Assembly: GCA_003017855.1 (NCBI GenBank)
Contig: PYER01000003.1
Span: 1 to 64,000 of the forward strand
From: a filamentous cyanobacterium CCT1
GTDB lineage: Bacteria > Cyanobacteriota > Cyanobacteriia > Phormidesmidales > Phormidesmidaceae
Reading direction: 5' to 3'
Length of the DNA: 64,000 bases
A model generated the notes under the pieces. That model saw only the letters and a list, made by a program, of their open reading frames with translations, ran no database searches and had not been told where the DNA came from. The translations under genes were made by a program, and so were the position numbers. Positions 1-64,000 of the stretch are shown here, in pieces; position 1 is the stretch's first letter; each line of letters opens with the position of its first letter.

Positions 1-612
1 GGCGCAGCTTTGCAGTTGGGTTTGCTGGGGTTGGTGTGGCTGTGGCTGTGGCATCGGGCTGGAGGGGCGACGCTGGGGTTGAGCCAGCGGCCCAGTTGGC
101 GATCGCTCCTCTACGGCCCCTGGTCGCTGGTGACCGGAGGCGTTGCCCTGGCGCTGCTGAATACCCTCACCCTGCTGTTGGCCGGTCGGCCCTGGGGGGT
201 GACCTGGGGCTTTACCCTCTGGAGCGCCAAGCTGGCCACCCTGCTGGGCTGGAACCCAACCAGCAGCGGATTTTGGCGCCAAGCGAGCATTTTAGTGGTG
301 CTGCAGGGCAGCGTCTTTGCTGACGTGACCTCGGTGATGAATGTTGGCATCGTGCTGGGGGCAGCGCTGGCGGCGGCGATCGCCGGACAGCTCACCGTGC
401 GCCAGCCCCCTTCGCGGCGAGCGATACTGGCGGCCCTAGTTGGCGGCCTGCTGATGGGATATGGAGCCTGGTTGGCCTTTGGCTGCAACGTCGGGGCTTA
501 CTTTAGCGGCATTGCCTCTACCAGTCTGCATGGTTGGCTATGGATTGCCTTTGCCCTGCTGGGCACAACCCTTGGGGTCAGACTCAGGCCACTGTTTCAG
601 CTGACGAATTGA
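1..612 (+). CDS. YeeE/YedE-family membrane transporter, C-terminal part
   Basis: The reading frame is open to the first base of the window, so the 5' end is missing; the TTG at position 10 in the ORF track is not a convincing start. The protein is a chain of hydrophobic helices ending in a motif typical of the YeeE/YedE (sulphur transport) fold: a conserved Cys in FGCNVGAYFSGIAS followed by LHGW. Family members import small sulphur compounds such as thiosulfate, using conserved membrane cysteines. Only one such Cys motif is visible here, as expected for a C-terminal half. DUF202 follows after 60 bp on the same strand. The substrate is not shown by the sequence. Confidence 0.8.
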   Translation, partial: GAALQLGLLGLVWLWLWHRAGGATLGLSQRPSWRSLLYGPWSLVTGGVALALLNTLTLLLAGRPWGVTWGFTLWSAKLATLLGWNPTSSGFWRQASILVVLQGSVFADVTSVMNVGIVLGAALAAAIAGQLTVRQPPSRRAILAALVGGLLMGYGAWLAFGCNVGAYFSGIASTSLHGWLWIAFALLGTTLGVRLRPLFQLTN

Positions 613-672
613 ATTGTACCGACCCAAGGCGGTTCCTTCGCTGCCACATCGACTATCACCCACTGTGTTTCC

Positions 673-1125
673 ATGATTCAGACCCCTCAAGTTACCGACA
701 TTCAAGGCGATCGCAACAGCGATGCAACCTTGGTCCCCAGCCCAGACGCTCCCCAAAAGCCTACCTCCCGCACCCGTGACCACCTGGCTAACGAGCGCAC
801 CTACCTGGCCTGGATGCGTACTGCGATCGCCCTGATCGGCTTCGGCGTGCTGATCGCCCGCCTGCGCTATCTAGTTTCCCCCGATATACCTGGCACCGGT
901 CAGGGCTGGCTGGTCGGGCTGGGCCTATCCTCCATTGGCCTGATTACGGTGCTGCTGTCGACTTGGCACTACTTTGCGGTGCTAGATGCAATCGAGAGCA
1001 ATACCTACGAACCCAACAGTCGCTGGGTGATTCTCTTTAGCCTGGTGGTGACGCTGTTGGGGGCCGGTGTGCTCTACGTGCTGTTTTCCGCCCCGGCAAC
1101 GGTGAAGGGGTTTCCGCTGGTGTAA
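673..1125 (+). CDS. DUF202 (YidH-like) small membrane protein
   Basis: This 150-residue protein has a polar N-terminus (about 35 residues) and then the DUF202 signature: RDHLANERTYLAWMRTAIA followed by a hydrophobic helix with IGFGVLIARL. Two further membrane segments lie near residues 75-95 and 115-140. DUF202 proteins are small inner-membrane proteins of unknown function. It follows the YeeE-like gene by 60 bp and may be co-transcribed with it. The family call is firm, the function unknown. Confidence 0.85.
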   Translation: MIQTPQVTDIQGDRNSDATLVPSPDAPQKPTSRTRDHLANERTYLAWMRTAIALIGFGVLIARLRYLVSPDIPGTGQGWLVGLGLSSIGLITVLLSTWHYFAVLDAIESNTYEPNSRWVILFSLVVTLLGAGVLYVLFSAPATVKGFPLV

Positions 1126-1245
1126 GGAGTAGGGAGTGGGGGGATGGGTGAGGGGTGAAAGCCAACGCTCTCAAACCTAGTCAATAAGTCCAAAACCCCA
1201 GCCCCCCACGGCTGGGACTGGCTCAGCTACGCTGCGACGGCTCAA

Positions 1246-1464
1246 GTGCTGGATCACAATGACGACGAGACCTTTAACCGGGTGGCCATAGTCTACCGCA
1301 CCCCATCCGGTGAGCAGCAGACTCTTCAGGCCGATGTGGTCGCCGACACAGCTCGCACCGTTTTACTCCAGGGCTCTTGCGCCAGCGACAAGGCCTCGGC
1401 GATCGCGCCATACCGAGTAGAGAACCTGGTGCAGCGCCAGGATAAGGTGGTGGGTGCCAAATAG
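1246..1464 (+). CDS. small hypothetical protein
   Basis: A 72-residue frame beginning with GTG; upstream codons are also open, so the start is uncertain. The composition (FNRVAIVYRTPSGEQQ, alternating polar and hydrophobic residues) looks like a small beta-rich soluble protein rather than noise. I do not recognise a family. It lies between DUF202 and the atpC terminator. No clear ribosome binding site is visible, so this may not be a gene. Confidence 0.35.
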   Translation: MLDHNDDETFNRVAIVYRTPSGEQQTLQADVVADTARTVLLQGSCASDKASAIAPYRVENLVQRQDKVVGAK

Positions 1465-1611
1465 TTGTCTACCGCTATTGCTTCACCGCTGCCCCACCGC
1501 TACACTGAGGCACTGGCAGCGCTTGAAGCCGATTCCAGCAGACGGTAGAACCCAAGGGAGCGGCGGCATGCAGATAAGATCTATGGCCTTAACCAGGCTG
1601 CTAACGCCAAC

Positions 1612-1656
1612 AAAAAGCCCACTGCCCCAGGGAAGACCAGAGCAGCGGGCTTTTTT
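1612..1656 (-). terminator. rho-independent terminator downstream of atpC (bidirectional)
   Basis: The arms AAAAAGCCCACTGC and GCAGCGGGCTTTTT pair over 14 positions with one mismatch, around a 16-nt loop. Read on the minus strand the hairpin ends in a T-run, 21 bp after the atpC stop. A-tract and T-tract flank both sides, so it could also stop plus-strand transcription. Confidence 0.8.
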
Positions 1657-1676
1657 AGATAGGCAATTCAGCCGGG

Positions 1677-2084
1677 TTACTTTAACCCGCCAGCGGCCTG
1701 GAGCCGAGCCCGGGCGCGCTTTAGGCCCTGACGGGCTTGAATGGTAGCCTGCTTATCCTCAGGATCGACCTGATTCAGGCGGGCTTCGGCTTCTTGGTAA
1801 GCCGCCTGGGCGTTTGCCGTGTCGATCGCATCGCCGCGTTCAGCCCCGTTGACCAGAATGATCACTTCGTTGCTGTCGACTTCGGCAAAGCCGCCCATGA
1901 GCGCAATGGGCACCCACTCTTTGTCAGCTCTGACCCGCATCACCCCTACATCTAGGGCCGTTAGCAGTGGGGCGTGGCCAGCTAAGATGCCCAGCTGGCC
2001 AGTAGTGCTGGGCAGAATGACTTCCTCAGCCTCTGAGTCCCAGACGGTTTTATCTGGGGCAATTACACGAACGGTTAATGCCAT
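1677..2084 (-). CDS. atpC: F1Fo ATP synthase epsilon subunit
   Basis: A 135-residue protein starting [20 protein letters not shown], with the canonical epsilon beta-sandwich motif ([24 protein letters not shown]) followed by an alpha-helical C-terminal hairpin rich in Arg and Ala. The epsilon subunit forms part of the F1 central stalk and modulates ATP hydrolysis on the thylakoid and plasma membranes. It lies 82 bp downstream of atpB on the same strand, the usual cyanobacterial atpB-atpC pair (atpBE), separate from the larger atp operon. The length is normal and a terminator follows. Confidence 0.97.
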
Positions 2085-2166
2085 AACAAGGATGAAATAG
2101 GGATGTCACAGGGTATGTGGGCACACAGAATTGGGGGCAAATCAGCGACCTGCCCCCAACAGCAGC

Positions 2167-3630
<1,464 letters not shown>

Positions 3631-3889
3631 CTATCTCGTATGATCAGCTGTTTTGGTCGCTTTATGGATGACTGTTACGTTTTAAAGCGCCATCATTCAG
3701 AGTATCACTAGAGTGTGACAGCCTACGACGAATGCGCTGACTTTATCTAAACCTCTTGTCTTTGGCCCGCTCAGGCCAGGCAATCGCTCGGCCTAAGCGG
3801 GCCGGCGCCATGGCTCTATCCCTTAACCAAACCATCAGGTTGAGTCATTAAAATACCCTCATATCCAGAATTGGGGCGTAGACACCGCA

Positions 3890-6100
3890 ATGACGAAGGC
3901 TGAGCGCTTAGAGAAGGGGGCAGAGCAGAAAGCAGAGCAAGGGCCAAAGCAGAGGGCGGAACGAGACGTTGATCTCAGCGATTCGCGCTACTACATCAAC
4001 CGCGAGGTGAGCTGGCTAGGGTTTAACGATCGCGTGCTGCACGAGGCCCTTGACCCCCGCACGCCGCTGCTGGAGCGCCTAAAGTTTCTAGCGATCTACA
4101 GCTCGAATCTAGACGAGTTCTTTATGGTGCGTATCTCTGGGGTGATGGATCAGGCGGAGGCCGGCGTTCACCCTGAGACACCCGACAAGCTGACCCCCGT
4201 GAAGCAGCTTGAGGTGATGCGATCGCACCTGGTCGACAAAGTGCAGCTGCAGCACCAGACCTTTAAGCATGAGCTATTGCCAGCGCTGCGGGAGCATGGG
4301 GTTTACCTGCAAAACTACCGCGACCTCAGTAAAGAGCAGACGTTTTACCTGAAAGACTATTTTGAGAAGCGTATTTTTCCGGTTTTGACGCCCCTCAGCG
4401 TTGACCCATCGCACCCCTTCCCGCGCATGTCTAATTTGAGCCTGAATCTGGCAGTGAGGGTGGCTGACCCAGATACCGGCGTTGAGCGCTTTGCCCGAGT
4501 CAAGGTGCCGAGCAGCCTACCTCGTTTTGTGGGCATGCCCGAGTCGCTGTGCACCTACGAGGGTGAACCTTGCCTGTGGATCGGCGTGCCGCTGGAGCAG
4601 GTGATTGCTGAAAACCTGGGTTCCTTGTTTCCGGGTATGACGATTGTGGGGCATCACCTGTTTCGCATTACCCGCGATGCCGACTTCCCGGTTTTAGAGG
4701 ACGAGGCCGATGACTTGCTGATTGCGATTGAAAAAGAGATCAACAAGCGGCGGCTAGAGGGCTTTGTCTGTCGAGTCGAGCTAGAGAGCACAATGCCCCC
4801 GGATCTTAAGGAGGGGCTGATGCGTGAGTTGAAGGTCAGCAGCGATCGCGTCTACGACATCGACGGGCTGCTCAACCTCAAGGACCTGTTCTTTTTTATG
4901 TCGCTGCCGCTGCCAGAGCTAAAGGAAAAACCCTGGTCAGGGCTGGTGCCGCCGAGGCTTAAGCCGATCGTAGACCTTGACGATGACGGCAACCGCAGCT
5001 ACTCCGAGCACCCGCCCAATATTTTTGACACGCTGCGGGACGGCGATATCTTAGTGCACCATCCTTACGAATCATTTAGAACTTCGGTGCAGGAGTTCAT
5101 TACCCAGGCGGCGAACGACCCCAATGTGCTGGCGATTAAGATGACGCTCTACCGCACCTCGGGCGACTCGCCCATTGTGAAGGCGCTGATTGCAGCGGCA
5201 GAAAACCGCAAGCAGGTGGTGGCGCTGGTCGAACTCAAGGCCCGCTTTGACGAAGCTAACAACATTGAGTGGGCCAAAAAGCTGGAAGACGCTGGGGTGC
5301 ACGTGGTCTATGGCATCGTCGGTCTCAAGACACACACTAAAACCACGCTAGTGGTGCGCGAAGAGGGCAGCGAAATTCGCCGCTACGTGCACATTGGCAC
5401 CGGCAACTACAACCCCAAGACCTCAAAGCTGTACACCGACCTGGGCCTGTTGAGCTGTCAGGAGGAGTTGGGTGCTGACCTGACCGATCTATTTAACTTT
5501 CTCACCGGCTACTCCCGACAAAAGGCCTACCGCAAGCTGCTGGTGGCCCCGCTGACCCTGCGCGATCGCATGGAAGCACTGATTCGCCGCGAGATCGACC
5601 ACGCCCAAACCGGTGGCCAGGGCAAAATCGTCGCCAAGATGAACTCCCTGGTGGATGCCCGCATCATCCGGCTGCTCTACGAGGCCTCCCAGGCGGGCGT
5701 CGAAATCGATCTGATTGTGCGCGGCATCTGCTGCCTGCGCCCCGGGATACCGGGCGTGAGCGAAAATATTCGCGTGATCAGCGTGATTGGCCAGTTCCTA
5801 GAGCACTCTCGTATTTTCTGCTTTCACAACAGCGGTCAGCCTGAGTACTACATCGGCAGCGCCGACTGGATGACGCGCAACCTCGATCGCCGGGTAGAAG
5901 CCGTAGTGCCCATCGAAGACCCCAGCCTGATTCAAGAGTTACAGACCATTCTCGACGTGCTGCTAGCCGACAACCGCCAGGCGTGGGAAATGGCCGCCGA
6001 CGGCACGTTTGTCCAGCGTCGCCCCCAAGAAGGTGAGGAGGAGCGCGGCACCCACGCAACGCTAATGGCCTATGCGCTGAAGCGCGATCGCCAACTCTAG
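3890..6100 (+). CDS. ppk: polyphosphate kinase 1
   Basis: A 736-residue PPK1, which makes inorganic polyphosphate from ATP and can run in reverse. After about 25 charged residues the PPK1 N-terminal domain begins (YYINREVSWLGFNDRVLHEA), then the head domain and the two phospholipase-D-like C-terminal domains. The phospho-accepting His lies in VHIGTGNYNPKTSKLYTDLG (near residue 501) and the second conserved His in FHNSG (near residue 645). Length and order are standard. It is divergent from atpB and convergent with the RhlE-type helicase. The charged N-terminal tail is the only unusual part. Confidence 0.97.
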   Translation: MTKAERLEKGAEQKAEQGPKQRAERDVDLSDSRYYINREVSWLGFNDRVLHEALDPRTPLLERLKFLAIYSSNLDEFFMVRISGVMDQAEAGVHPETPDKLTPVKQLEVMRSHLVDKVQLQHQTFKHELLPALREHGVYLQNYRDLSKEQTFYLKDYFEKRIFPVLTPLSVDPSHPFPRMSNLSLNLAVRVADPDTGVERFARVKVPSSLPRFVGMPESLCTYEGEPCLWIGVPLEQVIAENLGSLFPGMTIVGHHLFRITRDADFPVLEDEADDLLIAIEKEINKRRLEGFVCRVELESTMPPDLKEGLMRELKVSSDRVYDIDGLLNLKDLFFFMSLPLPELKEKPWSGLVPPRLKPIVDLDDDGNRSYSEHPPNIFDTLRDGDILVHHPYESFRTSVQEFITQAANDPNVLAIKMTLYRTSGDSPIVKALIAAAENRKQVVALVELKARFDEANNIEWAKKLEDAGVHVVYGIVGLKTHTKTTLVVREEGSEIRRYVHIGTGNYNPKTSKLYTDLGLLSCQEELGADLTDLFNFLTGYSRQKAYRKLLVAPLTLRDRMEALIRREIDHAQTGGQGKIVAKMNSLVDARIIRLLYEASQAGVEIDLIVRGICCLRPGIPGVSENIRVISVIGQFLEHSRIFCFHNSGQPEYYIGSADWMTRNLDRRVEAVVPIEDPSLIQELQTILDVLLADNRQAWEMAADGTFVQRRPQEGEEERGTHATLMAYALKRDRQL

Positions 6101-6224
6101 CCCATTAATCTAGGACGAATCCCAAATGAATACCCCCAGCTGTTAGAGCAGCATGCTAGGCCCCTACCAGGTTCCTGGATCATGCATTAGGGCTTATCAA
6201 TCGGATTTTGTGTAGGCCCCTGCT

Positions 6225-6272
6225 ACAAATGTCCCCCTGCGCTCAGATTAGGGAGCACAGGGGGACATTTGT
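6225..6272. terminator. perfect 15-bp stem-loop between convergent genes
   Basis: The arms ACAAATGTCCCCCTG and CAGGGGGACATTTGT are perfect reverse complements separated by 18 nt. The element sits between the 3' ends of ppk (plus) and the helicase (minus). There is no long T-run, so it is a candidate bidirectional terminator or mRNA 3'-end structure rather than a textbook intrinsic terminator. Confidence 0.55.
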
Positions 6273-6307
6273 GGTCTAGCTAACAGCCGAACCGTGAAGC
6301 ATTGGGC

Positions 6308-7567
6308 TTACCTTGCCCCAGCCCCAGCCCGGCGAGGGGCGCTGCTGCCGCTGTTGCCGCTGCTGCGACGCCGAGGCCGACGCCGAGGCTTACCAGGGGC
6401 ACCCGCAGCCCTCACCGTCGTCGTATCTGAGGAGAAGGAGGGTTCGTAGCCGGGCACGACATCTTGAGTAATCGACTGCTTGAGCAGGCGCTCAATCCCC
6501 ATCAGCAGGGGTAGCTCATCGTCGCTAATCAGCGATACGGCGCGGCCTTCATTCCCCGCCCGTCCGGTGCGGCCAATGCGGTGTACGTAGTCTTCGGGCA
6601 CATTGGGCAGCTCAAAGTTGACCACGTAGGGCAATTGGTCGATATCAATGCCGCGAGAGGCTACGTCGGTAGCCACCAGCACTCGCACGCGGCCCTGTTT
6701 GAAGTCTTTGAGGGCGCGGGCGCGGGCCGCCTGGGTCTTGTTGCCGTGAATGGCGGCGGTTTTGAGGCCGTCTTTGGCTAATTGCTCGGCCAGTCGGTTG
6801 GCCCCGTGCTTGGTGCGGGTAAACACAAGCACCTGCTCCCAGTTGTGAAAGCCAATCATGTGCGACAGCAGTTCCCGCTTGCGGTGGCGATCGACGGGGT
6901 GCACCACCTGCTCGACCCGCTCGGCGGTGGTGTTGCGGGGGGCAACCTCGATCTGCACTGGCGACTTGAGCAGGGTGTGGGCCAGCTGCTGAATAGGCTT
7001 TGAGAAGGTGGCCGAAAACATTAGGGTCTGGCGCTCGTCGGGCAGGCGACCCATGATTTTGCGAATGTCGTGGATGAAGCCCATGTCAAGCATGCGATCG
7101 CACTCATCCAGCACCAAAATTTCCACAGCGCTGAGGTCAATGGTGCCCTGGCCAACATGGTCGAGCAGGCGACCGGGGGTGGCGATTAAAATATCGACGC
7201 CCTGGCGCAGCTGACGAATTTGGCCGCCAAAGCTAACGCCACCGTAAATCATCGCCGCGCGAAAGGGCAGGTGCTTGCCGTAGGTGGTGACGCTGTCGCC
7301 CACCTGGGCTGCCAGCTCGCGGGTGGGGGTGAGAATCAGGGCACGAGGCATACGTCGCCCCGTGGTTTTGGTTTCGGCTAGCCGCTGCAGCATGGGCAGG
7401 GTAAAGCCCGCCGTTTTGCCAGTCCCCGTTTGGGCGCTGGCGAGGATGTCTTGCCCATCCAAAATCGCGGGGATCGCCTTTTCTTGAATGGGAGTTGGCG
7501 AAGTGTAGCCCTGATCGGCAACCGCGCGAAGGAGACCGGCCGCAAGACCGAGTTGCTCAAATGTCAT
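6308..7567 (-). CDS. RhlE-type ATP-dependent RNA helicase
   Basis: A 419-residue superfamily 2 helicase. The Q motif (FEQLGL...PTPIQ), motif I AQTGTGKT, Ia PTRELA, motif III SAT and motif [10 protein letters not shown] are all visible. Motif II reads DECD instead of the usual DEAD, with the flanking RMLDMGF typical of RhlE. The C-terminus is a short Arg/Gly/Ser-rich basic tail, likely for RNA binding. Such enzymes remodel RNA structure, often in the cold or in ribosome assembly. It is convergent with ppk. A second DEAD helicase (43598) has the canonical DEAD motif. Confidence 0.93.
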
Positions 7568-8399
7568 TTAGTTTTTGCTCCGAATGGTGCCCCTATCCCA
7601 AATCAACTGCCTGGGCCCAGTCATAAGAGCAGAGAACTGTAATCAAAAGAATGGCTGCTAAGCAAATTCTGTTGGCCAGCTCAGACCGGATGGCTGGCGA
7701 AGCTACATCCTAGCAGATAAGTTTGGTAAATAGGTTCAACGGCAGGTAATTCAGCTTGGGGACATAACGTAGGCCACAGACGACAGGCCTGATACCAAAT
7801 CCAAATTGCCTCACCCCAATTCCAAATAGACGGCTTGCGTAGGGGTAAACGGTGTTCGCTCAGCCCAAACTGTGGGTAGCCAAGGCGGATTCGGTATGAG
7901 AGGGGTAATGACAGTACCACGACCGCCCTATCAGGTAAGGGCGTTTTGACGAGAAACCCTCGACCGCTACGAGCTAGCCAGCTGACCCAGGTTTGTGATC
8001 ACCCAGTTCTAGCAATTGATAACTGACTCATGCTTGAAGGGCTCGGGTCAGGGCTGTAACTTCGATCGGGACCAAACCTTCTGTCACCTTTATTCCCTGC
8101 CTGTGCAAAGCTCCGATAAGGCCAAAAAAGGTCGTCAAAAACAGTATTGGAGCGAATTCGACCTTCACTCAGCATTCTAGGCTATATCTGACGATTTAGT
8201 ACCTGCTGCTAACTTTAAAGCCTCTGCAAATTCCCCTAGTCAAATCTCCGCTTTTCGGTATTGTGAATACGCTGGGGATAGGTGTGCCTTGATGCCTGGG
8301 AATTCGCCTTTAGCCGTTTCCCCACCGGGTATTCAACGTCTTAACCACTGCCTGAGTCGTCACCGCAGCTGTATGTTGAACCCCTATCCAGTAACCCAT
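7568..8399. other. gene-poor interval with one 110-bp repeat element
   Basis: About 830 bp separate the helicase start from the next supported gene. The 110-bp repeat element lies at 7790-7899. The minus-strand ORF in the track (7681-7920) mostly covers this element and has an implausible composition, so I do not call it. The rest shows no convincing coding frame or structured RNA. Confidence 0.6.
7790..7899. repeat. 110-bp MITE-like element, copy A
   Basis: It starts TGATACCAAATCC and ends GGATTCGGTATGA, imperfect terminal inverted repeats matching at 11 of 13 positions. The interior contains GTAGGGGTAAACGGTG, shared (as reverse complement) with copy B. Length is exactly 110 bp, as for copies B (40699) and C (43399). 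No coding capacity. Confidence 0.7.
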
Positions 8400-8666
8400 A
8401 TGCCTAAAACCTTCTTATACACCAGCACTCCGTCTGAAGATGAAGCAACGCCCTCAACCGGCGATGGTTCTAAAGGGCCAGTCTTTGACCAGCGCGACAA
8501 AGTTCGCATTCTTGTCATTGGCCGCCCGACGGCGGTAAACCGAGTGATTTTAGAGATGAGCCACGTGGGTTTCTCCGACTCAATTGAGTGGAGCAAACCC
8601 ATTCCCACCGATCGCCAGCAGGAGTCAATGCGGGTACTTACTCGCGTCGTGTTTAGTGATTCGTAA
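8400..8666 (+). CDS. small cyanobacterial protein with RILVIG domain
   Basis: The track ORF is longer, but I prefer the internal ATG giving 88 residues (MPKTFLYTSTPS); an ATG at 8373 is also possible, and neither has a clear ribosome binding site. After a polar linker rich in Ser, Asp and Glu, residues 34-85 form a small domain beginning VRILVIGRPTAVNRVILEMSHVGF. The same domain forms the C-terminus of the 15114 protein (LKVLLVGSRQAVKKTIQALHLLGF). The pattern beta strand, GxxxAV, helix, HxxGF is seen in many small cyanobacterial proteins as I recall; its function is unknown. Confidence 0.6.
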   Translation: MPKTFLYTSTPSEDEATPSTGDGSKGPVFDQRDKVRILVIGRPTAVNRVILEMSHVGFSDSIEWSKPIPTDRQQESMRVLTRVVFSDS

Positions 8667-8691
8667 GCCGAGAAAACTCCCATGGTTTCAG

Positions 8692-8736
8692 CATTTACCC
8701 CTGGGGTTCCTACTACTGGAGCCCTAGGGGTAAATG
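8692..8736. terminator. imperfect stem-loop after the RILVIG-domain gene
   Basis: The arms starting CATTTACCCCTGGGG and ending CCCTAGGGGTAAATG pair at 17 of 19 positions around a 7-nt loop. The hairpin begins 25 bp after the 8400 gene stop and lies before the DUF29 start. No T-run follows. It is a candidate terminator or mRNA-stabilising structure. It also argues against the upstream start of the DUF29 frame, which would put the hairpin inside coding sequence. Confidence 0.5.
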
Positions 8737-8777
8737 TTAGACTGTGGCTAATTCAAGCGTGTTTCCTCTGCGATCGC

Positions 8778-9230
8778 ATGACCCCAGCTCGGCCTACCTC
8801 AGCGATTTCTCTATACGAAGCTGACTATCTCAGTTGGCTGGACGCCACTGTCGCCGCCCTCAAGCGCCAGGACTATGGCGCGATCGACTGGGAAAATGTG
8901 ATCGAAGAAATTGAAGACATGGGCCAACGGGAGCGACAAAGTCTAAAGAGCAACCTGGTGATTCTGCTTTTACATTTGCTGAAATGGCAGTTTCAGTCAA
9001 ATAAACGAAGCAACAGCTGGAAGGCGAGTATCGTTGAGCATCGCCAGCGCCTGGAAGATAGCCTGGAGGCATCGCCTAGCCTGAAGCCTTACTTAGAAAC
9101 CATATTCACCAAAGCCTACGAAAACGCTGTAGAACGGGCGTCGGCGGAAACTGGTTTGTCTGAAGCTGCCTTCCCTAAAGATTGCCCCTATACCGTTGGT
9201 CAGATTATGTCCAAGGGATTCTTGCCCTAA
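8778..9230 (+). CDS. DUF29 family protein
   Basis: Starting at the ATG after a HIP1 site gives 150 residues; the track's earlier start (8682) would translate through the stem-loop. The DUF29 pattern is clear: LYEADYLSWLDATVAALK, then IDWENVIEEIEDMG, a helix LLHLLKWQFQ, SWKASIVEHRQRLED, and a C-terminal YTVGQIMSKGFLP. DUF29 is a helical family greatly expanded in cyanobacteria and of unknown function. A second member lies at 25219, next to a Uma2 gene. It is monocistronic here. Confidence 0.85.
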   Translation: MTPARPTSAISLYEADYLSWLDATVAALKRQDYGAIDWENVIEEIEDMGQRERQSLKSNLVILLLHLLKWQFQSNKRSNSWKASIVEHRQRLEDSLEASPSLKPYLETIFTKAYENAVERASAETGLSEAAFPKDCPYTVGQIMSKGFLP

Positions 9231-9306
9231 TCGTAAATTAGGGTGGAAAGTTTCGATCCAAGGCCGATCAGAGGTTACCTCACGCACCTACTCACCCACT
9301 CCCCGA

Positions 9307-9756
9307 TCACCACTGCCTGCGATAGTGATGCTCGACGTAGCGCTTAATCTGCCGCGCCATCCGGCGAATGCCTTCTTTTTCGTCGCGGCGGATGAAGGGC
9401 AAAAACGCGCGGGACAGGAAGCCAGAGATGCGCTCTTGATGAATGTATTTGGTGCGGTTGGGGCCAACATCTTCTAGCTCAAAAACGTGCTCGCTCTTAA
9501 AGCCAGGGCCGGTGGAAATCCACCGCAGGTAGTGGTTGGGCTGCACCGCTAGGATGCGGGGCTGAAACTCGGTTTCGTCTTCACCCTCTAAACGGCGCAG
9601 GGCGAGAAAGATTTCGCCGCCGGGACGAATGGGCAGATTGGGGTCGCAGTCGTAGAGAAACGTGTTCCAGCGGTGCCATTCTTCTTTGCGGACGAGGGCA
9701 TCCCAAACGGCAAAGCGGGGCGCGTTGATGGTGACTTCGCTGTAGAGGCTGGGCAT
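9307..9756 (-). CDS. SRPBCC (START/Bet v 1-like) domain protein
   Basis: The internal ATG (MPSLYSEVTINAPRFAVWDAL) gives 149 residues and begins directly at the SRPBCC fold; the track start adds 25 unlikely residues. Features are the first strand with INAPRFAVWDALVRKEEWHRWN, a middle GGEIFLAL strand, and the long amphipathic C-terminal helix (EGIRRMARQIKRYVEHHY). Such domains bind hydrophobic ligands or act as cyclases; no ligand can be inferred. It is convergent with DUF29 and divergent from the malic enzyme. Confidence 0.8.
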   Translation of the reverse strand: MPSLYSEVTINAPRFAVWDALVRKEEWHRWNTFLYDCDPNLPIRPGGEIFLALRRLEGEDETEFQPRILAVQPNHYLRWISTGPGFKSEHVFELEDVGPNRTKYIHQERISGFLSRAFLPFIRRDEKEGIRRMARQIKRYVEHHYRRQW

Positions 9757-10069
9757 GGCGGTGAGGGGGTAGCCAGAAGGTGTCAGAAACCGTGCATAGG
9801 TAACAGACGCTACTGCTATCTTCACACACACTGAGGGGACAGGGAGGAAGGAGGCTCGGTTGATGAGGCGACTCAGTCGCTCAAGTCGCTTAAACTGAGT
9901 GATTGATCTTGGAGTGTTCTAGCTAAAGACTCCTTAGAGTATTGCAGCAGTAGGCCCAGAGGGCCGAGTTTGCAACCTCAACGGGAATTTTTATTTAGGT
10001 GGAGTACGCTTAATATTCCCTCAAGACGGCATTTCTATTTCGCTGGCGCGATCGCCCAAAGGTTTTGGC
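9757..10069. other. intergenic region upstream of malic enzyme
   Basis: This 313-bp divergent spacer holds a short inverted repeat (ACTCAGT ... ACTGAGT near 9870-9905) and should contain promoters in both directions. I see no open frame with protein-like composition and no structured RNA. Confidence 0.4.
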
Positions 10070-11461
10070 ATGGCAATTCTTACCCCCAACCCCAGTTACA
10101 GTCTCAGTCTACGGCTTAAGCTGCCCAACAAAACCGGCATGCTGGCGCGGGTTACCCAGGCGATCGCCGAGGCGGGGGGGAACCTGGGCGATTTTGAGCT
10201 GATCAGCCGCAGCCGCTACGATATGGTGCGGGTGCTGCATGTGGATGCCTCCAGCGAAGACCACGTAGAAGACATTATCGCGGCGGTCAAAACTGTTGCT
10301 GATGTGGAAATTTTGGAGATTTGCGATCGCACCTTTGCCATTCACGAGGGCGGCAAGATCAGCGTTGAGAGCAAGCTGGAGCTGCACAACCAGGACGACC
10401 TGGCCATGGCCTATACCCCTGGCGTCGGGCGGGTGTGCGTGGAGATCGCCGAGCACCCCGATCGCGTTTTTGACCTCACCATCAAGGGCAACACGGTGGC
10501 GATTGTCACCGACGGCAGCGCCGTGCTGGGACTGGGCAACCTCGGCCCCGCCGCCGCCCTGCCGGTGATGGAGGGGAAAGCGCTGCTGTTTAAGAAGTTT
10601 GCGGGGCTAGACGCCTTTCCGATTTGTCTCGACACCCAGGACACCGATGCGATCGTGACGGCGGTGAAGCAGCTAGCCCCGGTGTTTGGCGGGGTAAATC
10701 TGGAGGACATCAGCGCTCCCCGCTGCTTTGAGATCGAGGCGCGGTTGCGCAAGGAGCTGGATATTCCGGTGTTTCACGACGACCAGCACGGCACCGCCAT
10801 TGTCACCCTGGCGGCGCTGGTCAACGCGCTCAAGCTGGTGAACAAGTCGCTCACCCAGGTCAAGGTGGTGATCAACGGGGCCGGGGCGGCAGGGGTGGCG
10901 ATCGCCAAGCTGCTGCAAAAGGCCGGGGCCAGCACCATCGTGCTGTGCGACTCAAAGGGCATTCTCTGCCGCAGCCGCGACGACCTGAACCCCCAAAAGC
11001 TGGAATTTGCGATCGATGAATCGGGCAGTCTGGCCGACGCGATGGTGGGAGCCGACATCTTCTTAGGGGTTAGCGCACCTGGGGTGGTGAGCATCGAGAT
11101 GGTGGCCTCGATGGCCGCAGACCCGATTGTGTTTGCTATGGCCAACCCGATTCCCGAAATTCAGCCAGAGCTGGTGACGGGTAAGGTAGCGGTCATGGCC
11201 ACGGGCCGCAGCGACTACCCCAACCAGATCAACAACGTGCTGGCGTTCCCTGGGGTGCTGCGGGGAGCGCTCGACTGCCGCGCTCAGGAGATTACGCCAT
11301 CAATGTACCTAGAGGCGGCCTACGCGATCGCTGCTCTGGTCAGCCCCCACGAACTCGATCGCGAGCACATCATTCCCTCGGTGTTTGACGAGCGGGTTGC
11401 CGCCGCCGTTGCCTCAGCCGTTAAACATGCCGCCAGAGTAGACGGGGTGGCAAGAAAATAA
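10070..11461 (+). CDS. NAD(P)-dependent malic enzyme with N-terminal ACT domain
   Basis: A 463-residue enzyme. Residues 10-85 are an ACT domain (LRLKLPNKTGMLARVTQAIAEAGG), a small-molecule sensor fold. Residues 90-460 are the short bacterial-type malic enzyme: the Tyr of AYTPGVG, the Lys region of KGNTVAIVTDGSAVLGLGN, the metal-binding DDQHGTA, and the Rossmann motif INGAGAAGVAIA. It converts malate to pyruvate and CO2 with NAD(P)+ reduction; cofactor preference cannot be read securely. The ACT fusion suggests allosteric control, perhaps by an amino acid. It stands alone with a strong terminator 18 bp after the stop. Confidence 0.93.
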   Translation: MAILTPNPSYSLSLRLKLPNKTGMLARVTQAIAEAGGNLGDFELISRSRYDMVRVLHVDASSEDHVEDIIAAVKTVADVEILEICDRTFAIHEGGKISVESKLELHNQDDLAMAYTPGVGRVCVEIAEHPDRVFDLTIKGNTVAIVTDGSAVLGLGNLGPAAALPVMEGKALLFKKFAGLDAFPICLDTQDTDAIVTAVKQLAPVFGGVNLEDISAPRCFEIEARLRKELDIPVFHDDQHGTAIVTLAALVNALKLVNKSLTQVKVVINGAGAAGVAIAKLLQKAGASTIVLCDSKGILCRSRDDLNPQKLEFAIDESGSLADAMVGADIFLGVSAPGVVSIEMVASMAADPIVFAMANPIPEIQPELVTGKVAVMATGRSDYPNQINNVLAFPGVLRGALDCRAQEITPSMYLEAAYAIAALVSPHELDREHIIPSVFDERVAAAVASAVKHAARVDGVARK

Positions 11462-11478
11462 GCCTTTGTAGCAACCGT

Positions 11479-11520
11479 GACCCGCTAGCTTTCCAACGTC
11501 GAGCTAGCGGGTCTTTTTTT
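11479..11520 (+). terminator. rho-independent terminator after malic enzyme
   Basis: A perfect 12-bp stem, GACCCGCTAGCT with AGCTAGCGGGTC, has an 11-nt loop and is followed directly by seven T residues. It is a textbook intrinsic terminator for the plus strand. Confidence 0.95.
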
Positions 11521-11719
11521 GGCGAAAGGAAAGCCTTGCAACGGAACTAAAACAGCCCAATTTTGAAAAAGCCTCTCATTCTATTGACAAACTCTTAAAA
11601 GTCAAGTTTTCGGGGCAAAACTACCCCTCGGCTAGGGGGGCAGATTGTACGCAGTTATATTGCCCGCTGTTCAGCCCTGGTCCGCTAAGGCTGAATGGTT
11701 CTGTTTCGTGAGGAAAACT

Positions 11720-12508
11720 ATGACGCTATCTGCGTGTTCAAGCTGCAAAAATGCTGTCGACAGCATTTGCCTGTTGGGGCAGAGCTACATCGACGTCTAT
11801 CTAACCGTCCAAAATATTACCAATGAACAAGATCGAGAAAAAGTTACCCATCAGCTGGCCAATTGCTCATTTTGGGAAGAGTCTGAACTGTTTAAGCAAA
11901 TCTGCCGCGAGGTTACACTCAGCCAGCACGCTTGGAGCCGAATTGCTTACATCAAGCTCCAGTCATCTGACCAAGAAATGTTTGCTGGGTTAATCGACGT
12001 AGCACGCGATGTGGTGCATAACCCCATCAGTAACACCGGACAGCCTGGTCTGGCGGAGCCTCAACCCGCGCTCGATCTAGAGCCTCTGCCCTCAGCGGCT
12101 CCTGAAATCGAATCCAGTTCTGTAGCCCCCGCAGAGCCCGTTGCAGATCAAACGGAAGCGGACACAACGACGCTGCCCGGCAACAGCCCAACGGAAAGTG
12201 AGCCTGAAGCGACTGCCCTTGAGAACCCGATCGATCAAGATCTAAGCCAGACTGTCGCCAGCCAGGATGACCAAGTTCCAAGCCAGACTATTGCTAGCCA
12301 GGATGACCAAGATCCTGTAGAACAGGCTATGCAAGAACTCTTGAGCAATGCGATCACGTCATCGACCCAGGTGTCGTTGGCAGAGGCTCAGGCTCTGCAA
12401 TGGGGCCGGGGTTCAGGTCGAGTGACTAACGCTGCTAATGTCTCTGCCAACACCAATCTAGAACTCGAACGCAACTCCCAGTTTGAGTCTCTTCCTAGTA
12501 TTGCCTAG
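11720..12508 (+). CDS. hypothetical protein with acidic repeat-containing tail
   Basis: I choose the ATG preceded by GTGAGGAAA, giving 262 residues. Residues 1-110 look like a folded helical domain with a Cys-rich start (ACSSCKNAVDSICLLG) and QSYIDVYLTVQNITNEQDREK. From about residue 115 the chain is acidic and disordered (Pro, Glu, Ser, Thr), including a tandem 12-residue repeat SQTVASQDDQVP / SQTIASQDDQDP. The last 60 residues regain some helix potential. I recognise no family. It opens the accessory stretch and a hairpin follows 20 bp after the stop. Confidence 0.7.
   Translation: MTLSACSSCKNAVDSICLLGQSYIDVYLTVQNITNEQDREKVTHQLANCSFWEESELFKQICREVTLSQHAWSRIAYIKLQSSDQEMFAGLIDVARDVVHNPISNTGQPGLAEPQPALDLEPLPSAAPEIESSSVAPAEPVADQTEADTTTLPGNSPTESEPEATALENPIDQDLSQTVASQDDQVPSQTIASQDDQDPVEQAMQELLSNAITSSTQVSLAEAQALQWGRGSGRVTNAANVSANTNLELERNSQFESLPSIA
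12244..12315 (+). repeat. two tandem 36-bp in-frame repeats
   Basis: Two adjacent 36-bp units begin AAGCCAGACT and continue GCCAGGATGACCAAG in near-identical form, differing at a few positions. They encode two 12-residue acidic units in the disordered tail of the 11720 protein. In-frame unit length suggests copy-number variation is tolerated. Confidence 0.85.
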
Positions 12509-12528
12509 ATAAGTAGGCAGCGAGGAGG

Positions 12529-12563
12529 TCGGTTAACGGTATCGCTCCCAGGCCGTTAACCGA
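12529..12563 (+). terminator. 11-bp perfect stem-loop after the 11720 gene
   Basis: TCGGTTAACGG pairs perfectly with CCGTTAACCGA across a 13-nt loop, 20 bp past the stop codon. No T-run follows, so its role as a terminator is probable rather than certain. Confidence 0.55.
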
Positions 12564-12860
12564 TCGCTACACCTAACAATTTACGCAGTACCTTTGTTCT
12601 CCGCTTTCATCACAAGTACTTGCAAGCCCATCTGCTTCGATGTGCAGATGGACGAACACTTGAAAAATTCTGGGATTAATGATCAATTGAGCCACCAAAG
12701 AAAATGGCGGCTCATCCATGCAATTATTTTTAATACGTAAACGAATACAACAAAAAACTCAAAAAAATCGCTTAAATTTTCTTCGCTCAAACATTTAGAA
12801 AAACGTTTCTGAGCCCTAAGTAAATATCATTCTGGAGGACGGTAAGCCTAAAAACCGAGG

Positions 12861-12905
12861 CAACCCCTAGGCATAAGGGGTCTTACCCCTTATGCCTAGG
12901 GGTTG
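12861..12905. repeat. 21-bp perfect inverted repeat with 3-nt loop
   Basis: The left arm starts CAACCCCTAGG and the right arm ends CCTAGGGGTTG; all 21 positions pair, leaving a CTT loop. It is much longer than a typical terminator and stands alone, about 350 bp after one gene and 300 bp before the next. It could be a transcription end, an sRNA hairpin or a mobile-element scar. Confidence 0.75.
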
Positions 12906-13204
12906 TTGATCCGCTTGCCACTTGCCGTTAGTCAAGGAATTATGTTTACAGGACAACGGGCAGGGTGAGCACAATTTTCTAAAACTGTCACGTTAAGAAC
13001 AAATGTCTCACCCACTTATAGCGATTGCTGAGCCTACGAGATGGGCCTAGCAGATTTTCTCTGCCCTATTTTGAGGGGTCTACCGAGAAAATCTTTAGCA
13101 GCAGACTGTAGACCACGCTGCGGATACCTTATCTGCCACAGCAACGTTACATTGGCCCCGTAGATTATTGTCCAACTCACTGTCACCTTTACGCGGAGCC
13201 GGCT

Positions 13205-14227
13205 ATGAACCTCAGACAAGACATTCAGAGAGTCGATATTGAGACCTACTTCAGCGATGTTGACGATCACGTTAAGGATAGTGATCAAGCCGTTATTATC
13301 CCTCCTGCCAATCTAGTCTCGACATCGGTAAAGCAACAGCTTATTACTACACCTGCCACCTCTGGTTCAGTGCTAAAACCCTACCAAAACGAGCGATCGC
13401 TACTTTTCAAACATCGCGACTTTAGTGTATTTGAACTGGAAGCAGCTCATGGTGCCGTTCGCGAACTGAGAGACAAACTACAGGAAAATACCTCGCCAAA
13501 AGTTAAGCCCCTGCCCCTTCCAAAGGTTGAAATTTCTGAACCACCTAAACCAAACTGGATCAGGCCTGCTGCAGGTCTCTTGGTTATCCTAATGGCGACT
13601 GCTATTACCTCTAAGGCTTCATGGCCCTACATAAGTGCCTGCTTAGCCCAGCAATGCTATTACTCCACTCAGGAGCGATTTATAGAGATAGCTAAATCGT
13701 TAAGCCAAGTCGCTAGCGATCGCCTCTCAAACAATTCACAAGCAGACGACAGCGCTTTAGATCAACAGCATTTCAGCACAGGGCTAAGGTATGCTCAAGC
13801 AGCATCGGACCTGACCCAGCAGGCTCAAACCAGTACCGACTGGCAACAGGTTGTTCAGTTATGGCAGTTGGCCCTCAACAGCATTGGCCATATCTCTTCG
13901 GAAAGTACTTTGTATTCTGAGGCCCAGGCCAAAGAAGTTATATATCGAACTAACCTCGCCTACTCTCGCCGAGAACTGGATATGGCTCCTTTTCGAGGTG
14001 GAGTTAAAGCAGCAGAAGAAGCGTCACGGCTAGCGATCGAAGCTAATTCTAAAGAAGATTGGCAAACCGTGGCAGACAAGTGGCAAGCAGCCCTAACTAA
14101 AATGCAGGCGGTCTCTAGCAACAATCAACATTACTCAATCGCCCAGGCCAAGCTTGTAGAGTACTCCACCAAATTTGCCTATGCCCAAAAGCGTTACTTG
14201 GATAGCCAAGCTACTTATCGTCCATAG
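13205..14227 (+). CDS. single-pass membrane protein with two C-terminal repeats
   Basis: This 340-residue protein has a polar N-terminal part (1-118), one membrane segment (about 121-138, AAGLLVILMATAITS) and a C-terminal part with two homologous repeats at about 200-258 and 273-331. Each repeat reads A-SxL...DWQxV...WQxAL...YSxAQAKxVxYxTxxAYxxxxL. This YSxAQAK repeat unit is familiar to me from cyanobacterial membrane proteins of unknown function. Topology is not determined. It is convergent with the XRE regulator and may or may not belong to the neighbouring cluster. Confidence 0.75.
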   Translation: MNLRQDIQRVDIETYFSDVDDHVKDSDQAVIIPPANLVSTSVKQQLITTPATSGSVLKPYQNERSLLFKHRDFSVFELEAAHGAVRELRDKLQENTSPKVKPLPLPKVEISEPPKPNWIRPAAGLLVILMATAITSKASWPYISACLAQQCYYSTQERFIEIAKSLSQVASDRLSNNSQADDSALDQQHFSTGLRYAQAASDLTQQAQTSTDWQQVVQLWQLALNSIGHISSESTLYSEAQAKEVIYRTNLAYSRRELDMAPFRGGVKAAEEASRLAIEANSKEDWQTVADKWQAALTKMQAVSSNNQHYSIAQAKLVEYSTKFAYAQKRYLDSQATYRP

Positions 14228-14291
14228 GAGGCCAACAGGCGCAAACCATTGCCTCATACTTTCCCCATCAACCCGCACTGCGGTGTCTCCA

Positions 14292-14927
14292 TTAAGGGCG
14301 ATAGCTAAACGCAAAGCACTCAGGCGGCGATTTTGGACCAGTCAGCGTTAAAAGAGTGTAGTCAGCGCTGGAATAATCTGGGTCTTTGTAGTACAAAACA
14401 ACTGCCGAAAGCTCAGGATCATTGCGATCAATGGCTTCTAGGCAGCTGCGATCGGCAAGATTTTGCCTTTCGATAAAGGCTAGTTTGGGGCCACTATCTA
14501 AGTCAGTAAACACGACCGCCCCATCACCATATGCCATATATCCTTGCCAAGCCAAAGCCAAAATAGCTTGGTAGTGCTGAGTCAAACGCTGTAGAGCTAC
14601 TTTTGAAACGTTTTGCAAATCCGGTTGGGAATGCTGAACAACTACAGAGTTGGGCAATGCCGCTTCACCAGCAGGCGAAACAACATCCTGACTTAAGACC
14701 GTGCCCGGTAGCGGCAACTCCTCAGGAACCCACACCAGAAGTTCTCCAGGCTGACATTGCAGTGCAGCACAGATCCCCTCCAAACGCTGAGGAGTCAGTC
14801 GCGGCATGTCATCGGCCTTACGCAATCGATAAACCGAATTCTCCGTGATATCCAGATACTCAGCGAGATCCTTATTGCGCATGCGCTTTCTCGCCATCAC
14901 CTCATGTAGCTTCCAGCGAATCGGCAT
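14292..14927 (-). CDS. XRE/Cro-type transcriptional regulator with C-terminal sensor-like domain
   Basis: A 211-residue protein. Residues 4-66 are a Cro/C1-type helix-turn-helix (WKLHEVMARKRMRNKDLAEY ... ENSVYRLRKAD), close to the HTH_26 subgroup. After a linker of about 45 residues, residues 115-211 form a second domain containing HYQAILALAWQGYMAYGDGAV and ending in PPECFAFSYRP, which I do not recognise and which could bind a ligand or mediate dimerisation. It is divergent from the 15114 gene series. Two dyads in the shared intergenic region are the obvious candidate binding sites, and one overlaps its own probable promoter, suggesting autoregulation. Confidence 0.85.
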   Translation of the reverse strand: MPIRWKLHEVMARKRMRNKDLAEYLDITENSVYRLRKADDMPRLTPQRLEGICAALQCQPGELLVWVPEELPLPGTVLSQDVVSPAGEAALPNSVVVQHSQPDLQNVSKVALQRLTQHYQAILALAWQGYMAYGDGAVVFTDLDSGPKLAFIERQNLADRSCLEAIDRNDPELSAVVLYYKDPDYSSADYTLLTLTGPKSPPECFAFSYRP

Positions 14928-14979
14928 GGTGGATCAGGAGTACAAGTGAGCTCACCACTATAAAAGCACAAAAACACGT

Positions 14980-14998
14980 ATCTACTTCAGCCGTAGAT
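14980..14998. promoter_or_regulatory. operator-like dyad 1 (ATCTAC-N7-GTAGAT)
   Basis: ATCTAC and GTAGAT are separated by TTCAGCC. On the minus strand GTAGAT lies 17 bp upstream of TATAGT (14957-14962), so the dyad overlaps the likely -35 element of the regulator gene. Confidence 0.65.
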
Positions 14999-15014
14999 TT
15001 TTAACCCTAATGGC

Positions 15015-15043
15015 TTGACATTGATCTACGCTTCAAGTAGATT
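15015..15043 (+). promoter_or_regulatory. predicted sigma-70 promoter for the 15114 operon
   Basis: A perfect -35 TTGACA (15015-15020) is followed after 17 bp by TAGATT (4 of 6 matches to TATAAT) at 15038-15043. Transcription would begin near 15050, leaving a leader of about 65 nt before the 15114 ATG. Confidence 0.55.
15024..15042. promoter_or_regulatory. operator-like dyad 2 (ATCTAC-N7-GTAGAT)
   Basis: It has the same half-sites and the same 7-bp spacer length as dyad 1, but a different spacer sequence (GCTTCAA). The centres of the two dyads are 44 bp apart. This one occupies the spacer and -10 region of the predicted promoter, where bound protein would block transcription. Confidence 0.65.
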
Positions 15044-15113
15044 AATCGCATTGGAGCAAGAGAAGCCTACGGCCGAGTACTCCACCACCAACTAGGTTTG
15101 AACGAGGTATTCA

Positions 15114-15674
15114 ATGAGAAACAAAAACGCCGCCTTGGATGACCACTCGTGCTGCAGCAGCCCGTCTAAGAGCGCTGAGTCCTTACCCAATTCCGGCAGC
15201 CTAGCGCCAGGTATGCGGTTTTTCAGGAATGGGCACTGGTGGGAAGTAGATGGCTACATCAAAGGACGCGCCAGTAGCTACTACAAATGCAAGCCAGCAT
15301 GCTTTGTAGAAAGCCGATTTTATACAGAATCTGAAATTAAGCAAGCACTAGAAAAGGAAACCCAAATCATGAACCAAAAACTCCAAGAGTACGGCAGCAG
15401 AGGAACTGGTCGCCTACTCGCTGAACCCAGCGACAACACAACTCTTGTTGCTGGCAATTTTTCTGAACAGCGAACCACCAGCATCGCAAAAGTCAAGCCC
15501 TACTTAGAAAAAAAAGAGCCACTCAAGGTATTACTGGTCGGTTCGCGACAGGCCGTAAAAAAAACCATTCAAGCTCTACATCTTTTAGGCTTTGCCAATT
15601 TAAATGACTGGAGCGCTTTCCAAAACCGTTCTAACGGCGAAGAAGTTCTGAGCATTCTGGTACAAAAAGTCTAA
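15114..15674 (+). CDS. cyanobacterial protein with C-terminal RILVIG-type domain
   Basis: A 186-residue first gene of the divergent cluster. The N-terminus has a Cys pair (HSCCSS) and then a small domain (about 30-80) with PGMRFFRNGHWWEVDGYIKG and KCKPACFVESRFYTESEI. After a linker, residues 137-186 repeat the domain of the 8400 protein: LKVLLVGSRQAVKKTIQALHLLGF, then a Trp-containing strand and a final strand. I know no function for either domain. The ATG is preceded by AACGAGGTATTCA, an acceptable ribosome site. Confidence 0.75.
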   Translation: MRNKNAALDDHSCCSSPSKSAESLPNSGSLAPGMRFFRNGHWWEVDGYIKGRASSYYKCKPACFVESRFYTESEIKQALEKETQIMNQKLQEYGSRGTGRLLAEPSDNTTLVAGNFSEQRTTSIAKVKPYLEKKEPLKVLLVGSRQAVKKTIQALHLLGFANLNDWSAFQNRSNGEEVLSILVQKV

Positions 15675-15703
15675 CCTGTGTAGCAATCATAGAGAGGGGA
15701 ATA

Positions 15704-16198
15704 ATGAAAAAAAATCCTGCTGAATCAACTTTTATTTTGCTCTCCAACTACAGCTTTGAGTTAACTGAAACTAATGTTAACGACATGGTATTTGGCTGGC
15801 TTAGCTTATATCCAGGCAAATGGGTGGTCGCAGCTATTGTTGAAGCCATATACCAGGGACGCTACAAAGTTGAATCAGTCAGCCGAATCCTTAGCTCATG
15901 GAACACAAAAGGTTACCCGGCACACCATTTTGACTATGACTTTGCTGACGTGGTTTGCAAGCAACTTGTCAACTTGGGCACCTACAGAGTAAGCAAATCA
16001 AATCGAGAGGCTATGAAAACTATGCAACACCAAGAACATACCGTTTCAGAGCAACTAAAAACTGAAGTAAACCATCAGCGAGAAGGGCAAAATTTAGCAG
16101 AAATGATTCCCAAAAAGCACTGCAAAACGGGCTTTAAGAATACGCCCAATCAAAAAATAGGCGAGTGTGAAAGGTTAGTTGTTCACATCACTGCTTAA
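15704..16198 (+). CDS. small conserved-looking hypothetical protein
   Basis: A 164-residue protein starting 29 bp after the previous stop, with GAGAGGGG as ribosome site. Residues 8-90 look folded: FILLSNYSFELTETNVNDMV, GWLSLYPGKWVVAAIVEAIYQGRY, VESVSRILSSWNTKGYPAHHF. The 'AI.EA.YQGRYK..SV..IL..W...G' pattern resembles a cyanobacterial family I recall without a known function, and superficially a DnaD-like helical unit. Residues after 105 are polar and probably disordered. It is the second gene of the divergent series. Confidence 0.65.
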   Translation: MKKNPAESTFILLSNYSFELTETNVNDMVFGWLSLYPGKWVVAAIVEAIYQGRYKVESVSRILSSWNTKGYPAHHFDYDFADVVCKQLVNLGTYRVSKSNREAMKTMQHQEHTVSEQLKTEVNHQREGQNLAEMIPKKHCKTGFKNTPNQKIGECERLVVHITA

Positions 16199-16230
16199 AA
16201 ATTAGATCGATTCGCAGGAGATCAGCAGAC

Positions 16231-16593
16231 ATGCATTCATATTATCCCAAGAGCTATGACTACTACACTGACGAACGTAACGCCTTTCTATCAACGCCCT
16301 CACAAGAGAACTATGGAAGCACGCTTACTGCTGAAATAATAATCCTGGAGCCAGCTTCGTTTACAGAAATCTCAGAAGCCATTCATGCCTTGAGAAGTAA
16401 CCAAATGGTTGTCTTGAACCTGATGAAAATTGATTTTGAAGAAGCCCAGCGCTGTGTAGACTTTTTAGCAGGAAGTATTCTCATGATTAATGGAACTGTT
16501 GAGAAGATAGATGAAAAAATATTCATTTTTGCTCCCTATAGTGCAGAGATTATCGCTGAGCACCAGCAGAATGAAGATCGAGGTAGCCAATGA
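16231..16593 (+). CDS. minimal SepF-like (DUF552) protein
   Basis: A 120-residue protein. After a Tyr-rich N-terminus, residues 33-108 match the SepF core: AEIIILEPASFTEISEAIHALRSNQMVVLNL, EAQRCVDFLAGSILMINGTVEKI, and IFIFAPYSAEI. SepF polymerises on the membrane and links FtsZ to it in cyanobacteria and Gram-positives. Housekeeping SepF is usually longer, with a membrane-binding N-terminal helix and a linker. Here that helix is not obvious, so membrane attachment is doubtful. It sits in an AT-rich cluster between an unknown protein and a NACHT NTPase, so it is likely an accessory paralogue. Confidence 0.8.
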   Translation: MHSYYPKSYDYYTDERNAFLSTPSQENYGSTLTAEIIILEPASFTEISEAIHALRSNQMVVLNLMKIDFEEAQRCVDFLAGSILMINGTVEKIDEKIFIFAPYSAEIIAEHQQNEDRGSQ

Positions 16594-16714
16594 ATATCAG
16601 ATTGACAATTTCGGCTAGGCATTGCATAGATGATTCAAAAATTCTTTGACGCATAGTTGTTCTAATCCAAAATTTCTTTAAATAATCCCAAGGCAACGCA
16701 ATTAGGAAAGCAAA

Positions 16715-18859
16715 ATGATTTCTCCAGACTTAGTTTCAGGCATCACGTTTTGGATCTTCAAGGCTCTTTGGGAAAGCCGTGACGAAACTTACAAACTGCT
16801 AAGCCAGAGACTTAATCAGAGCATTTTCTATGCTTCAAAAGAATATCAGGCCAATTACATTGCTAGACACGGATTTATAAAACAAGAAGAGTTTAGGCCT
16901 TCTATAGCATTATCTAAACTTTATATATCGCCATCTCTCGTTGACCGAAAAATACCCGTTCATCAATTAAGCAAAACATTACCCTATTACAAAGAAATTG
17001 ACTACCTTAATAAGCTTAACCTGACCCAAGATAGCTCTAGTTTATTTGATCAACATAAACATTTAATTATTAAGGGAGATTCGGGGATTGGAAAAACAAC
17101 TTTTCTAAAGAAGCTAGGGTTAGAAGCCTTTGAGGAAAGAGAAGACTATCCTTCCGGTGGGTATATTCCCGTTTTTATTCAGATATCTCAAAGTTTTAAC
17201 ATTAAAATTGATCTACAAAAAATGGTGGAAGAAGAGTTTAAAGCTTGCGGTTTTCCGGAGTACGAAGGGTTTACAGAGTCGGCTTTAAAGAAAGGAAAAT
17301 TGCTCGTTCTAATTGATGAAAGTGACACGATTACACACCACCTCCAAGACAATTTAATTCTGAAGTTAAAAAGCTTTTCTGACCTCTATAAAGGCAACAG
17401 AATAGTATTAGCTAGTCGAAAATCTCTAAACACAAAAGCATTGACTCACTTTCACAGTGTTAGCATTTTGGGTTTTGGTAGCGATCAAATCCAAACGTAC
17501 ATCTACAAAGTCTACCAGGTACCGAATGAAGGAGTCATTTCTGATTCAACTTGCCAGGATATTTGGCAAAAAATAGGTGAAAACGACAAGGCGACAAGGT
17601 TGATAGTCCATAATCCTTTTTGCTTAAGTATTGTCCTGTCACTATACCAAAAATCAACCCAAAAAATTTCTGGTAAAACTATACTCTACGAGAAAATCCT
17701 CTCAAATCTACTAGGAACTACTATTTCTCCAGGCACTTTAGATCTCACCTATAAAGGAATGGAAAGTTCCGTTGAAGCTCGTCTAGGCATTTTATCTGAG
17801 ATGGCTTATGTTTGCCTTAAAAGTGGCAGACAGTACTTCCACAAAATGGAAATATACCGACTTTATGCAGCAATCGTGCAGAAACGAGCTATTCAATATG
17901 ATCTAACCAACTTTGCATCTATACGAGAGGAAACCTTTAACGATTTCCTCGTCAGCGTAAATGACAATTTATGTCAGTTCAGCAACCCGCTAATTCAAAA
18001 GATACTTGTTTCACATCACCTTATGGGTAGCCTAAAAATCTTAGACGAATCAATTGATCAGTTTTTAGATACACCATCATGGGAGGATGTGTTCGTTTTC
18101 TTGGCCGGTATGCAAGGGGCTGACTACTTGCTATCAATTATACAAAATAGAATTTTTTCTAATTTAAGCACCCCTAACCTGAGCAGCTTTATGAATTGGA
18201 TCGAGTCTGTCTCTGAAGATGTATGTATATCATCAAATCAAGCCGTTAATCGATGCTATGTAGCATTTATGGTTTTTGAAATAATGCTGCTATTCGGCGA
18301 TCGCAATTCCGACAAATCAGTCATAGCTAATATTCTTAAAAAGATTAAGGAAGTTATTTCCCTTTTGGATCCCGAATGCCATCTTATTAATTCAATCAAT
18401 TCCAAGAATATCGACGGCATGAGATTGAGTTTAAATCATTTTATCGATCCTAAGATAACTAGGGGTTTGTCACTAGAACGCCTTCTTGATTTGGCAGCAA
18501 TTCTTTCTAAAAAAGCGCAGTCTTATAAATTAATTAATTCTAGTAATGCACAAAGATTGCTGTCCACAATATCGCGCATAAGAAAACAGCTGGAGGGTAA
18601 ATCTATATCAACTTATCACCGAAAAGTCTGTGAAAAAAACCTGTACATGTTATGGATGAGCTCTTTCGATATGGTCGATAACAATCTTAAGTTCACGCCC
18701 AGTGACTTACAGTCATTCTATTTATATAGCCGGGGAGCATGTCTCATTGTTAATTGCCTTCGAGAAGCTTTTTATGTATCTGGAAGACTTCAGGACGATG
18801 TAATTCAAGCTTTGTTTACAAATCCCGTTTCCGCTTTTCCCCCCACAACCAACCTATAG
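16715..18859 (+). CDS. NACHT/STAND-family NTPase
   Basis: A 714-residue protein with a P-loop NTPase core: Walker A GDSGIGKTT (121-129), Walker B LLVLIDESD (196-204) and a sensor-like NRIVLASR (228-235), as in NACHT NTPases. The first 110 residues are helical, starting with a moderately hydrophobic stretch (SGITFWIFKALW). Residues 320-714 are long helices with no recognisable LRR, TPR or WD repeats. STAND NTPases act as signal-activated oligomerising switches in bacterial stress or phage defence; no nuclease, TIR or protease effector is visible in this chain. The gene is very AT-rich but contains a HIP1 site. AGGAAAG precedes the ATG. Confidence 0.85.
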   Translation: MISPDLVSGITFWIFKALWESRDETYKLLSQRLNQSIFYASKEYQANYIARHGFIKQEEFRPSIALSKLYISPSLVDRKIPVHQLSKTLPYYKEIDYLNKLNLTQDSSSLFDQHKHLIIKGDSGIGKTTFLKKLGLEAFEEREDYPSGGYIPVFIQISQSFNIKIDLQKMVEEEFKACGFPEYEGFTESALKKGKLLVLIDESDTITHHLQDNLILKLKSFSDLYKGNRIVLASRKSLNTKALTHFHSVSILGFGSDQIQTYIYKVYQVPNEGVISDSTCQDIWQKIGENDKATRLIVHNPFCLSIVLSLYQKSTQKISGKTILYEKILSNLLGTTISPGTLDLTYKGMESSVEARLGILSEMAYVCLKSGRQYFHKMEIYRLYAAIVQKRAIQYDLTNFASIREETFNDFLVSVNDNLCQFSNPLIQKILVSHHLMGSLKILDESIDQFLDTPSWEDVFVFLAGMQGADYLLSIIQNRIFSNLSTPNLSSFMNWIESVSEDVCISSNQAVNRCYVAFMVFEIMLLFGDRNSDKSVIANILKKIKEVISLLDPECHLINSINSKNIDGMRLSLNHFIDPKITRGLSLERLLDLAAILSKKAQSYKLINSSNAQRLLSTISRIRKQLEGKSISTYHRKVCEKNLYMLWMSSFDMVDNNLKFTPSDLQSFYLYSRGACLIVNCLREAFYVSGRLQDDVIQALFTNPVSAFPPTTNL

Positions 18860-18870
18860 GAGGATCCGCC

Positions 18871-19605
18871 ATGAATATTGAAAATTTAGTTCAACTCTCG
18901 TTCGAACAGTTGGATGAAATTCATCGACGAATTAGTACTGCGATTCATGAAAAAAGAATAATGAGGGTTGGTAATTCTGCAAGTGACATTTTAGATTTAA
19001 TGGCGACGAACTACTCTGACGTAGATCTGTGGGATGTACTCAATGAACTTGCATTTCGTAGTCAACTAAAGGTTGATCTAAAGAGCAGTTCAATTAGCTA
19101 TAAGCCAGTGCTGAATGAAACACCCAACTTAAAAGAGGACCAGAGGCCTGAATTATCGTTTCAAAACATTCAAATTCTATCAGAGCGATTGAAAACGATC
19201 CGAAATTCTGTTTTGCAGCATGATGACTCTCGCTTGTTATGGTTAACCAGCGGAGCTACCCAAAAAACATCAAAAATGTTTGGCAAAGATTTGGCAGAAG
19301 TTTTACAGGAAGCAACCAAAAGATTGGATAGACTACACGACGTAAGTGACGAAGACGAGCAGATAAAGGATTTAAGTTCTGAGGTCATCAAAATAGATGA
19401 GTGGGCAGAATTTAAACTTGGCATCTCTTTATTGTATGGAACTTTAACGGTCATTAATCCATTTTCTTCTAGAGACAATCAAACCAAAGACAATCCTCGT
19501 ACATCGCAACGGCTTCCCACGTCTGAAAACAGCAGAAATAAAGCTAGTTTAGAGCTTAGCTTTTACTCAAATCAGCGCAAAGGCGCTAGCGGCTACGTTC
19601 AGTAA
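18871..19605 (+). CDS. unknown protein translationally coupled to the NACHT gene
   Basis: The ATG at 18871 is preceded by AGGAGG that overlaps the NACHT stop codon, a very strong site 7 nt away, so I reject the longer track start inside the NACHT gene. The 244-residue product is mostly helical and polar, with LSFEQLDEIHRRISTAI at the N-terminus and a probable coiled segment near 145-170. The C-terminal 40 residues are Ser/Asn/Arg-rich and likely disordered. I recognise no family. Tight coupling suggests stoichiometric expression with, and perhaps binding to, the NTPase. Confidence 0.75.
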   Translation: MNIENLVQLSFEQLDEIHRRISTAIHEKRIMRVGNSASDILDLMATNYSDVDLWDVLNELAFRSQLKVDLKSSSISYKPVLNETPNLKEDQRPELSFQNIQILSERLKTIRNSVLQHDDSRLLWLTSGATQKTSKMFGKDLAEVLQEATKRLDRLHDVSDEDEQIKDLSSEVIKIDEWAEFKLGISLLYGTLTVINPFSSRDNQTKDNPRTSQRLPTSENSRNKASLELSFYSNQRKGASGYVQ

Positions 19606-19650
19606 TAGTTCTCAGCCTGTATCAACACATCTAAAATGGGAGAAAACCGA

Positions 19651-20505
19651 ATGGGCGCTGACGGATCTGACCACCTATCATACTTAAAGCGGTACCCAAT
19701 GCTAAAGCATGAAGAGGAAGTTGAGCTTGGGCAAAAAGTTCGAAGGATGATGGATCACTGTGAACCCGTTCCTTCCAAAATTATCAAAGAGGGAATTGCT
19801 GCCAAGCGCCGCATGATAGAAGGAAACTTGAGACTCGTAGTTTATATCGCCAAAAAGTACCTTGGGCGAGGCTTAGATTTAGATGATTTGGTGTCAGAGG
19901 GAATTATTGGACTGAATCGGGCGGTAGAAAAATTTGAGCCGACTAGAGGTTACCGCTTTAGTACCTATAGCTGCTGGTGGATTCGTCAATCAATTACTCG
20001 AGCATTAGCAAATCAGGGGCAAAGTATTCGCATTCCTATGCACATAGTTGAGAAGTTGAATAGGGTGAAAAAATGGCAACACTTATTTCAACTCAAAAAT
20101 AACCAGTTTCCTAACCAGGGCGAGTTAGAGGTTTTTTTGAAGAATGAGCTGGGCTTGAACTTTGCTGATTTTCAAAGATTGGTTTTGATTACACAACGCA
20201 ACCCTAGCTTAGATGCTTCTTTAAACAATGATGATTTAGACTTTAATTTGGGTAATTCTCTGCGCGATGAATGCTATGAACGAGCAGTTGAGTCTTTAGA
20301 AAGTAGCTATGAGTTGGATGATATTTTGGGGCAGGCTAATCTGACTGAGCGAGAGCTTAAGGTACTAAAGTTACACTTCAACTATAATCAGAGCCTAAAC
20401 GATATTGGGCAACAACATTTAGGTGGAGTTACCCGGGAACGGGTAAGGCAGATTAAGGTGGCCGCGCTTCAGAAGTGCCGCCACGCGATCGCCCTAAGGG
20501 ACTGA
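19651..20505 (+). CDS. sigma-70 family RNA polymerase sigma factor (group 2-like)
   Basis: The second ATG has GGGAGA 7 nt upstream, while the track start at 19636 lacks a site; the protein is then 284 residues. Region 1.2 ([19 protein letters not shown]), region 2 ([40 protein letters not shown]) with 2.4 [18 protein letters not shown], and region 4 ([22 protein letters not shown]) are all visible. These are features of SigB/SigD-like group 2 factors, which direct RNA polymerase to alternative promoters. It follows the coupled NACHT pair by 45 bp and probably shares their transcript. The 19-residue N-terminal extension typical of primary sigma is absent. Confidence 0.92.
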
Positions 20506-20538
20506 TATCTAGCCGCGTGATGTCTGGATTAGTGATTT

Positions 20539-21465
20539 TCAAGCTGATATTTCTTGGTGTGGCCCAAGCAAAAACTGTAGAGCGACAATGTTAGACCCAT
20601 CTGACTCTGTGTGGTATTTGTCTGCCCACGTACGCAGCATTTCATCAAGCTCCTGCAGAGCTTCGTCTTTCCGATCTTCCTGAATTTCTAAGGTTTCTAT
20701 GCCTCGCATAACACCACTTTCACCATCAATCCATGAGTACATCCAACGAAATGAGCGAGTTAGATCTTGAACCATTGTTTGCATACGAGCTTGCCGCCCC
20801 TTGGGAGAATACTCTTTCTTAAGTAGCAGATAAGCAGAGATTTCCTTGGTGATTTTAATCTCTTGCATTGTTTCTGAAGCTAGCAAACGATATTTTGCAT
20901 GCTCAGCAAGTGCTTCGCTAAAATCGGTTCGTTTTGACTCGTGCAGTAACGATTGTGCTTTCTCATGCAAGTCTCTTATTAAATCCTCAACATCACATTC
21001 TCGCAGCACGAGGCAGCTAGGTATATTTTTCGGAAAACTAGCCTCTAAAATGAGTCTTTCGCTTTCGCTTAAATTGAAAAGCCGGGTCATTGGTTCCCCA
21101 TTCTTCAGTGAATATTTCTCAAGCCAAAGGTAAGAAAAGCCAATTAGGTATGAAGGCTCTACACTTCCTAATAAACAAAGTGAGCCTCCATTTTCCAAAA
21201 GGGAATCAAATTCACCAACAATTTCTTTGACCCTGCGAGGCTCTACATGATGTAGAAAACCCGTACGTCTTAAGTTGTTTCCCTCTTCCAAATAGGTTAG
21301 ATAAACTGCGAATTTTGCGGCGACCGACACAGCATCAATGACCTTTCCATACCGGTGTCCAAAAGTTTTGATTAAATTGATTACAAGTAAAAGAATAAAG
21401 AAATCAATGTCGCTAACGTTCAAAGCTTTGGCAAGCTTATCGTGATTAACCCTGATCTGCACCAT
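20539..21465 (-). CDS. hypothetical protein convergent with the sigma factor
   Basis: A 308-residue, mainly helical protein that I do not recognise. A hydrophobic segment near residues 20-35 (DIDFFILLLVINLIKTF) may be buried or a membrane helix. Later parts are charged helices (LIRDLHEKAQSLLHESKR, ALQELDEMLRTWADKY). It is AT-rich like the cluster genes and ends only 33 bp from the sigma factor stop. Its own promoter would lie in the 21466-22230 gap. It could be part of the same acquired segment. Confidence 0.65.
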   Translation of the reverse strand: MVQIRVNHDKLAKALNVSDIDFFILLLVINLIKTFGHRYGKVIDAVSVAAKFAVYLTYLEEGNNLRRTGFLHHVEPRRVKEIVGEFDSLLENGGSLCLLGSVEPSYLIGFSYLWLEKYSLKNGEPMTRLFNLSESERLILEASFPKNIPSCLVLRECDVEDLIRDLHEKAQSLLHESKRTDFSEALAEHAKYRLLASETMQEIKITKEISAYLLLKKEYSPKGRQARMQTMVQDLTRSFRWMYSWIDGESGVMRGIETLEIQEDRKDEALQELDEMLRTWADKYHTESDGSNIVALQFLLGPHQEISA

Positions 21466-21745
21466 CTTAGATTTTCCAAGAACTCAGTCAACTAAATTGT
21501 CATTTGACCAAGATTAGCCGTAGTTCTGCTTTCCTACTTCAACGTCAAGATACGATTTTGAAGGTAAAACTTTTGCAGTTTCGCATCGTCAACCCTTTCT
21601 ACTCCGAAAAAAGCTTAGTTCAGAATAGTGGAGAAAAGGGTGTACGTTGACCGCGCCGTTTAAGTACGGTCGATTCATTTAGAAGTTTATTCTGAACAAA
21701 TCACGCTTCTACTAAGCAGTCATCCTGGGAATCACACATCATTGA

Positions 21746-21904
21746 CTTTACGCTATTTATACTTACGCCGTATCATCTTTATGGAAAATTAACAATCTAT
21801 CCAAAGGAATACGTATAAACACTGAGGTGAAGATTTTAGAAGAGAAAAAATACGTAGAAATACGGTTGCCGATTCTTGGGGAACTATTCGCTAGTAGGAA
21901 ATAG
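21746..21904 (+). pseudogene. possible gene remnant A
   Basis: A 52-codon open stretch with no ATG, GTG or TTG in a useful place, ending ILEEKKYVEIRLPILGELF plus a few residues. The charged and amphipathic pattern looks like the end of a real protein. The family is not recognised. Confidence 0.3.
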
Positions 21905-22059
21905 GCCTTTGTTTTTTCTGAAATTAAGCTGTAAGAACCAGTCAAAGAGGCTGAAGCCCTTTGATAGTAAGGGTTTCGAGGTGTGCGAGATGTTTTAGGA
22001 GATTCTGTGAGACGGTAAGTTCGCAGCTAATCTTTGTGAGAAGATTGCTAGGTGCATAA

Positions 22060-22185
22060 TATTCACTAGAAGTAAAATATTTGCTTCGTACTTTAAATGC
22101 ATCTATTATTCCTGCTGACGATATTAATATTCGCACTGGTAAGCTATCTGGAAAAACATCCGCAAGTGCAACGTTTAGACCTTGA
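22060..22185 (+). pseudogene. possible gene remnant B
   Basis: Directly after an in-frame TAA, 41 codons read protein-like sequence including LRTLNASIIPADDINIRTGK. Only a TTG is available as start. It could be the 3' end of a decayed gene; the family is not recognised. Confidence 0.28.
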
Positions 22186-22230
22186 AGGGCTATAAATCAC
22201 AGAATAAAGCCTTATCGTGGCTGGGTTTGA

Positions 22231-22734
22231 TTAGCAATGCGCCTTTCCTGTCGGGAAGGTGTCCTCCTCCATTGGCGGCAGCAGGTGTACCAGGTAGCGG
22301 GTGAACTGCACGCCATTGCGGTCAACTACTTCGGTGTCGTACTGGCTAAAACCGAATTTTTGGAATAGGCCTAGGCTGAATTCGCTGGCTTCGGCGTAAA
22401 GGCGCTGAATTTTGCGCTGTCGAGCATGGTCTAGCACAGCCTGCATGAGGGTTGAGCCTATGCCTTGCCGCAGGCAGTCGTGACGAACGTAGATAGAAGC
22501 AACGTAGCCATCTTCGCCAATGCCTGTAAAGCCCACAATGCCAGTGTCGTCTTCGGCTATATAGGTGGTGACGCCTAAAATAAACTGGCGAAAGCGAGGG
22601 CTGGAGCCATCTACGGCGGCCCATGCCTCCGTTTGGGCAGGGGTGTAGTGCTGGGGGGCGTTGACCAACACCGTTTCTTGAAACAGGGTAGCCAGGGCCG
22701 ACAAATCGGCTTCGGTCGCAAAGCGGAGGCGCAT
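22231..22734 (-). CDS. GNAT-family N-acetyltransferase
   Basis: A 167-residue GNAT protein: the N-terminal RFATEADLSALATLFQETV, the central beta strands with GIVGFTGIGEDGYVASIYVRHDCLRQGIG (the acetyl-CoA pyrophosphate-binding segment reads R-Q-G-I-G-S), and the closing LYAEASEFSLGLFQKFGF. It transfers an acetyl group from acetyl-CoA to an unknown amine. It marks the return of GC-rich core-like sequence. The ATG is 30 bp from the stop of the next minus-strand gene upstream, so the two could be co-transcribed. Confidence 0.9.
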   Translation of the reverse strand: MRLRFATEADLSALATLFQETVLVNAPQHYTPAQTEAWAAVDGSSPRFRQFILGVTTYIAEDDTGIVGFTGIGEDGYVASIYVRHDCLRQGIGSTLMQAVLDHARQRKIQRLYAEASEFSLGLFQKFGFSQYDTEVVDRNGVQFTRYLVHLLPPMEEDTFPTGKAHC

Positions 22735-22776
22735 AGCTTGGGTACAGGAATACGGCTTGTGGGGGCAAACGCGATT

Positions 22777-23247
22777 TTACAGTGGCTCACAGACGACTGG
22801 AACCGCAGGGCTACCGCAGAAACCGACCACAAAGCGATCGTTGACGGGGTCGCGGGGGGCCGCTACCAGCGTAATCACCACTGGCGCTATCCCCAGGGTG
22901 ACGGGCACCGTCCAGTGGCTGTCTTCTCCAGGGGTGCTAAACCAGGCTTTTTGCAGCTCTGGCTCGACGGTATCGGGGCCGGTGTCAAAGGTGGGCGACG
23001 TTAATTGCACATTGAGGTATTCTGCCGTGCGCAGCTGGGGGTAGACAAACTCTAACCCTGTAGAAATGGCGGCATCGCCTTCTCCGGCGGTAATGACGGC
23101 CCGGCAGCGCAGTTGCCCAGTGGGCGAGTCTACCTCCGTGGGCACCTGCAGGGTAGATGAGGCGGCGCTATGGCTTTGGGCTAGGCCAGCGCCCGCGGCC
23201 AGGGTGGCTAAGGCAGCCAACCAGAGGAAGCGAAGGGGGCTATTCAT
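22777..23247 (-). CDS. exported hypothetical protein
   Basis: The ATG at 23247 gives 156 residues starting with a signal peptide (MNSPLRFLWLAALATLAAGAGLAQS); the earlier track start would bury it. The mature part is beta-rich with one Cys near the N-terminus (RCRAVIT) and two near the end (FCGSP, VVCEPL), so a disulfide is possible. I recognise no family. It lies upstream of the GNAT gene on the same strand and is followed from the MacB-like gene by 110 bp. Confidence 0.65.
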   Translation of the reverse strand: MNSPLRFLWLAALATLAAGAGLAQSHSAASSTLQVPTEVDSPTGQLRCRAVITAGEGDAAISTGLEFVYPQLRTAEYLNVQLTSPTFDTGPDTVEPELQKAWFSTPGEDSHWTVPVTLGIAPVVITLVAAPRDPVNDRFVVGFCGSPAVPVVCEPL

Positions 23248-23359
23248 GGACGTAACTCTGTCAGTAAACGTTAGTGAAGAGAAAACTCTCAAGAGGAATA
23301 ACTTCACTGGCAGAGAGCGCAATTTCGCTCAGATTGGAAAATTTAGATCAGGGGGGTGG

Positions 23360-24583
23360 CTAGGCTGTACGCAGGGCCACGATGGGGTCGAGTTTGGCGG
23401 CTTGACGAGCCGGAAACACGCCAAAGAAAAGACCAATGCCGCCAGAGATGCTAACGGCAAGAACAATGGCCCCGATTGAAATCCCGGCCTCGAAGGGGCT
23501 AAGCACTCCGATCAGCAGAATGCCGCTCACCCCCAAAGCCGTGCCAATTACCCCGCCCGCCACCGAGAGAATGATGGCCTCAATCAAAAACTGACCCAGA
23601 ATATCGCTCTGGGATGCGCCGATCGCCTTCCGCAGCCCAATCTCCTGGGTGCGCTCACGCACCGACACCAGCATGATGTTCATAATGCCGATGCCGCCGA
23701 CAAAGAGGGAAATACCGGCGATCGCAGCCAGCATAATCGTCAGCGCCCCGGTAATGGTGTTGGCGATGGTCAGCAGCGTGTCCTGGCTGCTGATGTAGAA
23801 GTCGTCTTCGTCGCGAATGTTGTGGCGCAGGCGCAGCAGGTTGGTAATTTGAAACTCGGCGGTGGCCATGCTCTCGCGATCGCGGGCCGACACCGTAATA
23901 AACGAAACCTCGATCCCATAGGGCGATCGCTCGCCCCCGGCCAGGCGGCTTTCTTTGGTCGTCAGCGGCACCATCACCGCGTCGTCGTAGTCGAGGCCTA
24001 GGTTAGAGCCCTTTGGCTCCAGTACCCCTACCACATCAAAGGTGACGCCCCCCACGCGAATTTGCTGGCCCAGGACAGGCTGGTTGTCAAACAGGCGCTC
24101 TCGCAGGGTTTCGCCAATCACGGCAACCTGGGCACTGCGGGTCATATCCAGCTCGCTGACAAACCGTCCCCTGGCCACCTCAAAACTGCGCACCGTTAGA
24201 AAGTCAGGGGTAATGCCCACCACGTTGACGTTGGCGTTGCGGTTGCGAAAGGTGACGAGCTGGCGACCGCTCGACTCTGCGGCCACCGCGGCCACTGAGG
24301 GCACCTGCTGGGCGATCGCCTCCGCATCGGCCAGCACCAGCGTGCGCGGAATTTCCAAAGAGCCCAGCTGGCGGGTCTCTTGACTGCCCGGCACCACAAA
24401 CAGCACGTTTGGCCCCAGGGTTTCGAGCTGGGCATTGACAAACCGCTGCGCCCCCTCGCCCAGGCCCACCATCGTAATCACCGAGGCATTGCCAATAATG
24501 ATGCCCAGCATGGTTAAGGTGCTGCGCAGCCGGTTAGCAGCCAGGGTTTTCGTCGCCATCGACAGGCTTTCTTGCAGATTCAT
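23360..24583 (-). CDS. MacB/FtsX-type ABC transporter permease
   Basis: A 407-residue permease. The N-terminal helix lies in a conserved motif (AANRLRSTLTMLGIIIG), followed by the MacB periplasmic core domain (about 50-240). Three C-terminal helices form the FtsX domain with GGIGIMNIMLVSVRERTQEIGLRKAIGA, the typical mechanotransmission segment. No ATPase domain is fused. Its partner adaptor is encoded at 25757-27097 on the same strand, but two unrelated genes lie between. Such systems move small molecules, peptides or glycolipids across the envelope. The start is 13 bp after the Uma2 stop. Confidence 0.92.
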   Translation of the reverse strand: MNLQESLSMATKTLAANRLRSTLTMLGIIIGNASVITMVGLGEGAQRFVNAQLETLGPNVLFVVPGSQETRQLGSLEIPRTLVLADAEAIAQQVPSVAAVAAESSGRQLVTFRNRNANVNVVGITPDFLTVRSFEVARGRFVSELDMTRSAQVAVIGETLRERLFDNQPVLGQQIRVGGVTFDVVGVLEPKGSNLGLDYDDAVMVPLTTKESRLAGGERSPYGIEVSFITVSARDRESMATAEFQITNLLRLRHNIRDEDDFYISSQDTLLTIANTITGALTIMLAAIAGISLFVGGIGIMNIMLVSVRERTQEIGLRKAIGASQSDILGQFLIEAIILSVAGGVIGTALGVSGILLIGVLSPFEAGISIGAIVLAVSISGGIGLFFGVFPARQAAKLDPIVALRTA

Positions 24584-24596
24584 AAGAAGTATCTTG

Positions 24597-25214
24597 TCAG
24601 GAATTGGATCGCAGGGCAGTCAAAAATTGAATTTGGGCCTCAACAGCCTCTTCAAGCTGAGTACAGCGTTCCAGCAGGGCAATATCTAAATTTGGCAACC
24701 AGCTGCTACGGTCGGCCACCTGATAGTCAGGGTTGCCATCAGCAGCGGGATTGAGGTGATAGATCACCAGATGATTGCTCTGCCAAAACCAAACCTCTGC
24801 CACATTAAACCGTCGATACTTCTCCAGCTTTTCCAGCCCACCACTCGTAAAAACTACTTCAATAGCTAGGTCAGGATAAGGTTTATCAATTTCAAAATAA
24901 TAGGATTCATCTGGATCAAAGGATGCTCCCTTCTCCTCTGCTTCGCAGGTAGCATTACCTGACGGAAAGAATCGAATGCCTAACTCAAAACAATAGGCTT
25001 CGATCAAAATAGCGATTAGCTTTTTCACTCGCTCGTGAGATTTGCCAGTGGTCGTCAATTCAATGGCGCCATCCAGGTAGGTAATTTTGAGGCCAGGGGT
25101 CTGGGCCGCCCAGCTTTGCAGGTTCTTGAAGTGGTCCCATGGATAGCGCCCAGGCAGGGTAAGGGCTTGCTCTACAGACGAGGGCTGAATTGGTAAGGAG
25201 ACTTGAGTCGTCAT
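24597..25214 (-). CDS. Uma2-family (DUF820) putative restriction-fold endonuclease
   Basis: AGGAGG precedes the ATG at 25214 by 9 nt, so I trim the track start; 205 residues remain. The DUF820/Uma2 signature is present: ELTTTGKSHERVKKLIAIL and PYPDLAIEVVFTSGGLEKLEKYRRFNVAEVWFW, giving a plausible PD-(D/E)xK core (Asp in PDLAIEV, Glu, Lys in EKLEKY). The C-terminal half adds the usual strand-helix elements. Uma2 proteins are numerous in cyanobacteria and their role is unknown, with nuclease activity inferred from the fold. It follows the DUF29 gene by 4 bp. Confidence 0.88.
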   Translation of the reverse strand: MTTQVSLPIQPSSVEQALTLPGRYPWDHFKNLQSWAAQTPGLKITYLDGAIELTTTGKSHERVKKLIAILIEAYCFELGIRFFPSGNATCEAEEKGASFDPDESYYFEIDKPYPDLAIEVVFTSGGLEKLEKYRRFNVAEVWFWQSNHLVIYHLNPAADGNPDYQVADRSSWLPNLDIALLERCTQLEEAVEAQIQFLTALRSNS

Positions 25215-25218
25215 CGCA

Positions 25219-25722
25219 TCATTCCTCCTGTAATGAAGCACCTGCCAGGGGCAGCCAACCTTTTTCTAGGGCCTGCTCTAGGCTAAAGCAAGGCTCTTCA
25301 GGAATAAGATTTGGCGCGATGCCGCTAGCAATCAAGACATTATCTCGGGCGTCCTGATATTCAGTCTGAAAATTTTCCAGCAGATAAGGTTTCAGTCTGG
25401 GGCTATCCTTCAAAAGCCGACGAATTTCCTTACGAAAGTTGTTGATTTCTACCGTCCAACCCCGCAAGCACGGCTGACGCTCTGCATCCCAGTACTTAAT
25501 CTTGAGCAGGTGTTCGCAGAGGCGAGCTAGATAGCTTAAAACAGCTCGCTTATCACTTCTGCCCAAACTTTCAATTTCCTCAATTAGATTGTCTAGATCA
25601 AGATTGTCAAATCGGCGATTTTTTAGCAGGGCGGCGGTGGTCTCTATCCACAGTAAAAAATCTGTGTCGTACAGAGACGGGGCGTTTACCTGGGTTGTAG
25701 CATCACTGGTCTTAAGGGTCAT
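25219..25722 (-). CDS. DUF29 family protein
   Basis: The internal ATG (MTLKTSDATTQVNAPSLYDT) gives 167 residues; the track start overlaps the adaptor gene in another frame. DUF29 features are LYDTDFLLWIETTAALLKNRRF, NLDLDNLIEEIESLGRSDK, a helix ARLCEHLLKIKYW, and a final FSLEQALEKGWLP. It shares the fold pattern of the 8778 protein, with the GW(L)P ending. It lies 4 bp upstream of the Uma2 gene, and the pair sits between the adaptor and permease genes of a MacAB-like exporter. Confidence 0.85.
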   Translation of the reverse strand: MTLKTSDATTQVNAPSLYDTDFLLWIETTAALLKNRRFDNLDLDNLIEEIESLGRSDKRAVLSYLARLCEHLLKIKYWDAERQPCLRGWTVEINNFRKEIRRLLKDSPRLKPYLLENFQTEYQDARDNVLIASGIAPNLIPEEPCFSLEQALEKGWLPLAGASLQEE

Positions 25723-25756
25723 AGTGGGTCCAGGATAGCGGGCCGGTACAGCAATT

Positions 25757-27097
25757 TTAGCGATCTTGACGAACGGTAATGTTTTCGAGCGATTTGCCGG
25801 GAGGCAGGTCAACAAAGACGCGATCGCCCGCCTCGACGCCGCTGATAATTTGAATCTGGTCGCCCACCTGCGGCCCCAGGGTAACGGGCTGAAACACAAC
25901 TTCGCGGTTGTCGCCGGGCACCAGCACCCCTGTTTCGCCCGCCTGGGTCACCACCGCCACCGTGGGCACCACCAGGGCATCGGCCAGCTGATCGCCAATA
26001 AAGGCCACGTTGACATTCATATTCGATCGCAGAATGTCTTTGCCGTCGAGCAGCTCAATGCGCACCTGAAATAGGGTGACATTTTGCCGCTCGATCGCCT
26101 CCGGGGCCACCAGCTTGACCCGGCCCGCAAAGGTCTGTTCAGGGAACGCGTCGGCGACAATCTCGACCCGCTGCCCCGGCTCGATCAGGCTAATGTCGGC
26201 CTCGGGCACCTCCGCCAGCACCTCTAGATCCTCCGCCAGGGCCACGATCGCCGTAGATGTCGCCGACGACAGCTCCGAGGCCGAGGTGGTTGGGGTCACA
26301 AACGCCCCAACGGTCGCAAACTTCTGGGTGATCGTGCCGCCAAAGGGGGCGCGGATGAAGGATTCACTCTGCCGCACCTGGGCCGCTTCGAGCTGGGCGC
26401 GGGCCTGGGCCAGGCGGGCCTCGGCCTGGGCAATCGCCTCTTGCCGTGGCCCGCTGCGCAGGTCGTCCACTCGTCGCCGCGATTCGGTGACGCGGGCCTG
26501 GGCCTGCTCCAGAGCGGCCTGGGCGCTACGCTGCTCGCGTTGGGCGGTATCCAGGTCGGTGGCGGCTACTGCCCCACGCTCGTAGAGCTGCTGGCGACGC
26601 GCCAGCTCGCTGGCAGCTAGATCGACACGAGCCTGGGCATCGCGGACCTGAGCCCGGTTGGCCTCAACGGTGGCTTCAGCCTGGGCAATTTCGTCGGAGC
26701 GGCTGCCCCGGCGTAGCTCAGCTAGGGCGGCTTCGGCTTCGGCCACCGCCGCCTGGTTTTGATCGACCTGAGCAGCGGTGTCGCGGCTGCGCATGCGGGC
26801 GATTAGCTGGCCGGACTCGACGCGATCGCCCTGCTCGACGTATAGCTCTTCTAAAACCCCGGCATTCTCGGGACTGAGGTTAACGGTTTGCACTGGCCTG
26901 ACGGTACCGCTGGCCGACACCCGCACCGTCAGCGGCTCGATCGCCGCCTGGGTCGTAAATTCTGCTACGTCGTAGGCGTTTTGGCGGCTGCGCCAGAGGC
27001 CAAAGCCCACGGCCCCAGCCACTAGCGTAGCGGCCGCCAGCCCCGCCAGCAGCCAGACCAGCGGACGACGTACCTTACCAATTAGAGGAACCTGCAT
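25757..27097 (-). CDS. HlyD/MacA-type efflux periplasmic adaptor
   Basis: A 446-residue membrane-fusion protein. One N-terminal membrane helix (VWLLAGLAAATLVAGAVGFGLW) anchors it. A first biotinyl-lipoyl half (GVLEELYVEQGDRVESGQLIARM) is followed by a long coiled-coil hairpin (about 115-240, rich in Ala, Glu, Gln, Arg), then the second lipoyl half (SFIRAPFGGTITQKFATVGAFV) and beta-barrel/membrane-proximal domains. It would link an inner-membrane permease with an outer-membrane channel. The cognate permease is likely the 23360 gene, although DUF29 and Uma2 genes intervene. Confidence 0.92.
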   Translation of the reverse strand: MQVPLIGKVRRPLVWLLAGLAAATLVAGAVGFGLWRSRQNAYDVAEFTTQAAIEPLTVRVSASGTVRPVQTVNLSPENAGVLEELYVEQGDRVESGQLIARMRSRDTAAQVDQNQAAVAEAEAALAELRRGSRSDEIAQAEATVEANRAQVRDAQARVDLAASELARRQQLYERGAVAATDLDTAQREQRSAQAALEQAQARVTESRRRVDDLRSGPRQEAIAQAEARLAQARAQLEAAQVRQSESFIRAPFGGTITQKFATVGAFVTPTTSASELSSATSTAIVALAEDLEVLAEVPEADISLIEPGQRVEIVADAFPEQTFAGRVKLVAPEAIERQNVTLFQVRIELLDGKDILRSNMNVNVAFIGDQLADALVVPTVAVVTQAGETGVLVPGDNREVVFQPVTLGPQVGDQIQIISGVEAGDRVFVDLPPGKSLENITVRQDR

Positions 27098-27269
27098 AGA
27101 AAACTTGCGATTTTGGATTTTGGCTAGAACTAAACCAAGTAGCCAGAACTAAACCAGTTAGTTTAATTGTAACGATCGCAGCTCGGCCCTTACTCTGAGA
27201 TAGGGCAATGGCTATCGGCCCTGTCCACAGCATTGAGCACGATCTTGAGAAGAAATGGGGGAGGGCGCT

Positions 27270-28385
27270 ATGGCAGAAACTTCGGTGAAAGTGGCGGTAG
27301 TCGGCACTGGCTTTGGCCAGAAGGTCCATATTCCAGGCTTGCAGGCCCACCATCGCACCGAGGTGGTGGCGGTCTACCACCGCGATTTGGCCCAGGCCCA
27401 GGCGATCGCCGCTGCCCACCACATTCCCCACGCCTGCGACAGCATTGATGCGATTGTGGCCCTGCCGGAGGTGCAGGCCGTCACCGTGGCCACGCCCCCA
27501 TTTCTGCACTATGACCAGGCCAAAACCGTGCTCGAAGCGGGCAAGCACCTGCTGCTAGAAAAGCCCACGGCGCTGTCGGGGTCCGAGGCGGAGGATATTG
27601 CGAAACTAGCGCGCGATCGCAGCCTGATTGCCACCATGGATTTTGAATTTCGCTTTGTGCCCGCCTGGCAGCACTTAGCTGAACGGCTGGCCGCTGGCTA
27701 CGTTGGCAACCTGCGCTTCGTCAACATCACCTGGACGGTGCCGGGCCGGGCCGACCCCAGCCGCGCCTGGAACTGGTACTCGCGCCAGGACCAGGGGGGT
27801 GGTGCCCTGGGGGCCTTTGCCTCCCACAGCTTCGACTACATTACCTGGCTGTTTGGCCCCACTCAGCGGCTGTGCGCCCGCCTCAGCACCGCCATTCCCC
27901 ACCGTCCTGACCCGGCGACGGGGGAGCTAAAGCCGGTCGATGCCGACGACACCTGTAGCCTGATTCTGGATCTGCAGAACGGTGTTCCCTGTCAGGTAGC
28001 GATTAGCTCGGTCACCTATGCGGGTCGGGGCCACTGGGTCGAGGTCTACGGCGACGGTGGCACCCTGGTTTTGGGCAGCGACAACCTGAGCGACTACGTG
28101 CACGGGTTCAAGCTATGGGGCAGTCAGGGGGGCGCACCTCTGGCCGAAATCGCGATTCCCGATCGCCTCCAGTTTCCCACCACCTACAGCGATGGCCGCA
28201 TTGCCCCCTTTGTGCGGGTCGTCAACCACTGGGTCGGCGATATTGACCGGGGGCAGATGACGGCTCCTTCTATTTGGGATGGGGTGCGATCGCAGCACCT
28301 GATGGATCTGGCCCACCGCTCCCACCGGGAAAACCGCTGGGTAGAGGTGCCCAACCCGCTGCCTCAGGGTCTGTCGCAGGTATAG
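27270..28385 (+). CDS. Gfo/Idh/MocA-family NAD(P)-dependent oxidoreductase
   Basis: The ATG at 27270 follows GGGAGG, so I prefer it to the track start 15 bp earlier; the protein is 371 residues. The Rossmann N-terminus reads VKVAVVGTGFGQKVHIPGLQ, the family Lys lies in LLEKPTAL, and the C-terminal alpha/beta domain contains GGGALGAFASHSFDYITWLFG with the conserved His-Asp pattern. Members oxidise or reduce sugars, inositols and related substrates; the substrate here is unknown. It is divergent from the MacA-like gene. Confidence 0.9.
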   Translation: MAETSVKVAVVGTGFGQKVHIPGLQAHHRTEVVAVYHRDLAQAQAIAAAHHIPHACDSIDAIVALPEVQAVTVATPPFLHYDQAKTVLEAGKHLLLEKPTALSGSEAEDIAKLARDRSLIATMDFEFRFVPAWQHLAERLAAGYVGNLRFVNITWTVPGRADPSRAWNWYSRQDQGGGALGAFASHSFDYITWLFGPTQRLCARLSTAIPHRPDPATGELKPVDADDTCSLILDLQNGVPCQVAISSVTYAGRGHWVEVYGDGGTLVLGSDNLSDYVHGFKLWGSQGGAPLAEIAIPDRLQFPTTYSDGRIAPFVRVVNHWVGDIDRGQMTAPSIWDGVRSQHLMDLAHRSHRENRWVEVPNPLPQGLSQV

Positions 28386-28398
28386 AAATGTTCCCGAT

Positions 28399-28431
28399 TT
28401 AGCCCCACAGCCATACCGAGACTGGGGCTAA
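28399..28431 (+). terminator. short stem-loop after the oxidoreductase gene
   Basis: TTAGCCCC pairs with GGGGCTAA (8 bp, 17-nt loop) 13 bp after the stop codon. There is no T-run, so termination is only plausible. Confidence 0.35.
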
Positions 28432-28561
28432 GGGGTATCCTCAAGGGCATCCTTAACTAATGGTGGTTTGCAAACGAATCGAAGGTGGCTGCAACAGAGC
28501 CGTGGCTCAGTCTGCCAACCCGTTTTTACCACCTACCCTCTAGCCACCGCTCCGGTGATTC

Positions 28562-29353
28562 ATGGCGTTTCAACGATATCCCCTCGCGACAGTTCAAAAG
28601 GTGAGCCAGTTTATTCGTGAGACGCTGGTGCTACCTCCCCACGAACAGCAGCCGGGCAAGCTCAGCCCCCAGGATGACGACGATGCCCCCATCCCCGACT
28701 CGCTCAACGCCCTGGGCGATCTGTTTCGGGTGGGCGATCTGCCCGAAGACAACGTGCCTGCCCCCAATGCCGAGGGCCGCTGGTTTGTCAGCACCCTTGA
28801 CCCCGCTAACGCGCTCACTAAGCTGCCGGGGCTGTGGCTGCGGCCCGGCATTCGCCTGGTCACCTACCTGCGCCAGGATGGCAATGGCGGCCTAGGGGCG
28901 ACCGTAGCCCTGCCGGGGCTGCTCAGCACCACGGAGTATCTAGACGACGCGATCAACGCCGTTACCGCCGCCGACCAGGTGCCCAGCCCCATGGGGGCGC
29001 TGCCCAACCTGATGGCCGGCATTGAGGGGGACGGCTCGCTGGCCTCGTTTCTGACAGCCTCAATCTTTATCCGAGAAGTGCGAGAGTTTGGCCGGTTTGG
29101 CCGCTACGCCCGCTGGGTGCACCATCGCTTTGTGTCCACCCCGCCCCAACAGATTCCGTGGCAGTGGCGCACCAAAATGCCCGAGGATTTTTCGCCTAAA
29201 GTGGTGCTGCGTCAGGATGCCGAAGTGGTTGTGGAGTTCTACTCCTGCCGGGTGCAAAAGCCCGTTGCTCTGTTTCGCCACCTCGATCGCTACCCCCCCA
29301 ACAGCTACACTGCCGAAAACCAGGACCAGGTGGTGGCCGTAGCCGGAAATTAA
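28562..29353 (+). CDS. conserved-looking hypothetical protein
   Basis: A 263-residue soluble protein with no signal peptide. Notable segments are RETLVLPPHEQQPGKLSPQ, an acidic run (DDDDAPIPDS), RWFVSTLDPANALTKLPGLWLRPGIRL, and a Trp-rich PWQWRTKMPEDFSPKV near residue 200. GC-rich codon use matches the core genome. I do not recognise a domain. It lies alone between the oxidoreductase and HPPD genes on the same strand. Confidence 0.7.
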   Translation: MAFQRYPLATVQKVSQFIRETLVLPPHEQQPGKLSPQDDDDAPIPDSLNALGDLFRVGDLPEDNVPAPNAEGRWFVSTLDPANALTKLPGLWLRPGIRLVTYLRQDGNGGLGATVALPGLLSTTEYLDDAINAVTAADQVPSPMGALPNLMAGIEGDGSLASFLTASIFIREVREFGRFGRYARWVHHRFVSTPPQQIPWQWRTKMPEDFSPKVVLRQDAEVVVEFYSCRVQKPVALFRHLDRYPPNSYTAENQDQVVAVAGN

Positions 29354-29544
29354 CCTCTGCCGGGGACAGACTGGGCGACACGGTACGGTAGCCAAGCGGC
29401 CCCAGAAACTTAGGCTCAGCTCGCGGCGTGGTCTAAAATTGACGGTAGCTTTCGGTATCTAAAAGAAAATCTTCTCAAAGGATAGGACGTTGGGGAGTAG
29501 GTTTGTGCTCCAATAACAGCGAGATCACCACGAAACCTGGCCCT

Positions 29545-30654
29545 ATGGAGTTTAACCATCTGAGTTTTTATGTGGAGGCGGTAGCCCCCTGGCGCGACTG
29601 GTTTGTCAACGCCTGGGGAGGCGTTTGCTCGGAGCCAGCAGCCGAGGCCTCCGCTGAGCAAAACTCTCGGCAGGCGCTGGTGTACGTGGGCCGAGTGCCC
29701 CTGCTCATCGTGGCCGATGCCGCCGTAGTGGGCACTTATCTCCAGCAGCATCCACCGGGCATTGGCGATGTGGCGCTGCGGGTGCGGGCGCTGGAGCCAG
29801 TTTTGGAGCAGGTTGTGGCAGCCGGAGGCAGTTTGGTGCAGCCGGTTCAGCGCGATCGCTGGGGCCGGGGCCGCTGGGCCAAAATTCAGGGGTGGGGATC
29901 GCTCACCCACACGCTGATTGAGTCGCAGCAGCCGGAGAGCTGGGTGCCGGGTATCGCCCCCGACCAGGGCAGGCGCGCCGCCCCCAGAGACAGCTTGATT
30001 ACCGCCGTCGACCATGCCGTCGTCAACGTGCCGAAGGGAGAGCTGCCTCAGGCGATCGCCTGGTACGCCGGCCAGCTTGGCTTTCAGCCCCGGCAGCGGT
30101 TTACCATCGATACGCCCCGCTCAGGGCTGCGCAGTCAGGTGCTGGCCCACCCCCAGGGCAATGCCCAGCTGCCCATCAACGAACCCGCCACGGCCAATTC
30201 GCAGGTGCAGGAGTTTCTCGACTACAACCGGGGGGGTGGAATTCAGCACGTGGCTCTGCACACCGCCGATATTGTGCATACGGTGGGGCAGCTGCGGGCC
30301 GGGGGCGTGGGGTTTTTGGCGGTGCCGCCCAGCTACTACGAGGCCCTGCGGCGGCGGCCCGGCTATCAAACCCAGGGCGATAGTACCTCAGAGTGGCTGC
30401 GCCAGCGCGAGGCGGCCATTGCTCAACTGCAAATTTTGGTCGACTGGGAGCCCCATCTGCCCCAGGCGCGCCTGCTGCAAACCTTTACCCAGCCGCTGCT
30501 GAGCATTCCGACGGTTTTTTTTGAGCTGATTCAGCGTCAGGTCGTACAGCTTAAAGAGGAGGCCGTGCAGGCCCAGGGGTTTGGCGAGCGCAACTTTCAG
30601 GCCCTGTTTGAGGCGATCGAGCGCGAGCAAATGAAGCGGGGCAGCTTGGCCTAG
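29545..30654 (+). CDS. hppD: 4-hydroxyphenylpyruvate dioxygenase
   Basis: The ATG at 29545 (MEFNHLSFYVEAVAPWRDWF) gives 369 residues; the TTG in the track adds an unlikely extension. Two vicinal-oxygen-chelate halves are visible. The iron ligands of the C-terminal half are the His of AVDHAVVN, the His of GGIQHVALHT and the Glu of TVFFELIQRQ. The enzyme converts 4-hydroxyphenylpyruvate to homogentisate, feeding tocopherol synthesis in cyanobacteria. Its stop overlaps the convergent CPP1-like stop by 4 bp. The length is usual for cyanobacterial members. Confidence 0.93.
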   Translation: MEFNHLSFYVEAVAPWRDWFVNAWGGVCSEPAAEASAEQNSRQALVYVGRVPLLIVADAAVVGTYLQQHPPGIGDVALRVRALEPVLEQVVAAGGSLVQPVQRDRWGRGRWAKIQGWGSLTHTLIESQQPESWVPGIAPDQGRRAAPRDSLITAVDHAVVNVPKGELPQAIAWYAGQLGFQPRQRFTIDTPRSGLRSQVLAHPQGNAQLPINEPATANSQVQEFLDYNRGGGIQHVALHTADIVHTVGQLRAGGVGFLAVPPSYYEALRRRPGYQTQGDSTSEWLRQREAAIAQLQILVDWEPHLPQARLLQTFTQPLLSIPTVFFELIQRQVVQLKEEAVQAQGFGERNFQALFEAIEREQMKRGSLA

Positions 30655-31259
30655 CGGAGAAAGCTGGTCACTGTCCACAGCGACAGACAGGTGACCGCCG
30701 CCGCAACGGCATCGGGGCTAGCCCAGGCAAACTGCGCTCCCTGCGGAATCAGCAGCTGACCAACGGTCAAACCGAGGGCCAAACCAGCCGCCAGCCCGCC
30801 AATGGTGAGCAGCACCGATCGCCAGAATTTATTCTCTTTGCGGTTGAGAAAGTAAATTGCGGCCCCAATGGCCACCGCCAGGGCTAGCGACGGCGCGGCA
30901 AAGCCTAGGATCGCCAAACCGCCGTAGGTGACAGCAGGCCAGAGAATGTCGTCTCGGCTGGGGGTGTCGACCAGGCCACTGAGCCATTCGGGGCGGGGGA
31001 AGGTGGGGGCAGACTTGGTCGGTGGCGGTGGCTCGGGCACGTTTTCGGCAAAGCGAATGCGGTCGGGCACTTTGATCTTGCCCTCCTGGCGCAGCCGCAG
31101 TCGCTCCATCAAAATAGCGTCGTAGGCGGCTTCTACCGCGGCCTGCTGCTTGGGCTCTTCGGCATACTGATCGACCAAGCGATCGCGGGCCTCCTGAATT
31201 TCTTCAAAGGTTGAGGCTTCGGTCAGCCCCAGCAGTTCGTACGAATTTTGGTCGCTCAT
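30651..31259 (-). CDS. CPP1-like membrane protein with J-like domain
   Basis: The ATG at 31259 (MSDQNSYELLGL) gives 202 residues. Residues 5-50 are a J-domain-like region (YELLGLTEASTFEEIQEARDRLVDQY ... VEAAYDAILMERL) lacking the HPD motif. After a Pro-rich linker come four hydrophobic segments (about 105-200). CPP1-like proteins are conserved in cyanobacteria and plastids, where CPP1 assists protochlorophyllide oxidoreductase; the bacterial role is inferred. The gene is convergent with hppD, with a 4-bp overlap of stops. Confidence 0.85.
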   Translation of the reverse strand: MSDQNSYELLGLTEASTFEEIQEARDRLVDQYAEEPKQQAAVEAAYDAILMERLRLRQEGKIKVPDRIRFAENVPEPPPPTKSAPTFPRPEWLSGLVDTPSRDDILWPAVTYGGLAILGFAAPSLALAVAIGAAIYFLNRKENKFWRSVLLTIGGLAAGLALGLTVGQLLIPQGAQFAWASPDAVAAAVTCLSLWTVTSFLR

Positions 31260-31584
31260 CTGCAAAACCCCAAAGCCCCCAGACGACTTAACAACATTAG
31301 CTAACTTCAGCGGAGAATCAAGCTGGTGGGTTGCCCATAGCCTGACCGCGCGATCTGAAGCTGCTTCTGGCTTAACCCCAGTGTAACCAGCCACCCCGTA
31401 AATAGGGAACACCCGCCTTGACGGCTTGCTCCTTGGCCCATCTTAAGGCCTGAGCACCGCTCTGAGCGCCAACAATCGGGGAATGCGCAATTATTGTTTG
31501 TGTCTTTTGGGTATGTCAGGCAGAGGGCAAGTTCAGCCCCTAGGATAATGAGTAGTTTAAGCGTTTTAGCTTTTGTCTAGCCCC

Positions 31585-33222
31585 ATGGGTATAACTTCAA
31601 TGCTCTCCTGGCGGCTGGCCCAGGTATCTCCTGGGATAGATGTGCTGCCCACTCAACCTGCTGCAAGCAACGACGTCACCAGTTTGGTCAACACGCTGAT
31701 TGTGCTGCTGCTGGTGGCCACGGTGGTCGCATTGATTACTCGGCGGCTGCGAATTCCTTACGTGGTGGGGCTGGTGCTGGCGGGGCTGACCATCACTAAA
31801 TCACTGCTGCCGGGGTCGGTGGGCCTCAACCCAGAGATTATTCTCAATCTGTTTTTGCCCATTTTGATCTTCGAGGCCGCCATCAATACCGACATCAGCC
31901 GGTTGCGCAGCACCATCAAGCCGATTGCCCTGATTGCGGGGCCGGGGGTAATGCTGGCGGCCATCATTACCGCCACCTTGCTGCGATGGGGCCTGGGGCT
32001 GGCCACCATTACCGCCGCCGCGATCGGGGTGATTCTGACAATTACCGATACGGTGTCGGTGATTGCCGCCTTTAGAACGGTGCCGGTGCCCCCCCGGCTG
32101 GCCACCATTGTGGAGGGCGAAAGCCTGTTCAACGACGGCATTGCCCTGGTGCTGCTGGGCATCATCACCACCATCTACCTGCAGGGGTCGTTTACGGCCT
32201 GGGAAGGGGTGCAGCAGCTGGTGATTGCCTTTGTGGGCGGTGGAACGCTGGGGCTGGGGCTGGGCTACCTGTGCGTGGGCCTGTTTCAGCAGCTCGACGA
32301 TGCCCTCAGCAACATATTGCTGACGGTGGCGGTGTCGCTGGGCACGTTTCAGATTGGTCAGGCGCTGGGGGTATCGAGCGCGATCGCCGTCGTCATTGCC
32401 GGGCTGGTGATTGGCGAACTGGGCTTTCGCCAGACCTCGGCCTCCACCAAGGTGACGCTGCTCAACTTTTGGGAGTACGCGGGCTTTGGGGTCAATACGT
32501 TTATCTTTCTGCTGGTGGGCATCGAGGTTGACCCCAGCGTGCTGCTGCAAACGATTCCGGCGGCGCTGTTTGCGATCGTGGCCTATCAGATCGGCCGCAT
32601 TCTAACCACCTACCCGCTGCTGTACCTGCTGCGCTTTGTCGATCGCCCGCTGCCCCTGCGCTGGCAGCACGTGCTGATTTTGGGCAACATCAAGGGATCG
32701 CTGTCGATGGCGCTGGCGCTGAGCTTGCCCCCCGATCTGCCGGGGCGATCGCAGGTGGTCGCCCTGGTGTTTAGCACCGTGCTGCTGTCGCTGGTGGGCC
32801 AGGGGCTGAGCCTGCCCTTTCTGGTCAGGCGGCTGCGGCTGAGCAGTCCCTCGCTCACCAGGCAGCGCCTCGAAGCCCTGCAGCTCAACCTGATTGCCGC
32901 CAAAGCCGCCCAGCAGGAGCTGGCCACCCTGCTGCAGTCGGGCAGCCTGCCCAAAAACCTCTACGAAGAGCTGTTCGCCGCCTACCAGGCCCAAATTGCC
33001 GCCGCCGATCGCGACCTGCGCGACTTCTACAACCAGCGCACCCTCAGCGACGCTGCCCACTTAGAGGACCAGAGCCACCTCGACGGCCTGCGCCGTCGCC
33101 TGTATTTGGCCGAAAAAGGGGCCGTCAACGACGCCCTGCGCAAAGGGCTGCTGTCGGAGGAAACCAGCCAGGCCTACGTGCGATCGCTGAATGAAAAGCT
33201 GCTCTCCCTTAAGGACGATTGA
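31585..33222 (+). CDS. CPA1-family Na+(K+)/H+ antiporter
   Basis: The ATG at 31585 gives 545 residues; the track's TTG is four codons earlier. The protein has about 12 hydrophobic segments with NhaP/CPA1 hallmarks: IPYVVGLVLAGLTI, FEAAINTDISRLR, the ion-binding region LTITDTVSVIAAFR with Asp, EGESLFNDGIALVL, and the RWQHVLILGNIKGSLSMALALSLP helix with its conserved Gly and Ser. The C-terminal 130 residues are a cytoplasmic helical tail. It exchanges monovalent cations for protons in pH and salt homeostasis. Confidence 0.92.
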   Translation: MGITSMLSWRLAQVSPGIDVLPTQPAASNDVTSLVNTLIVLLLVATVVALITRRLRIPYVVGLVLAGLTITKSLLPGSVGLNPEIILNLFLPILIFEAAINTDISRLRSTIKPIALIAGPGVMLAAIITATLLRWGLGLATITAAAIGVILTITDTVSVIAAFRTVPVPPRLATIVEGESLFNDGIALVLLGIITTIYLQGSFTAWEGVQQLVIAFVGGGTLGLGLGYLCVGLFQQLDDALSNILLTVAVSLGTFQIGQALGVSSAIAVVIAGLVIGELGFRQTSASTKVTLLNFWEYAGFGVNTFIFLLVGIEVDPSVLLQTIPAALFAIVAYQIGRILTTYPLLYLLRFVDRPLPLRWQHVLILGNIKGSLSMALALSLPPDLPGRSQVVALVFSTVLLSLVGQGLSLPFLVRRLRLSSPSLTRQRLEALQLNLIAAKAAQQELATLLQSGSLPKNLYEELFAAYQAQIAAADRDLRDFYNQRTLSDAAHLEDQSHLDGLRRRLYLAEKGAVNDALRKGLLSEETSQAYVRSLNEKLLSLKDD

Positions 33223-33436
33223 CCCCTAAAGCTGACCAGGTGCACACTATAGAGCCGGATCAATAGGCGTCATTGCCTTGGGAAGTGCATTTTTTCAGGG
33301 GAGCAGAGGGCTAATGCTTGAGGGGGAGCCGGGGGCATGGGTTTTAGACCTTTAGCAAGATGGGCGAGGGAAACGCTACTCTGCTAATCTATACGTAGTC
33401 GTTATGACTTCATTTTAATTATTTGGAGATTTAGTG

Positions 33437-33538
33437 ATGGGTTCAGTATTCGCGCGAGGGCTGCAGGCCGTTAGAGATGCCATCAAGCGCAGCAATGATG
33501 CCGTTGCTGAAGGTCGACGTCTGACCAGGCGTTGCTAG
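33437..33538 (+). CDS. possible 33-residue basic peptide
   Basis: A short ORF preceded by TTTGGAGATTTAGTG (GGAG 7 nt before ATG). The product, with FARGLQAVRDAIKRSNDAVAEG, is basic and amphipathic, ending in a Cys. It is too short for the ORF track. It could be a small regulatory or membrane-active peptide, or the start of a broken gene. The rest of the 33223-33668 gap contains nothing else I can support. Confidence 0.35.
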   Translation: MGSVFARGLQAVRDAIKRSNDAVAEGRRLTRRC

Positions 33539-33668
33539 AGCGACGGTCCAGAGATCGGGTTTCTAAGCCAGGAGGTCGTCCTTGCGGTAGCGCAACGCCG
33601 AAACACTGGTTTTTGCCGCACTGTATTGATGATTTAGCTCGTCGGTGGCTAAGCTGTTCAAGGGTATA

Positions 33669-34346
33669 TCAGGCACAAAGCCCCATAAAATCGAGCATTT
33701 TTCGCACCAGGCCAGGTTTTGTCACCGCCAAAATGGTTGAGCCGCTCTCCAGAATCGTGCTGCCATTGGGAATGGTTAAGTCTTCGTGGGGGTGGGCCTG
33801 GTAGCCAATAATCAGCGTCCCGGCAGGGAACCGGGAGTCTTGGGCGATTTCGGCTACGGAGCGCCCCACGATCGTGCACTGCTGTGGAATCGGCAGCTTG
33901 AGCACCTCCACCTGGCCCTGCTCAAAGTGCATCATGGCCTCGACCTGAGGGTATTCAATGGCGCTCACCATCCGGTTGATGGTGAGTTCGGTAGTGCTGA
34001 TGGTGTGGGTCGCCCCGGCCAGCTGGTAGGGCTCGGCAAAGTCGCGATCGCTCATCCGCACCACCGTCTGGGGCACGCCGTAGTGCTTGGAGAGGGTGAC
34101 AATTGCCAGGTTGAGCGCATCTTCCGGCAGGGCCGCAATCACCGCATCGGCCTTGCGAATGCCTGCCTCTAGCAGCGTCGTGGTGTTGACGGCGCTGCCC
34201 TCAAAGGCCATCACGCCAATTTTTTCGCGGGCATACTGGCAGGCCAGCGGGTCAGTATCGACGACAGCTACGGTGTGGCCTTCATCGAGCAGGGTTTTTG
34301 CCAGCTCTAGGCCCAGCATGCCGGCACCGCCAATTAAAACGTACAT
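33669..34346 (-). CDS. TrkA-type NAD-binding potassium transport regulator
   Basis: The ATG at 34346 (MYVLIGGAGMLGLELAKTL) gives 225 residues. Residues 1-130 are a TrkA-N Rossmann domain with GGAGMLG, an acidic VVDTDPL for adenosine ribose binding and GSAVNTTTLLEAG. Residues 140-220 are a TrkA-C (RCK_C) ligand-binding domain (VLKLPIPQQCTIVGRSVAEIA). Such proteins gate Trk/Ktr potassium channels in response to nucleotides. No Trk channel gene is adjacent; the CPA1 antiporter lies upstream on the opposite strand. Confidence 0.9.
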   Translation of the reverse strand: MYVLIGGAGMLGLELAKTLLDEGHTVAVVDTDPLACQYAREKIGVMAFEGSAVNTTTLLEAGIRKADAVIAALPEDALNLAIVTLSKHYGVPQTVVRMSDRDFAEPYQLAGATHTISTTELTINRMVSAIEYPQVEAMMHFEQGQVEVLKLPIPQQCTIVGRSVAEIAQDSRFPAGTLIIGYQAHPHEDLTIPNGSTILESGSTILAVTKPGLVRKMLDFMGLCA

Positions 34347-34537
34347 GCTTAATGACTCCTTAATCAATGACGGTCAAGCTGCTCTAGGGAGTAATTAACC
34401 CCCCAGAGGGATATACCAAAGTTTTAGGCTTTAGTATGCTCACCCGAAGGGAGTTGCCTTATGACGCCTGGTTAGAAACGACCTGGCTGTCCCTCTATAG
34501 CTGACTTATCAATCGACCATCCCACGGAGCTAATCCT

Positions 34538-35347
34538 ATGAAAGGACTGACCGGCAAAACTGCCCTCGTTACTGGTGCTTCATCGGGCATTGGTCAATCG
34601 ATCGCCATTCGCCTGGCCGAAGAGGGCTGCAACGTGGTGATTAACTACCGCAGCGACAGCGATGGGGCCGAAGACACCCGCCGTCAGGCCATGGAAAAAG
34701 CTTGTAAAGATGTCGAGGCATGCGGCGTCAAAGCCTTGCTGCTGCAGGGCGATGTCTCTAAGGAAGAAGACGCGATCGCCCTGGTACAGCAAACGGTTGA
34801 CCACTTTGGCCGGCTCGATATTCTGGTCAACAACGCGGGAGTGCAGATCGAAAGCCCCTCCGAGGCGATCGAGATAGATAGCTTTGATAAAGTACTGGGG
34901 GTCAACCTCCGCGGGGCCTACCTGTGCGCTCGCGAGACCATTCAGCACCTGCTGGCCCAAAACCGTCCCGGCAGCATTATCAACATTTCCAGCGTCCACG
35001 AAATCATCCCCCGGCCCCAGTACCTCAGCTATTCCATCAGCAAGGGGGGCATGGGCAACATGACTCGCACCCTGGCCCTGGAGTATGCCGCCAAGGGCAT
35101 TCGGGTAAATGGCATTGGCCCCGGCGCCACCGTTACCCCCATCAACGATGCCTGGACCGAGGATCCTGAGAAACAGGCCGAGGTCGAAAGCCATATTCCC
35201 ATGGGCCGAGCCGGTACCAGCGAAGAGATGGCCGCCGCCGTAGCCTTTCTGGCCTCCGACGAGGCGGCCTACATTACCGGGCAAACCCTCTACATCGACG
35301 GGGGGCTAACCCTGTATCCCGACTTCCAAGAGCCGTGGTCAGCCTAA
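34538..35347 (+). CDS. short-chain dehydrogenase, glucose 1-dehydrogenase-like
   Basis: A 269-residue classical SDR: cofactor motif TGASSGIG, NNAG, catalytic Ser in NISSVHE, and YSISK as the Tyr/Lys pair. The overall sequence (NVVINYRSDSDGAEDT, PGATVTPIND, MGRAGTSEEMAAAVAFLAS, ITGQTLYIDGGLTLYP) resembles glucose 1-dehydrogenases, which oxidise glucose to gluconolactone with NAD(P)+. Substrate specificity is inferred from this similarity. It precedes psaD by 100 bp with no terminator between, but psaD should have its own promoter. Confidence 0.88.
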   Translation: MKGLTGKTALVTGASSGIGQSIAIRLAEEGCNVVINYRSDSDGAEDTRRQAMEKACKDVEACGVKALLLQGDVSKEEDAIALVQQTVDHFGRLDILVNNAGVQIESPSEAIEIDSFDKVLGVNLRGAYLCARETIQHLLAQNRPGSIINISSVHEIIPRPQYLSYSISKGGMGNMTRTLALEYAAKGIRVNGIGPGATVTPINDAWTEDPEKQAEVESHIPMGRAGTSEEMAAAVAFLASDEAAYITGQTLYIDGGLTLYPDFQEPWSA

Positions 35348-35446
35348 AGAACTGTTACACTTCCTCAACAATCGGTATTACCCCCTGCTCTCGCGATGAT
35401 ACGATTCCCATCAAACGCCCATTAAGTGGTTGAGAGATAGGATTTC

Positions 35447-35875
35447 ATGACTGAAACGCTTACAGGTCAAACACCTATTTTTGGAGGCAGCACCGGCGGT
35501 CTCCTCACCAAGGCCTCTGTTGAAGAAAAGTACGCCATCACCTGGACCAGCCCCAAGAAGCAGGTTTTTGAAATGCCTACCGGTGGCGCGGCCATCATGA
35601 ACGAAGGGGATAACCTTCTATACCTGGCCCGCAAAGAGCAGTGCCTGGCCCTGTCCAGACAGCTGCGTACTAAATTTAAGCCTAGGATCGAAAATTACAA
35701 GATTTATCGCGTCTATGCCACTGGCGAAACCCAGTACCTGCACCCCGCTGATGGTGTCTTCCCTGAAAAGGTGAATGAAGGTCGTGGGTCAGTCAATGCC
35801 ATCGGCCGCAACATCGGGGCCAACCCCGACCCCGCCACCATTAAATTTAGCGGCAAAACCCCCTACGAAGTGTAG
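35447..35875 (+). CDS. psaD: photosystem I reaction centre subunit II
   Basis: A 142-residue PsaD, beginning with [16 protein letters not shown] and containing [37 protein letters not shown] and [27 protein letters not shown]. PsaD is a stromal-side PSI subunit that docks ferredoxin and stabilises PsaC. The length is normal for cyanobacteria. The ribosome site is GATAGGATTTC and a strong terminator follows 72 bp after the stop. Confidence 0.98.
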
Positions 35876-35947
35876 GCTTTTCTCCACTGGTTTCAGCTTT
35901 GTGAACCAGGGATACCGCTAAATGCTGACTGTGACTGTTGTGTTGTG

Positions 35948-35976
35948 AGGGGCGTAGCTTAGGCTAGGCCCCTTTT
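35948..35976 (+). terminator. rho-independent terminator after psaD
   Basis: AGGGGCGTAGC pairs with GCTAGGCCCCT (10 of 11) around a TTAG loop, ending in a short TTTT run. Its position, 72 bp beyond psaD and 70 bp before trpE, fits psaD termination. Confidence 0.8.
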
Positions 35977-36044
35977 GCTATCCAGGCCCGTTTGCGATTC
36001 GGGTAATGTCTTCGTACCTCCGCTAGGGCGGTAGAATAAGTGCC

Positions 36045-37574
36045 ATGATTTTCCCCGCCTTTGAGCAGTTTCAGGCCTACGCCACCCAGGGCAACTTTGT
36101 GCCGGTCTACCAGGAGTGGCTGGCCGACTTAGATACACCTGTATCGGCCTGGTACAAAGTGTGTGCTGGGCAGCCCTATAGCTTTCTGCTGGAGTCGGTA
36201 GAGGGTGGCGAAACCCTGGGCCGCTACAGTTTTTTGGGCTGTGACCCGCTGTGGGTTTTAGAAAGCCGGGGCGACCAGTCTACCCAAACTCACCGCGATG
36301 GCAGCGTAGTCGAGCATGCGGGCAACCCCTTCGACACGCTGGCTGCCTGCCTGGCTCCATACCATCCGGTCAAGCTGCCTGCCCTGCCCGCTGGCATTGG
36401 CGGCCTGTTTGGCTTCTGGGGCTACGAGCTGATCCGCTGGATCGAGCCGACGGTGCCGATCTATCCGCTGAGCGACGGCGATCTGCCCGACGGCCTGTGG
36501 ATGCAGGTCGACAGCCTGCTGATTTTTGACCAGGTGCAGCGCAAAATTTGGGCGGTGGCCTACGCCGACCTGCGCGAGCCGGAGCTGGATATACGGGCGG
36601 CCTACGAAGGAGCCTGCGATCGCGTTCAGCAGCTGCTCCACAAGCTCACGCTGCCCCTATCAACGGCCTCCGCTACACTGCCCTGGCATCCCCCTTCCAG
36701 CGGCACGCCGCCTGTGGCTTATACCAGCAACCGCACCCCCGTCGAGTTTTGCGCCAGCGTTGAGCGGGCTAAGGCTCACATCCAGGCCGGGGACATCTTT
36801 CAAGTAGTGATCTCTCAGCGGCTCAATACCACCTATGGGGGCGACCCGTTCGACCTGTACCGATCGCTGCGGCAGATCAACCCCTCCCCCTACATGTGCT
36901 ACTTCAACTTCTACGACTGGCAGCTGATTGGCTCCAGCCCTGAGGTGATGGTCAAGGCCACCCTGGCCGACGACCCCGACCAGCCCCGCGTTGCCACCGT
37001 GCGCCCCATCGCCGGTACCCGCCCCCGCGGCAAAACCGCCGCCGAAGACATCGCCTATGAGCAAGACCTGCTGGCTGACCCCAAGGAGCGGGCTGAGCAC
37101 GTCATGCTGGTTGACCTGGGCCGCAACGATCTGGGGCGGGTATGCCTCAGCGGCACCGTGCAGGTAGACGAGCTGATGGTAATCGAGCGCTATTCCCACG
37201 TCATGCACATCGTCAGCAATGTGGTGGGCCAGCTCAGCCCCAGCAAGACCGCCTGGGATTTGCTCAAGGCCTGTTTCCCGGCGGGTACCGTCAGCGGCGC
37301 GCCCAAAATTCGCGCCATGCAGATCATTCACGACCTGGAGCCCTGCCGCCGCGGCCCCTACTCCGGGGTCTACGGCTACTACGACTTTGAGGGGCAGCTC
37401 AACACCGCCATCACCATTCGCACGATGGTGGTGCAGGCGCTACCCGAGGGTGGGCACAGCGTTGCGGTTCAGGCCGGGGCCGGGCTTGTCGCCGACTCGG
37501 TACCTGAACTGGAGTACCAGGAAACGTTGAACAAGGCGAAAGGCATGCTGGAAGCGATTAGGTGCCTGAGTTAG
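36045..37574 (+). CDS. trpE: anthranilate synthase component I
   Basis: A 509-residue TrpE. The N-terminal half carries the tryptophan feedback motif (FLLESVEGGETLGRYSFLG). The chorismate-binding half has QVVISQRL, PSPYMCYF, RPIAGTRPRG, DLGRNDLGRV and FPAGTVSGAPKIRAM. With a glutaminase partner (not in this window) it makes anthranilate, the first step to tryptophan. The length is typical. No leader peptide or attenuator is apparent between psaD and trpE. Confidence 0.96.
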   Translation: MIFPAFEQFQAYATQGNFVPVYQEWLADLDTPVSAWYKVCAGQPYSFLLESVEGGETLGRYSFLGCDPLWVLESRGDQSTQTHRDGSVVEHAGNPFDTLAACLAPYHPVKLPALPAGIGGLFGFWGYELIRWIEPTVPIYPLSDGDLPDGLWMQVDSLLIFDQVQRKIWAVAYADLREPELDIRAAYEGACDRVQQLLHKLTLPLSTASATLPWHPPSSGTPPVAYTSNRTPVEFCASVERAKAHIQAGDIFQVVISQRLNTTYGGDPFDLYRSLRQINPSPYMCYFNFYDWQLIGSSPEVMVKATLADDPDQPRVATVRPIAGTRPRGKTAAEDIAYEQDLLADPKERAEHVMLVDLGRNDLGRVCLSGTVQVDELMVIERYSHVMHIVSNVVGQLSPSKTAWDLLKACFPAGTVSGAPKIRAMQIIHDLEPCRRGPYSGVYGYYDFEGQLNTAITIRTMVVQALPEGGHSVAVQAGAGLVADSVPELEYQETLNKAKGMLEAIRCLS

Positions 37575-37621
37575 CGTTTCAAAGAACCCGAATCAAACCA
37601 GGGATTCTGTGGGGGCTATTC

Positions 37622-37650
37622 AGTAGGGCAAACAGCCGTTTGCCCCTACT
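37622..37650. repeat. GGGCAAAC palindrome, degenerate 110-bp family member
   Basis: AGTAGGGCAAAC pairs with GTTTGCCC-CTACT around AGCC. It matches the core of the 110-bp elements, but flanking terminal repeats are eroded; the right side runs into the stop of the 37689 gene. Confidence 0.55.
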
Positions 37651-37688
37651 ACCTTCGGGGATATGCAGTCAGAATTCGGCAAAATGGC

Positions 37689-38426
37689 CTACATGCAGCC
37701 CTCAGCCCAGGTCACCGAGGGAAACTGCCCGGCGCGAAACTGAGTTACTTTGCCCTGATCGTCGGTTTCAAAGACCAGACGATAGACGTCTTCGCCGGGG
37801 TCTTGGGGCGTGAAAACAACGGTTTTGCCGAGGGTGGCAGGGTTGGTGGTCGCCTCCAGCTGCTCACCATAAACTCGGACCAGGTCTCGCTCGGTCGAGC
37901 CAATTCTGATGCCGCTGCGGGTTGTCGTCAGGCTGCCTGGCCACACATCGACGCGCAGAACCTGATTGTCGATGGCCATCAGCCCAATCGGTTCGCCGTA
38001 GTCTTGAATGCGGTAGTACTGACACTGACCGTTGCTGGCCTCGGCGATGGCGACTGGGGTTAGCCCCGCTGCTTCGAGATCGTCTAGATCCATGCCAATG
38101 CGAATGGGGCCAAGGCCAGTGGTCTTCAGCTGTGCCGTCAGCAGCGCTAGAGTGGGTGCCTGCTCAACATCGACCCCGGGAGCGAGGGCGATCGCCCGCT
38201 GCATGACCCGTAGAGAGTTGAGCGGAACCAGCACGCCATTGAGCAGCGAACTGGCCTGGGGGTAGTAGTAGGGCGAAGGTTTAGCTGTAGGTGTAGCGGT
38301 GGTCTGAGCGTGAGTCGCCTGGGCCGTTGGCCGCTGGCCATAGCCAACCGCCGCCAGGCCAACAATAGACGCGGTTGCGGCGATCGCCGCAACCGCTCCC
38401 AATCGTTGTTGTCTCCCTTTGACCAT
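37689..38426 (-). CDS. exported or anchored hypothetical protein
   Basis: The ATG at 38426 is preceded by TTAGGAGCA and gives 245 residues. A hydrophobic segment near residues 10-32 (AVAAIAATASIVGLAAVGYG) is a signal peptide or anchor, followed by a Thr/Ala/Pro-rich linker. The mature domain contains GPIRIGMDLDDLEAAGLTPV and, later, RSGIRIGSTERDLVRVYG: two related 'IRIG' units of a type I associate with exported cyanobacterial proteins. One Cys pair (QCQYY, EGCM) could form a disulfide. Function unknown. Confidence 0.72.
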   Translation of the reverse strand: MVKGRQQRLGAVAAIAATASIVGLAAVGYGQRPTAQATHAQTTATPTAKPSPYYYPQASSLLNGVLVPLNSLRVMQRAIALAPGVDVEQAPTLALLTAQLKTTGLGPIRIGMDLDDLEAAGLTPVAIAEASNGQCQYYRIQDYGEPIGLMAIDNQVLRVDVWPGSLTTTRSGIRIGSTERDLVRVYGEQLEATTNPATLGKTVVFTPQDPGEDVYRLVFETDDQGKVTQFRAGQFPSVTWAEGCM

Positions 38427-38656
38427 TGCTCCTAATCCGATGAATGAACTCAAGCGAATGCGTGACTGACGGAGGCGCTGTTCCCCTGAGATGGGGCCGT
38501 AAACCGATGCGCCGAATCAATCACTGGCCTCAAATCTAGTCCCAAAAGGGCCTAAACCCTAGGCAAGACTTATCATAGTGGGCATCATAGTGGGCAAGCC
38601 CAGTCAATATTGTGACCGGCTGCTCTAGTTTAGCAGTAGCTGCCTAACTGCCTCCA

Positions 38657-39622
38657 ATGCCGCCGCTATTTCGCCCATTGTTTCGCCCATCGCCCAGGTT
38701 GAAGCGCTCACCTGCATCCAGGCCTGGTGCCCGATGGCACCGGTTGGCGCCGGCTGGTCTAGCGGCGATCGCGCTGGTTTTGGCCCTGGCTGCGGCGATC
38801 GCCAGATACCCCTTCAGGGCAGCAAAGTCTACCCTGGTACCAGCTGCCACCCCGGCCCGAGCCAGGGGCTTTCAGGCTCTGTTTAACCGCAGCAGGCCGC
38901 AAAGCCCGCCGTTGACAGTACCGCTGCCGGTGCTGCCCCAGACCCTGCCGCCCCAGCAGGCCTGGCCCGATCTGCCGCTGGTGCAGGGACAGCCCGGCTT
39001 TGATGACCTCAACAGCGCACACTGGGCCTGGCCAATTCTGAATGATCTGAACCAGCGCAACGTGATCGCAGGCTTTCCAGACGGCACGTTTCGCCCCGCC
39101 GACCCTATGACTCGAGCCGAGTTTGCAACTCAGCTGGCTCAGCTGTTTAACCTGCCTCTGGAGCGATCGCGACTGGGGAAAGAAATCCTCTATACCGATA
39201 TGGACCCTGGCCACTGGGCCTACGGCAACGTTCAACAGGCCGTGCAGATGGGGTTTCTCAGCGGCTACCCCGACGGCACCTTTTTGCCTGATCAACCCAT
39301 CAGCCGCCTCCACGTCATCGTAGCTTTGGCCGACGGCCTGCTGCTGAAATCTAGCAGCAGCGCGACAATAGCGCTACAACCCTACAAGGACAAGAGTCAG
39401 GTGCCGCCCTGGGCTCTCGGCCCCCTGGTCGCGGCTACAGAGGCAGGGCTGGTAGTCAACTACCCCGATCGCAGTCAGCTTACTCCCAATCGGCTGGCCA
39501 GTCGGGCCGAGGTTGCGGTTATGCTGCACCGGGCGCTAGTCCACACCGGCACCCTGCAAGAGATCCCGTTCCCCTACGTGATCGGGCGATCAGCGTCTAA
39601 GGGAGAGAGCTACACCAAATAA
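38657..39622 (+). CDS. S-layer homology (SLH) domain protein
   Basis: A 321-residue protein with an N-terminal hydrophobic segment near residues 32-50 (GLAAIALVLALAAAIARYPF), acting as a signal anchor after a basic start, and a Pro-rich linker. Three SLH units follow: HWAWPILNDLNQRNVIAGFPDGTFRP, HWAYGNVQQAVQMGFLSGYPDGTFLP and PPWALGPLVAATEAGLVVNYP. SLH domains bind cell-wall polysaccharide. No outer-membrane beta-barrel is attached, so it is not an OprB/Slr-type porin. It is divergent from the 37689 gene. Confidence 0.9.
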   Translation: MPPLFRPLFRPSPRLKRSPASRPGARWHRLAPAGLAAIALVLALAAAIARYPFRAAKSTLVPAATPARARGFQALFNRSRPQSPPLTVPLPVLPQTLPPQQAWPDLPLVQGQPGFDDLNSAHWAWPILNDLNQRNVIAGFPDGTFRPADPMTRAEFATQLAQLFNLPLERSRLGKEILYTDMDPGHWAYGNVQQAVQMGFLSGYPDGTFLPDQPISRLHVIVALADGLLLKSSSSATIALQPYKDKSQVPPWALGPLVAATEAGLVVNYPDRSQLTPNRLASRAEVAVMLHRALVHTGTLQEIPFPYVIGRSASKGESYTK

Positions 39623-39625
39623 TAT

Positions 39626-39713
39626 AGCCAGAGTCACCTGAGTTAGGACCTCAATAAAGCCTGAAAACGTTCAAACGCTCATTTGACAAGCACTCTAATC
39701 CGATCGGCTACAG
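39626..39713. repeat. dispersed repeat, about 90 bp, copy 1
   Basis: From AGCCAGAGTC through GAGTTAGGAC, AATAAAGCCTGAAA and CGTTCAAACG to CGGCTACAG, this matches 50354-50449 with an 8-bp internal gap. It begins 3 bp after the SLH gene stop. A degraded GTTTGCCCCTACC palindrome follows at 39725-39752. Confidence 0.7.
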
Positions 39714-39776
39714 GCGTATCTTTGGTGGGAGTAAACGATTGTTTGCCCCTACCCTGGGCTCAGCAGTCCCGTTTGC

Positions 39777-40298
39777 TTAAAAGGAAGGAAGGGAGATACC
39801 GTCTAGCCCATCCTGCTCGAGGGTAGGTAGCTCAAGACGCTGGCTGCGGCGTGTCCGCATGGCCAATCGGTAGCTCACGCTCTGGAGTTCAGCCTGAAGC
39901 TGTCGATTTTCGCGCTGAATTTCGGCGACGCGCTGCTTAACGGCGGCCATACGATCGGCAAACTTCTGCCGATAGACCGTGGGCAGCTCCTGCACCACCT
40001 GCTCCAGCATGCGGGTGCGATCGGTGAGTTCCTGCACCGTTTGTCGCAGCTGCAGCACTTCGCTGTCGCGCTCTTCGAGCTGACCCTGGTAAAAGTCAAT
40101 TTGCTTTTCAACGCCGCGTAGCTGTTCGCGCAGCGCCGACATCTCGGCCTGGTGCTGCTCAGACACTTCAGGGCTGGGCACAAACCCAGCGTTGCCCTTA
40201 ACCAGCCGAAACAGCTCCTGCGACAGCTGCTGCACTAGCTGGTCGCGAATGGCTAACTCCGACTCAATCCGGGCGATTTCGGCCTGATGTTCGTTCAT
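39777..40298 (-). CDS. Npun_F5560-like coiled-coil protein
   Basis: The ATG at 40298 (MNEHQAEIARIESELAIRDQ) gives 173 residues; the track's upstream extension is non-coding in look. Residues 1-140 form continuous coiled coil rich in Gln, Glu, Arg and Leu (LVQQLSQELFRLVKG, IDFYQGQLEERDSEVLQLRQTVQEL). A short tail follows with LPTLEQDGLDGISLPSF. This matches the cyanobacterial family named Npun_F5560, of unknown function. The stop lies about 25 bp from the palindrome remnant. Confidence 0.8.
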   Translation of the reverse strand: MNEHQAEIARIESELAIRDQLVQQLSQELFRLVKGNAGFVPSPEVSEQHQAEMSALREQLRGVEKQIDFYQGQLEERDSEVLQLRQTVQELTDRTRMLEQVVQELPTVYRQKFADRMAAVKQRVAEIQRENRQLQAELQSVSYRLAMRTRRSQRLELPTLEQDGLDGISLPSF

Positions 40299-40879
40299 GT
40301 CTGAATATGAAGACTGCGCCACGAGACTACTACTCCCACACCTACAACTAAACCTACTACTCGATGCCCCAAAGCCTGAATTATCAACCTCCCCTGGCTT
40401 GTTAACCGGGCACATCGACAGCCTAAATTAGCTATCGCCAGTGGTCTGAGCAGACTCAGAAACCAGGGAGGATAAGTTGCTGCTAATTTATAACACCTGT
40501 CAGAAAAGTTGGCACACCAAATTGTGGTGAAAATTAGCGCACGGCCAGAGACATGCCAGAAACTACTGCCATACCCCTCAGAAGCTGTCAATTAACTGTT
40601 GGCGCAGGAATCAGCGGCTACAGCCCCCAGGTATTCTTTGGGTCGAGCGTAGCAGCGTTGATGGGCTTCGGGTTGTGGTCAAAATTGATGACACTCCCTA
40701 ATACGAAATCCTGACTGGCTATACCTGATTGGCCGAGGGCAAACCACCGTTTGCCCCTACAGGTTGGTCTGCTGGATATCAGGGGCGTGGAATTCGGATT
40801 CGGTATAAGACAATGCCGCTGGTCATTCTCACCCGGGGGCAAAATGACCAGCGGCAGGTTGTGGAAAATCGGTAGATGG
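40299..40879. other. gene-free interval with a 110-bp repeat element
   Basis: This 581-bp gap between two minus-strand genes holds the 110-bp element (40699-40808). Small ORFs here lack ribosome sites and protein-like composition. I see no promoter I can name. Confidence 0.55.
40699..40808. repeat. 110-bp MITE-like element, copy B
   Basis: Ends TAATACGAAATCC and GGATTCGGTATAA form imperfect inverted repeats (10 of 13). The interior has GGGCAAAC-CACC-GTTTGCCC. In reverse orientation it aligns with copy A over its whole length, with a one-base shift in the middle. It lies 71 bp after the rpsF stop. Confidence 0.75.
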
Positions 40880-41236
40880 TTACTCTTCTTCGCTAGCAGC
40901 AACTTCTGCCATCGGTTCTTCAACCTCAGCGGGCAGAGGTTCGTCAGACTCTTGCTTAACCGTCAAAAATCGAATGACTTCGTCGCTGAGGCGCATGGCT
41001 CGCTCCAAGGGGGCGATCGCGGCCCCAGGCCCGGTGTAGTTCATCTGAATATAGATGCCCTCGCGATTGCGGTCGATCTCGTAGGCGAGGCGGCGCTTGC
41101 CCCGGTGCTGGGTCTCTAAGATAGAAGCGCCCTGATCCTTCAGCATGGTCTGGTATTTGCCGATGGTGGCATCAATGGCCTCATCGTTGAGGTCGGGCCG
41201 CAAAATGTACATGGTTTCGTACATGTAAGCTTTCAT
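40880..41236 (-). CDS. rpsF: 30S ribosomal protein S6
   Basis: The ATG at 41236 is preceded by AAGGAGTG and gives 118 residues; the track start is two codons earlier. The S6 fold is clear: [65 protein letters not shown]. The C-terminal 20 residues are acidic ([15 protein letters not shown]), common in S6. It binds the central domain of 16S rRNA next to S18. No rpsR is adjacent, as is usual in cyanobacteria. Confidence 0.97.
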
Positions 41237-41412
41237 AAACACTCCTTGTGGACATAGTGGCCTTTAGCAGCCAAAAATAGGCATAAATAAGCGCTAATGG
41301 CGATCGCCACCCCGCACTTACCCACGCCTTAGGTATTGGCGCAAAGACAAGGATCTACAATCATACCAAGAATTAGCAGGCCCAGAGTTAGAAAATCAAG
41401 AGTTAGAAAATT

Positions 41413-42189
41413 ATGGCGCAACGCTACGTTAGGGTTCAGTCTCAGACCGGGCAACTGCACTATGGGCTGCTGCGCCCCGATCGCAGCGTGCAGGTGCTCG
41501 ACGCGCCGCCGTGGCTCCAGGGGCAGCCCACCGAGGTCGAGCTACTGCCCGGTAGCTATGACCTGCTGGCTCCCTGCGCTCCGTCTAAGGTGGTGGCCGT
41601 CGGCAAAAACTACCCTGACCACGCGGCCGAGATGGGAACCGCAACCCCGCCCGAACCCCTGCTGTTTATCAAGCCCTCGACGGCGGTAACGGCAGCGGGA
41701 GCTCCCGTTTATTACCCCAACCAGTCGGCCCAGGTTGACTATGAAGGCGAACTGGCGGTGGTCATCGGCGATCGCTGCGCCCACGTGCCCCCCGACGAAG
41801 CCCGCGCCAAAATCTGGGGCTACACCATCGCCAACGACATTACCGCTCGCGACCTGCAAAAGCGCGATGGCCAGTGGACTCGGGCCAAAGGCTTCGACAC
41901 CTTTTGCCCGTTGGGGCCGTGGATTGTGCGCGAACTTAGCCCTGGGGCCAGGCTGCAAACCTTTCTCAACGATCAAGACACGCCCGTGCAGTCTGCCTCA
42001 GTCGATGAAATGACCTTCAGCCCTGACTATTTGGTGGCCTACATCAGCGAGATTATGACCCTGCTGCCGGGAGACGTGATTTTAACTGGCACCCCCGCCG
42101 GAGTTGGCCCTCTGACAGTGGGTGATCAGGTCAGAGTGGCGATCGAAGGCATTGGCATGCTCGACAATACCGTAGCGCTGAGGCCCTAG
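41413..42189 (+). CDS. fumarylacetoacetate hydrolase (FAH) family protein
   Basis: A 258-residue FAH-fold protein. Motifs are VGKNYPDHAAEMG, EPLLFIKPSTAV, QVDYEGELAVVIGDRC (metal-binding acidic residues), GYTIANDITARDLQK, DTFCPLGPW and LTGTPAGVGPL. Family members cleave or decarboxylate beta-diketo acids; one possible role is oxaloacetate or 2-keto acid turnover. Direct action on the homogentisate pathway from HPPD is unproven because no adjacent pathway genes exist. The start codon abuts a tandem 15-nt duplication and no Shine-Dalgarno is visible. Confidence 0.9.
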   Translation: MAQRYVRVQSQTGQLHYGLLRPDRSVQVLDAPPWLQGQPTEVELLPGSYDLLAPCAPSKVVAVGKNYPDHAAEMGTATPPEPLLFIKPSTAVTAAGAPVYYPNQSAQVDYEGELAVVIGDRCAHVPPDEARAKIWGYTIANDITARDLQKRDGQWTRAKGFDTFCPLGPWIVRELSPGARLQTFLNDQDTPVQSASVDEMTFSPDYLVAYISEIMTLLPGDVILTGTPAGVGPLTVGDQVRVAIEGIGMLDNTVALRP

Positions 42190-42310
42190 GCGTGTCATCA
42201 ATTCTGGCAGCAATCGATTAACCCATCAGTGCTGCCAGCCCGACCCGAAAGACAAGCTAGGGGCTGTAATCGGTGGTTTTTGGATATCAGTAGTCAATTG
42301 ATGACCGCCC
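42189..42310. repeat. about 120-bp TIR element between FAH and tic20 genes
   Basis: GTCATCAATT (42194-42203) is inverted perfectly as AATTGATGAC (42296-42305), with further partial pairing outward (GGCGTG vs GGGCGG). An internal GGCAGC/GCTGCC pair is present. It fills almost exactly the space between the FAH stop and the convergent tic20 stop. A related left part lies at 42884. Confidence 0.65.
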
Positions 42311-42805
42311 CTAGCGCACCTGCATGTGCACCGCATCTGAAATAGTGGGAATTTCGGCGTAGAGGCCGCGAAAAGTCTGCACGAGGGAGAAGCCCACCGA
42401 AATGAGCATGCCCAGGAACAGCACATTCGAGAGGGTGCTAAACAGCAGTTCCCCAAACACGCTGGGGTCGAGCAGGCTGAGAATCAGGCTAAACACCGCC
42501 AAAATAATGCTCAGCAGAATTGCCTGCATGGTGTTGAAGCGAATGAATCGACTGATATTTTCGTTGCGGACCACCAGTAAAATGAGGGCAAAAAATACGA
42601 TTAGCCCAAAGAAGGGAATCGTGCGCTCTAGGGTGCCGTAGACCGTAATCAGCGGGGCCAGGGGCAGCAGCAGAAACCCAAACACCGGAAACTGGCTGAT
42701 CAGCTGCAGTCCGTAGGGCAGTCCAGCGGTAACCGGCAAGATGTACGGTAGGGCCGCCAGAATGCGATCCAGAATAGTGGGGTTGGGGGAACTGCTCCAG
42801 GTCAT
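42311..42805 (-). CDS. Tic20-family membrane protein
   Basis: A 164-residue protein with four hydrophobic segments: ILAALPYILPVTAGLPYG, PVFGFLLLPLAPLITVY, FGLIVFFALILLVV and AILLSIILAVFSLILSLL, plus a final LGMLISVGFSLVQTF helix. The RIL.ALPY..P start and ISRFIRFNTMQAILL are typical for Tic20 homologues of cyanobacteria. Tic20 is a chloroplast inner-envelope protein-import component; the cyanobacterial role is not established. The gene is monocistronic. Confidence 0.85.
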   Translation of the reverse strand: MTWSSSPNPTILDRILAALPYILPVTAGLPYGLQLISQFPVFGFLLLPLAPLITVYGTLERTIPFFGLIVFFALILLVVRNENISRFIRFNTMQAILLSIILAVFSLILSLLDPSVFGELLFSTLSNVLFLGMLISVGFSLVQTFRGLYAEIPTISDAVHMQVR

Positions 42806-42883
42806 GAATTTTCTCCAAACAAACTCTAAGGGCTACCGGGCTATAGCCTTACCATATCGTAAATCTATAATTTGCCGGAGTAG

Positions 42884-42957
42884 CCTAAGGCGTATCATCA
42901 ATTCTAGCCACGATCCTTATCCCGTCAGCGCTGCCACGCTCGACCCAAAAATAGGCC
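42884..42957. repeat. partial copy of the 42189 repeat
   Basis: CCTAAGGCGTATCATCAATTCTAGCC...CGTCAGCGCTGCCA...CGACCC matches 42185-42250 with scattered substitutions. The right inverted end found in the first copy is not recognisable here, so this copy looks truncated. Confidence 0.6.
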
Positions 42958-43041
42958 AGTGGAGTTCAGAATTTGAAGTGCATGGTTTAAGCCCTGCCGT
43001 GAACCGCATACCTTAAACCCTGAACCCTAGCCCTTTCACGT

Positions 43042-43227
43042 CTACTCAATATCGGCGACTCGAAAGCCCATCTGGCACTCAAACTGGGTCGGCTGCGCCT
43101 GGTCTAACCCCGCCACACGCCGACCACAGCGCAGTACCCCCTGCTGCCAGCGGGGCTGACCGTGGCGATCGGCCATTAGGCAGTTGCAGCACACCGTCTG
43201 GGGTGAAATCAGTTGGTTATCCGTCAT
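43042..43227 (-). CDS. small Cys-containing cyanobacterial protein
   Basis: A 61-residue protein from MTDNQLIS (two alternative Met codons lie just upstream at 43230 and 43239). It has four Cys: a CCNC cluster, one in LRCGRR and one in FECQMGF. The ending QFECQMGFRVADIE and the CCNCLMAD motif match a small cyanobacterial family as I remember it; metal or disulfide binding is possible but unproven. Function unknown. Confidence 0.65.
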   Translation of the reverse strand: MTDNQLISPQTVCCNCLMADRHGQPRWQQGVLRCGRRVAGLDQAQPTQFECQMGFRVADIE

Positions 43228-43597
43228 CATGACCAACATTGCGGCTACCTCCCGTGGGCCAGGGTTAACCTGTTCTTCTCTTAATCTTAGAATGCCTTAT
43301 AAACCCTGCTGTGTATTGGCATACGCAATCAAACGCAAACAGATAGGGCTACCGCTTGTCAAGTAGAGGTAGCCCTATCCGTCAGGCCCAGTCGAGTGTG
43401 ATTCTAAATCCGCCCTGGCTATCCCCGGCTGGGCTGGGCAAACACCGTCTGCCCGTGTGCAAGCCGCTTGTCTAAAACCGGGGTTATGCAGTTTGGATGG
43501 GGGTATGAGTCGAGGCGATTCGCAAAGCGTGTAGCCTGCGGCGTCCCAGAAACGGGAGCCGATTCGGAGCGAGTATCTTTTCAGAAATTGCCGCCCG
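43228..43597. other. intergenic interval with a 110-bp repeat element
   Basis: A 370-bp gap between minus-strand genes, containing copy C of the 110-bp element. The track ORF at 43375-43689 is a shadow of it and of the helicase tail. Nothing else supportable. Confidence 0.5.
43399..43508. repeat. 110-bp MITE-like element, copy C
   Basis: It starts TGATTCTAAATCC and ends with GGATGGGGGTATGA. The central palindrome is GGGCAAAC-ACC-GTCTGCCC. The left half aligns with copy B (AAATCC...TGGCTAT...GGGCAAAC) in the same orientation. Its length is again 110 bp. Confidence 0.65.
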
Positions 43598-45007
43598 CTA
43601 TTCTTTGGCCTTGCTGACCTCTCGCGACTCAGACGCCGGACCTTTGCGCTTTTTAGGCAGCGGCACGCCCCGCTCAGACACATCTGCATCGCTGCTGTGG
43701 TGCTCCCGCTGCCAGGCGGGCACGGTCTGGTCGTAGGCCATTTGCAGCGCTGCCGCCGCTACAGTTCGCAGATCGTACTCCTCGCTGAGCTGCGACACAA
43801 TGGGCAAAAACGATGCCAGCCGCTCGCTGGTGATGGCCTCACGCACCTGACTGCGCAGCCGCTCCAGGTTGCGAGCGGCGATTTCAGCCCGGGTGGGAAT
43901 TTTCATCAGGGTCATGGGCTGCTTGGTGTGGCGCTCAATCTGCCGCAGCTTGTACTTCTCCAGGGGGGTAACCAGGGAAATCGCTACCCCGTGCTTACCG
44001 GCCCGCCCGGTACGACCAATGCGGTGGACGTAGTTTTCCATGGCGTCGGGCATGTCGAAGTTGATCACGTGGGTGAGGTCATCGACGTGCAGGCCGCGGG
44101 CGGCGATATCGGTGGCGACGACCAGCTTCACCTGCTGCTGGCGGAACCGCATCATTAGCCGTTCGCGCTGGGACTGGCTGAGGTCGCCGTGGTACTCGTC
44201 CACACTGTAGCCCGCCGCCTGGAGCTGGCGGGTAAGGTCGCCAGCGGTGCGACGGGTGCGCACAAAGATAATCGCGGTCTCAGGATCTTCTAGCTCCAGA
44301 ATGGGCTGGAGGGCGCGCACCTTGGTCCAGCCGCGCGGCACGATGTAGCTCACCTGCTGAATTTGCTTGGGCGAGGCCTTGGGCGACTGCACCGTCACCG
44401 TCACCGGGGAGTGGAGATACTTGGTGGCCAGCTCGCGAATTTCGGGAGCCATGGTGGCGGAGAAGAAGGCGGTTTGCCGATTGGCTGGGGCCTTGCTAAG
44501 AATTTTTTCGACGTCTTGAATAAAGCCCATGTTGAGCATTTCGTCGGCTTCATCGAGCACTAGCCAGCCTAGGCTGTTGAGCGACAGGCTGCCCCGGTTG
44601 AGCAGGTCGAGCACGCGCCCTGGAGTGCCCACCACAATCTGAGTGCCCCGATTGAGCTGCTCCTGCTGACGCTCGATGGACTGCCCGCCGTAGAGAGCCA
44701 GCACCTTAGGGCGACCGCTGATGCGAAAGCCGCGCATGGCCTGGCATACCTGAATAGCTAGTTCGCGGGTAGGGGTAAGCACCAGCGCCTGCACCGCCGG
44801 GTTGCTAGGGTCAACCTGCTCCATCAGCGGCAGGGCAAAGGCGGCAGTTTTACCGGTGCCGGTTTGGGCCTGGCCAATCAGATCGCGCCCCGAGAGCAGG
44901 TGGGGAATGGCCTCCGCCTGAATGGCCGTGGGTTCTGCATAGCCCATGCTCTCTAAATGGCTAACACGGGCTTCTGACAACCCCAGGCTAGTGAACGATA
45001 AGGTCAT
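43598..45007 (-). CDS. DEAD-box ATP-dependent RNA helicase
   Basis: The ATG at 45007 (MTLSFTSLGLSEARVSHLES) gives 469 residues. Motifs are Q (YAEPTAIQ), I (AQTGTGKT), Ia (PTRELAIQ), II DEAD in VLDEADEMLNMGF, III SAT, V and [10 protein letters not shown]. The C-terminal 110 residues extend the core with helices (AREAITSERLASFLPIVSQLSEEYD) and a charged Lys/Arg/Ser tail, resembling the CrhR/DeaD group of cyanobacterial helicases, which respond to cold and redox. It starts 56 bp after the stop of rimO on the same strand. Confidence 0.93.
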   Translation of the reverse strand: MTLSFTSLGLSEARVSHLESMGYAEPTAIQAEAIPHLLSGRDLIGQAQTGTGKTAAFALPLMEQVDPSNPAVQALVLTPTRELAIQVCQAMRGFRISGRPKVLALYGGQSIERQQEQLNRGTQIVVGTPGRVLDLLNRGSLSLNSLGWLVLDEADEMLNMGFIQDVEKILSKAPANRQTAFFSATMAPEIRELATKYLHSPVTVTVQSPKASPKQIQQVSYIVPRGWTKVRALQPILELEDPETAIIFVRTRRTAGDLTRQLQAAGYSVDEYHGDLSQSQRERLMMRFRQQQVKLVVATDIAARGLHVDDLTHVINFDMPDAMENYVHRIGRTGRAGKHGVAISLVTPLEKYKLRQIERHTKQPMTLMKIPTRAEIAARNLERLRSQVREAITSERLASFLPIVSQLSEEYDLRTVAAAALQMAYDQTVPAWQREHHSSDADVSERGVPLPKKRKGPASESREVSKAKE

Positions 45008-45063
45008 AGTGGTTCCTCGGGACGATGGACAAAGGGTACGGGGCAAACGGGTGGGGACAGAAC

Positions 45064-46419
45064 TTAGTGGGCTAGGCTCAGAGAAGGCTCTGGCGCTGAA
45101 CCTACAGGAACAACTTCTCCAAATAGGTCATAGGTATCGGCGGCGGTGATGGTGACGGGCCCGATCGCGTCGAGGGGAGCGGCCCCCGTCACATAGACCA
45201 GGCCGTCTACCTCGGGGGCAAAGCGGGCCGATCGCCCGATCGCCATGCCTGTGGCCGGGTTTTCCTGCTCGATCAGCACATCGACTACGCGACCAATGTG
45301 AGCCCGGTTGTGCTCCCAGGCGATCGGCTGCTGGGCCAGCATCAGGATTTCGCGACGGCGATCGCGCTCGGCCTGAGGCACCTGGTTGGGCAGGTCGTAG
45401 GCGGGGGTGCCCTCCTCCGCAGAAAAGCTAAATACGCCCACGTGGTCAAATCGATGCCGCTCGACGAAGGCCAGCAGATGCTCGAAGTGAGCCTCGGTTT
45501 CGCCCGGAAACCCGACGATAAACGTCGTTCGCAGCACAGCCTCGGGCAGAGCCTCTTTGATGCGGTGAATGACGTTGTCGTTGACCTGACCCTGCCAGGG
45601 GCGGTTCATGGCCCGCAGCACCTCGGGGTGCGAGTGCTGCAGCGGCAGATCAAGGTAGGGCAGCACGTTGGGGGTTTCGCGAATGGCGGCGATTACCTCG
45701 GAGGTGAGCCCGGTGGGGTAGGCGTAGTGCATCCGAATCCAGGGCACATCCACGTCGCCCAGGGCGCGCAGCAGCTCGGCCAGGCGGGGCTTGCCGTAGA
45801 TATCTAGCCCGTAGTTGGTGGTGATTTGGGAGATCAGCACCAGCTCCTGCACCCCCTCGGCGGCGAGTTGGTGGGCCTCGGCCACAATCGACTCAATGGT
45901 GCGCGATCGCTGGTTGCCGCGCAGGTGCGGAATAATGCAGAAAGCGCAGCGGTAGTCGCAGCCCTCGGCCACCCGCAGGTAGGCCACGCTGGAGGCGGTA
46001 GTGCGGTAGCGGGGCACCGTTTCGTCAGCAATATAGGTGGGCTCCGGCGAAACCAGCTTCACCCGTTCGCCCGCTTCGGCCCGCTCGATCACCTCGACAA
46101 TGCGGTTGTAGTCGCCTGTCCCAACCAGGGCCACGGCTTCGGGAATTTCTTCCAGCAGTTCGTGCTGAAAGTGCTGGGCCAGGCAGCCCGTAATCACGAC
46201 TTTCTTTTGGGCAGTGGCCAGCTCGACCAGGGTGCGCACCGACTCTTCCCGCGCCGCTTCGATAAAGCTACAGGTGTTGACCACCACGTAGTCGGCCAGC
46301 TCTTCGTTGGCGTCGACCTGATAGCCAGCCTGCACCAGCAGCCCCAGCATGTGCTCGGTATCGACCCGGTTCTTCTCGCAGCCCAGGTGGTTAAATGCAA
46401 CCGTTGGCTTTAGCCCCAT
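45064..46419 (-). CDS. rimO: ribosomal protein S12 methylthiotransferase
   Basis: A 451-residue RimO. The N-terminal UPF0004 domain has Cys14 ([10 protein letters not shown]), Cys50 (NTCSFIEAA) and Cys79 (ITGCLAQ). The radical-SAM cluster is Cys154/158/161 (CDYRCAFC). The C-terminal TRAM domain begins near residue 375 ([13 protein letters not shown]). It adds a methylthio group to Asp in ribosomal protein S12 using two 4Fe-4S clusters. HLGCEKN and the YAYPTGLT region distinguish it from MiaB. Length is normal. Confidence 0.95.
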
Positions 46420-46800
46420 GGTGTCCTTTGTGTCTCGTATAATCTATAAACACGCCAATTCTGCCAAAAGCTTGGGGTCGGTGACTCAACCGCCCCCAGG
46501 CGATCGCGCAATACGCTAGCAAACGCTGACATTCCTAACGCCACACCCTGAACATTACAGCTCTGGCATCCATCAATCCTGTGTTGACGAATTGCCCAGC
46601 AAATCTTTTGGCCAATGGCACCAGGGGGCAATACAAATTAACACTCATAAATAATACAACACAAAAGCAGGGGGTGGCCTAAATCGGGTCCCAGGGGTTG
46701 ATATGCTGATAGGGTCGGTTGGCGTTTGCCGTAGCTGGTGCTGCGGTGAGCTAAAATCACCCACTGTTCTTTACGTTCTGCGAGTCCAGGCAAAATTCAC
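46420..46800. other. divergent promoter region of rimO and btpA
   Basis: The 381-bp gap between rimO and btpA should hold both promoters. An AT-rich patch around 46630-46665 (ATAAATAATACAACAC) may mark one. I see no good ORF, RNA structure or repeat in it. Confidence 0.4.
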
Positions 46801-47646
46801 GTGGACTTAATCGAAGTCTTTAACACCCCTAACCCGGTCCTCGGGGTCCTACACCTGTTGCCCCTGCCCACCTCACCCCGCTGGCAGGGGGATTTACAGG
46901 CCGTTGTCGACCGCGCTGAGCAAGAGGCCACGGCCCTCGCCTCGGGCGGCGTAAACGGCATTATTATTGAGAACTTTTTTGATGCCCCCTTTACTAAAGG
47001 TCCTGTCGATCCGGCGGTGGTCAGCGCTATGGGGTTGGTGGTGCAGCGTCTGCAAACCCTGATTACGGTACCGCTGGGTATCAATGTGCTGCGCAATGAC
47101 GCCCGCAGCGCTCTGGCGATCGCCACCTGCACCGGCGCGGCTTTCATTCGCGTCAACGTGCTGACCGGGGTGATGGCCACCGACCAGGGGCTGATCGAGG
47201 GCTGCGCCCACGACCTGCTGCGCTACCGCAAAGAGCTGGGCAGCTCGGTGCAGATTTTGGCCGACGTGCTGGTCAAGCACGCTCGCCCGCTGGGATCGCC
47301 CAACCTGACCACAGCCGTGCAGGAAACGATTCACCGGGGGTTAGCTGACGGCATTATTCTGTCGGGCTGGGCCACGGGCAGCCCCCCCAGCCTCGAAGAT
47401 CTGGAGTTGGCTAAGGCCGCTGCGGGCGATCGCCCCGTTTTCATTGGCAGCGGGGCCGACATCGACAATATTGGCACCCTGATGAAAGCCGCCGACGGCG
47501 TGATTGTCGCCAGTTCTCTCAAGCGCCAGGGCGATATTAACCAGCCTATCGACCCAATTCGGGTAGGGCAGTTTGTCGAGGCGATGCAGGAAAGTTTGCA
47601 AGCTCTGGAGGGCACCCTACCCTTGCCAACGGTAATGACCTCCTAG
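46801..47646 (+). CDS. btpA: BtpA-family protein, photosystem I biogenesis
   Basis: A 281-residue TIM-barrel-like protein starting with GTG (VDLIEVFNTPNPVLGVLHLLPLP). Characteristic segments are GVLHLLPLPTSPRW, GVNGIIIENFFDAPF, PLGINVLRNDARSAL, AAFIRVNVLTGVMATDQGLIEG and GLADGIILSGWATGSPPSLEDL. In Synechocystis BtpA stabilises PSI reaction-centre proteins at low temperature. The family also contains SgcQ of other bacteria, so the photosynthetic role is inferred from the cyanobacterial context. Length is normal. Confidence 0.92.
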   Translation: MDLIEVFNTPNPVLGVLHLLPLPTSPRWQGDLQAVVDRAEQEATALASGGVNGIIIENFFDAPFTKGPVDPAVVSAMGLVVQRLQTLITVPLGINVLRNDARSALAIATCTGAAFIRVNVLTGVMATDQGLIEGCAHDLLRYRKELGSSVQILADVLVKHARPLGSPNLTTAVQETIHRGLADGIILSGWATGSPPSLEDLELAKAAAGDRPVFIGSGADIDNIGTLMKAADGVIVASSLKRQGDINQPIDPIRVGQFVEAMQESLQALEGTLPLPTVMTS

Positions 47647-47786
47647 AGCTGTCCCAGGGTCGCGCTGTCCACCCTCTGGCCTAGGCATTAAGATAGACAC
47701 GGGGTAAGTCACGTTTCAGCAAGCGATTGGCTACCCTGGTTGAGAATTTAGAATTTGGGTCAATTGTTGTGGAAGAGAGACGCATC

Positions 47787-48707
47787 ATGAGACGTCGTCG
47801 TCAGGAGAGCCGTTGGATTCATCGCTGGTCGCGCTGGCTGGTGGCGGGAATTGCCCTGATCGGGGCTCTGGGCACGGGCTATCTAACCATTGCCAAGCTC
47901 ACGGGCGGTGGAGCCTGCCCCACTGAAGGGTGCGATCGCGTGCTCTCTAGCCCCTGGGGTACCGTATTTGGCCAACCCTTAACGCTATTTGGCTTTCTGG
48001 CCTACGGCACCATGCTGGTGATGGCCGTTGCCCCTCTGCTGGTCAACGCTGACCAAAACAAAACGTTGCGCCAGAAGCTCGAGACCTCGACCTGGCCGCT
48101 GATGTTTATGCTGGCCTCGGCCATGCTGGTGTTTAGCGGCTACCTGATGACGGTGCTGGCCTTTGAGCTGCAGACGGCCTGTCCCTACTGCATTGGCTCG
48201 GCGCTGTTTGCCCTCTCCATGTTCGTCATTATTTTGCTGGGCAACCGCTGGGATGATCTGGGCCAGATTGCCTTTATTGGCCTCATCGTCGGCGTGGTGA
48301 CGATTGTTGCTACGCTCGCCATCTATGCCCCCATCAGCGCTGGCGATAGCCCCAGTGCTGACGTTGCCGGGCAGGCAGGGCCACCGATTACCACCGCCTC
48401 TGGCCCTGCCGAAGTCGCCCTGGCCAACCACCTCAACGACATCGGTGCCACCATGTACGGTGCCTGGTGGTGCCCCCACTGCCACGACCAAAAGCAGCTG
48501 TTTGGAGCTGAGGCTACTCAAACCTTCAACTACGTCGAGTGCGCCGAAGACGGCCAAAATCCCCAGCCCGACCTGTGCCGCGCTAAGCCCGAGATCACGG
48601 GCTTCCCCACTTGGGAAATCAACGGTGAGTTTTACTCGGGTACCCAGAGTCTGGCGCGTTTGGCCGAGCTTTCTGGCTACACCGGGCCGACTAACTTCCA
48701 GCGCTAG
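47787..48707 (+). CDS. VKOR-thioredoxin fusion, disulfide bond formation
   Basis: The ATG at 47787 (MRRRRQESRWIHRWSRW) gives 306 residues; the TTG in the track is 20 codons upstream. Four to five membrane helices hold the VKOR domain, with the loop cysteines 44 and 49 (CPTEGC) and the quinone-reactive CPYC near residue 137. The C-terminal domain (about 210-306) is thioredoxin-like with CPHC, and further cysteines (VECAED, DLCRAK). The fusion oxidises substrate thiols in the lumen or periplasm and passes electrons to quinone. Confidence 0.94.
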   Translation: MRRRRQESRWIHRWSRWLVAGIALIGALGTGYLTIAKLTGGGACPTEGCDRVLSSPWGTVFGQPLTLFGFLAYGTMLVMAVAPLLVNADQNKTLRQKLETSTWPLMFMLASAMLVFSGYLMTVLAFELQTACPYCIGSALFALSMFVIILLGNRWDDLGQIAFIGLIVGVVTIVATLAIYAPISAGDSPSADVAGQAGPPITTASGPAEVALANHLNDIGATMYGAWWCPHCHDQKQLFGAEATQTFNYVECAEDGQNPQPDLCRAKPEITGFPTWEINGEFYSGTQSLARLAELSGYTGPTNFQR

Positions 48708-48756
48708 CCGTTTGATTTCAAATCTGAATTACCAAACCCTGACTGAAAACCGATCT

Positions 48757-48787
48757 GGTAGGGGCATTGCGCTGTAGTGCCCCTACC
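48757..48787. repeat. GTAGGGGCA palindrome
   Basis: GGTAGGGGCA pairs perfectly with TGCCCCTACC across an 11-nt loop, 50 bp after the VKOR stop. Outer ACCAAACCCT and AGGGTTTACGG are also roughly inverted, so the whole structure may span 48730-48802. It shares the GTAGGGGCA core of the 110-bp family. Confidence 0.55.
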
Positions 48788-48820
48788 GGTGAGGGTTTAC
48801 GGATAGGCTCTCTCTAAAAA

Positions 48821-48856
48821 TAGCCGTTCCCTTCGACTTCGCTCAGGGAACGGCTA
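48821..48856. terminator. 12-bp perfect stem-loop between convergent genes
   Basis: TAGCCGTTCCCT pairs perfectly with AGGGAACGGCTA around a 12-nt loop, between the VKOR (plus) and DUF2267 (minus) 3' ends. No long T-run. Likely a bidirectional terminator or a repeat hairpin. Confidence 0.55.
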
Positions 48857-48921
48857 TGGCTGTTTTAATTGTTGAAAGTACCGCGTTAGAGCATCGGTAC
48901 AGTATCTAGAAGCTAACTGCG

Positions 48922-49797
48922 CTAGGCCGCTTGCCAGAGTTCGCGCACTTTGCCTTCCGGTAGCCACTGGCCCACGGCCTCAATGCGCTCTGGGGAGAGT
49001 TCATCTTTGGTGGCTGAAAATACGGCAGAGACGACAATTTCTGCGTTAACCGTTTTCGGTACGCCGGCTTCGTTGTCTACCCGCGTCAAAAACAGCTTGG
49101 AGTCAATACCGATGGGGGCTGGCCCTTTCAGCGGGGGGCGAATGCGGCTCAGCAGGCCCACGATGGGGTTTCTGTCTTTCCACAAATCAGCGACTTCCAT
49201 TTGAAGCGCTTTTTCGTCGGTGGGCAGAACCGCATCGTGTAGCTCTTCCTGCACCCGGTCGGCCTCGGCTGTGGTCATCACATCGCGCATGACGCGGAAG
49301 ACGGTCTCAGTGATATCGCGCGCATCGTAGATGTCGGGCAGCCCGCCCTTGACCTTGACCTTCTCTAAGAATGGGGTGTGCTCGTTAATCAACGGCACCT
49401 TTGGCCCTTGGTCGAGATCCTTGGGCGGATTTTCCTCCATATCCTTCAGCATGCTTTTCCCCTTCTCGGTCAGGGTCGCCCGCTTAAAGGTAATCAGGTG
49501 GGGCAGGGGGCCGTCTTCAGCACCAAAGGTATTGGCCACGCGGAAGCCGACCTCGTCTGAATCCACCACGCTGGGCACATCTTCCTGGTTGCCGTAGGCG
49601 TTGCCGGTGAATTCGGCGTCGATGTACTGCCGCTGGTTCAGGTAGTCTAAGTGACCCAGCAGGTCAGATTTGGTTAACCCCAGGCCAGTGAAATCGGTGG
49701 CAGAAAAGTTGATATCTCCTTGCCCGTCGCCTTGGTTGAACTCGTCAATCTTGCTGAGAATAATGAAAACTGCGTCGTCGCGAATAGAAATTGGCAT
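48922..49797 (-). CDS. DUF2267-containing protein
   Basis: A 291-residue soluble protein. The N-terminal 100 residues look like a winged-helix region (FIILSKIDEFNQGDGQGDINF ... LGLTKSDLLGHLDYLNQRQYIDAEF ... ATLTEKGKSML). Residues 155-285 match DUF2267: DARDITETVFRVMRDVMTTAEADRVQEELHDAVLPTDEKALQ and later RIEAVGQWLPEGKVREL. The family has no known function. This pairing of a winged-helix-like part with DUF2267 is inferred from sequence pattern only. It is followed on the minus strand from the 49861 gene by 63 bp. Confidence 0.72.
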   Translation of the reverse strand: MPISIRDDAVFIILSKIDEFNQGDGQGDINFSATDFTGLGLTKSDLLGHLDYLNQRQYIDAEFTGNAYGNQEDVPSVVDSDEVGFRVANTFGAEDGPLPHLITFKRATLTEKGKSMLKDMEENPPKDLDQGPKVPLINEHTPFLEKVKVKGGLPDIYDARDITETVFRVMRDVMTTAEADRVQEELHDAVLPTDEKALQMEVADLWKDRNPIVGLLSRIRPPLKGPAPIGIDSKLFLTRVDNEAGVPKTVNAEIVVSAVFSATKDELSPERIEAVGQWLPEGKVRELWQAA

Positions 49798-49860
49798 AAG
49801 GCCTCCTTTGGAGTGAAGAAATTGGTTGGTCAGCGTTGCTGCCTGGCAGCCCGATCGCCT

Positions 49861-50151
49861 CTACTCTTCGACGTACATAGGGGGTTCAACTGGAAAGTTA
49901 TCAAGTCTGCCGGCCTCATCAACGACAAACCCGTGGGATGTCGGCAGCGTGCCTTCTTCTTGAGCTGCGTAGTCTTCGATTTGCTGCTCGTTTTGCTCTA
50001 CATCCACATTGGATGGAATTTTTTCATCGTCGGGGTTGACGTCGGTGGGCTGAGCGGTTTGCACAGCCCACTGGTTGCCAGGAGCGCCACGGCCGGGTTC
50101 AGCTTCTTTAGGGTCACCGACCTGTTGAGGTCGAGTATTTTCGTCAGTCAT
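49861..50151 (-). CDS. small acidic disordered protein
   Basis: The ATG at 50151 (MTDENTRPQQ) gives 96 residues; the track start is 7 codons earlier. The protein is low in hydrophobics and rich in Asp, Glu, Gln and Pro, with no predicted fold until the end (FVVDEAGRLDNFPVEPPMYVEE). Its composition suits a stress-protective or hydrophilin-like protein. It probably forms an operon with the DUF2267 gene just downstream. Confidence 0.65.
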   Translation of the reverse strand: MTDENTRPQQVGDPKEAEPGRGAPGNQWAVQTAQPTDVNPDDEKIPSNVDVEQNEQQIEDYAAQEEGTLPTSHGFVVDEAGRLDNFPVEPPMYVEE

Positions 50152-50353
50152 AGGGGCTAATTGTGTATACAACTGTCGCGGTGCTGAGGCGACCCATCAC
50201 CCGATGCGATCGCTTGCCCTCAGCAATGACGACATTTCTCCGACAAGCTAACGTGGCTACCACAACGCACAACACTGTCGTTGGTAGCAGTTCATACCTA
50301 TTCGCCTTCCGCCTTTAGCTGGATTTTGAAGTGACGGGCGATCGCCAAACTAC

Positions 50354-50449
50354 AGCCAGAGTCCTCTGAGTTAAGACATCGATAAAGCCTGAAACCGTTC
50401 AAACGTTTGAACGCTCGTCTGACGGAGGTTCTAACCTGACTGGCTACAG
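50354..50449. repeat. dispersed repeat, about 95 bp, copy 2
   Basis: It matches 39626-39713 from AGCCAGAGTC to GGCTACAG, with an extra 8 bp that completes a perfect 18-nt palindrome CGTTCAAACGTTTGAACG (50396-50413). The ends, ACAGCCAGAG and CTGGCTACAG, are roughly inverted. It lies in the 305-bp gap before the CapA-like gene stop (50152-50456), which otherwise holds the promoter of the 49861 gene. Confidence 0.7.
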
Positions 50450-50456
50450 CTATAAC

Positions 50457-52097
50457 TCACCGGTCCAACGCCTGGGGCCAGATGTAGCCCAGGTCATCGA
50501 TCGCAAGCGGGGTGTCGGGAAAGTCGCGCTGGGTAAACTGGCGCACCAGCATCACGCCACCGAAGTGGTCATCGAGGTAGGGCACACCGTTGCGATCGAG
50601 GGCGACGGGGATAATGCGCCCGCTGACAAAGTTGCCCTCGGCATTGAGGTTGGCCTGCAAGATCAGCGATGTGCCCAGCGGCCCCACCGTTGAGAGGCTG
50701 CGGTAGCCCAAAAAGTTGCCCAGGGAATAGGCGATCAGTTTGCCGTTGTACAGCTCAAGTGCGCGGGGAACGTGGGGGCCGTGGCCCAGCACCAGATCGG
50801 CGCCGTGGTCAATGACGGTGCGAGAGAAGCGCACCACGTTGCCGCGATTTTCGGAGTAAAACAGCTCGTCCTGATCGCGGGTGACGGTGGCATCGGTGCC
50901 TTCTTTGCCCGCGTGGAAGGAGACGACGACAATGTCGGCCTGCTGCTGGGCGGCTTCTACCAGGGCGATCGCGCCTTCGAGATCCTGCACCCGGTTGTGC
51001 TCTGGGTAGTTGCTGAAGCCGATAAAGGCCACCCGTTGCCCCTGGGCCTCGACCACTACAACCTCGCCCTTGCGGCCCACGGCCCTCATCCCCGCCGCTT
51101 CGATATGGGCAATGGTGTCTGCAAAACCCTGCTCAAAAAAATCCATCGAGTGGTTGTTGGCTACGCTCAGCACGTCAAACCCGGCGGCCCCTAACACGCT
51201 GGCGTACCAGGGCGGGGTGCGAAAAGCAAAGGTGTTGGCGCGACCCGTGTCTTTGGCGCTGCGGGGTACCTCGGTCAGGGTACTCTCGAAGTTGCCAAAG
51301 GTGATGTCGGCATCGCCCAGGTGGTACTGAATGCTGCCAAACAGGTACTGCCAGTCGTCGGGCAGCCGGTAGCGCTGGTAGTCAGTACCGGGAATGATGT
51401 CGCCGACCGCTTTGATTGTCAGGGTAGGGGGAGCGGCCAGGGTCGGCACGGCTATCGTCCGCTCGGCCAGCCGCAGCGGCTGAAGGGGAGTCGCTAGCGC
51501 CGCCGCGGGTCGATCAACGATTGAAACGGTCCCACTCTCGGCGGTATGGCTCGCCTGCTGCCGGTCGTAATGCCACTGGGTAACGCCAGCCGCTAGCCCA
51601 AACCCCAGTACGATTGCAGTCGGTAGCACCACCCACCGCCAGCGGCGATCGCGCGGCCGAACCGTATCTGGTCCTAACTTAGCGATCGGTGCGATTGCCG
51701 GAATCACAGGTTGAGCCTGATCAGCTGGGTCAGGCATCGCGGCCCGTGGTGTCACCGCAGGCGGCTTAGGCTGGAGGTCAAAGTCGTACTGCCAGCGGTT
51801 GAGCAGACGCTTCTCGGTGCCGTCGATGACCTTGAGCTGGGTAATGGTCTCCAGGCCCAGCGCGCTCGCGGCGGCGTGAATGCATTGCAGGTAGCGCTCC
51901 AGCGGCGGCTGGGCCTGGGTGAGAAAAACGTAGAGAGTGCGATCGCGGCGTGAGACCTCTACACGCACCCGGCGATCGTCGATTGCTTGACGAATTAGTT
52001 GAGCGATGGTCTGCAAAGACGGATCTCTGGAGAACGGGCCTGGAGTTTTGGCCTGAGCCTGTTCCCCAGCTGGTTCAGTCGAATTGGTAGTATTCAC
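50457..52097 (-). CDS. CapA-family (PGA_cap) protein with membrane anchor
   Basis: A 546-residue protein. The N-terminal 135 residues form a small alpha/beta domain (IAQLIRQAIDDRRVRVEVSRRDRTLYVFLTQ) and a Pro/Ala linker. A membrane helix follows near 155-180 (WVVLPTAIVLGFGLAAGVTQW). Residues 230-540 are the CapA metallophosphatase-like domain with VGDIIPGTDY, GNFESTLT, NNHSMDFFEQG, SFHAGKEG and VLGHGPHVPRALELY. In Bacillus, CapA/PgsA takes part in poly-gamma-glutamate export; here the substrate is unknown. No capBC genes adjoin. Confidence 0.88.
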   Translation of the reverse strand: MNTTNSTEPAGEQAQAKTPGPFSRDPSLQTIAQLIRQAIDDRRVRVEVSRRDRTLYVFLTQAQPPLERYLQCIHAAASALGLETITQLKVIDGTEKRLLNRWQYDFDLQPKPPAVTPRAAMPDPADQAQPVIPAIAPIAKLGPDTVRPRDRRWRWVVLPTAIVLGFGLAAGVTQWHYDRQQASHTAESGTVSIVDRPAAALATPLQPLRLAERTIAVPTLAAPPTLTIKAVGDIIPGTDYQRYRLPDDWQYLFGSIQYHLGDADITFGNFESTLTEVPRSAKDTGRANTFAFRTPPWYASVLGAAGFDVLSVANNHSMDFFEQGFADTIAHIEAAGMRAVGRKGEVVVVEAQGQRVAFIGFSNYPEHNRVQDLEGAIALVEAAQQQADIVVVSFHAGKEGTDATVTRDQDELFYSENRGNVVRFSRTVIDHGADLVLGHGPHVPRALELYNGKLIAYSLGNFLGYRSLSTVGPLGTSLILQANLNAEGNFVSGRIIPVALDRNGVPYLDDHFGGVMLVRQFTQRDFPDTPLAIDDLGYIWPQALDR

Positions 52098-52178
52098 CAG
52101 TAAAAAGGCATCCTGCGCTCCGCTACGCTAAATAATACTGCCAGAGCCGTTTTTTTGTCTTATGCTCCATTCTTTGCC

Positions 52179-52212
52179 AAAAAAAGACCCCGCTAGCAAA
52201 ATACCAGCGGGG
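52179..52212 (-). terminator. rho-independent terminator after the 52281 gene
   Basis: On the minus strand, CCCCGCTGGTATTTTGCTAGCGGGG forms a stem followed by TC and seven T residues. It lies about 70 bp after the stop of the amt-linked gene, so it ends the amt operon. Confidence 0.88.
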
Positions 52213-52280
52213 CGAGAGTGGGTTTATGTGGAACGCTATTGAACGCTACGAGTGAGCGCTAGATCCGCAGAGCTACTGCC

Positions 52281-52715
52281 CTATCGAGACGACGTGATGT
52301 CGCGGTAGAGACCTTTGCGGCGCGATGCCTTGGTGCTTCGCGATCGCAGCGGTAGGCCAACTCCAGCTAGGCCCAGCAGCCCCAGTGCCGACTTAGCCCC
52401 TGGCCGCTGCGTCATCGCCTGGGGTTGAGCCTCCGCAGGCTGGTGAGGCTGAGTAGTCTGACGATGCTCTGCCCCAGCGATCGAAAGCAGACCTGCCACA
52501 ATGAAGGCGCTGAGGTGATTTAGCGATTTATCGATCGCAGGCACCTCGTAGTGAGTTTTAAAGGTTCTAACCAAAAACCAGATGAACAACCCAACGCAAA
52601 TTAACAAGAGAATAGTGTTGATAGCCGGGCTGTTGGCAAAGGTGTAGATGGCACCTCCAGTGGGGCCATCAATGGCTCCTTCAAACTCTTCAAAGGTAGA
52701 GAATGGGCTTGACAT
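52281..52715 (-). CDS. small membrane protein downstream of amt
   Basis: A 144-residue protein whose residues 25-48 (NSPAINTILLLICVGLFIWFLVRTF) form a membrane helix and residues 65-78 a second short hydrophobic stretch (LSAFIVAGLLSIAG). The C-terminal 65 residues are Gln/Pro/Arg-rich and basic, probably disordered. It starts 37 bp after the amt stop and ends before a strong terminator, so it likely shares the amt transcript. No family is recognised; it may act with the transporter. Confidence 0.68.
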   Translation of the reverse strand: MSSPFSTFEEFEGAIDGPTGGAIYTFANSPAINTILLLICVGLFIWFLVRTFKTHYEVPAIDKSLNHLSAFIVAGLLSIAGAEHRQTTQPHQPAEAQPQAMTQRPGAKSALGLLGLAGVGLPLRSRSTKASRRKGLYRDITSSR

Positions 52716-52752
52716 GCTACTTGCTCCTCAAAATCTTTAGCATCCTGACAAA

Positions 52753-54159
52753 TTACACATCTAGAGCCTTATGAATGGTTGCCTCAGGCACCATGGGAGG
52801 CATTGTAGAATGACCATTTTGCTCAGGCAAAATCGAATATTCTGGATAGCCACCGATGCCAAAGTCAGCAAGATCTAGACCCGCAATTTCTTCGGCTTCA
52901 GAAACGCGCAGCATACCCAGCTTTTTGAGCACAAAGCTAACACCATACCCAGGGATAAAGCCGAGCAGGATAGAGCAGATTAAGGCCCCCACTAGCTGGG
53001 CACCAAAATTGATAGCAGGAACACCCTCAGGCTGAGGATAACCAGCGGCAACAATGCCTACCATTAGGGCTCCAAACATACCGCAGTAGCCATGTACCGC
53101 AAACGCACCAACGGCATCGTCAATGCCAGCTTTTTCGATGGCGTTGCCCACAAAAGGCATCGTGTAGGCCCCGATAAAAGCTAGCAAAATGACAACCGCA
53201 GGGCTATAGAGGTCCATGCCTGCCCCCACAGAAATAATTCCAGCCAGACCACCCGAGATAGTGTAGAAAGGATCAGCCTTTGACCCCATGTAGGCCCCTA
53301 CTAGACCAGCCGACAGGGCGAGGGTAGTATTGACCCCAATGGAAGCCAGAGTCATTGGCGTGCCGTAGATGGTGATTTCCCCAGTTTGGCCCGGCACAAA
53401 GATGACGCAGGCGGCCAGGAAGGCGTAAAAGCCTACAAAAATCAGCATTAGCCCCACCATGGTGAGGGGTAAGTTGTGAGGCATGATGACGCGAGGCTTG
53501 CCCTGGGCATCAAACTTACCAATGCGGGGGCCGAGGTTGATTAGCACGCCCAGCGCGAAGAACCCTGCAACGGCGTGCAGCACAGCAGAGCAGCCGAAGT
53601 CGTGATAGCCCATTTGGGTGAAGAACCAGCCGTAGGGGTTCCAGCCCCAGGCGGCGGCTACCACCCAGGTGAACGAGCCTAGGACAATGGCCAAAATACC
53701 GTAGGCCCCAATCTTGATGCGCTCAATGACGGCACCAGAAAGAATCGAGGCGGTGGTCATGGCGAACAGCGCAAAGGCAAACCAGAACACGCCAGTCAGA
53801 TTGTCGGCAATGTTTGGCCCCAGGGCTGGCGACCAGGGGTAAGACGCCTGAACAAGCCCCAAAACGTCTCCCACAACCCCATCGGCGGCCGGGTCAGTCC
53901 AGGGGCCGACGATGCCGCCCTGGAGCGGAAACAGCGGGAAAGCGTTGTAGACCCACCAGCCAAAGAAGAAAAAGGTTAACCCCACCAGCGATAGGGTCAT
54001 CAGGTTTTTGACCATGGTGGCCAGAACGTTTTTGGAGCGGGCCGCGCCACCTTCATACGCTAAAAAGCCCACGTGAATTAGCACCATGAGCACAGAGGCC
54101 CAGTAGTAGTAAGACTCTGAGACAAAAGTTGCTAAAAACTCTTGTGATTCAGGAGACAT
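52753..54159 (-). CDS. amt: ammonium transporter
   Basis: The ATG at 54159 has AGGAG 5 nt upstream and gives 468 residues; the track GTG is two codons earlier. Eleven membrane helices are evident, with Amt hallmarks: GTDPAADG-like WTDPAADGVVG, DFGCSAVLHAVAGFFALG (signature helix with His), and the second His in FAVHGYCGMFGALMVG. It carries ammonium across the plasma membrane. No GlnK gene is adjacent. The ending HKALDV is polar. No clear NtcA site is visible upstream. Confidence 0.95.
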   Translation of the reverse strand: MSPESQEFLATFVSESYYYWASVLMVLIHVGFLAYEGGAARSKNVLATMVKNLMTLSLVGLTFFFFGWWVYNAFPLFPLQGGIVGPWTDPAADGVVGDVLGLVQASYPWSPALGPNIADNLTGVFWFAFALFAMTTASILSGAVIERIKIGAYGILAIVLGSFTWVVAAAWGWNPYGWFFTQMGYHDFGCSAVLHAVAGFFALGVLINLGPRIGKFDAQGKPRVIMPHNLPLTMVGLMLIFVGFYAFLAACVIFVPGQTGEITIYGTPMTLASIGVNTTLALSAGLVGAYMGSKADPFYTISGGLAGIISVGAGMDLYSPAVVILLAFIGAYTMPFVGNAIEKAGIDDAVGAFAVHGYCGMFGALMVGIVAAGYPQPEGVPAINFGAQLVGALICSILLGFIPGYGVSFVLKKLGMLRVSEAEEIAGLDLADFGIGGYPEYSILPEQNGHSTMPPMVPEATIHKALDV

Positions 54160-54475
54160 AATCACTCCTAGCTGTCAACTAAGTTGTACGGAAAAAACTG
54201 ACTAATCGGAACGACCAACCTGTGAAATACAAGCGGGCTAGATAGGTAGAGAAAGCTAATCAGTGCGATCGTTTCACTGTGCTAAGGGGAAGCACTGCGG
54301 TTTATCTGGGGGCCTGATTGAAGCTGGAACAAAGCCAGACATGAATAAGCCAAACTCAAGTCCGGATATGAAGTTTTGCCGATGGGAAAACTCTAGATTC
54401 AGAGCCGAACTTGGCATAACTAAGTTAGCTGAGGCAATTCAACCAACTTGTTATGTCAAGAGTTTGCAATGCAAA
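54160..54475. other. region upstream of amt
   Basis: A 316-bp gap that should hold the amt promoter. The 78-residue plus-strand ORF (54263-54499) overlaps the end of the next gene and lacks a ribosome site, so I do not call it. A perfect NtcA site (GTA-N8-TAC) is not present. Confidence 0.4.
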
Positions 54476-54991
54476 CTAGGTAAGGGCTGTAGTGAGTGAT
54501 ACTGAACCGTAGTTTGAAGGTTGAATTAAAGCCCAAAACGCTTCAATTTGGGGACGAGCCAGGTGTAGTTCTAATGCAGCTCTATCCCCTAGATGATGAT
54601 GCCAAATCAGCACGGCAGTCTGGGCTACCTGGACAGGTACCGCCCGGTGCAGGGGCAGGGGGGCAAGCCGGTGAGGTGCTCTAACGGTGGCCAGAGCTGC
54701 GATCGCAGGCAAACTCTCTGCCGGCAGGGCGATCGCCCCCAGCCAGTCCAACTGCTTTACCCACAGGTTGAGGCTGAAGGCCGCAACCCGCTGGTCAAAA
54801 GGCCCAGGGTAGGTGACGCGAAAGTTGCGATCGCACAGCCGCAGCACTGCACAGGGCAACCCATCCAGAGTCGTTTCCATCGACTGAAACGGTGCCAGGT
54901 GATCCACCGCTTCGCCAAACAATGCTCGGGCGGCCACTAGACCATCGGCCCCCGCCATATCCCAGGGTTGAGAAACCGTGAACTCTCTCAT
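54476..54991 (-). CDS. hypothetical protein overlapping the DUF1989-GcvT gene
   Basis: A 171-residue soluble protein, alpha/beta in pattern (DGLVAARALFGEAVDHLAPF, LPCAVLRLCDRNFRVTYPGPFDQRV, LPAIAALATVRAPHRL, WHHHLGDRAALELHLA). Its ATG overlaps the stop codon of the upstream gene by 4 bp (ATGA), so translation is coupled. I recognise no family. The tight coupling and the aminomethyltransferase neighbour suggest an accessory or subunit role. Confidence 0.7.
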   Translation of the reverse strand: MREFTVSQPWDMAGADGLVAARALFGEAVDHLAPFQSMETTLDGLPCAVLRLCDRNFRVTYPGPFDQRVAAFSLNLWVKQLDWLGAIALPAESLPAIAALATVRAPHRLAPLPLHRAVPVQVAQTAVLIWHHHLGDRAALELHLARPQIEAFWALIQPSNYGSVSLTTALT

Positions 54992-56823
54992 ACCCGCACC
55001 CGACTTTTGGTGGGGTCAAAGGCTGCCAGCGGCCCCACCCTGGCCTGCACCCGGCGCTTGAGGCCATCCAGTAGGCCGACCTCAACGGTCGTTCCCGGTT
55101 CGGCATACTCAGGGACAACCTGGGCCATAGTAATGCTGGCATTGAGAACGGGCGAAAACGTGGCGCTGGTAATCTGCCCCACCCGCCACCGTTCCCCTGC
55201 CGCAAATACCGGCTGCCCGTGGGCGGCAACCTCCGGCCCCTCCAGCACCAGGCCTACAGCTACTCTGGGGGGATGACGGCGGATCGCATCCAGCGCTGCT
55301 TTGCCGATAAAGTCGGGCTTTTTCATCGCTACGGCCCAGCCAATGCCCGCCTGGTAGGGTGAGGTCAAATCATCAAATTCGTAGCCCAGCGCCAGCAACC
55401 CAGCCTCGATACGGGCGCGATCGAGTGCCTTCATGCCCAAGGGCAGCATTCCCAACGGCTGTCCCGCCGCTGAGAGAATTTCCCAAAGGGCCGCGCCATC
55501 CTGGGGATGCACAAACAGCTCGTAGCCCAGCTCCCCGGTGTAGCCCGTGCGGGAAATCAGCACCGTAATACCATGAATTTGGGATTCTATAAAGCTGAAG
55601 TAGCCAAGCTCTGCGACCTCTGGCACCAGGGTTTTGAGAACATCGCGGGAGAAGGGACCTTGGAGGGCGAGGTTGTGGAGGCGATCGCTGATCGCCTCCA
55701 CCGTCACCGACCAGGCCTTCTCCTGAGCTATTTTTCGTAGCCAGTCGCCATCGGTATCGCAGTTGCCCACGTAGCGGTAGCGGGTGGAGTCAAAGCAAAA
55801 CACAATGCCGTCATCCACGATGCCGCCGTGAGGGTTGAGCAGACAGCCGTAGGCCGCCTGCCCTAGTGCTAGCTTGTTCAGATTGCGGGAAAAGGCATAC
55901 TGCAAGAGAGCAAAGGCGTCTTTACCGCAGACTTCAAACTTGCGCAGGGCAGAGAGATCCATCAGCGCCGCTCGCTGGCGCAAGGCCCAGTATTCGGCCT
56001 GGTCGCCCTGGTGGGCAAAGCTGCGCGGTACCCAAAAGCCGTTGTACTCAACTAAATCATCCGTGAGCTGGCGAATGCTGGGGGTAAAGGCGCTGTCTTG
56101 AGTCAGGCGCAGGGGCCAGTCTGCCGCCACTCGCCGCCCGATCGCCCGAGCAAAGGTCTGCCCCGCCGCATAGATGCGCACGTGAATAGGCGTTGGGTGC
56201 CAGCCGTTGGCCGGGTCAATGTCGTCGGGGCAGGCCGAACTGGCGCAGAGCAGATCTTGATGGGCCAGCAGCAGCACGTAGTCGCCAGGGCGCGACAGCG
56301 GTTCTTCGAAGCCAATCACCCCGTGACAATCTACGCTGGTGTTGTAGAAAAAGTTGAGCGCGGGCCAGCCGGGGCGCGGCGCAATGCCGTAGGGAGCCAG
56401 CACCCGGTTGAAGTTGTCGCTGCAGCTGGGGTGGCCGGGGTAGCCCGAGTCTTCGTAGTAGCGAGCGGTGCAGGCGAGCAAAAAACTGTCGTGGGAGCCA
56501 CAGGTATCCTGCACCACCTCTACCAACGGCTGCATCGACTGAGAGAAGACTTTGCTGGGCAGCCCCGCCTGAGGTACCGCCAGCCCCGTCAGCGTACGGG
56601 TAACGGTGGCATCGAGCGGGTCGTGGTAGCGATCGCCGCCAAAGGCCAGAAAGTCGGAGCACTGAGAGCCTTCGACATCAATGATCTGAATGTGCTGGCC
56701 AGCCGTGACCGAGTAAGCAATAGCATCCCCCACCGCAATGCGGTACTCGGCCACCACCTCGCCCAGGGGCGGCGGAATGTCGGTAAAGGGTTCGGTGGTT
56801 GAAATCTTGAGTGCAGTTGTCAT
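54988..56823 (-). CDS. DUF1989-GcvT fusion (aminomethyltransferase family)
   Basis: A 611-residue two-domain protein. Residues 20-240 are DUF1989 (urea carboxylase-associated family): AGQHIQIIDVEGSQCSDFLAFG, with GSHDSFLLACTARYYEDSGYPGHPSCSDNF and conserved His and Cys that may bind metal. Residues 260-605 are GcvT-like: ALMDLSALRKFEVCGKDAFALLQY, LLNPHGGIVDDGIVF, SRTGYTGELGYELFV and, near the end, VGQITSATFSPVLNASI. GcvT proteins transfer one-carbon units to tetrahydrofolate. The joint substrate is unknown; an amine or urea derivative is a guess. The amt transporter lies nearby on the same strand. Confidence 0.88.
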   Translation of the reverse strand: MTTALKISTTEPFTDIPPPLGEVVAEYRIAVGDAIAYSVTAGQHIQIIDVEGSQCSDFLAFGGDRYHDPLDATVTRTLTGLAVPQAGLPSKVFSQSMQPLVEVVQDTCGSHDSFLLACTARYYEDSGYPGHPSCSDNFNRVLAPYGIAPRPGWPALNFFYNTSVDCHGVIGFEEPLSRPGDYVLLLAHQDLLCASSACPDDIDPANGWHPTPIHVRIYAAGQTFARAIGRRVAADWPLRLTQDSAFTPSIRQLTDDLVEYNGFWVPRSFAHQGDQAEYWALRQRAALMDLSALRKFEVCGKDAFALLQYAFSRNLNKLALGQAAYGCLLNPHGGIVDDGIVFCFDSTRYRYVGNCDTDGDWLRKIAQEKAWSVTVEAISDRLHNLALQGPFSRDVLKTLVPEVAELGYFSFIESQIHGITVLISRTGYTGELGYELFVHPQDGAALWEILSAAGQPLGMLPLGMKALDRARIEAGLLALGYEFDDLTSPYQAGIGWAVAMKKPDFIGKAALDAIRRHPPRVAVGLVLEGPEVAAHGQPVFAAGERWRVGQITSATFSPVLNASITMAQVVPEYAEPGTTVEVGLLDGLKRRVQARVGPLAAFDPTKSRVRV

Positions 56824-57040
56824 AACAAGATTGCAGCAAATGCCAACCGCCGCCGCAGTGGTGCAGACTACAGAACCTGATCATCGCGTCGCTATTAAAA
56901 GGTAGCTAGATGACCGGGCGCAGGGCGTAAACTTCGCAGTGCAGCCCGTTGTGGTAGTCCTAAACCTAGCTCCTGCTTTGCAGTCTGAATGGGTACCTTA
57001 ATCTCGTCAGGATTTTAATTAAAACTAGTAAAACCAGGTA

Positions 57041-59035
57041 ATGGCGGCATCTACCAGTCTCTTTGCGATAACTCCCCAATCGCGTCGGTTGTCTCAACTT
57101 TTTGACTTCCGGCGGGTTTCCCTGTGGAAACAAGCGATCGCAGCTGTTGCTTACCTCAGTCTGGCTTACCTGTCGAATGTTGCCGTAGACCCGGTATCGG
57201 GCTTTACCGCAGTCTGGGCTCCGACGGGGGTAAGTGTTGGGCTCGTTTACATCTGGGGTTATCCAATCTGGTTAGGCTTAGTCGTCGGAAGTTTTCTAAC
57301 TCAAATCATCTTTTACAGCGGGTTGTCTACTCTCTCTGACGTCGTGCTGACACTTTTGATCACTGTGCTTGGCACTATGGGGCAACTACTAAGTGTGTAT
57401 TGGACCGTTCATTTAACCCGTAATCGATATTTTTTAGATCGATCTAGAGACACGATTTATTTTATTATTTGTAATTGCTTTCTATGCCCTCTTGTTGCGG
57501 CAGTAGTGATGTCAGCTTTTCTCTGCTGGCTGGGAAAGTTTGTCTGGGAATTTTATCTGCCCCTGGCCCTGGCGCAGTGGATGGGGGATGCCTTTGCCAT
57601 CATGGCGGTGACGCCATTAATTATTACCTGGCATCAGCGTGCCTCAAGATTTAGGCAGTTGCTGCGACAGCGCCCCACCGAAAGTATGCTCATTTTGAGC
57701 TTGATGCTGGTGGTTAGCCATATTGCGTTTATGCAAGGCTATCCTGTGGCGTATATTTTGGTGCCTTTGATTATTTGGGCAGCTTTTCGCTTAGGGGAGG
57801 TGGGCGCAACCCTGCTGACGGTGGGTGCAGCGGCGATCGCAATTGTCGGTACCATTCAAGGCCATAGTGCGTTCACCTATGGTTCTCTTAATTCGTCGTT
57901 GATACTGCTGCAATCCTTCATTGCATTTATTAGTATTACGACCCTCATGTTGAGTGCAGTTTTGAATGAGAACGATCGGGCCAAAGCGGATTTGAAGTCT
58001 GCCAATGCGATGCTGACCCAGTTTCTCAACGCTTTGCCAATTGGGATTAGTGTTTACGATCAAAGTGGTACCACGCTGTACTCTAATCCAATGGTTGAAC
58101 AGCTCCTAAAGCCAGCTCGGCATGCCAAAAACGGTCAGTTGGTGTGGCATAGCTCCCTCTACCGCCCCGGTTCAAGTATGTCTTGCTCTCCAGAACATCT
58201 TCCGGCAGCCCGAGCCCTAGACGGAGAATATCTACTCGATGATGACCTGGAAATTCGTCAGGGAAATACCGTTATTCCGCTGGAAGTGCAAGGGACACCC
58301 ATTTTGGACGAGCAGGGGAAGGTAACCTCCGCAATTGTGGTATGGCAGGATATCAGCGAACGAAAGCGCACCGAGGCTATCTTGGCTAACTACACCCACG
58401 AACTCGAGTTGGAAGTCGCCTGTCGGACGCGGGAACTTGCCAACACCAACGAGCAGCTGCATCGAGAAATTTGGGAACGAGCGCGCGCGCAGGAGGCTCT
58501 CGATGAAGCTATAGGAGAATTGCAGAAGTTAATTAACATTGATGGCCTCACCCAAATTGCCAACCGACGCTGTTTTGACGAACGGCTCCGCTGGGAGTGG
58601 CAAAGAGCGGCGATAGGAAGTCTACCCCTATCCCTCATTTTGTTAGATGTGGATTATTTCAAACGCTATAACGACATTTATGGCCATCAAGCAGGCGACG
58701 ACTGTTTGGTAAAAGTTGCCCAGACGGCTGCCCAAACGGTAAAATGCCCAGATGACTTGGTCGCTCGCTATGGGGGAGAGGAATTTGTAATTCTGCTTCC
58801 CTACACCGACTCTAGTGGTGCAATTGCGGTAGCCCAGCGGCTGCAAAAAGCCATTCAAGCTTTAGAAATCTGCCATGAGGGATCTGATGTCAGCAAGACA
58901 GTCACTCTCAGTATGGGTATTGCCTATCTCTTGCCTGAACCTGAGAGCAGCCTAACCGCATTTATTCATCTCGCTGACCAGGCTCTATACGAGGCAAAGC
59001 GGCTAGGTCGCGATCAATATGCAGTTGCAGCATGA
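57041..59035 (+). CDS. MASE1-PAS-GGDEF diguanylate cyclase
   Basis: A 664-residue sensor enzyme. Residues 30-310 are the MASE1 membrane domain, with FTAVWAPTGVSVGLVYIWGY and several helices. A PAS domain (about 325-450, LNALPIGISVYDQSGTTLY) and a coiled linker follow. The GGDEF domain (about 495-664) has GLTQIANRRCFDERL, the metal Asp in LLDVDYFKRYND, and the active-site GGEEF at residue 578. It should make cyclic di-GMP. The inhibitory-site Arg of RxxD is Cys here (CPDD). Its stop overlaps the start of the DUF2442 gene. Confidence 0.93.
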   Translation: MAASTSLFAITPQSRRLSQLFDFRRVSLWKQAIAAVAYLSLAYLSNVAVDPVSGFTAVWAPTGVSVGLVYIWGYPIWLGLVVGSFLTQIIFYSGLSTLSDVVLTLLITVLGTMGQLLSVYWTVHLTRNRYFLDRSRDTIYFIICNCFLCPLVAAVVMSAFLCWLGKFVWEFYLPLALAQWMGDAFAIMAVTPLIITWHQRASRFRQLLRQRPTESMLILSLMLVVSHIAFMQGYPVAYILVPLIIWAAFRLGEVGATLLTVGAAAIAIVGTIQGHSAFTYGSLNSSLILLQSFIAFISITTLMLSAVLNENDRAKADLKSANAMLTQFLNALPIGISVYDQSGTTLYSNPMVEQLLKPARHAKNGQLVWHSSLYRPGSSMSCSPEHLPAARALDGEYLLDDDLEIRQGNTVIPLEVQGTPILDEQGKVTSAIVVWQDISERKRTEAILANYTHELELEVACRTRELANTNEQLHREIWERARAQEALDEAIGELQKLINIDGLTQIANRRCFDERLRWEWQRAAIGSLPLSLILLDVDYFKRYNDIYGHQAGDDCLVKVAQTAAQTVKCPDDLVARYGGEEFVILLPYTDSSGAIAVAQRLQKAIQALEICHEGSDVSKTVTLSMGIAYLLPEPESSLTAFIHLADQALYEAKRLGRDQYAVAA

Positions 59036-59346
59036 TGTCGCTTTCGGGTGTCGCCGCAGGTGTGGGCGGGCCTTGCATCGCGCATAGTCGCAGTACCCGT
59101 TTGACAATTTTAGATTTTGGACTGGGGATTTTAGCTAATGGTCTGTGGGTGCTCTGTAACGACCATAAGTATTTCATGCCCTACGATCAATTTCCCTGGT
59201 TCAAAGATGCCCCTATCAAGCACATCTTCAATTTAGAAGAACCTCACCCTGGCCACCTCTATTGGCCTGATCTGGATATTGATCTGTCCCTTGAGATCAT
59301 TCAGCACCCAAAAAGGTTTCCTCGCATAGCTAGAGCTGAAGCCTGA
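59032..59346 (+). CDS. DUF2442-like protein coupled to the diguanylate cyclase
   Basis: The first ATG overlaps the cyclase stop (ATGA), giving 104 residues, but the first 23 look unlike the family; a TTG at 59101 is an alternative start. From there the sequence matches the DUF2442 pattern: GLWVLCNDHKYFMPYDQFPWFKDA, then LYWPDLDIDLSLEII. DUF2442 proteins are small and often lie near other tiny cyanobacterial or toxin-antitoxin-like genes; no function is established. Coupling to a c-di-GMP enzyme is notable. Confidence 0.6.
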   Translation: MMSLSGVAAGVGGPCIAHSRSTRLTILDFGLGILANGLWVLCNDHKYFMPYDQFPWFKDAPIKHIFNLEEPHPGHLYWPDLDIDLSLEIIQHPKRFPRIARAEA

Positions 59347-59465
59347 AGACATCAAGGACAATCTAACTACGAATGCCTACCTCATAGTCCCAAATCCTAC
59401 AAGATGTGTAGACAGGGTTCCAGGGTGCCTCGGTAGCGATTACAACAAAAGATCCGTTTTCCTGT

Positions 59466-59915
59466 GTGAGGATCGTTGCTGTGAAGAAGCTGTTGCCGTC
59501 TGGTTTGGTAATTGGGGGATGTTTGCTTGGCCTGGCCGCCTGGATGCTAAGTGTGCCTGCGGCTCTGGCAGCCCCTTGCACGGTGAACTGTAAGTCGGGG
59601 CAGATCCAGTTTACGCCGGGCGATCGCATCACCATCCAAGTCGTCAACGTCGGCAGTCGCCCCCTCAGCCTAGAGCAGCCGCCCCTGCTTGGCCCCCGCG
59701 TGCTCTACACCGGCAGCACCATCGAAACCCAGGTGGGCTGGACAGCGCAGCCCCATCCTTCAGTATTTTTCTGGTCGCAGGAGCGGCTGCCCGTGCGGGC
59801 AAGGCTGAACCGCCCCGGCCCCAACACGCTGCGGGTAGAAGTCTACGATGCCCCAGCTGAACCGAGCGATCGCAGCATCACCATCGAAGCCGATGGCCGC
59901 GTCATCGTGAAGTAA
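59466..59915 (+). CDS. exported hypothetical protein
   Basis: A 149-residue frame starting GTG; another GTG at 59481 gives 144 residues and a cleaner signal peptide (KKLLPSGLVIGGCLLGLAAW ... AALAAP). Two Cys (PCTVNC) follow the cleavage region. The mature part is a beta-sandwich-like chain (GDRITIQVVNVGSRPLSLEQ ... NTLRVEVYDAPAEPSDRSI). It should be periplasmic. I recognise no family. A hairpin follows directly after the stop. Confidence 0.72.
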   Translation: MRIVAVKKLLPSGLVIGGCLLGLAAWMLSVPAALAAPCTVNCKSGQIQFTPGDRITIQVVNVGSRPLSLEQPPLLGPRVLYTGSTIETQVGWTAQPHPSVFFWSQERLPVRARLNRPGPNTLRVEVYDAPAEPSDRSITIEADGRVIVK

Positions 59916-59918
59916 TTA

Positions 59919-59956
59919 ATGTCTCAAACGTTCGCATCCGCAAACGTTTGAGACAT
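59919..59956. terminator. 14-bp perfect stem-loop between convergent genes
   Basis: ATGTCTCAAACGTT pairs with AACGTTTGAGACAT around a 10-nt loop, filling the 41-bp gap between the 59466 stop and the MDR stop. No T-run beyond the stem. Its position suits a shared terminator. Confidence 0.6.
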
Positions 59957-60973
59957 CTACCTCCAGCCTGCTAGCACCAGCTTGCCAATCGTTCGCCCCG
60001 ACTCAACCTGAGCATGGGCTTGGCGCAGGTTGGCGGCATTGATAGGCGACAGCGTTTGCCCCAGAGTCGTGCGCAGCTTGCCCGCATCCACCAGGGCCGC
60101 CACCTCATCTAGCAAATGGCCCTGGTCGGCCATATCGGCAGTCTGGTACATCGAGCGGGTGAACATAAACTCCCAGGCGAAGGTGGCGCTTTTGTTCTTG
60201 AGCAAATTCAGGTCGAGCGGGTCGCGGTTGCCGACGATGCCGACAATTTTGCCCTGGGGCCGAATCAGCTCGGCCATCACGCCCCAGTAGTCGTCGGTAT
60301 TGTTGAAGTTGGCGATGAAATCGACCTCGCGGTGGCCGAGCTGGGTCATTGCTTCGATCAGGGCGTCGCTGTAGTCGACGGTGTGGTCGGCCCCCATCTG
60401 GGTGGCCCAGGCTTGGGACTGGGGCCGCGATGCGGTGGCGATCGCAACTAACCCTGCCAGCTTAGCCAGCTGAATCGCGATCGACCCGACCCCGCCAGCG
60501 CCGCCGATAATCAATATTGAATCGCCGCGATTGCCCCCAGCCCGGTTGATGCTCAGGCGAGTGAACAGGGCTTCCCAGGCGGTGATCGTGGTCAGGGGCA
60601 TTGCCGCCGCTTCGGCAAAGGAGAGAGTTTCGGGCTTGTGGCCCACAATCCGCTCATCCACCAGCTGAAACTCCGCATTGGAGCCGGGGCGAGTGATATC
60701 GCCAGCGTAGTAGACCGCATCCCCCGGCTGAAAGCGCGTCACTTCCTCGCCCACGCTTTCGACGACTCCGGCAGCGTCGTAGCCCAGCACTTTGGGGGCG
60801 TCTTCGACGTTATCTTTGGGGGCACGCACTTTGGTATCGACCGGGTTCACCGAGACGGCTTCGACTCGCACCAGCAGATCGCGGCCTGCCGGGTGCGGCT
60901 TGGGCAGGCGAGCGTCAAAGAGCGATTCTGGATCGCTGATGGGCAAATAGTGGGTAAGGGCAACGGCTTTCAT
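59957..60973 (-). CDS. MDR-superfamily quinone oxidoreductase-like dehydrogenase
   Basis: The ATG at 60973 (MKAVALTHYLPISDPESLFD) gives 338 residues. The GroES-like fold contains VEAVSVNPVDTKVR and GYDAAGVVESVG. The Rossmann domain has IIGGAGGVGSIAIQLAKLAG. The catalytic-zinc Cys and structural-zinc Cys cluster of alcohol dehydrogenases are missing, so it is a zinc-free quinone-oxidoreductase/ZADH type using NADPH. The substrate is unknown. It is convergent with the 59466 gene. Confidence 0.9.
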   Translation of the reverse strand: MKAVALTHYLPISDPESLFDARLPKPHPAGRDLLVRVEAVSVNPVDTKVRAPKDNVEDAPKVLGYDAAGVVESVGEEVTRFQPGDAVYYAGDITRPGSNAEFQLVDERIVGHKPETLSFAEAAAMPLTTITAWEALFTRLSINRAGGNRGDSILIIGGAGGVGSIAIQLAKLAGLVAIATASRPQSQAWATQMGADHTVDYSDALIEAMTQLGHREVDFIANFNNTDDYWGVMAELIRPQGKIVGIVGNRDPLDLNLLKNKSATFAWEFMFTRSMYQTADMADQGHLLDEVAALVDAGKLRTTLGQTLSPINAANLRQAHAQVESGRTIGKLVLAGWR

Positions 60974-61087
60974 AGGCAATCTTCAGATCAATGAGCAACC
61001 GCAAAAGTGATCAAGACATGGGCTGATGTCCTGACCAAATCTGAATAGCTGCAAAACGACAGCAGGGACAGATGCGGCTATTGGTTT

Positions 61088-61291
61088 CTAACTACCAAAT
61101 AGCTCTCTGGTTATCATAGCGAGGCCAAAGACCCCAACCGCCAAAATAAAGGCATAGGCTAATCCTTTGGCCGTACCAAGATTGAGCGTCAGGGCACCAA
61201 GGGCAACGTTTCCGCCCACCAGACCAACGACGGAGGTAACGACCAGGAGTAGACCTACCAACAGTTCCGAATTATCTATCGGTATTTGCAT
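61088..61291 (-). CDS. small two-helix membrane protein
   Basis: The ATG at 61291 (MQIPIDNSELLVGLLLVVTS) gives 67 residues with two hydrophobic helices: about 9-35 and 42-60, joined by a short loop (LTLNLGTAKG). The longer track start adds an unlikely leader. I recognise no family. It stands between the dehydrogenase and the redox cluster. The remaining gap up to 61543 has nothing clear. Confidence 0.55.
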   Translation of the reverse strand: MQIPIDNSELLVGLLLVVTSVVGLVGGNVALGALTLNLGTAKGLAYAFILAVGVFGLAMITRELFGS

Positions 61292-61543
61292 CCTCTTCGC
61301 CTTCGGTAAAGAAGCCTGGCTGAATTGCCAAACCACATACGATAGCCAAAAGCCGAGACTGAATTTTCGCGAATCTTCTTGAGGGCTGCACAAGGGTCGA
61401 ACGCTGGCAGACAGAGCGCTGACAGTCTCACAATAGCAGGTTATGAATCAGAGCTAATTCACGGTTTCAGAAGATAATCAGCGTTTCAAAAAGCGTCCCA
61501 GGAAAGGCTGATAAAGTCTCCTGCTCCTCACGTTTTGGCTGAC

Positions 61544-62257
61544 CTAAAGCCCAGCGAACCACTCGTAGCCCCGGTCTTCCCAGTAGCCCAGGCGGGGCCT
61601 TAGCTCATTCATAAACGTAATTTGAGTCACCCACTTGCTCTGTTTGTAGCCCAGCTTAATCGGCGAGGCCAGTCGCAGCGGGGCACCGTTATCCACCGAG
61701 AGGGGCTGCCCGTTTTTCTGGTAGACCATCAGGGTTTGGGGATGCAGCGACGAGGCCAAATCCCAGCTTTCGTAGTAGCCGTCGGCGGAGGTAAAGAAGA
61801 CGTAGCGCACCCCAGCTTTGGGCTGCACCAGCTGGGCCAGGGTTTGTAGCTGCACGCCGCCCCACTGCACGATCGCCGCCCAGCCCTCCACGCAGACGTG
61901 ACGAATCACCATGTCTTTGAAGGGTAGGGCCTGCAGATCGGCCAGGGAAAACTGCATCGGCTGGTTGACCTCGCCATCGACCACCAAGCGAAACTGCTCG
62001 GGGTCAAGCTGGGGCGTTTCGTCAAAGGTGTTGATCAGCAGCTGGTCGGGCTGAATGGCGCTAATAGGGAACTCGGGCACCGGGCTTTGCGACAGCAGCA
62101 GCTGCTCGATCGCCTGGTTCAAAGGCTCGGTGAGCTGGCCCACCCGGCGCGACCCTAGGCTGGTTCCGCAGCCGTTGAGCAGCAGGCCAGCCCCCGACAG
62201 ACCCGCCCCAATCAGCAGGCGGCGGCGGGAGAGCGATGGCGGAAGAATGAGGCCCAT
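61544..62257 (-). CDS. molybdopterin-dependent oxidoreductase (sulfite oxidase/MsrP-like)
   Basis: A 237-residue protein. The N-terminus (SRRRLLIGAGLSGAGLLLNGCG) combines a twin-arginine signal with a lipobox-like LLNGC, so it may be a Tat-exported lipoprotein. The oxidoreductase-molybdopterin domain (about 70-237) has VDGEVNQPMQFSLADLQALP, the molybdenum-ligand Cys in IRHVCVEGWAAIVQWGG, and DNGAPLRLASPIKLGYKQSKWVTQI. It lies 21 bp after a cytochrome b561-like gene, echoing the MsrP-MsrQ pair that repairs methionine sulfoxide in the periplasm. The true substrate is unknown. Confidence 0.88.
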   Translation of the reverse strand: MGLILPPSLSRRRLLIGAGLSGAGLLLNGCGTSLGSRRVGQLTEPLNQAIEQLLLSQSPVPEFPISAIQPDQLLINTFDETPQLDPEQFRLVVDGEVNQPMQFSLADLQALPFKDMVIRHVCVEGWAAIVQWGGVQLQTLAQLVQPKAGVRYVFFTSADGYYESWDLASSLHPQTLMVYQKNGQPLSVDNGAPLRLASPIKLGYKQSKWVTQITFMNELRPRLGYWEDRGYEWFAGL

Positions 62258-62278
62258 AGGAAAACTCTGGGGTAACGG

Positions 62279-62878
62279 CTAGACGAACATTGACTTGATC
62301 AGGCGCAGGTTACCGACCTTAAGCGCCAGCAGCGAGTGAACCAGGCTGAAGGCCAGCACGATGGGCACGGTCAAAAAGTGGACGGTACGCAGGGTTTGCC
62401 AGTTGCCAAACAGGGCCGCCAGCCAGTGGAGCTGGGCGGGTTTGTACATGGCCAGGCCGCTTGCGATCGCCAGCAGCAGCACCGGCACAATGGCGGTATA
62501 CACCAGCCGATGCTTGGCAAAGTTTTTGCGCTTTTCGTTCTGGCTGGCGCGCAGGGCCTTGAGATCACCGCTGCTGGCAAAGCGGTGCTGCCACCGCCGG
62601 GTGACAAAGACAAAAACGCCGTAGGCCAGCAGGTTGAGCGAATACACCCACATGATCGCAAAGTGCCAGGCCCGCCCCCCGGCCAGCCAGCCGCCCAGCA
62701 GCACCAGCTCCGGAAAATCCCACCCGGCCCGACCGCCAAAGACGGGGTTGGCGTTGTAGATTTGCAGGCCGCTCGCCATCATGAGCAGCAGGGCGATGAT
62801 GTTGACCCAGTGAAAGGTTTTGGCCAGGGCAGACTGACTGGGGAACTTGGCGTTTCGCTTGGTTGCTGATGCCGTCAT
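62279..62878 (-). CDS. cytochrome b561/MsrQ-like membrane protein
   Basis: A 199-residue protein with four membrane helices and four well-placed His residues for two b-type haems: FHWVNIIALLLMMASGLQIY, RAWHFAIMWVYSLNLLAY, TAIVPVLLLAIASGLAMY and TVHFLTVPIVLAFSLVHSLLAL. It should pass electrons across or from the membrane quinone pool to the molybdoenzyme encoded 21 bp downstream. The family is the Ni-Fe hydrogenase/formate dehydrogenase-type cytochrome b. The haem count is inferred. Confidence 0.85.
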   Translation of the reverse strand: MTASATKRNAKFPSQSALAKTFHWVNIIALLLMMASGLQIYNANPVFGGRAGWDFPELVLLGGWLAGGRAWHFAIMWVYSLNLLAYGVFVFVTRRWQHRFASSGDLKALRASQNEKRKNFAKHRLVYTAIVPVLLLAIASGLAMYKPAQLHWLAALFGNWQTLRTVHFLTVPIVLAFSLVHSLLALKVGNLRLIKSMFV

Positions 62879-62905
62879 GGGATTACCTGGGGTGAAGCAT
62901 TTTTT

Positions 62906-63595
62906 CTAAAGCGGCAGGGTAGGGAAGAGCGGGGCCAGCCAGAGCTGAATTTTGATATCCCAACCGAGCAGAATGGCGATCGCAGTGCCGACGATCAGCC
63001 CGCCGCCCAATCGCTGAAGCTGGGCGCTGTGGCGGCGCAGTCCCAGCAATCGCTGGCTGATAGAACGGCCGCCGTATGCGATCGCAAGCAAAGGCAGGGC
63101 GGCCCCCAGCCCATAGGCTACCAACAGGCCAAAGGCACCAGCCACCTGGCGATCGACGGCCGCCAGTACCAGAATGCTGCCCAGCACCGGCCCAGCGCAG
63201 GGGGTCCAGAGCAGGCCCAGCTGGGTGCCGAGCCAGAACTCGCCTCGCAGGCCCAGGCGAGGGGTTTCTTTCAGCGATTTGCCCAGGGGTAGGTAGCTGA
63301 GGGCGCGGTAACTCAGGGTGGGGAACAGGGCGGCGATGCCCAGGGCGAGCAGAATGGCGATCGCGCCGTAGCGCAGTCCGTTGGCAAGGCCTGTAAACCA
63401 GCTGGCGGTGAGGCCCAGCAGGCTGCCCGCTGCAGCAAAGCCCCCGACTAAACCCGTCACCAGTGCCACCGGGCCAAGGCGATGCGACTGCAGCGATCGC
63501 CCCACTACTACCGGCAGCACCGGCAAAATGCAGGGCGACAGCACGGTCAACAGCCCACCCAGCCACGCCAACCCCAGCGATGTGCCTGCCACCAT
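62906..63595 (-). CDS. CcdA/DsbD-type thiol-electron transporter
   Basis: The ATG at 63595 (MVAGTSLGLAWLGGLLTVLS) gives 229 residues; the track start overlaps the preceding gene. Six helices carry the two CcdA cysteines, in LSPCILPVLP and WTPCAGPVLG. The protein passes reducing equivalents from cytoplasmic thioredoxin to periplasmic partners. It starts 4 bp after the stop of the thioredoxin-like gene and ends 27 bp before the cytochrome gene, so all four redox genes may be one transcript. Confidence 0.92.
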   Translation of the reverse strand: MVAGTSLGLAWLGGLLTVLSPCILPVLPVVVGRSLQSHRLGPVALVTGLVGGFAAAGSLLGLTASWFTGLANGLRYGAIAILLALGIAALFPTLSYRALSYLPLGKSLKETPRLGLRGEFWLGTQLGLLWTPCAGPVLGSILVLAAVDRQVAGAFGLLVAYGLGAALPLLAIAYGGRSISQRLLGLRRHSAQLQRLGGGLIVGTAIAILLGWDIKIQLWLAPLFPTLPL

Positions 63596-63599
63596 AGCC

Positions 63600-64000
63600 T
63601 TACCCCAAAAGCGCGCGAATGGTTTGCTCGGTGGTGTCGTAGGCCCCTTCGCCAATGTGGTCGTAGCGCAAAAACCCGTCGCGATTGGCCAGAAACAGGT
63701 GGGGCCAGTAGCGGTTGCTGTAGGCCCGCCAGGTCTGAAAATCGTTGTCCAGGGGCACCGGGTAGGTAATGTCGTACTGCTCTAGCGCCCGGCGAATGTT
63801 GTTGACGTCGCGCTCGTAGGCGAACTCTGGAGTGTGCACACCGATAATTTTCAAGCCCTGGTCGGCGTAGCGCTGGTGCCAGCCCACCAGCGCAGGCAGA
63901 GTGCGCTGGCAGTTGATGCAGCCAAACGTCCAGAACTGAAGCAAGACCACGTTGCCCCTGAGGCTGGCAACGGTCAGCGGGTCAGAGTTGAGCCACTGGC
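63600..64000 (-). CDS. thioredoxin-like (TlpA/redoxin) protein, 5' truncated by the window
   Basis: The reading frame is open past the internal GTG of the track to the window end (QWLNSDPLTVASLRGNVVLL), so the N-terminus lies outside. The thioredoxin fold is clear: VVLLQFWTFGCINCQRTLPALVGW with the active site CINC, then IGVHTPEFAYERD and PVPLDNDFQTWRAYSNRYWPHLFL with the cis-Pro region. Such proteins are periplasmic thiol reductants that receive electrons from CcdA, encoded 4 bp downstream. Confidence 0.88.
   Translation of the reverse strand, partial: QWLNSDPLTVASLRGNVVLLQFWTFGCINCQRTLPALVGWHQRYADQGLKIIGVHTPEFAYERDVNNIRRALEQYDITYPVPLDNDFQTWRAYSNRYWPHLFLANRDGFLRYDHIGEGAYDTTEQTIRALLG

Follow-up and report, generated by a model that had tools for sequence, protein, structure and literature searches.

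The HgdBC cluster of Anabaena contains no ATPase gene, and an ATPase from outside the cluster has been proposed for it (PMC6161253; PMC8277102). In 2005 the Uma2 (COG4636) genes of Cyanobacteria were described as a proliferating family that moves horizontally, and they were proposed to be selfish (PMC551604); the family has also been listed as a likely solo toxin (PMC2701414). In the 64,000-nucleotide stretch of DNA analysed here, which is referred to as the window, a MacB-like exporter and a Uma2 gene stand together in one short run of genes.

Four genes on the minus strand of the window follow each other in the order adaptor, DUF29, Uma2, permease, and comparison of the open reading frames with the sequence gave gaps of 34, 4 and 13 bp, so that the order and spacing given in the first-pass annotation are exact to the base. 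The first gene (25757..27097) encodes a periplasmic adaptor of 446 amino acids, a MacA/DevB-like membrane fusion protein that matched HlyD_D23 (1.8e-18) and HlyD_3 in Pfam as well as the family models RND_mfp (2e-51), DevB (1.8e-27) and MacA (3.7e-26). It is followed by a DUF29 gene (25219..25722, 167 amino acids), a 4-bp junction (25215..25218), a gene for a putative PD-(D/E)XK nuclease of the Uma2 family (24597..25214, 205 amino acids) and a gene for a MacB/DevC-like permease (23360..24583, 407 amino acids) with matches to MacB_PCD (2.9e-52) and FtsX (1.4e-17). An HlyD/MacA-type adaptor and a permease with the MacB periplasmic core and FtsX domain, as expected of a MacAB/DevBCA exporter, are therefore present, whereas the fusion of a nucleotide-binding domain to the permease, which characterizes MacB proper, was not found. 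In the NCBIfam alignment the permease covers only residues 254-645 of the 648 of MacB, indicating that no nucleotide-binding domain is present and that the ATPase must be supplied as a separate protein. Exporters of this kind operate together with an outer membrane channel of the TolC type, and a TolC-like open reading frame was seen at a separate locus (L213:1263-2822). The ATG start of Uma2 lies shortly downstream of an AGGAGG ribosome-binding site located within the 3' end of DUF29, no promoter-like site was found inside the four-gene run, and co-transcription of the four genes is plausible. Elsewhere in the window, a gene for the heterocyst regulator HetR (20539-21465, minus strand), which marks the organism as a cyanobacterium, is much AT-richer than the average of the window, with a GC content of 0.415 compared to 0.556, and a second DUF29 copy (8796-9236, plus strand) is probably a pseudogene because two stop codons interrupt the matched stretch.

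The first-pass annotation had pointed out that no ATPase gene accompanies the permease and had suggested that DUF29 and Uma2 take its place. When the whole genome was searched with the ABC_tran profile, no ABC ATPase gene was detected within the window; the single match on the contig (67576-68037) lies beyond its end and, being just 30% identical to the cognate type, was rejected as the missing ATPase. DUF29 and Uma2 were likewise rejected as substitute ATPases, as no ABC profile matched at the locus and no P-loop was recognized by eye. Outside the Cyanobacteria, the plain order adaptor-ATPase-permease was found in 46 of 80 loci around the best permease matches. Cyanobacterial loci have the order adaptor-permease-ATPase (L075, L076, L078, L082 and, from Nostocales, L222 and L223), adaptor and permease without a nearby ATPase, or a lone permease. 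In the cyanobacterial relatives the ATPase is thus found downstream of the permease or unlinked to it, and not between adaptor and permease, so that the two middle genes do not occupy its position. An ancestral order adaptor-ATPase-permease, as the annotation had envisaged, does exist outside the Cyanobacteria, but the present locus did not descend from it.

Of the 25 genomes of the genus, 23 carry the orthologous ATPase gene away from the permease, its product sharing about 70% identity with the ATPase of L076, and in all seven genomes inspected it is flanked by unrelated genes. The suggestion that the ATPase is located elsewhere is consequently borne out for the genus but not for the present genome, a draft of 546 contigs, in which the search for an orphan ATPase did not recover the cognate type; nor was it found in G018, also a draft, with more than 500 contigs. 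The closest match in the present genome, C124:12843-13541, shares 57% identity with the ATPase of the genus and belongs to a second pump type, because its orthologues in relatives are found near another permease that has only about 30% identity to the one here. A second MacB-like pump seems to be interrupted by the end of a contig, with its ATPase part on one side and its permease on the other (end of G000:C124 and start of G000:C537). The gene downstream of the relatives' ATPase has no match in the present genome, and an ABC exporter gene neighbouring the ATPase in G008 matches two paralogues there. When the whole ATPase locus of G024 was compared with the present genome at the DNA level, only one segment was found, and this segment is not linked to the ATPase in G007 either. 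Absence from two fragmented drafts could reflect a real loss or an assembly gap, and if the loss were real, the pump would need another ATPase, for example one of the C124 type. That no orthologue was recovered from the present draft or from G018 might also suggest that adaptor and permease are a decaying, non-functional remnant of a pump that lost its ATPase. However, the reading frames of both genes are intact, dN/dS ratios are low (0.03-0.12 for the permease and 0.05-0.13 for the adaptor) and the ATPase is widespread in the genus, and this reading is very improbable.

The DUF29 protein matches the profile PF01724 over the full domain (1-138 of 138, 1.9e-48) and is one of 16 DUF29 matches in this genome. 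The single solved relative of DUF29, 3fcn, is an alpha-helical protein of unknown function, and the one PHROGs phage family matched by DUF29 is also of unknown function. The Uma2 protein matches PF05685 (1.7e-15), and its residues D102, K111 and E119 are invariant in alignment A1, so that both the family profile and the conserved acidic and lysine residues are found in this copy; a sequence search of the PDB gave no match for it. A match to the PADLOC candidate PDC-S17 (7.3e-68, 226 bits) was discarded as a sign of defence at this locus, since four background Uma2 genes obtain higher scores (250-258 bits) and the model therefore marks the Uma2 subfamily generally. In base composition the two middle genes differ from their neighbours, as their GC contents are 0.47 and 0.49 compared to about 0.60-0.66 for the exporter genes (0.66 and 0.61 individually), and 0.48 and 0.49 at third codon positions compared to 0.74 and 0.75. 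The copies at this site in relatives are likewise lower in GC than the exporter genes. Intact copies gave dN/dS ratios of 0.09-0.16 for DUF29 and 0.07-0.16 for Uma2 when only unsaturated dS values were used, showing that they are maintained by purifying selection and consequently that they have a useful or self-serving activity. For the DUF29 gene of G017, which is far more diverged than the genes next to it, dS is saturated, and this gene has possibly been replaced by a related copy.

The permease was searched for in 40 genomes, 24 of which are other members of the same genus, and its surroundings were extracted. Seventeen genomes, including the present one, share the locus and form one clade in the permease tree (support 0.98); in 16 the permease is preceded at a short distance by the adaptor, which in G014 lies 20 kb upstream. 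What stands between the two genes varies greatly. Both DUF29 and Uma2 are intact in the present genome only, DUF29 alone is found in three genomes (G024, G010, G017) and Uma2 alone in another three (G007, G004, G022), only remnants are left in seven (G003, G008, G011, G012, G018, G019, G021), and two show a clean junction of 36 bp (G009) or 89 bp (G013) with nothing recognisable inside. The gap in G014 is occupied by a phage-tail-like cluster of about 20 kb (L210/L211, G014:C7:101600-121300) that encodes domains of the phage tail sheath, baseplate J and base V types; it is a contractile-tail-like insertion. In G003 the remnant consists of 106 bp from the start of the DUF29 stretch fused to 50 bp from the end of that of Uma2, and in G007 both ends of DUF29 are kept ahead of an intact Uma2, from which it follows that both genes were present at this site in an ancestor and were then deleted piecemeal. 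The site copies are directly seen to be orthologous, as among paralogues those of DUF29 (G024, G010 and G017, with remnants in G007 and G003) and those of Uma2 (G007, G004, G022 and G001, with remnants in several others) each form one clade with an SH-aLRT of 99. Identities among site copies are 64-90% for DUF29 and 68-88% for Uma2, compared to at most 59% and 44%, respectively, with other genes. On the permease tree at least 7 losses of DUF29 and 6 of Uma2 are required, a minimum that assumes a single gain of each gene, as is supported by the monophyly of the site copies in the gene trees.

These losses bear on the proposal, already made in the first-pass annotation, that DUF29 and Uma2 are linked to export. 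If one or both served the exporter in regulation, coupling or assembly, they would be kept in the operon for that reason, and the tight spacing, the ribosome-binding site inside the preceding gene, the purifying selection on intact copies and a linkage of Uma2 to the permease that predates the subclade would all be in line with such a role. Nevertheless, both genes were lost independently many times from genomes in which adaptor and permease remained conserved at about 85-97%, in none of the other families examined did a DUF29 or Uma2 gene separate the adaptor from the permease, and the lower GC content sets the two genes apart, so that a service to the exporter is very improbable.

A different possibility is that DUF29 and Uma2 belong together, for example as a nuclease and its partner, and were inserted jointly as a two-gene module. 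Among the stronger matches listed for 24 genomes, a DUF29 and a Uma2 gene are no more than 1 kb apart eight times where 0.5 would be expected, although two of these eight pairs are the site discussed here and several others come from one genome. Pairs were noted in the relatives G006, G009, G014 and G032, and part of the pairs occupy different sites and have a different orientation. On the other hand, each gene occurs without the other at this very site, including Uma2 in G001, no further pair was present among the matches listed for the present genome, and the excess of pairs may reflect a shared tolerance for passenger-rich regions. Insertion as a unit is accordingly judged unlikely. The more specific idea that the two work together in a small cyanobacterial module of selfish or defensive character that settles between the genes of household operons, of which the present site would keep both members intact, is likewise unlikely.

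Gene order in the remainder of the genus gives an indication of how the arrangement came about. The deeper branches G002, G016, G006 and G020 have a lone permease and encode the adaptor at another place; in G006 the adaptor is divergent from a gfo oxidoreductase gene, the same neighbour that it has in the window. In the basal genomes G002, G006, G016 and G023 (L306-L311) the gene closely following the adaptor is that of a LysR-type regulator and not a permease. G001, which is sister to the 17 genomes (support 0.998), has Uma2 directly ahead of a lone permease, and Uma2 must therefore have adjoined the permease before G001 split off. Probably, the order adaptor-DUF29-Uma2-permease was established by the arrival of the adaptor upstream of the other genes; alternatively, the adaptor may have left this position later in the G001 lineage. 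The earlier alternative, with the ATPase elsewhere and the middle genes as an insertion, was broadly right, but a simple insertion into an intact adaptor-permease operon is probably not what happened. Since the order was established the trend has been the loss of the middle genes, at the extreme down to the 36-bp junction between adaptor and permease.

The explanation that we favour, with a probability of about 85%, is that the locus encodes an exporter pair working with an unlinked ATPase and that DUF29 and Uma2 are old passengers that were repeatedly deleted. A tripartite ABC exporter of the MacAB/DevBCA type has three inner-membrane/periplasmic parts, of which adaptor and permease would be two; they would assemble with the third, an ATPase made from an unlinked gene. 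DUF29 and the putative Uma2 nuclease would be unrelated to the exporter, would have arrived no later than the linkage of the adaptor gene to the permease in the subclade's ancestor, and would ride on the exporter transcript, being deleted again and again with adaptor and permease retained. They may be selfish or niche-specific. Such a history makes the locus a well-resolved case in which the passenger genes of an operon were lost independently many times and the host operon stayed intact, and it warns that tight gene spacing alone is no guide to function.

Compared with described systems, the exporter itself is of a known type, an ordinary one of the drug/lipid class, and the genes in its middle are probably passengers. 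In relation to E. coli MacAB, the permease aligns to the C-terminal portion of MacB and the adaptor matches the MacA model, but the permease carries no fused nucleotide-binding domain. DevBCA, HgdBC and other MacB-like exporters of Anabaena PCC 7120 likewise consist of a separate adaptor, an unfused permease and an ATPase, and in cyanobacterial MacB-like pumps generally the ATPase often cannot be found beside the permease. No DUF29 or Uma2 gene separating adaptor from permease has been described in these Anabaena exporters, in contrast to the present locus. With the putative nucleases of Uma2/COG4636 the present copy shares the Pfam match and the conserved acidic residues, whereas in contrast to the proliferating members of that family it is fixed at one site in the subclade and vertically inherited. 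The DUF29 copy resembles its family in matching the full domain and in having many paralogues per genome, and it differs in being placed within an exporter operon.
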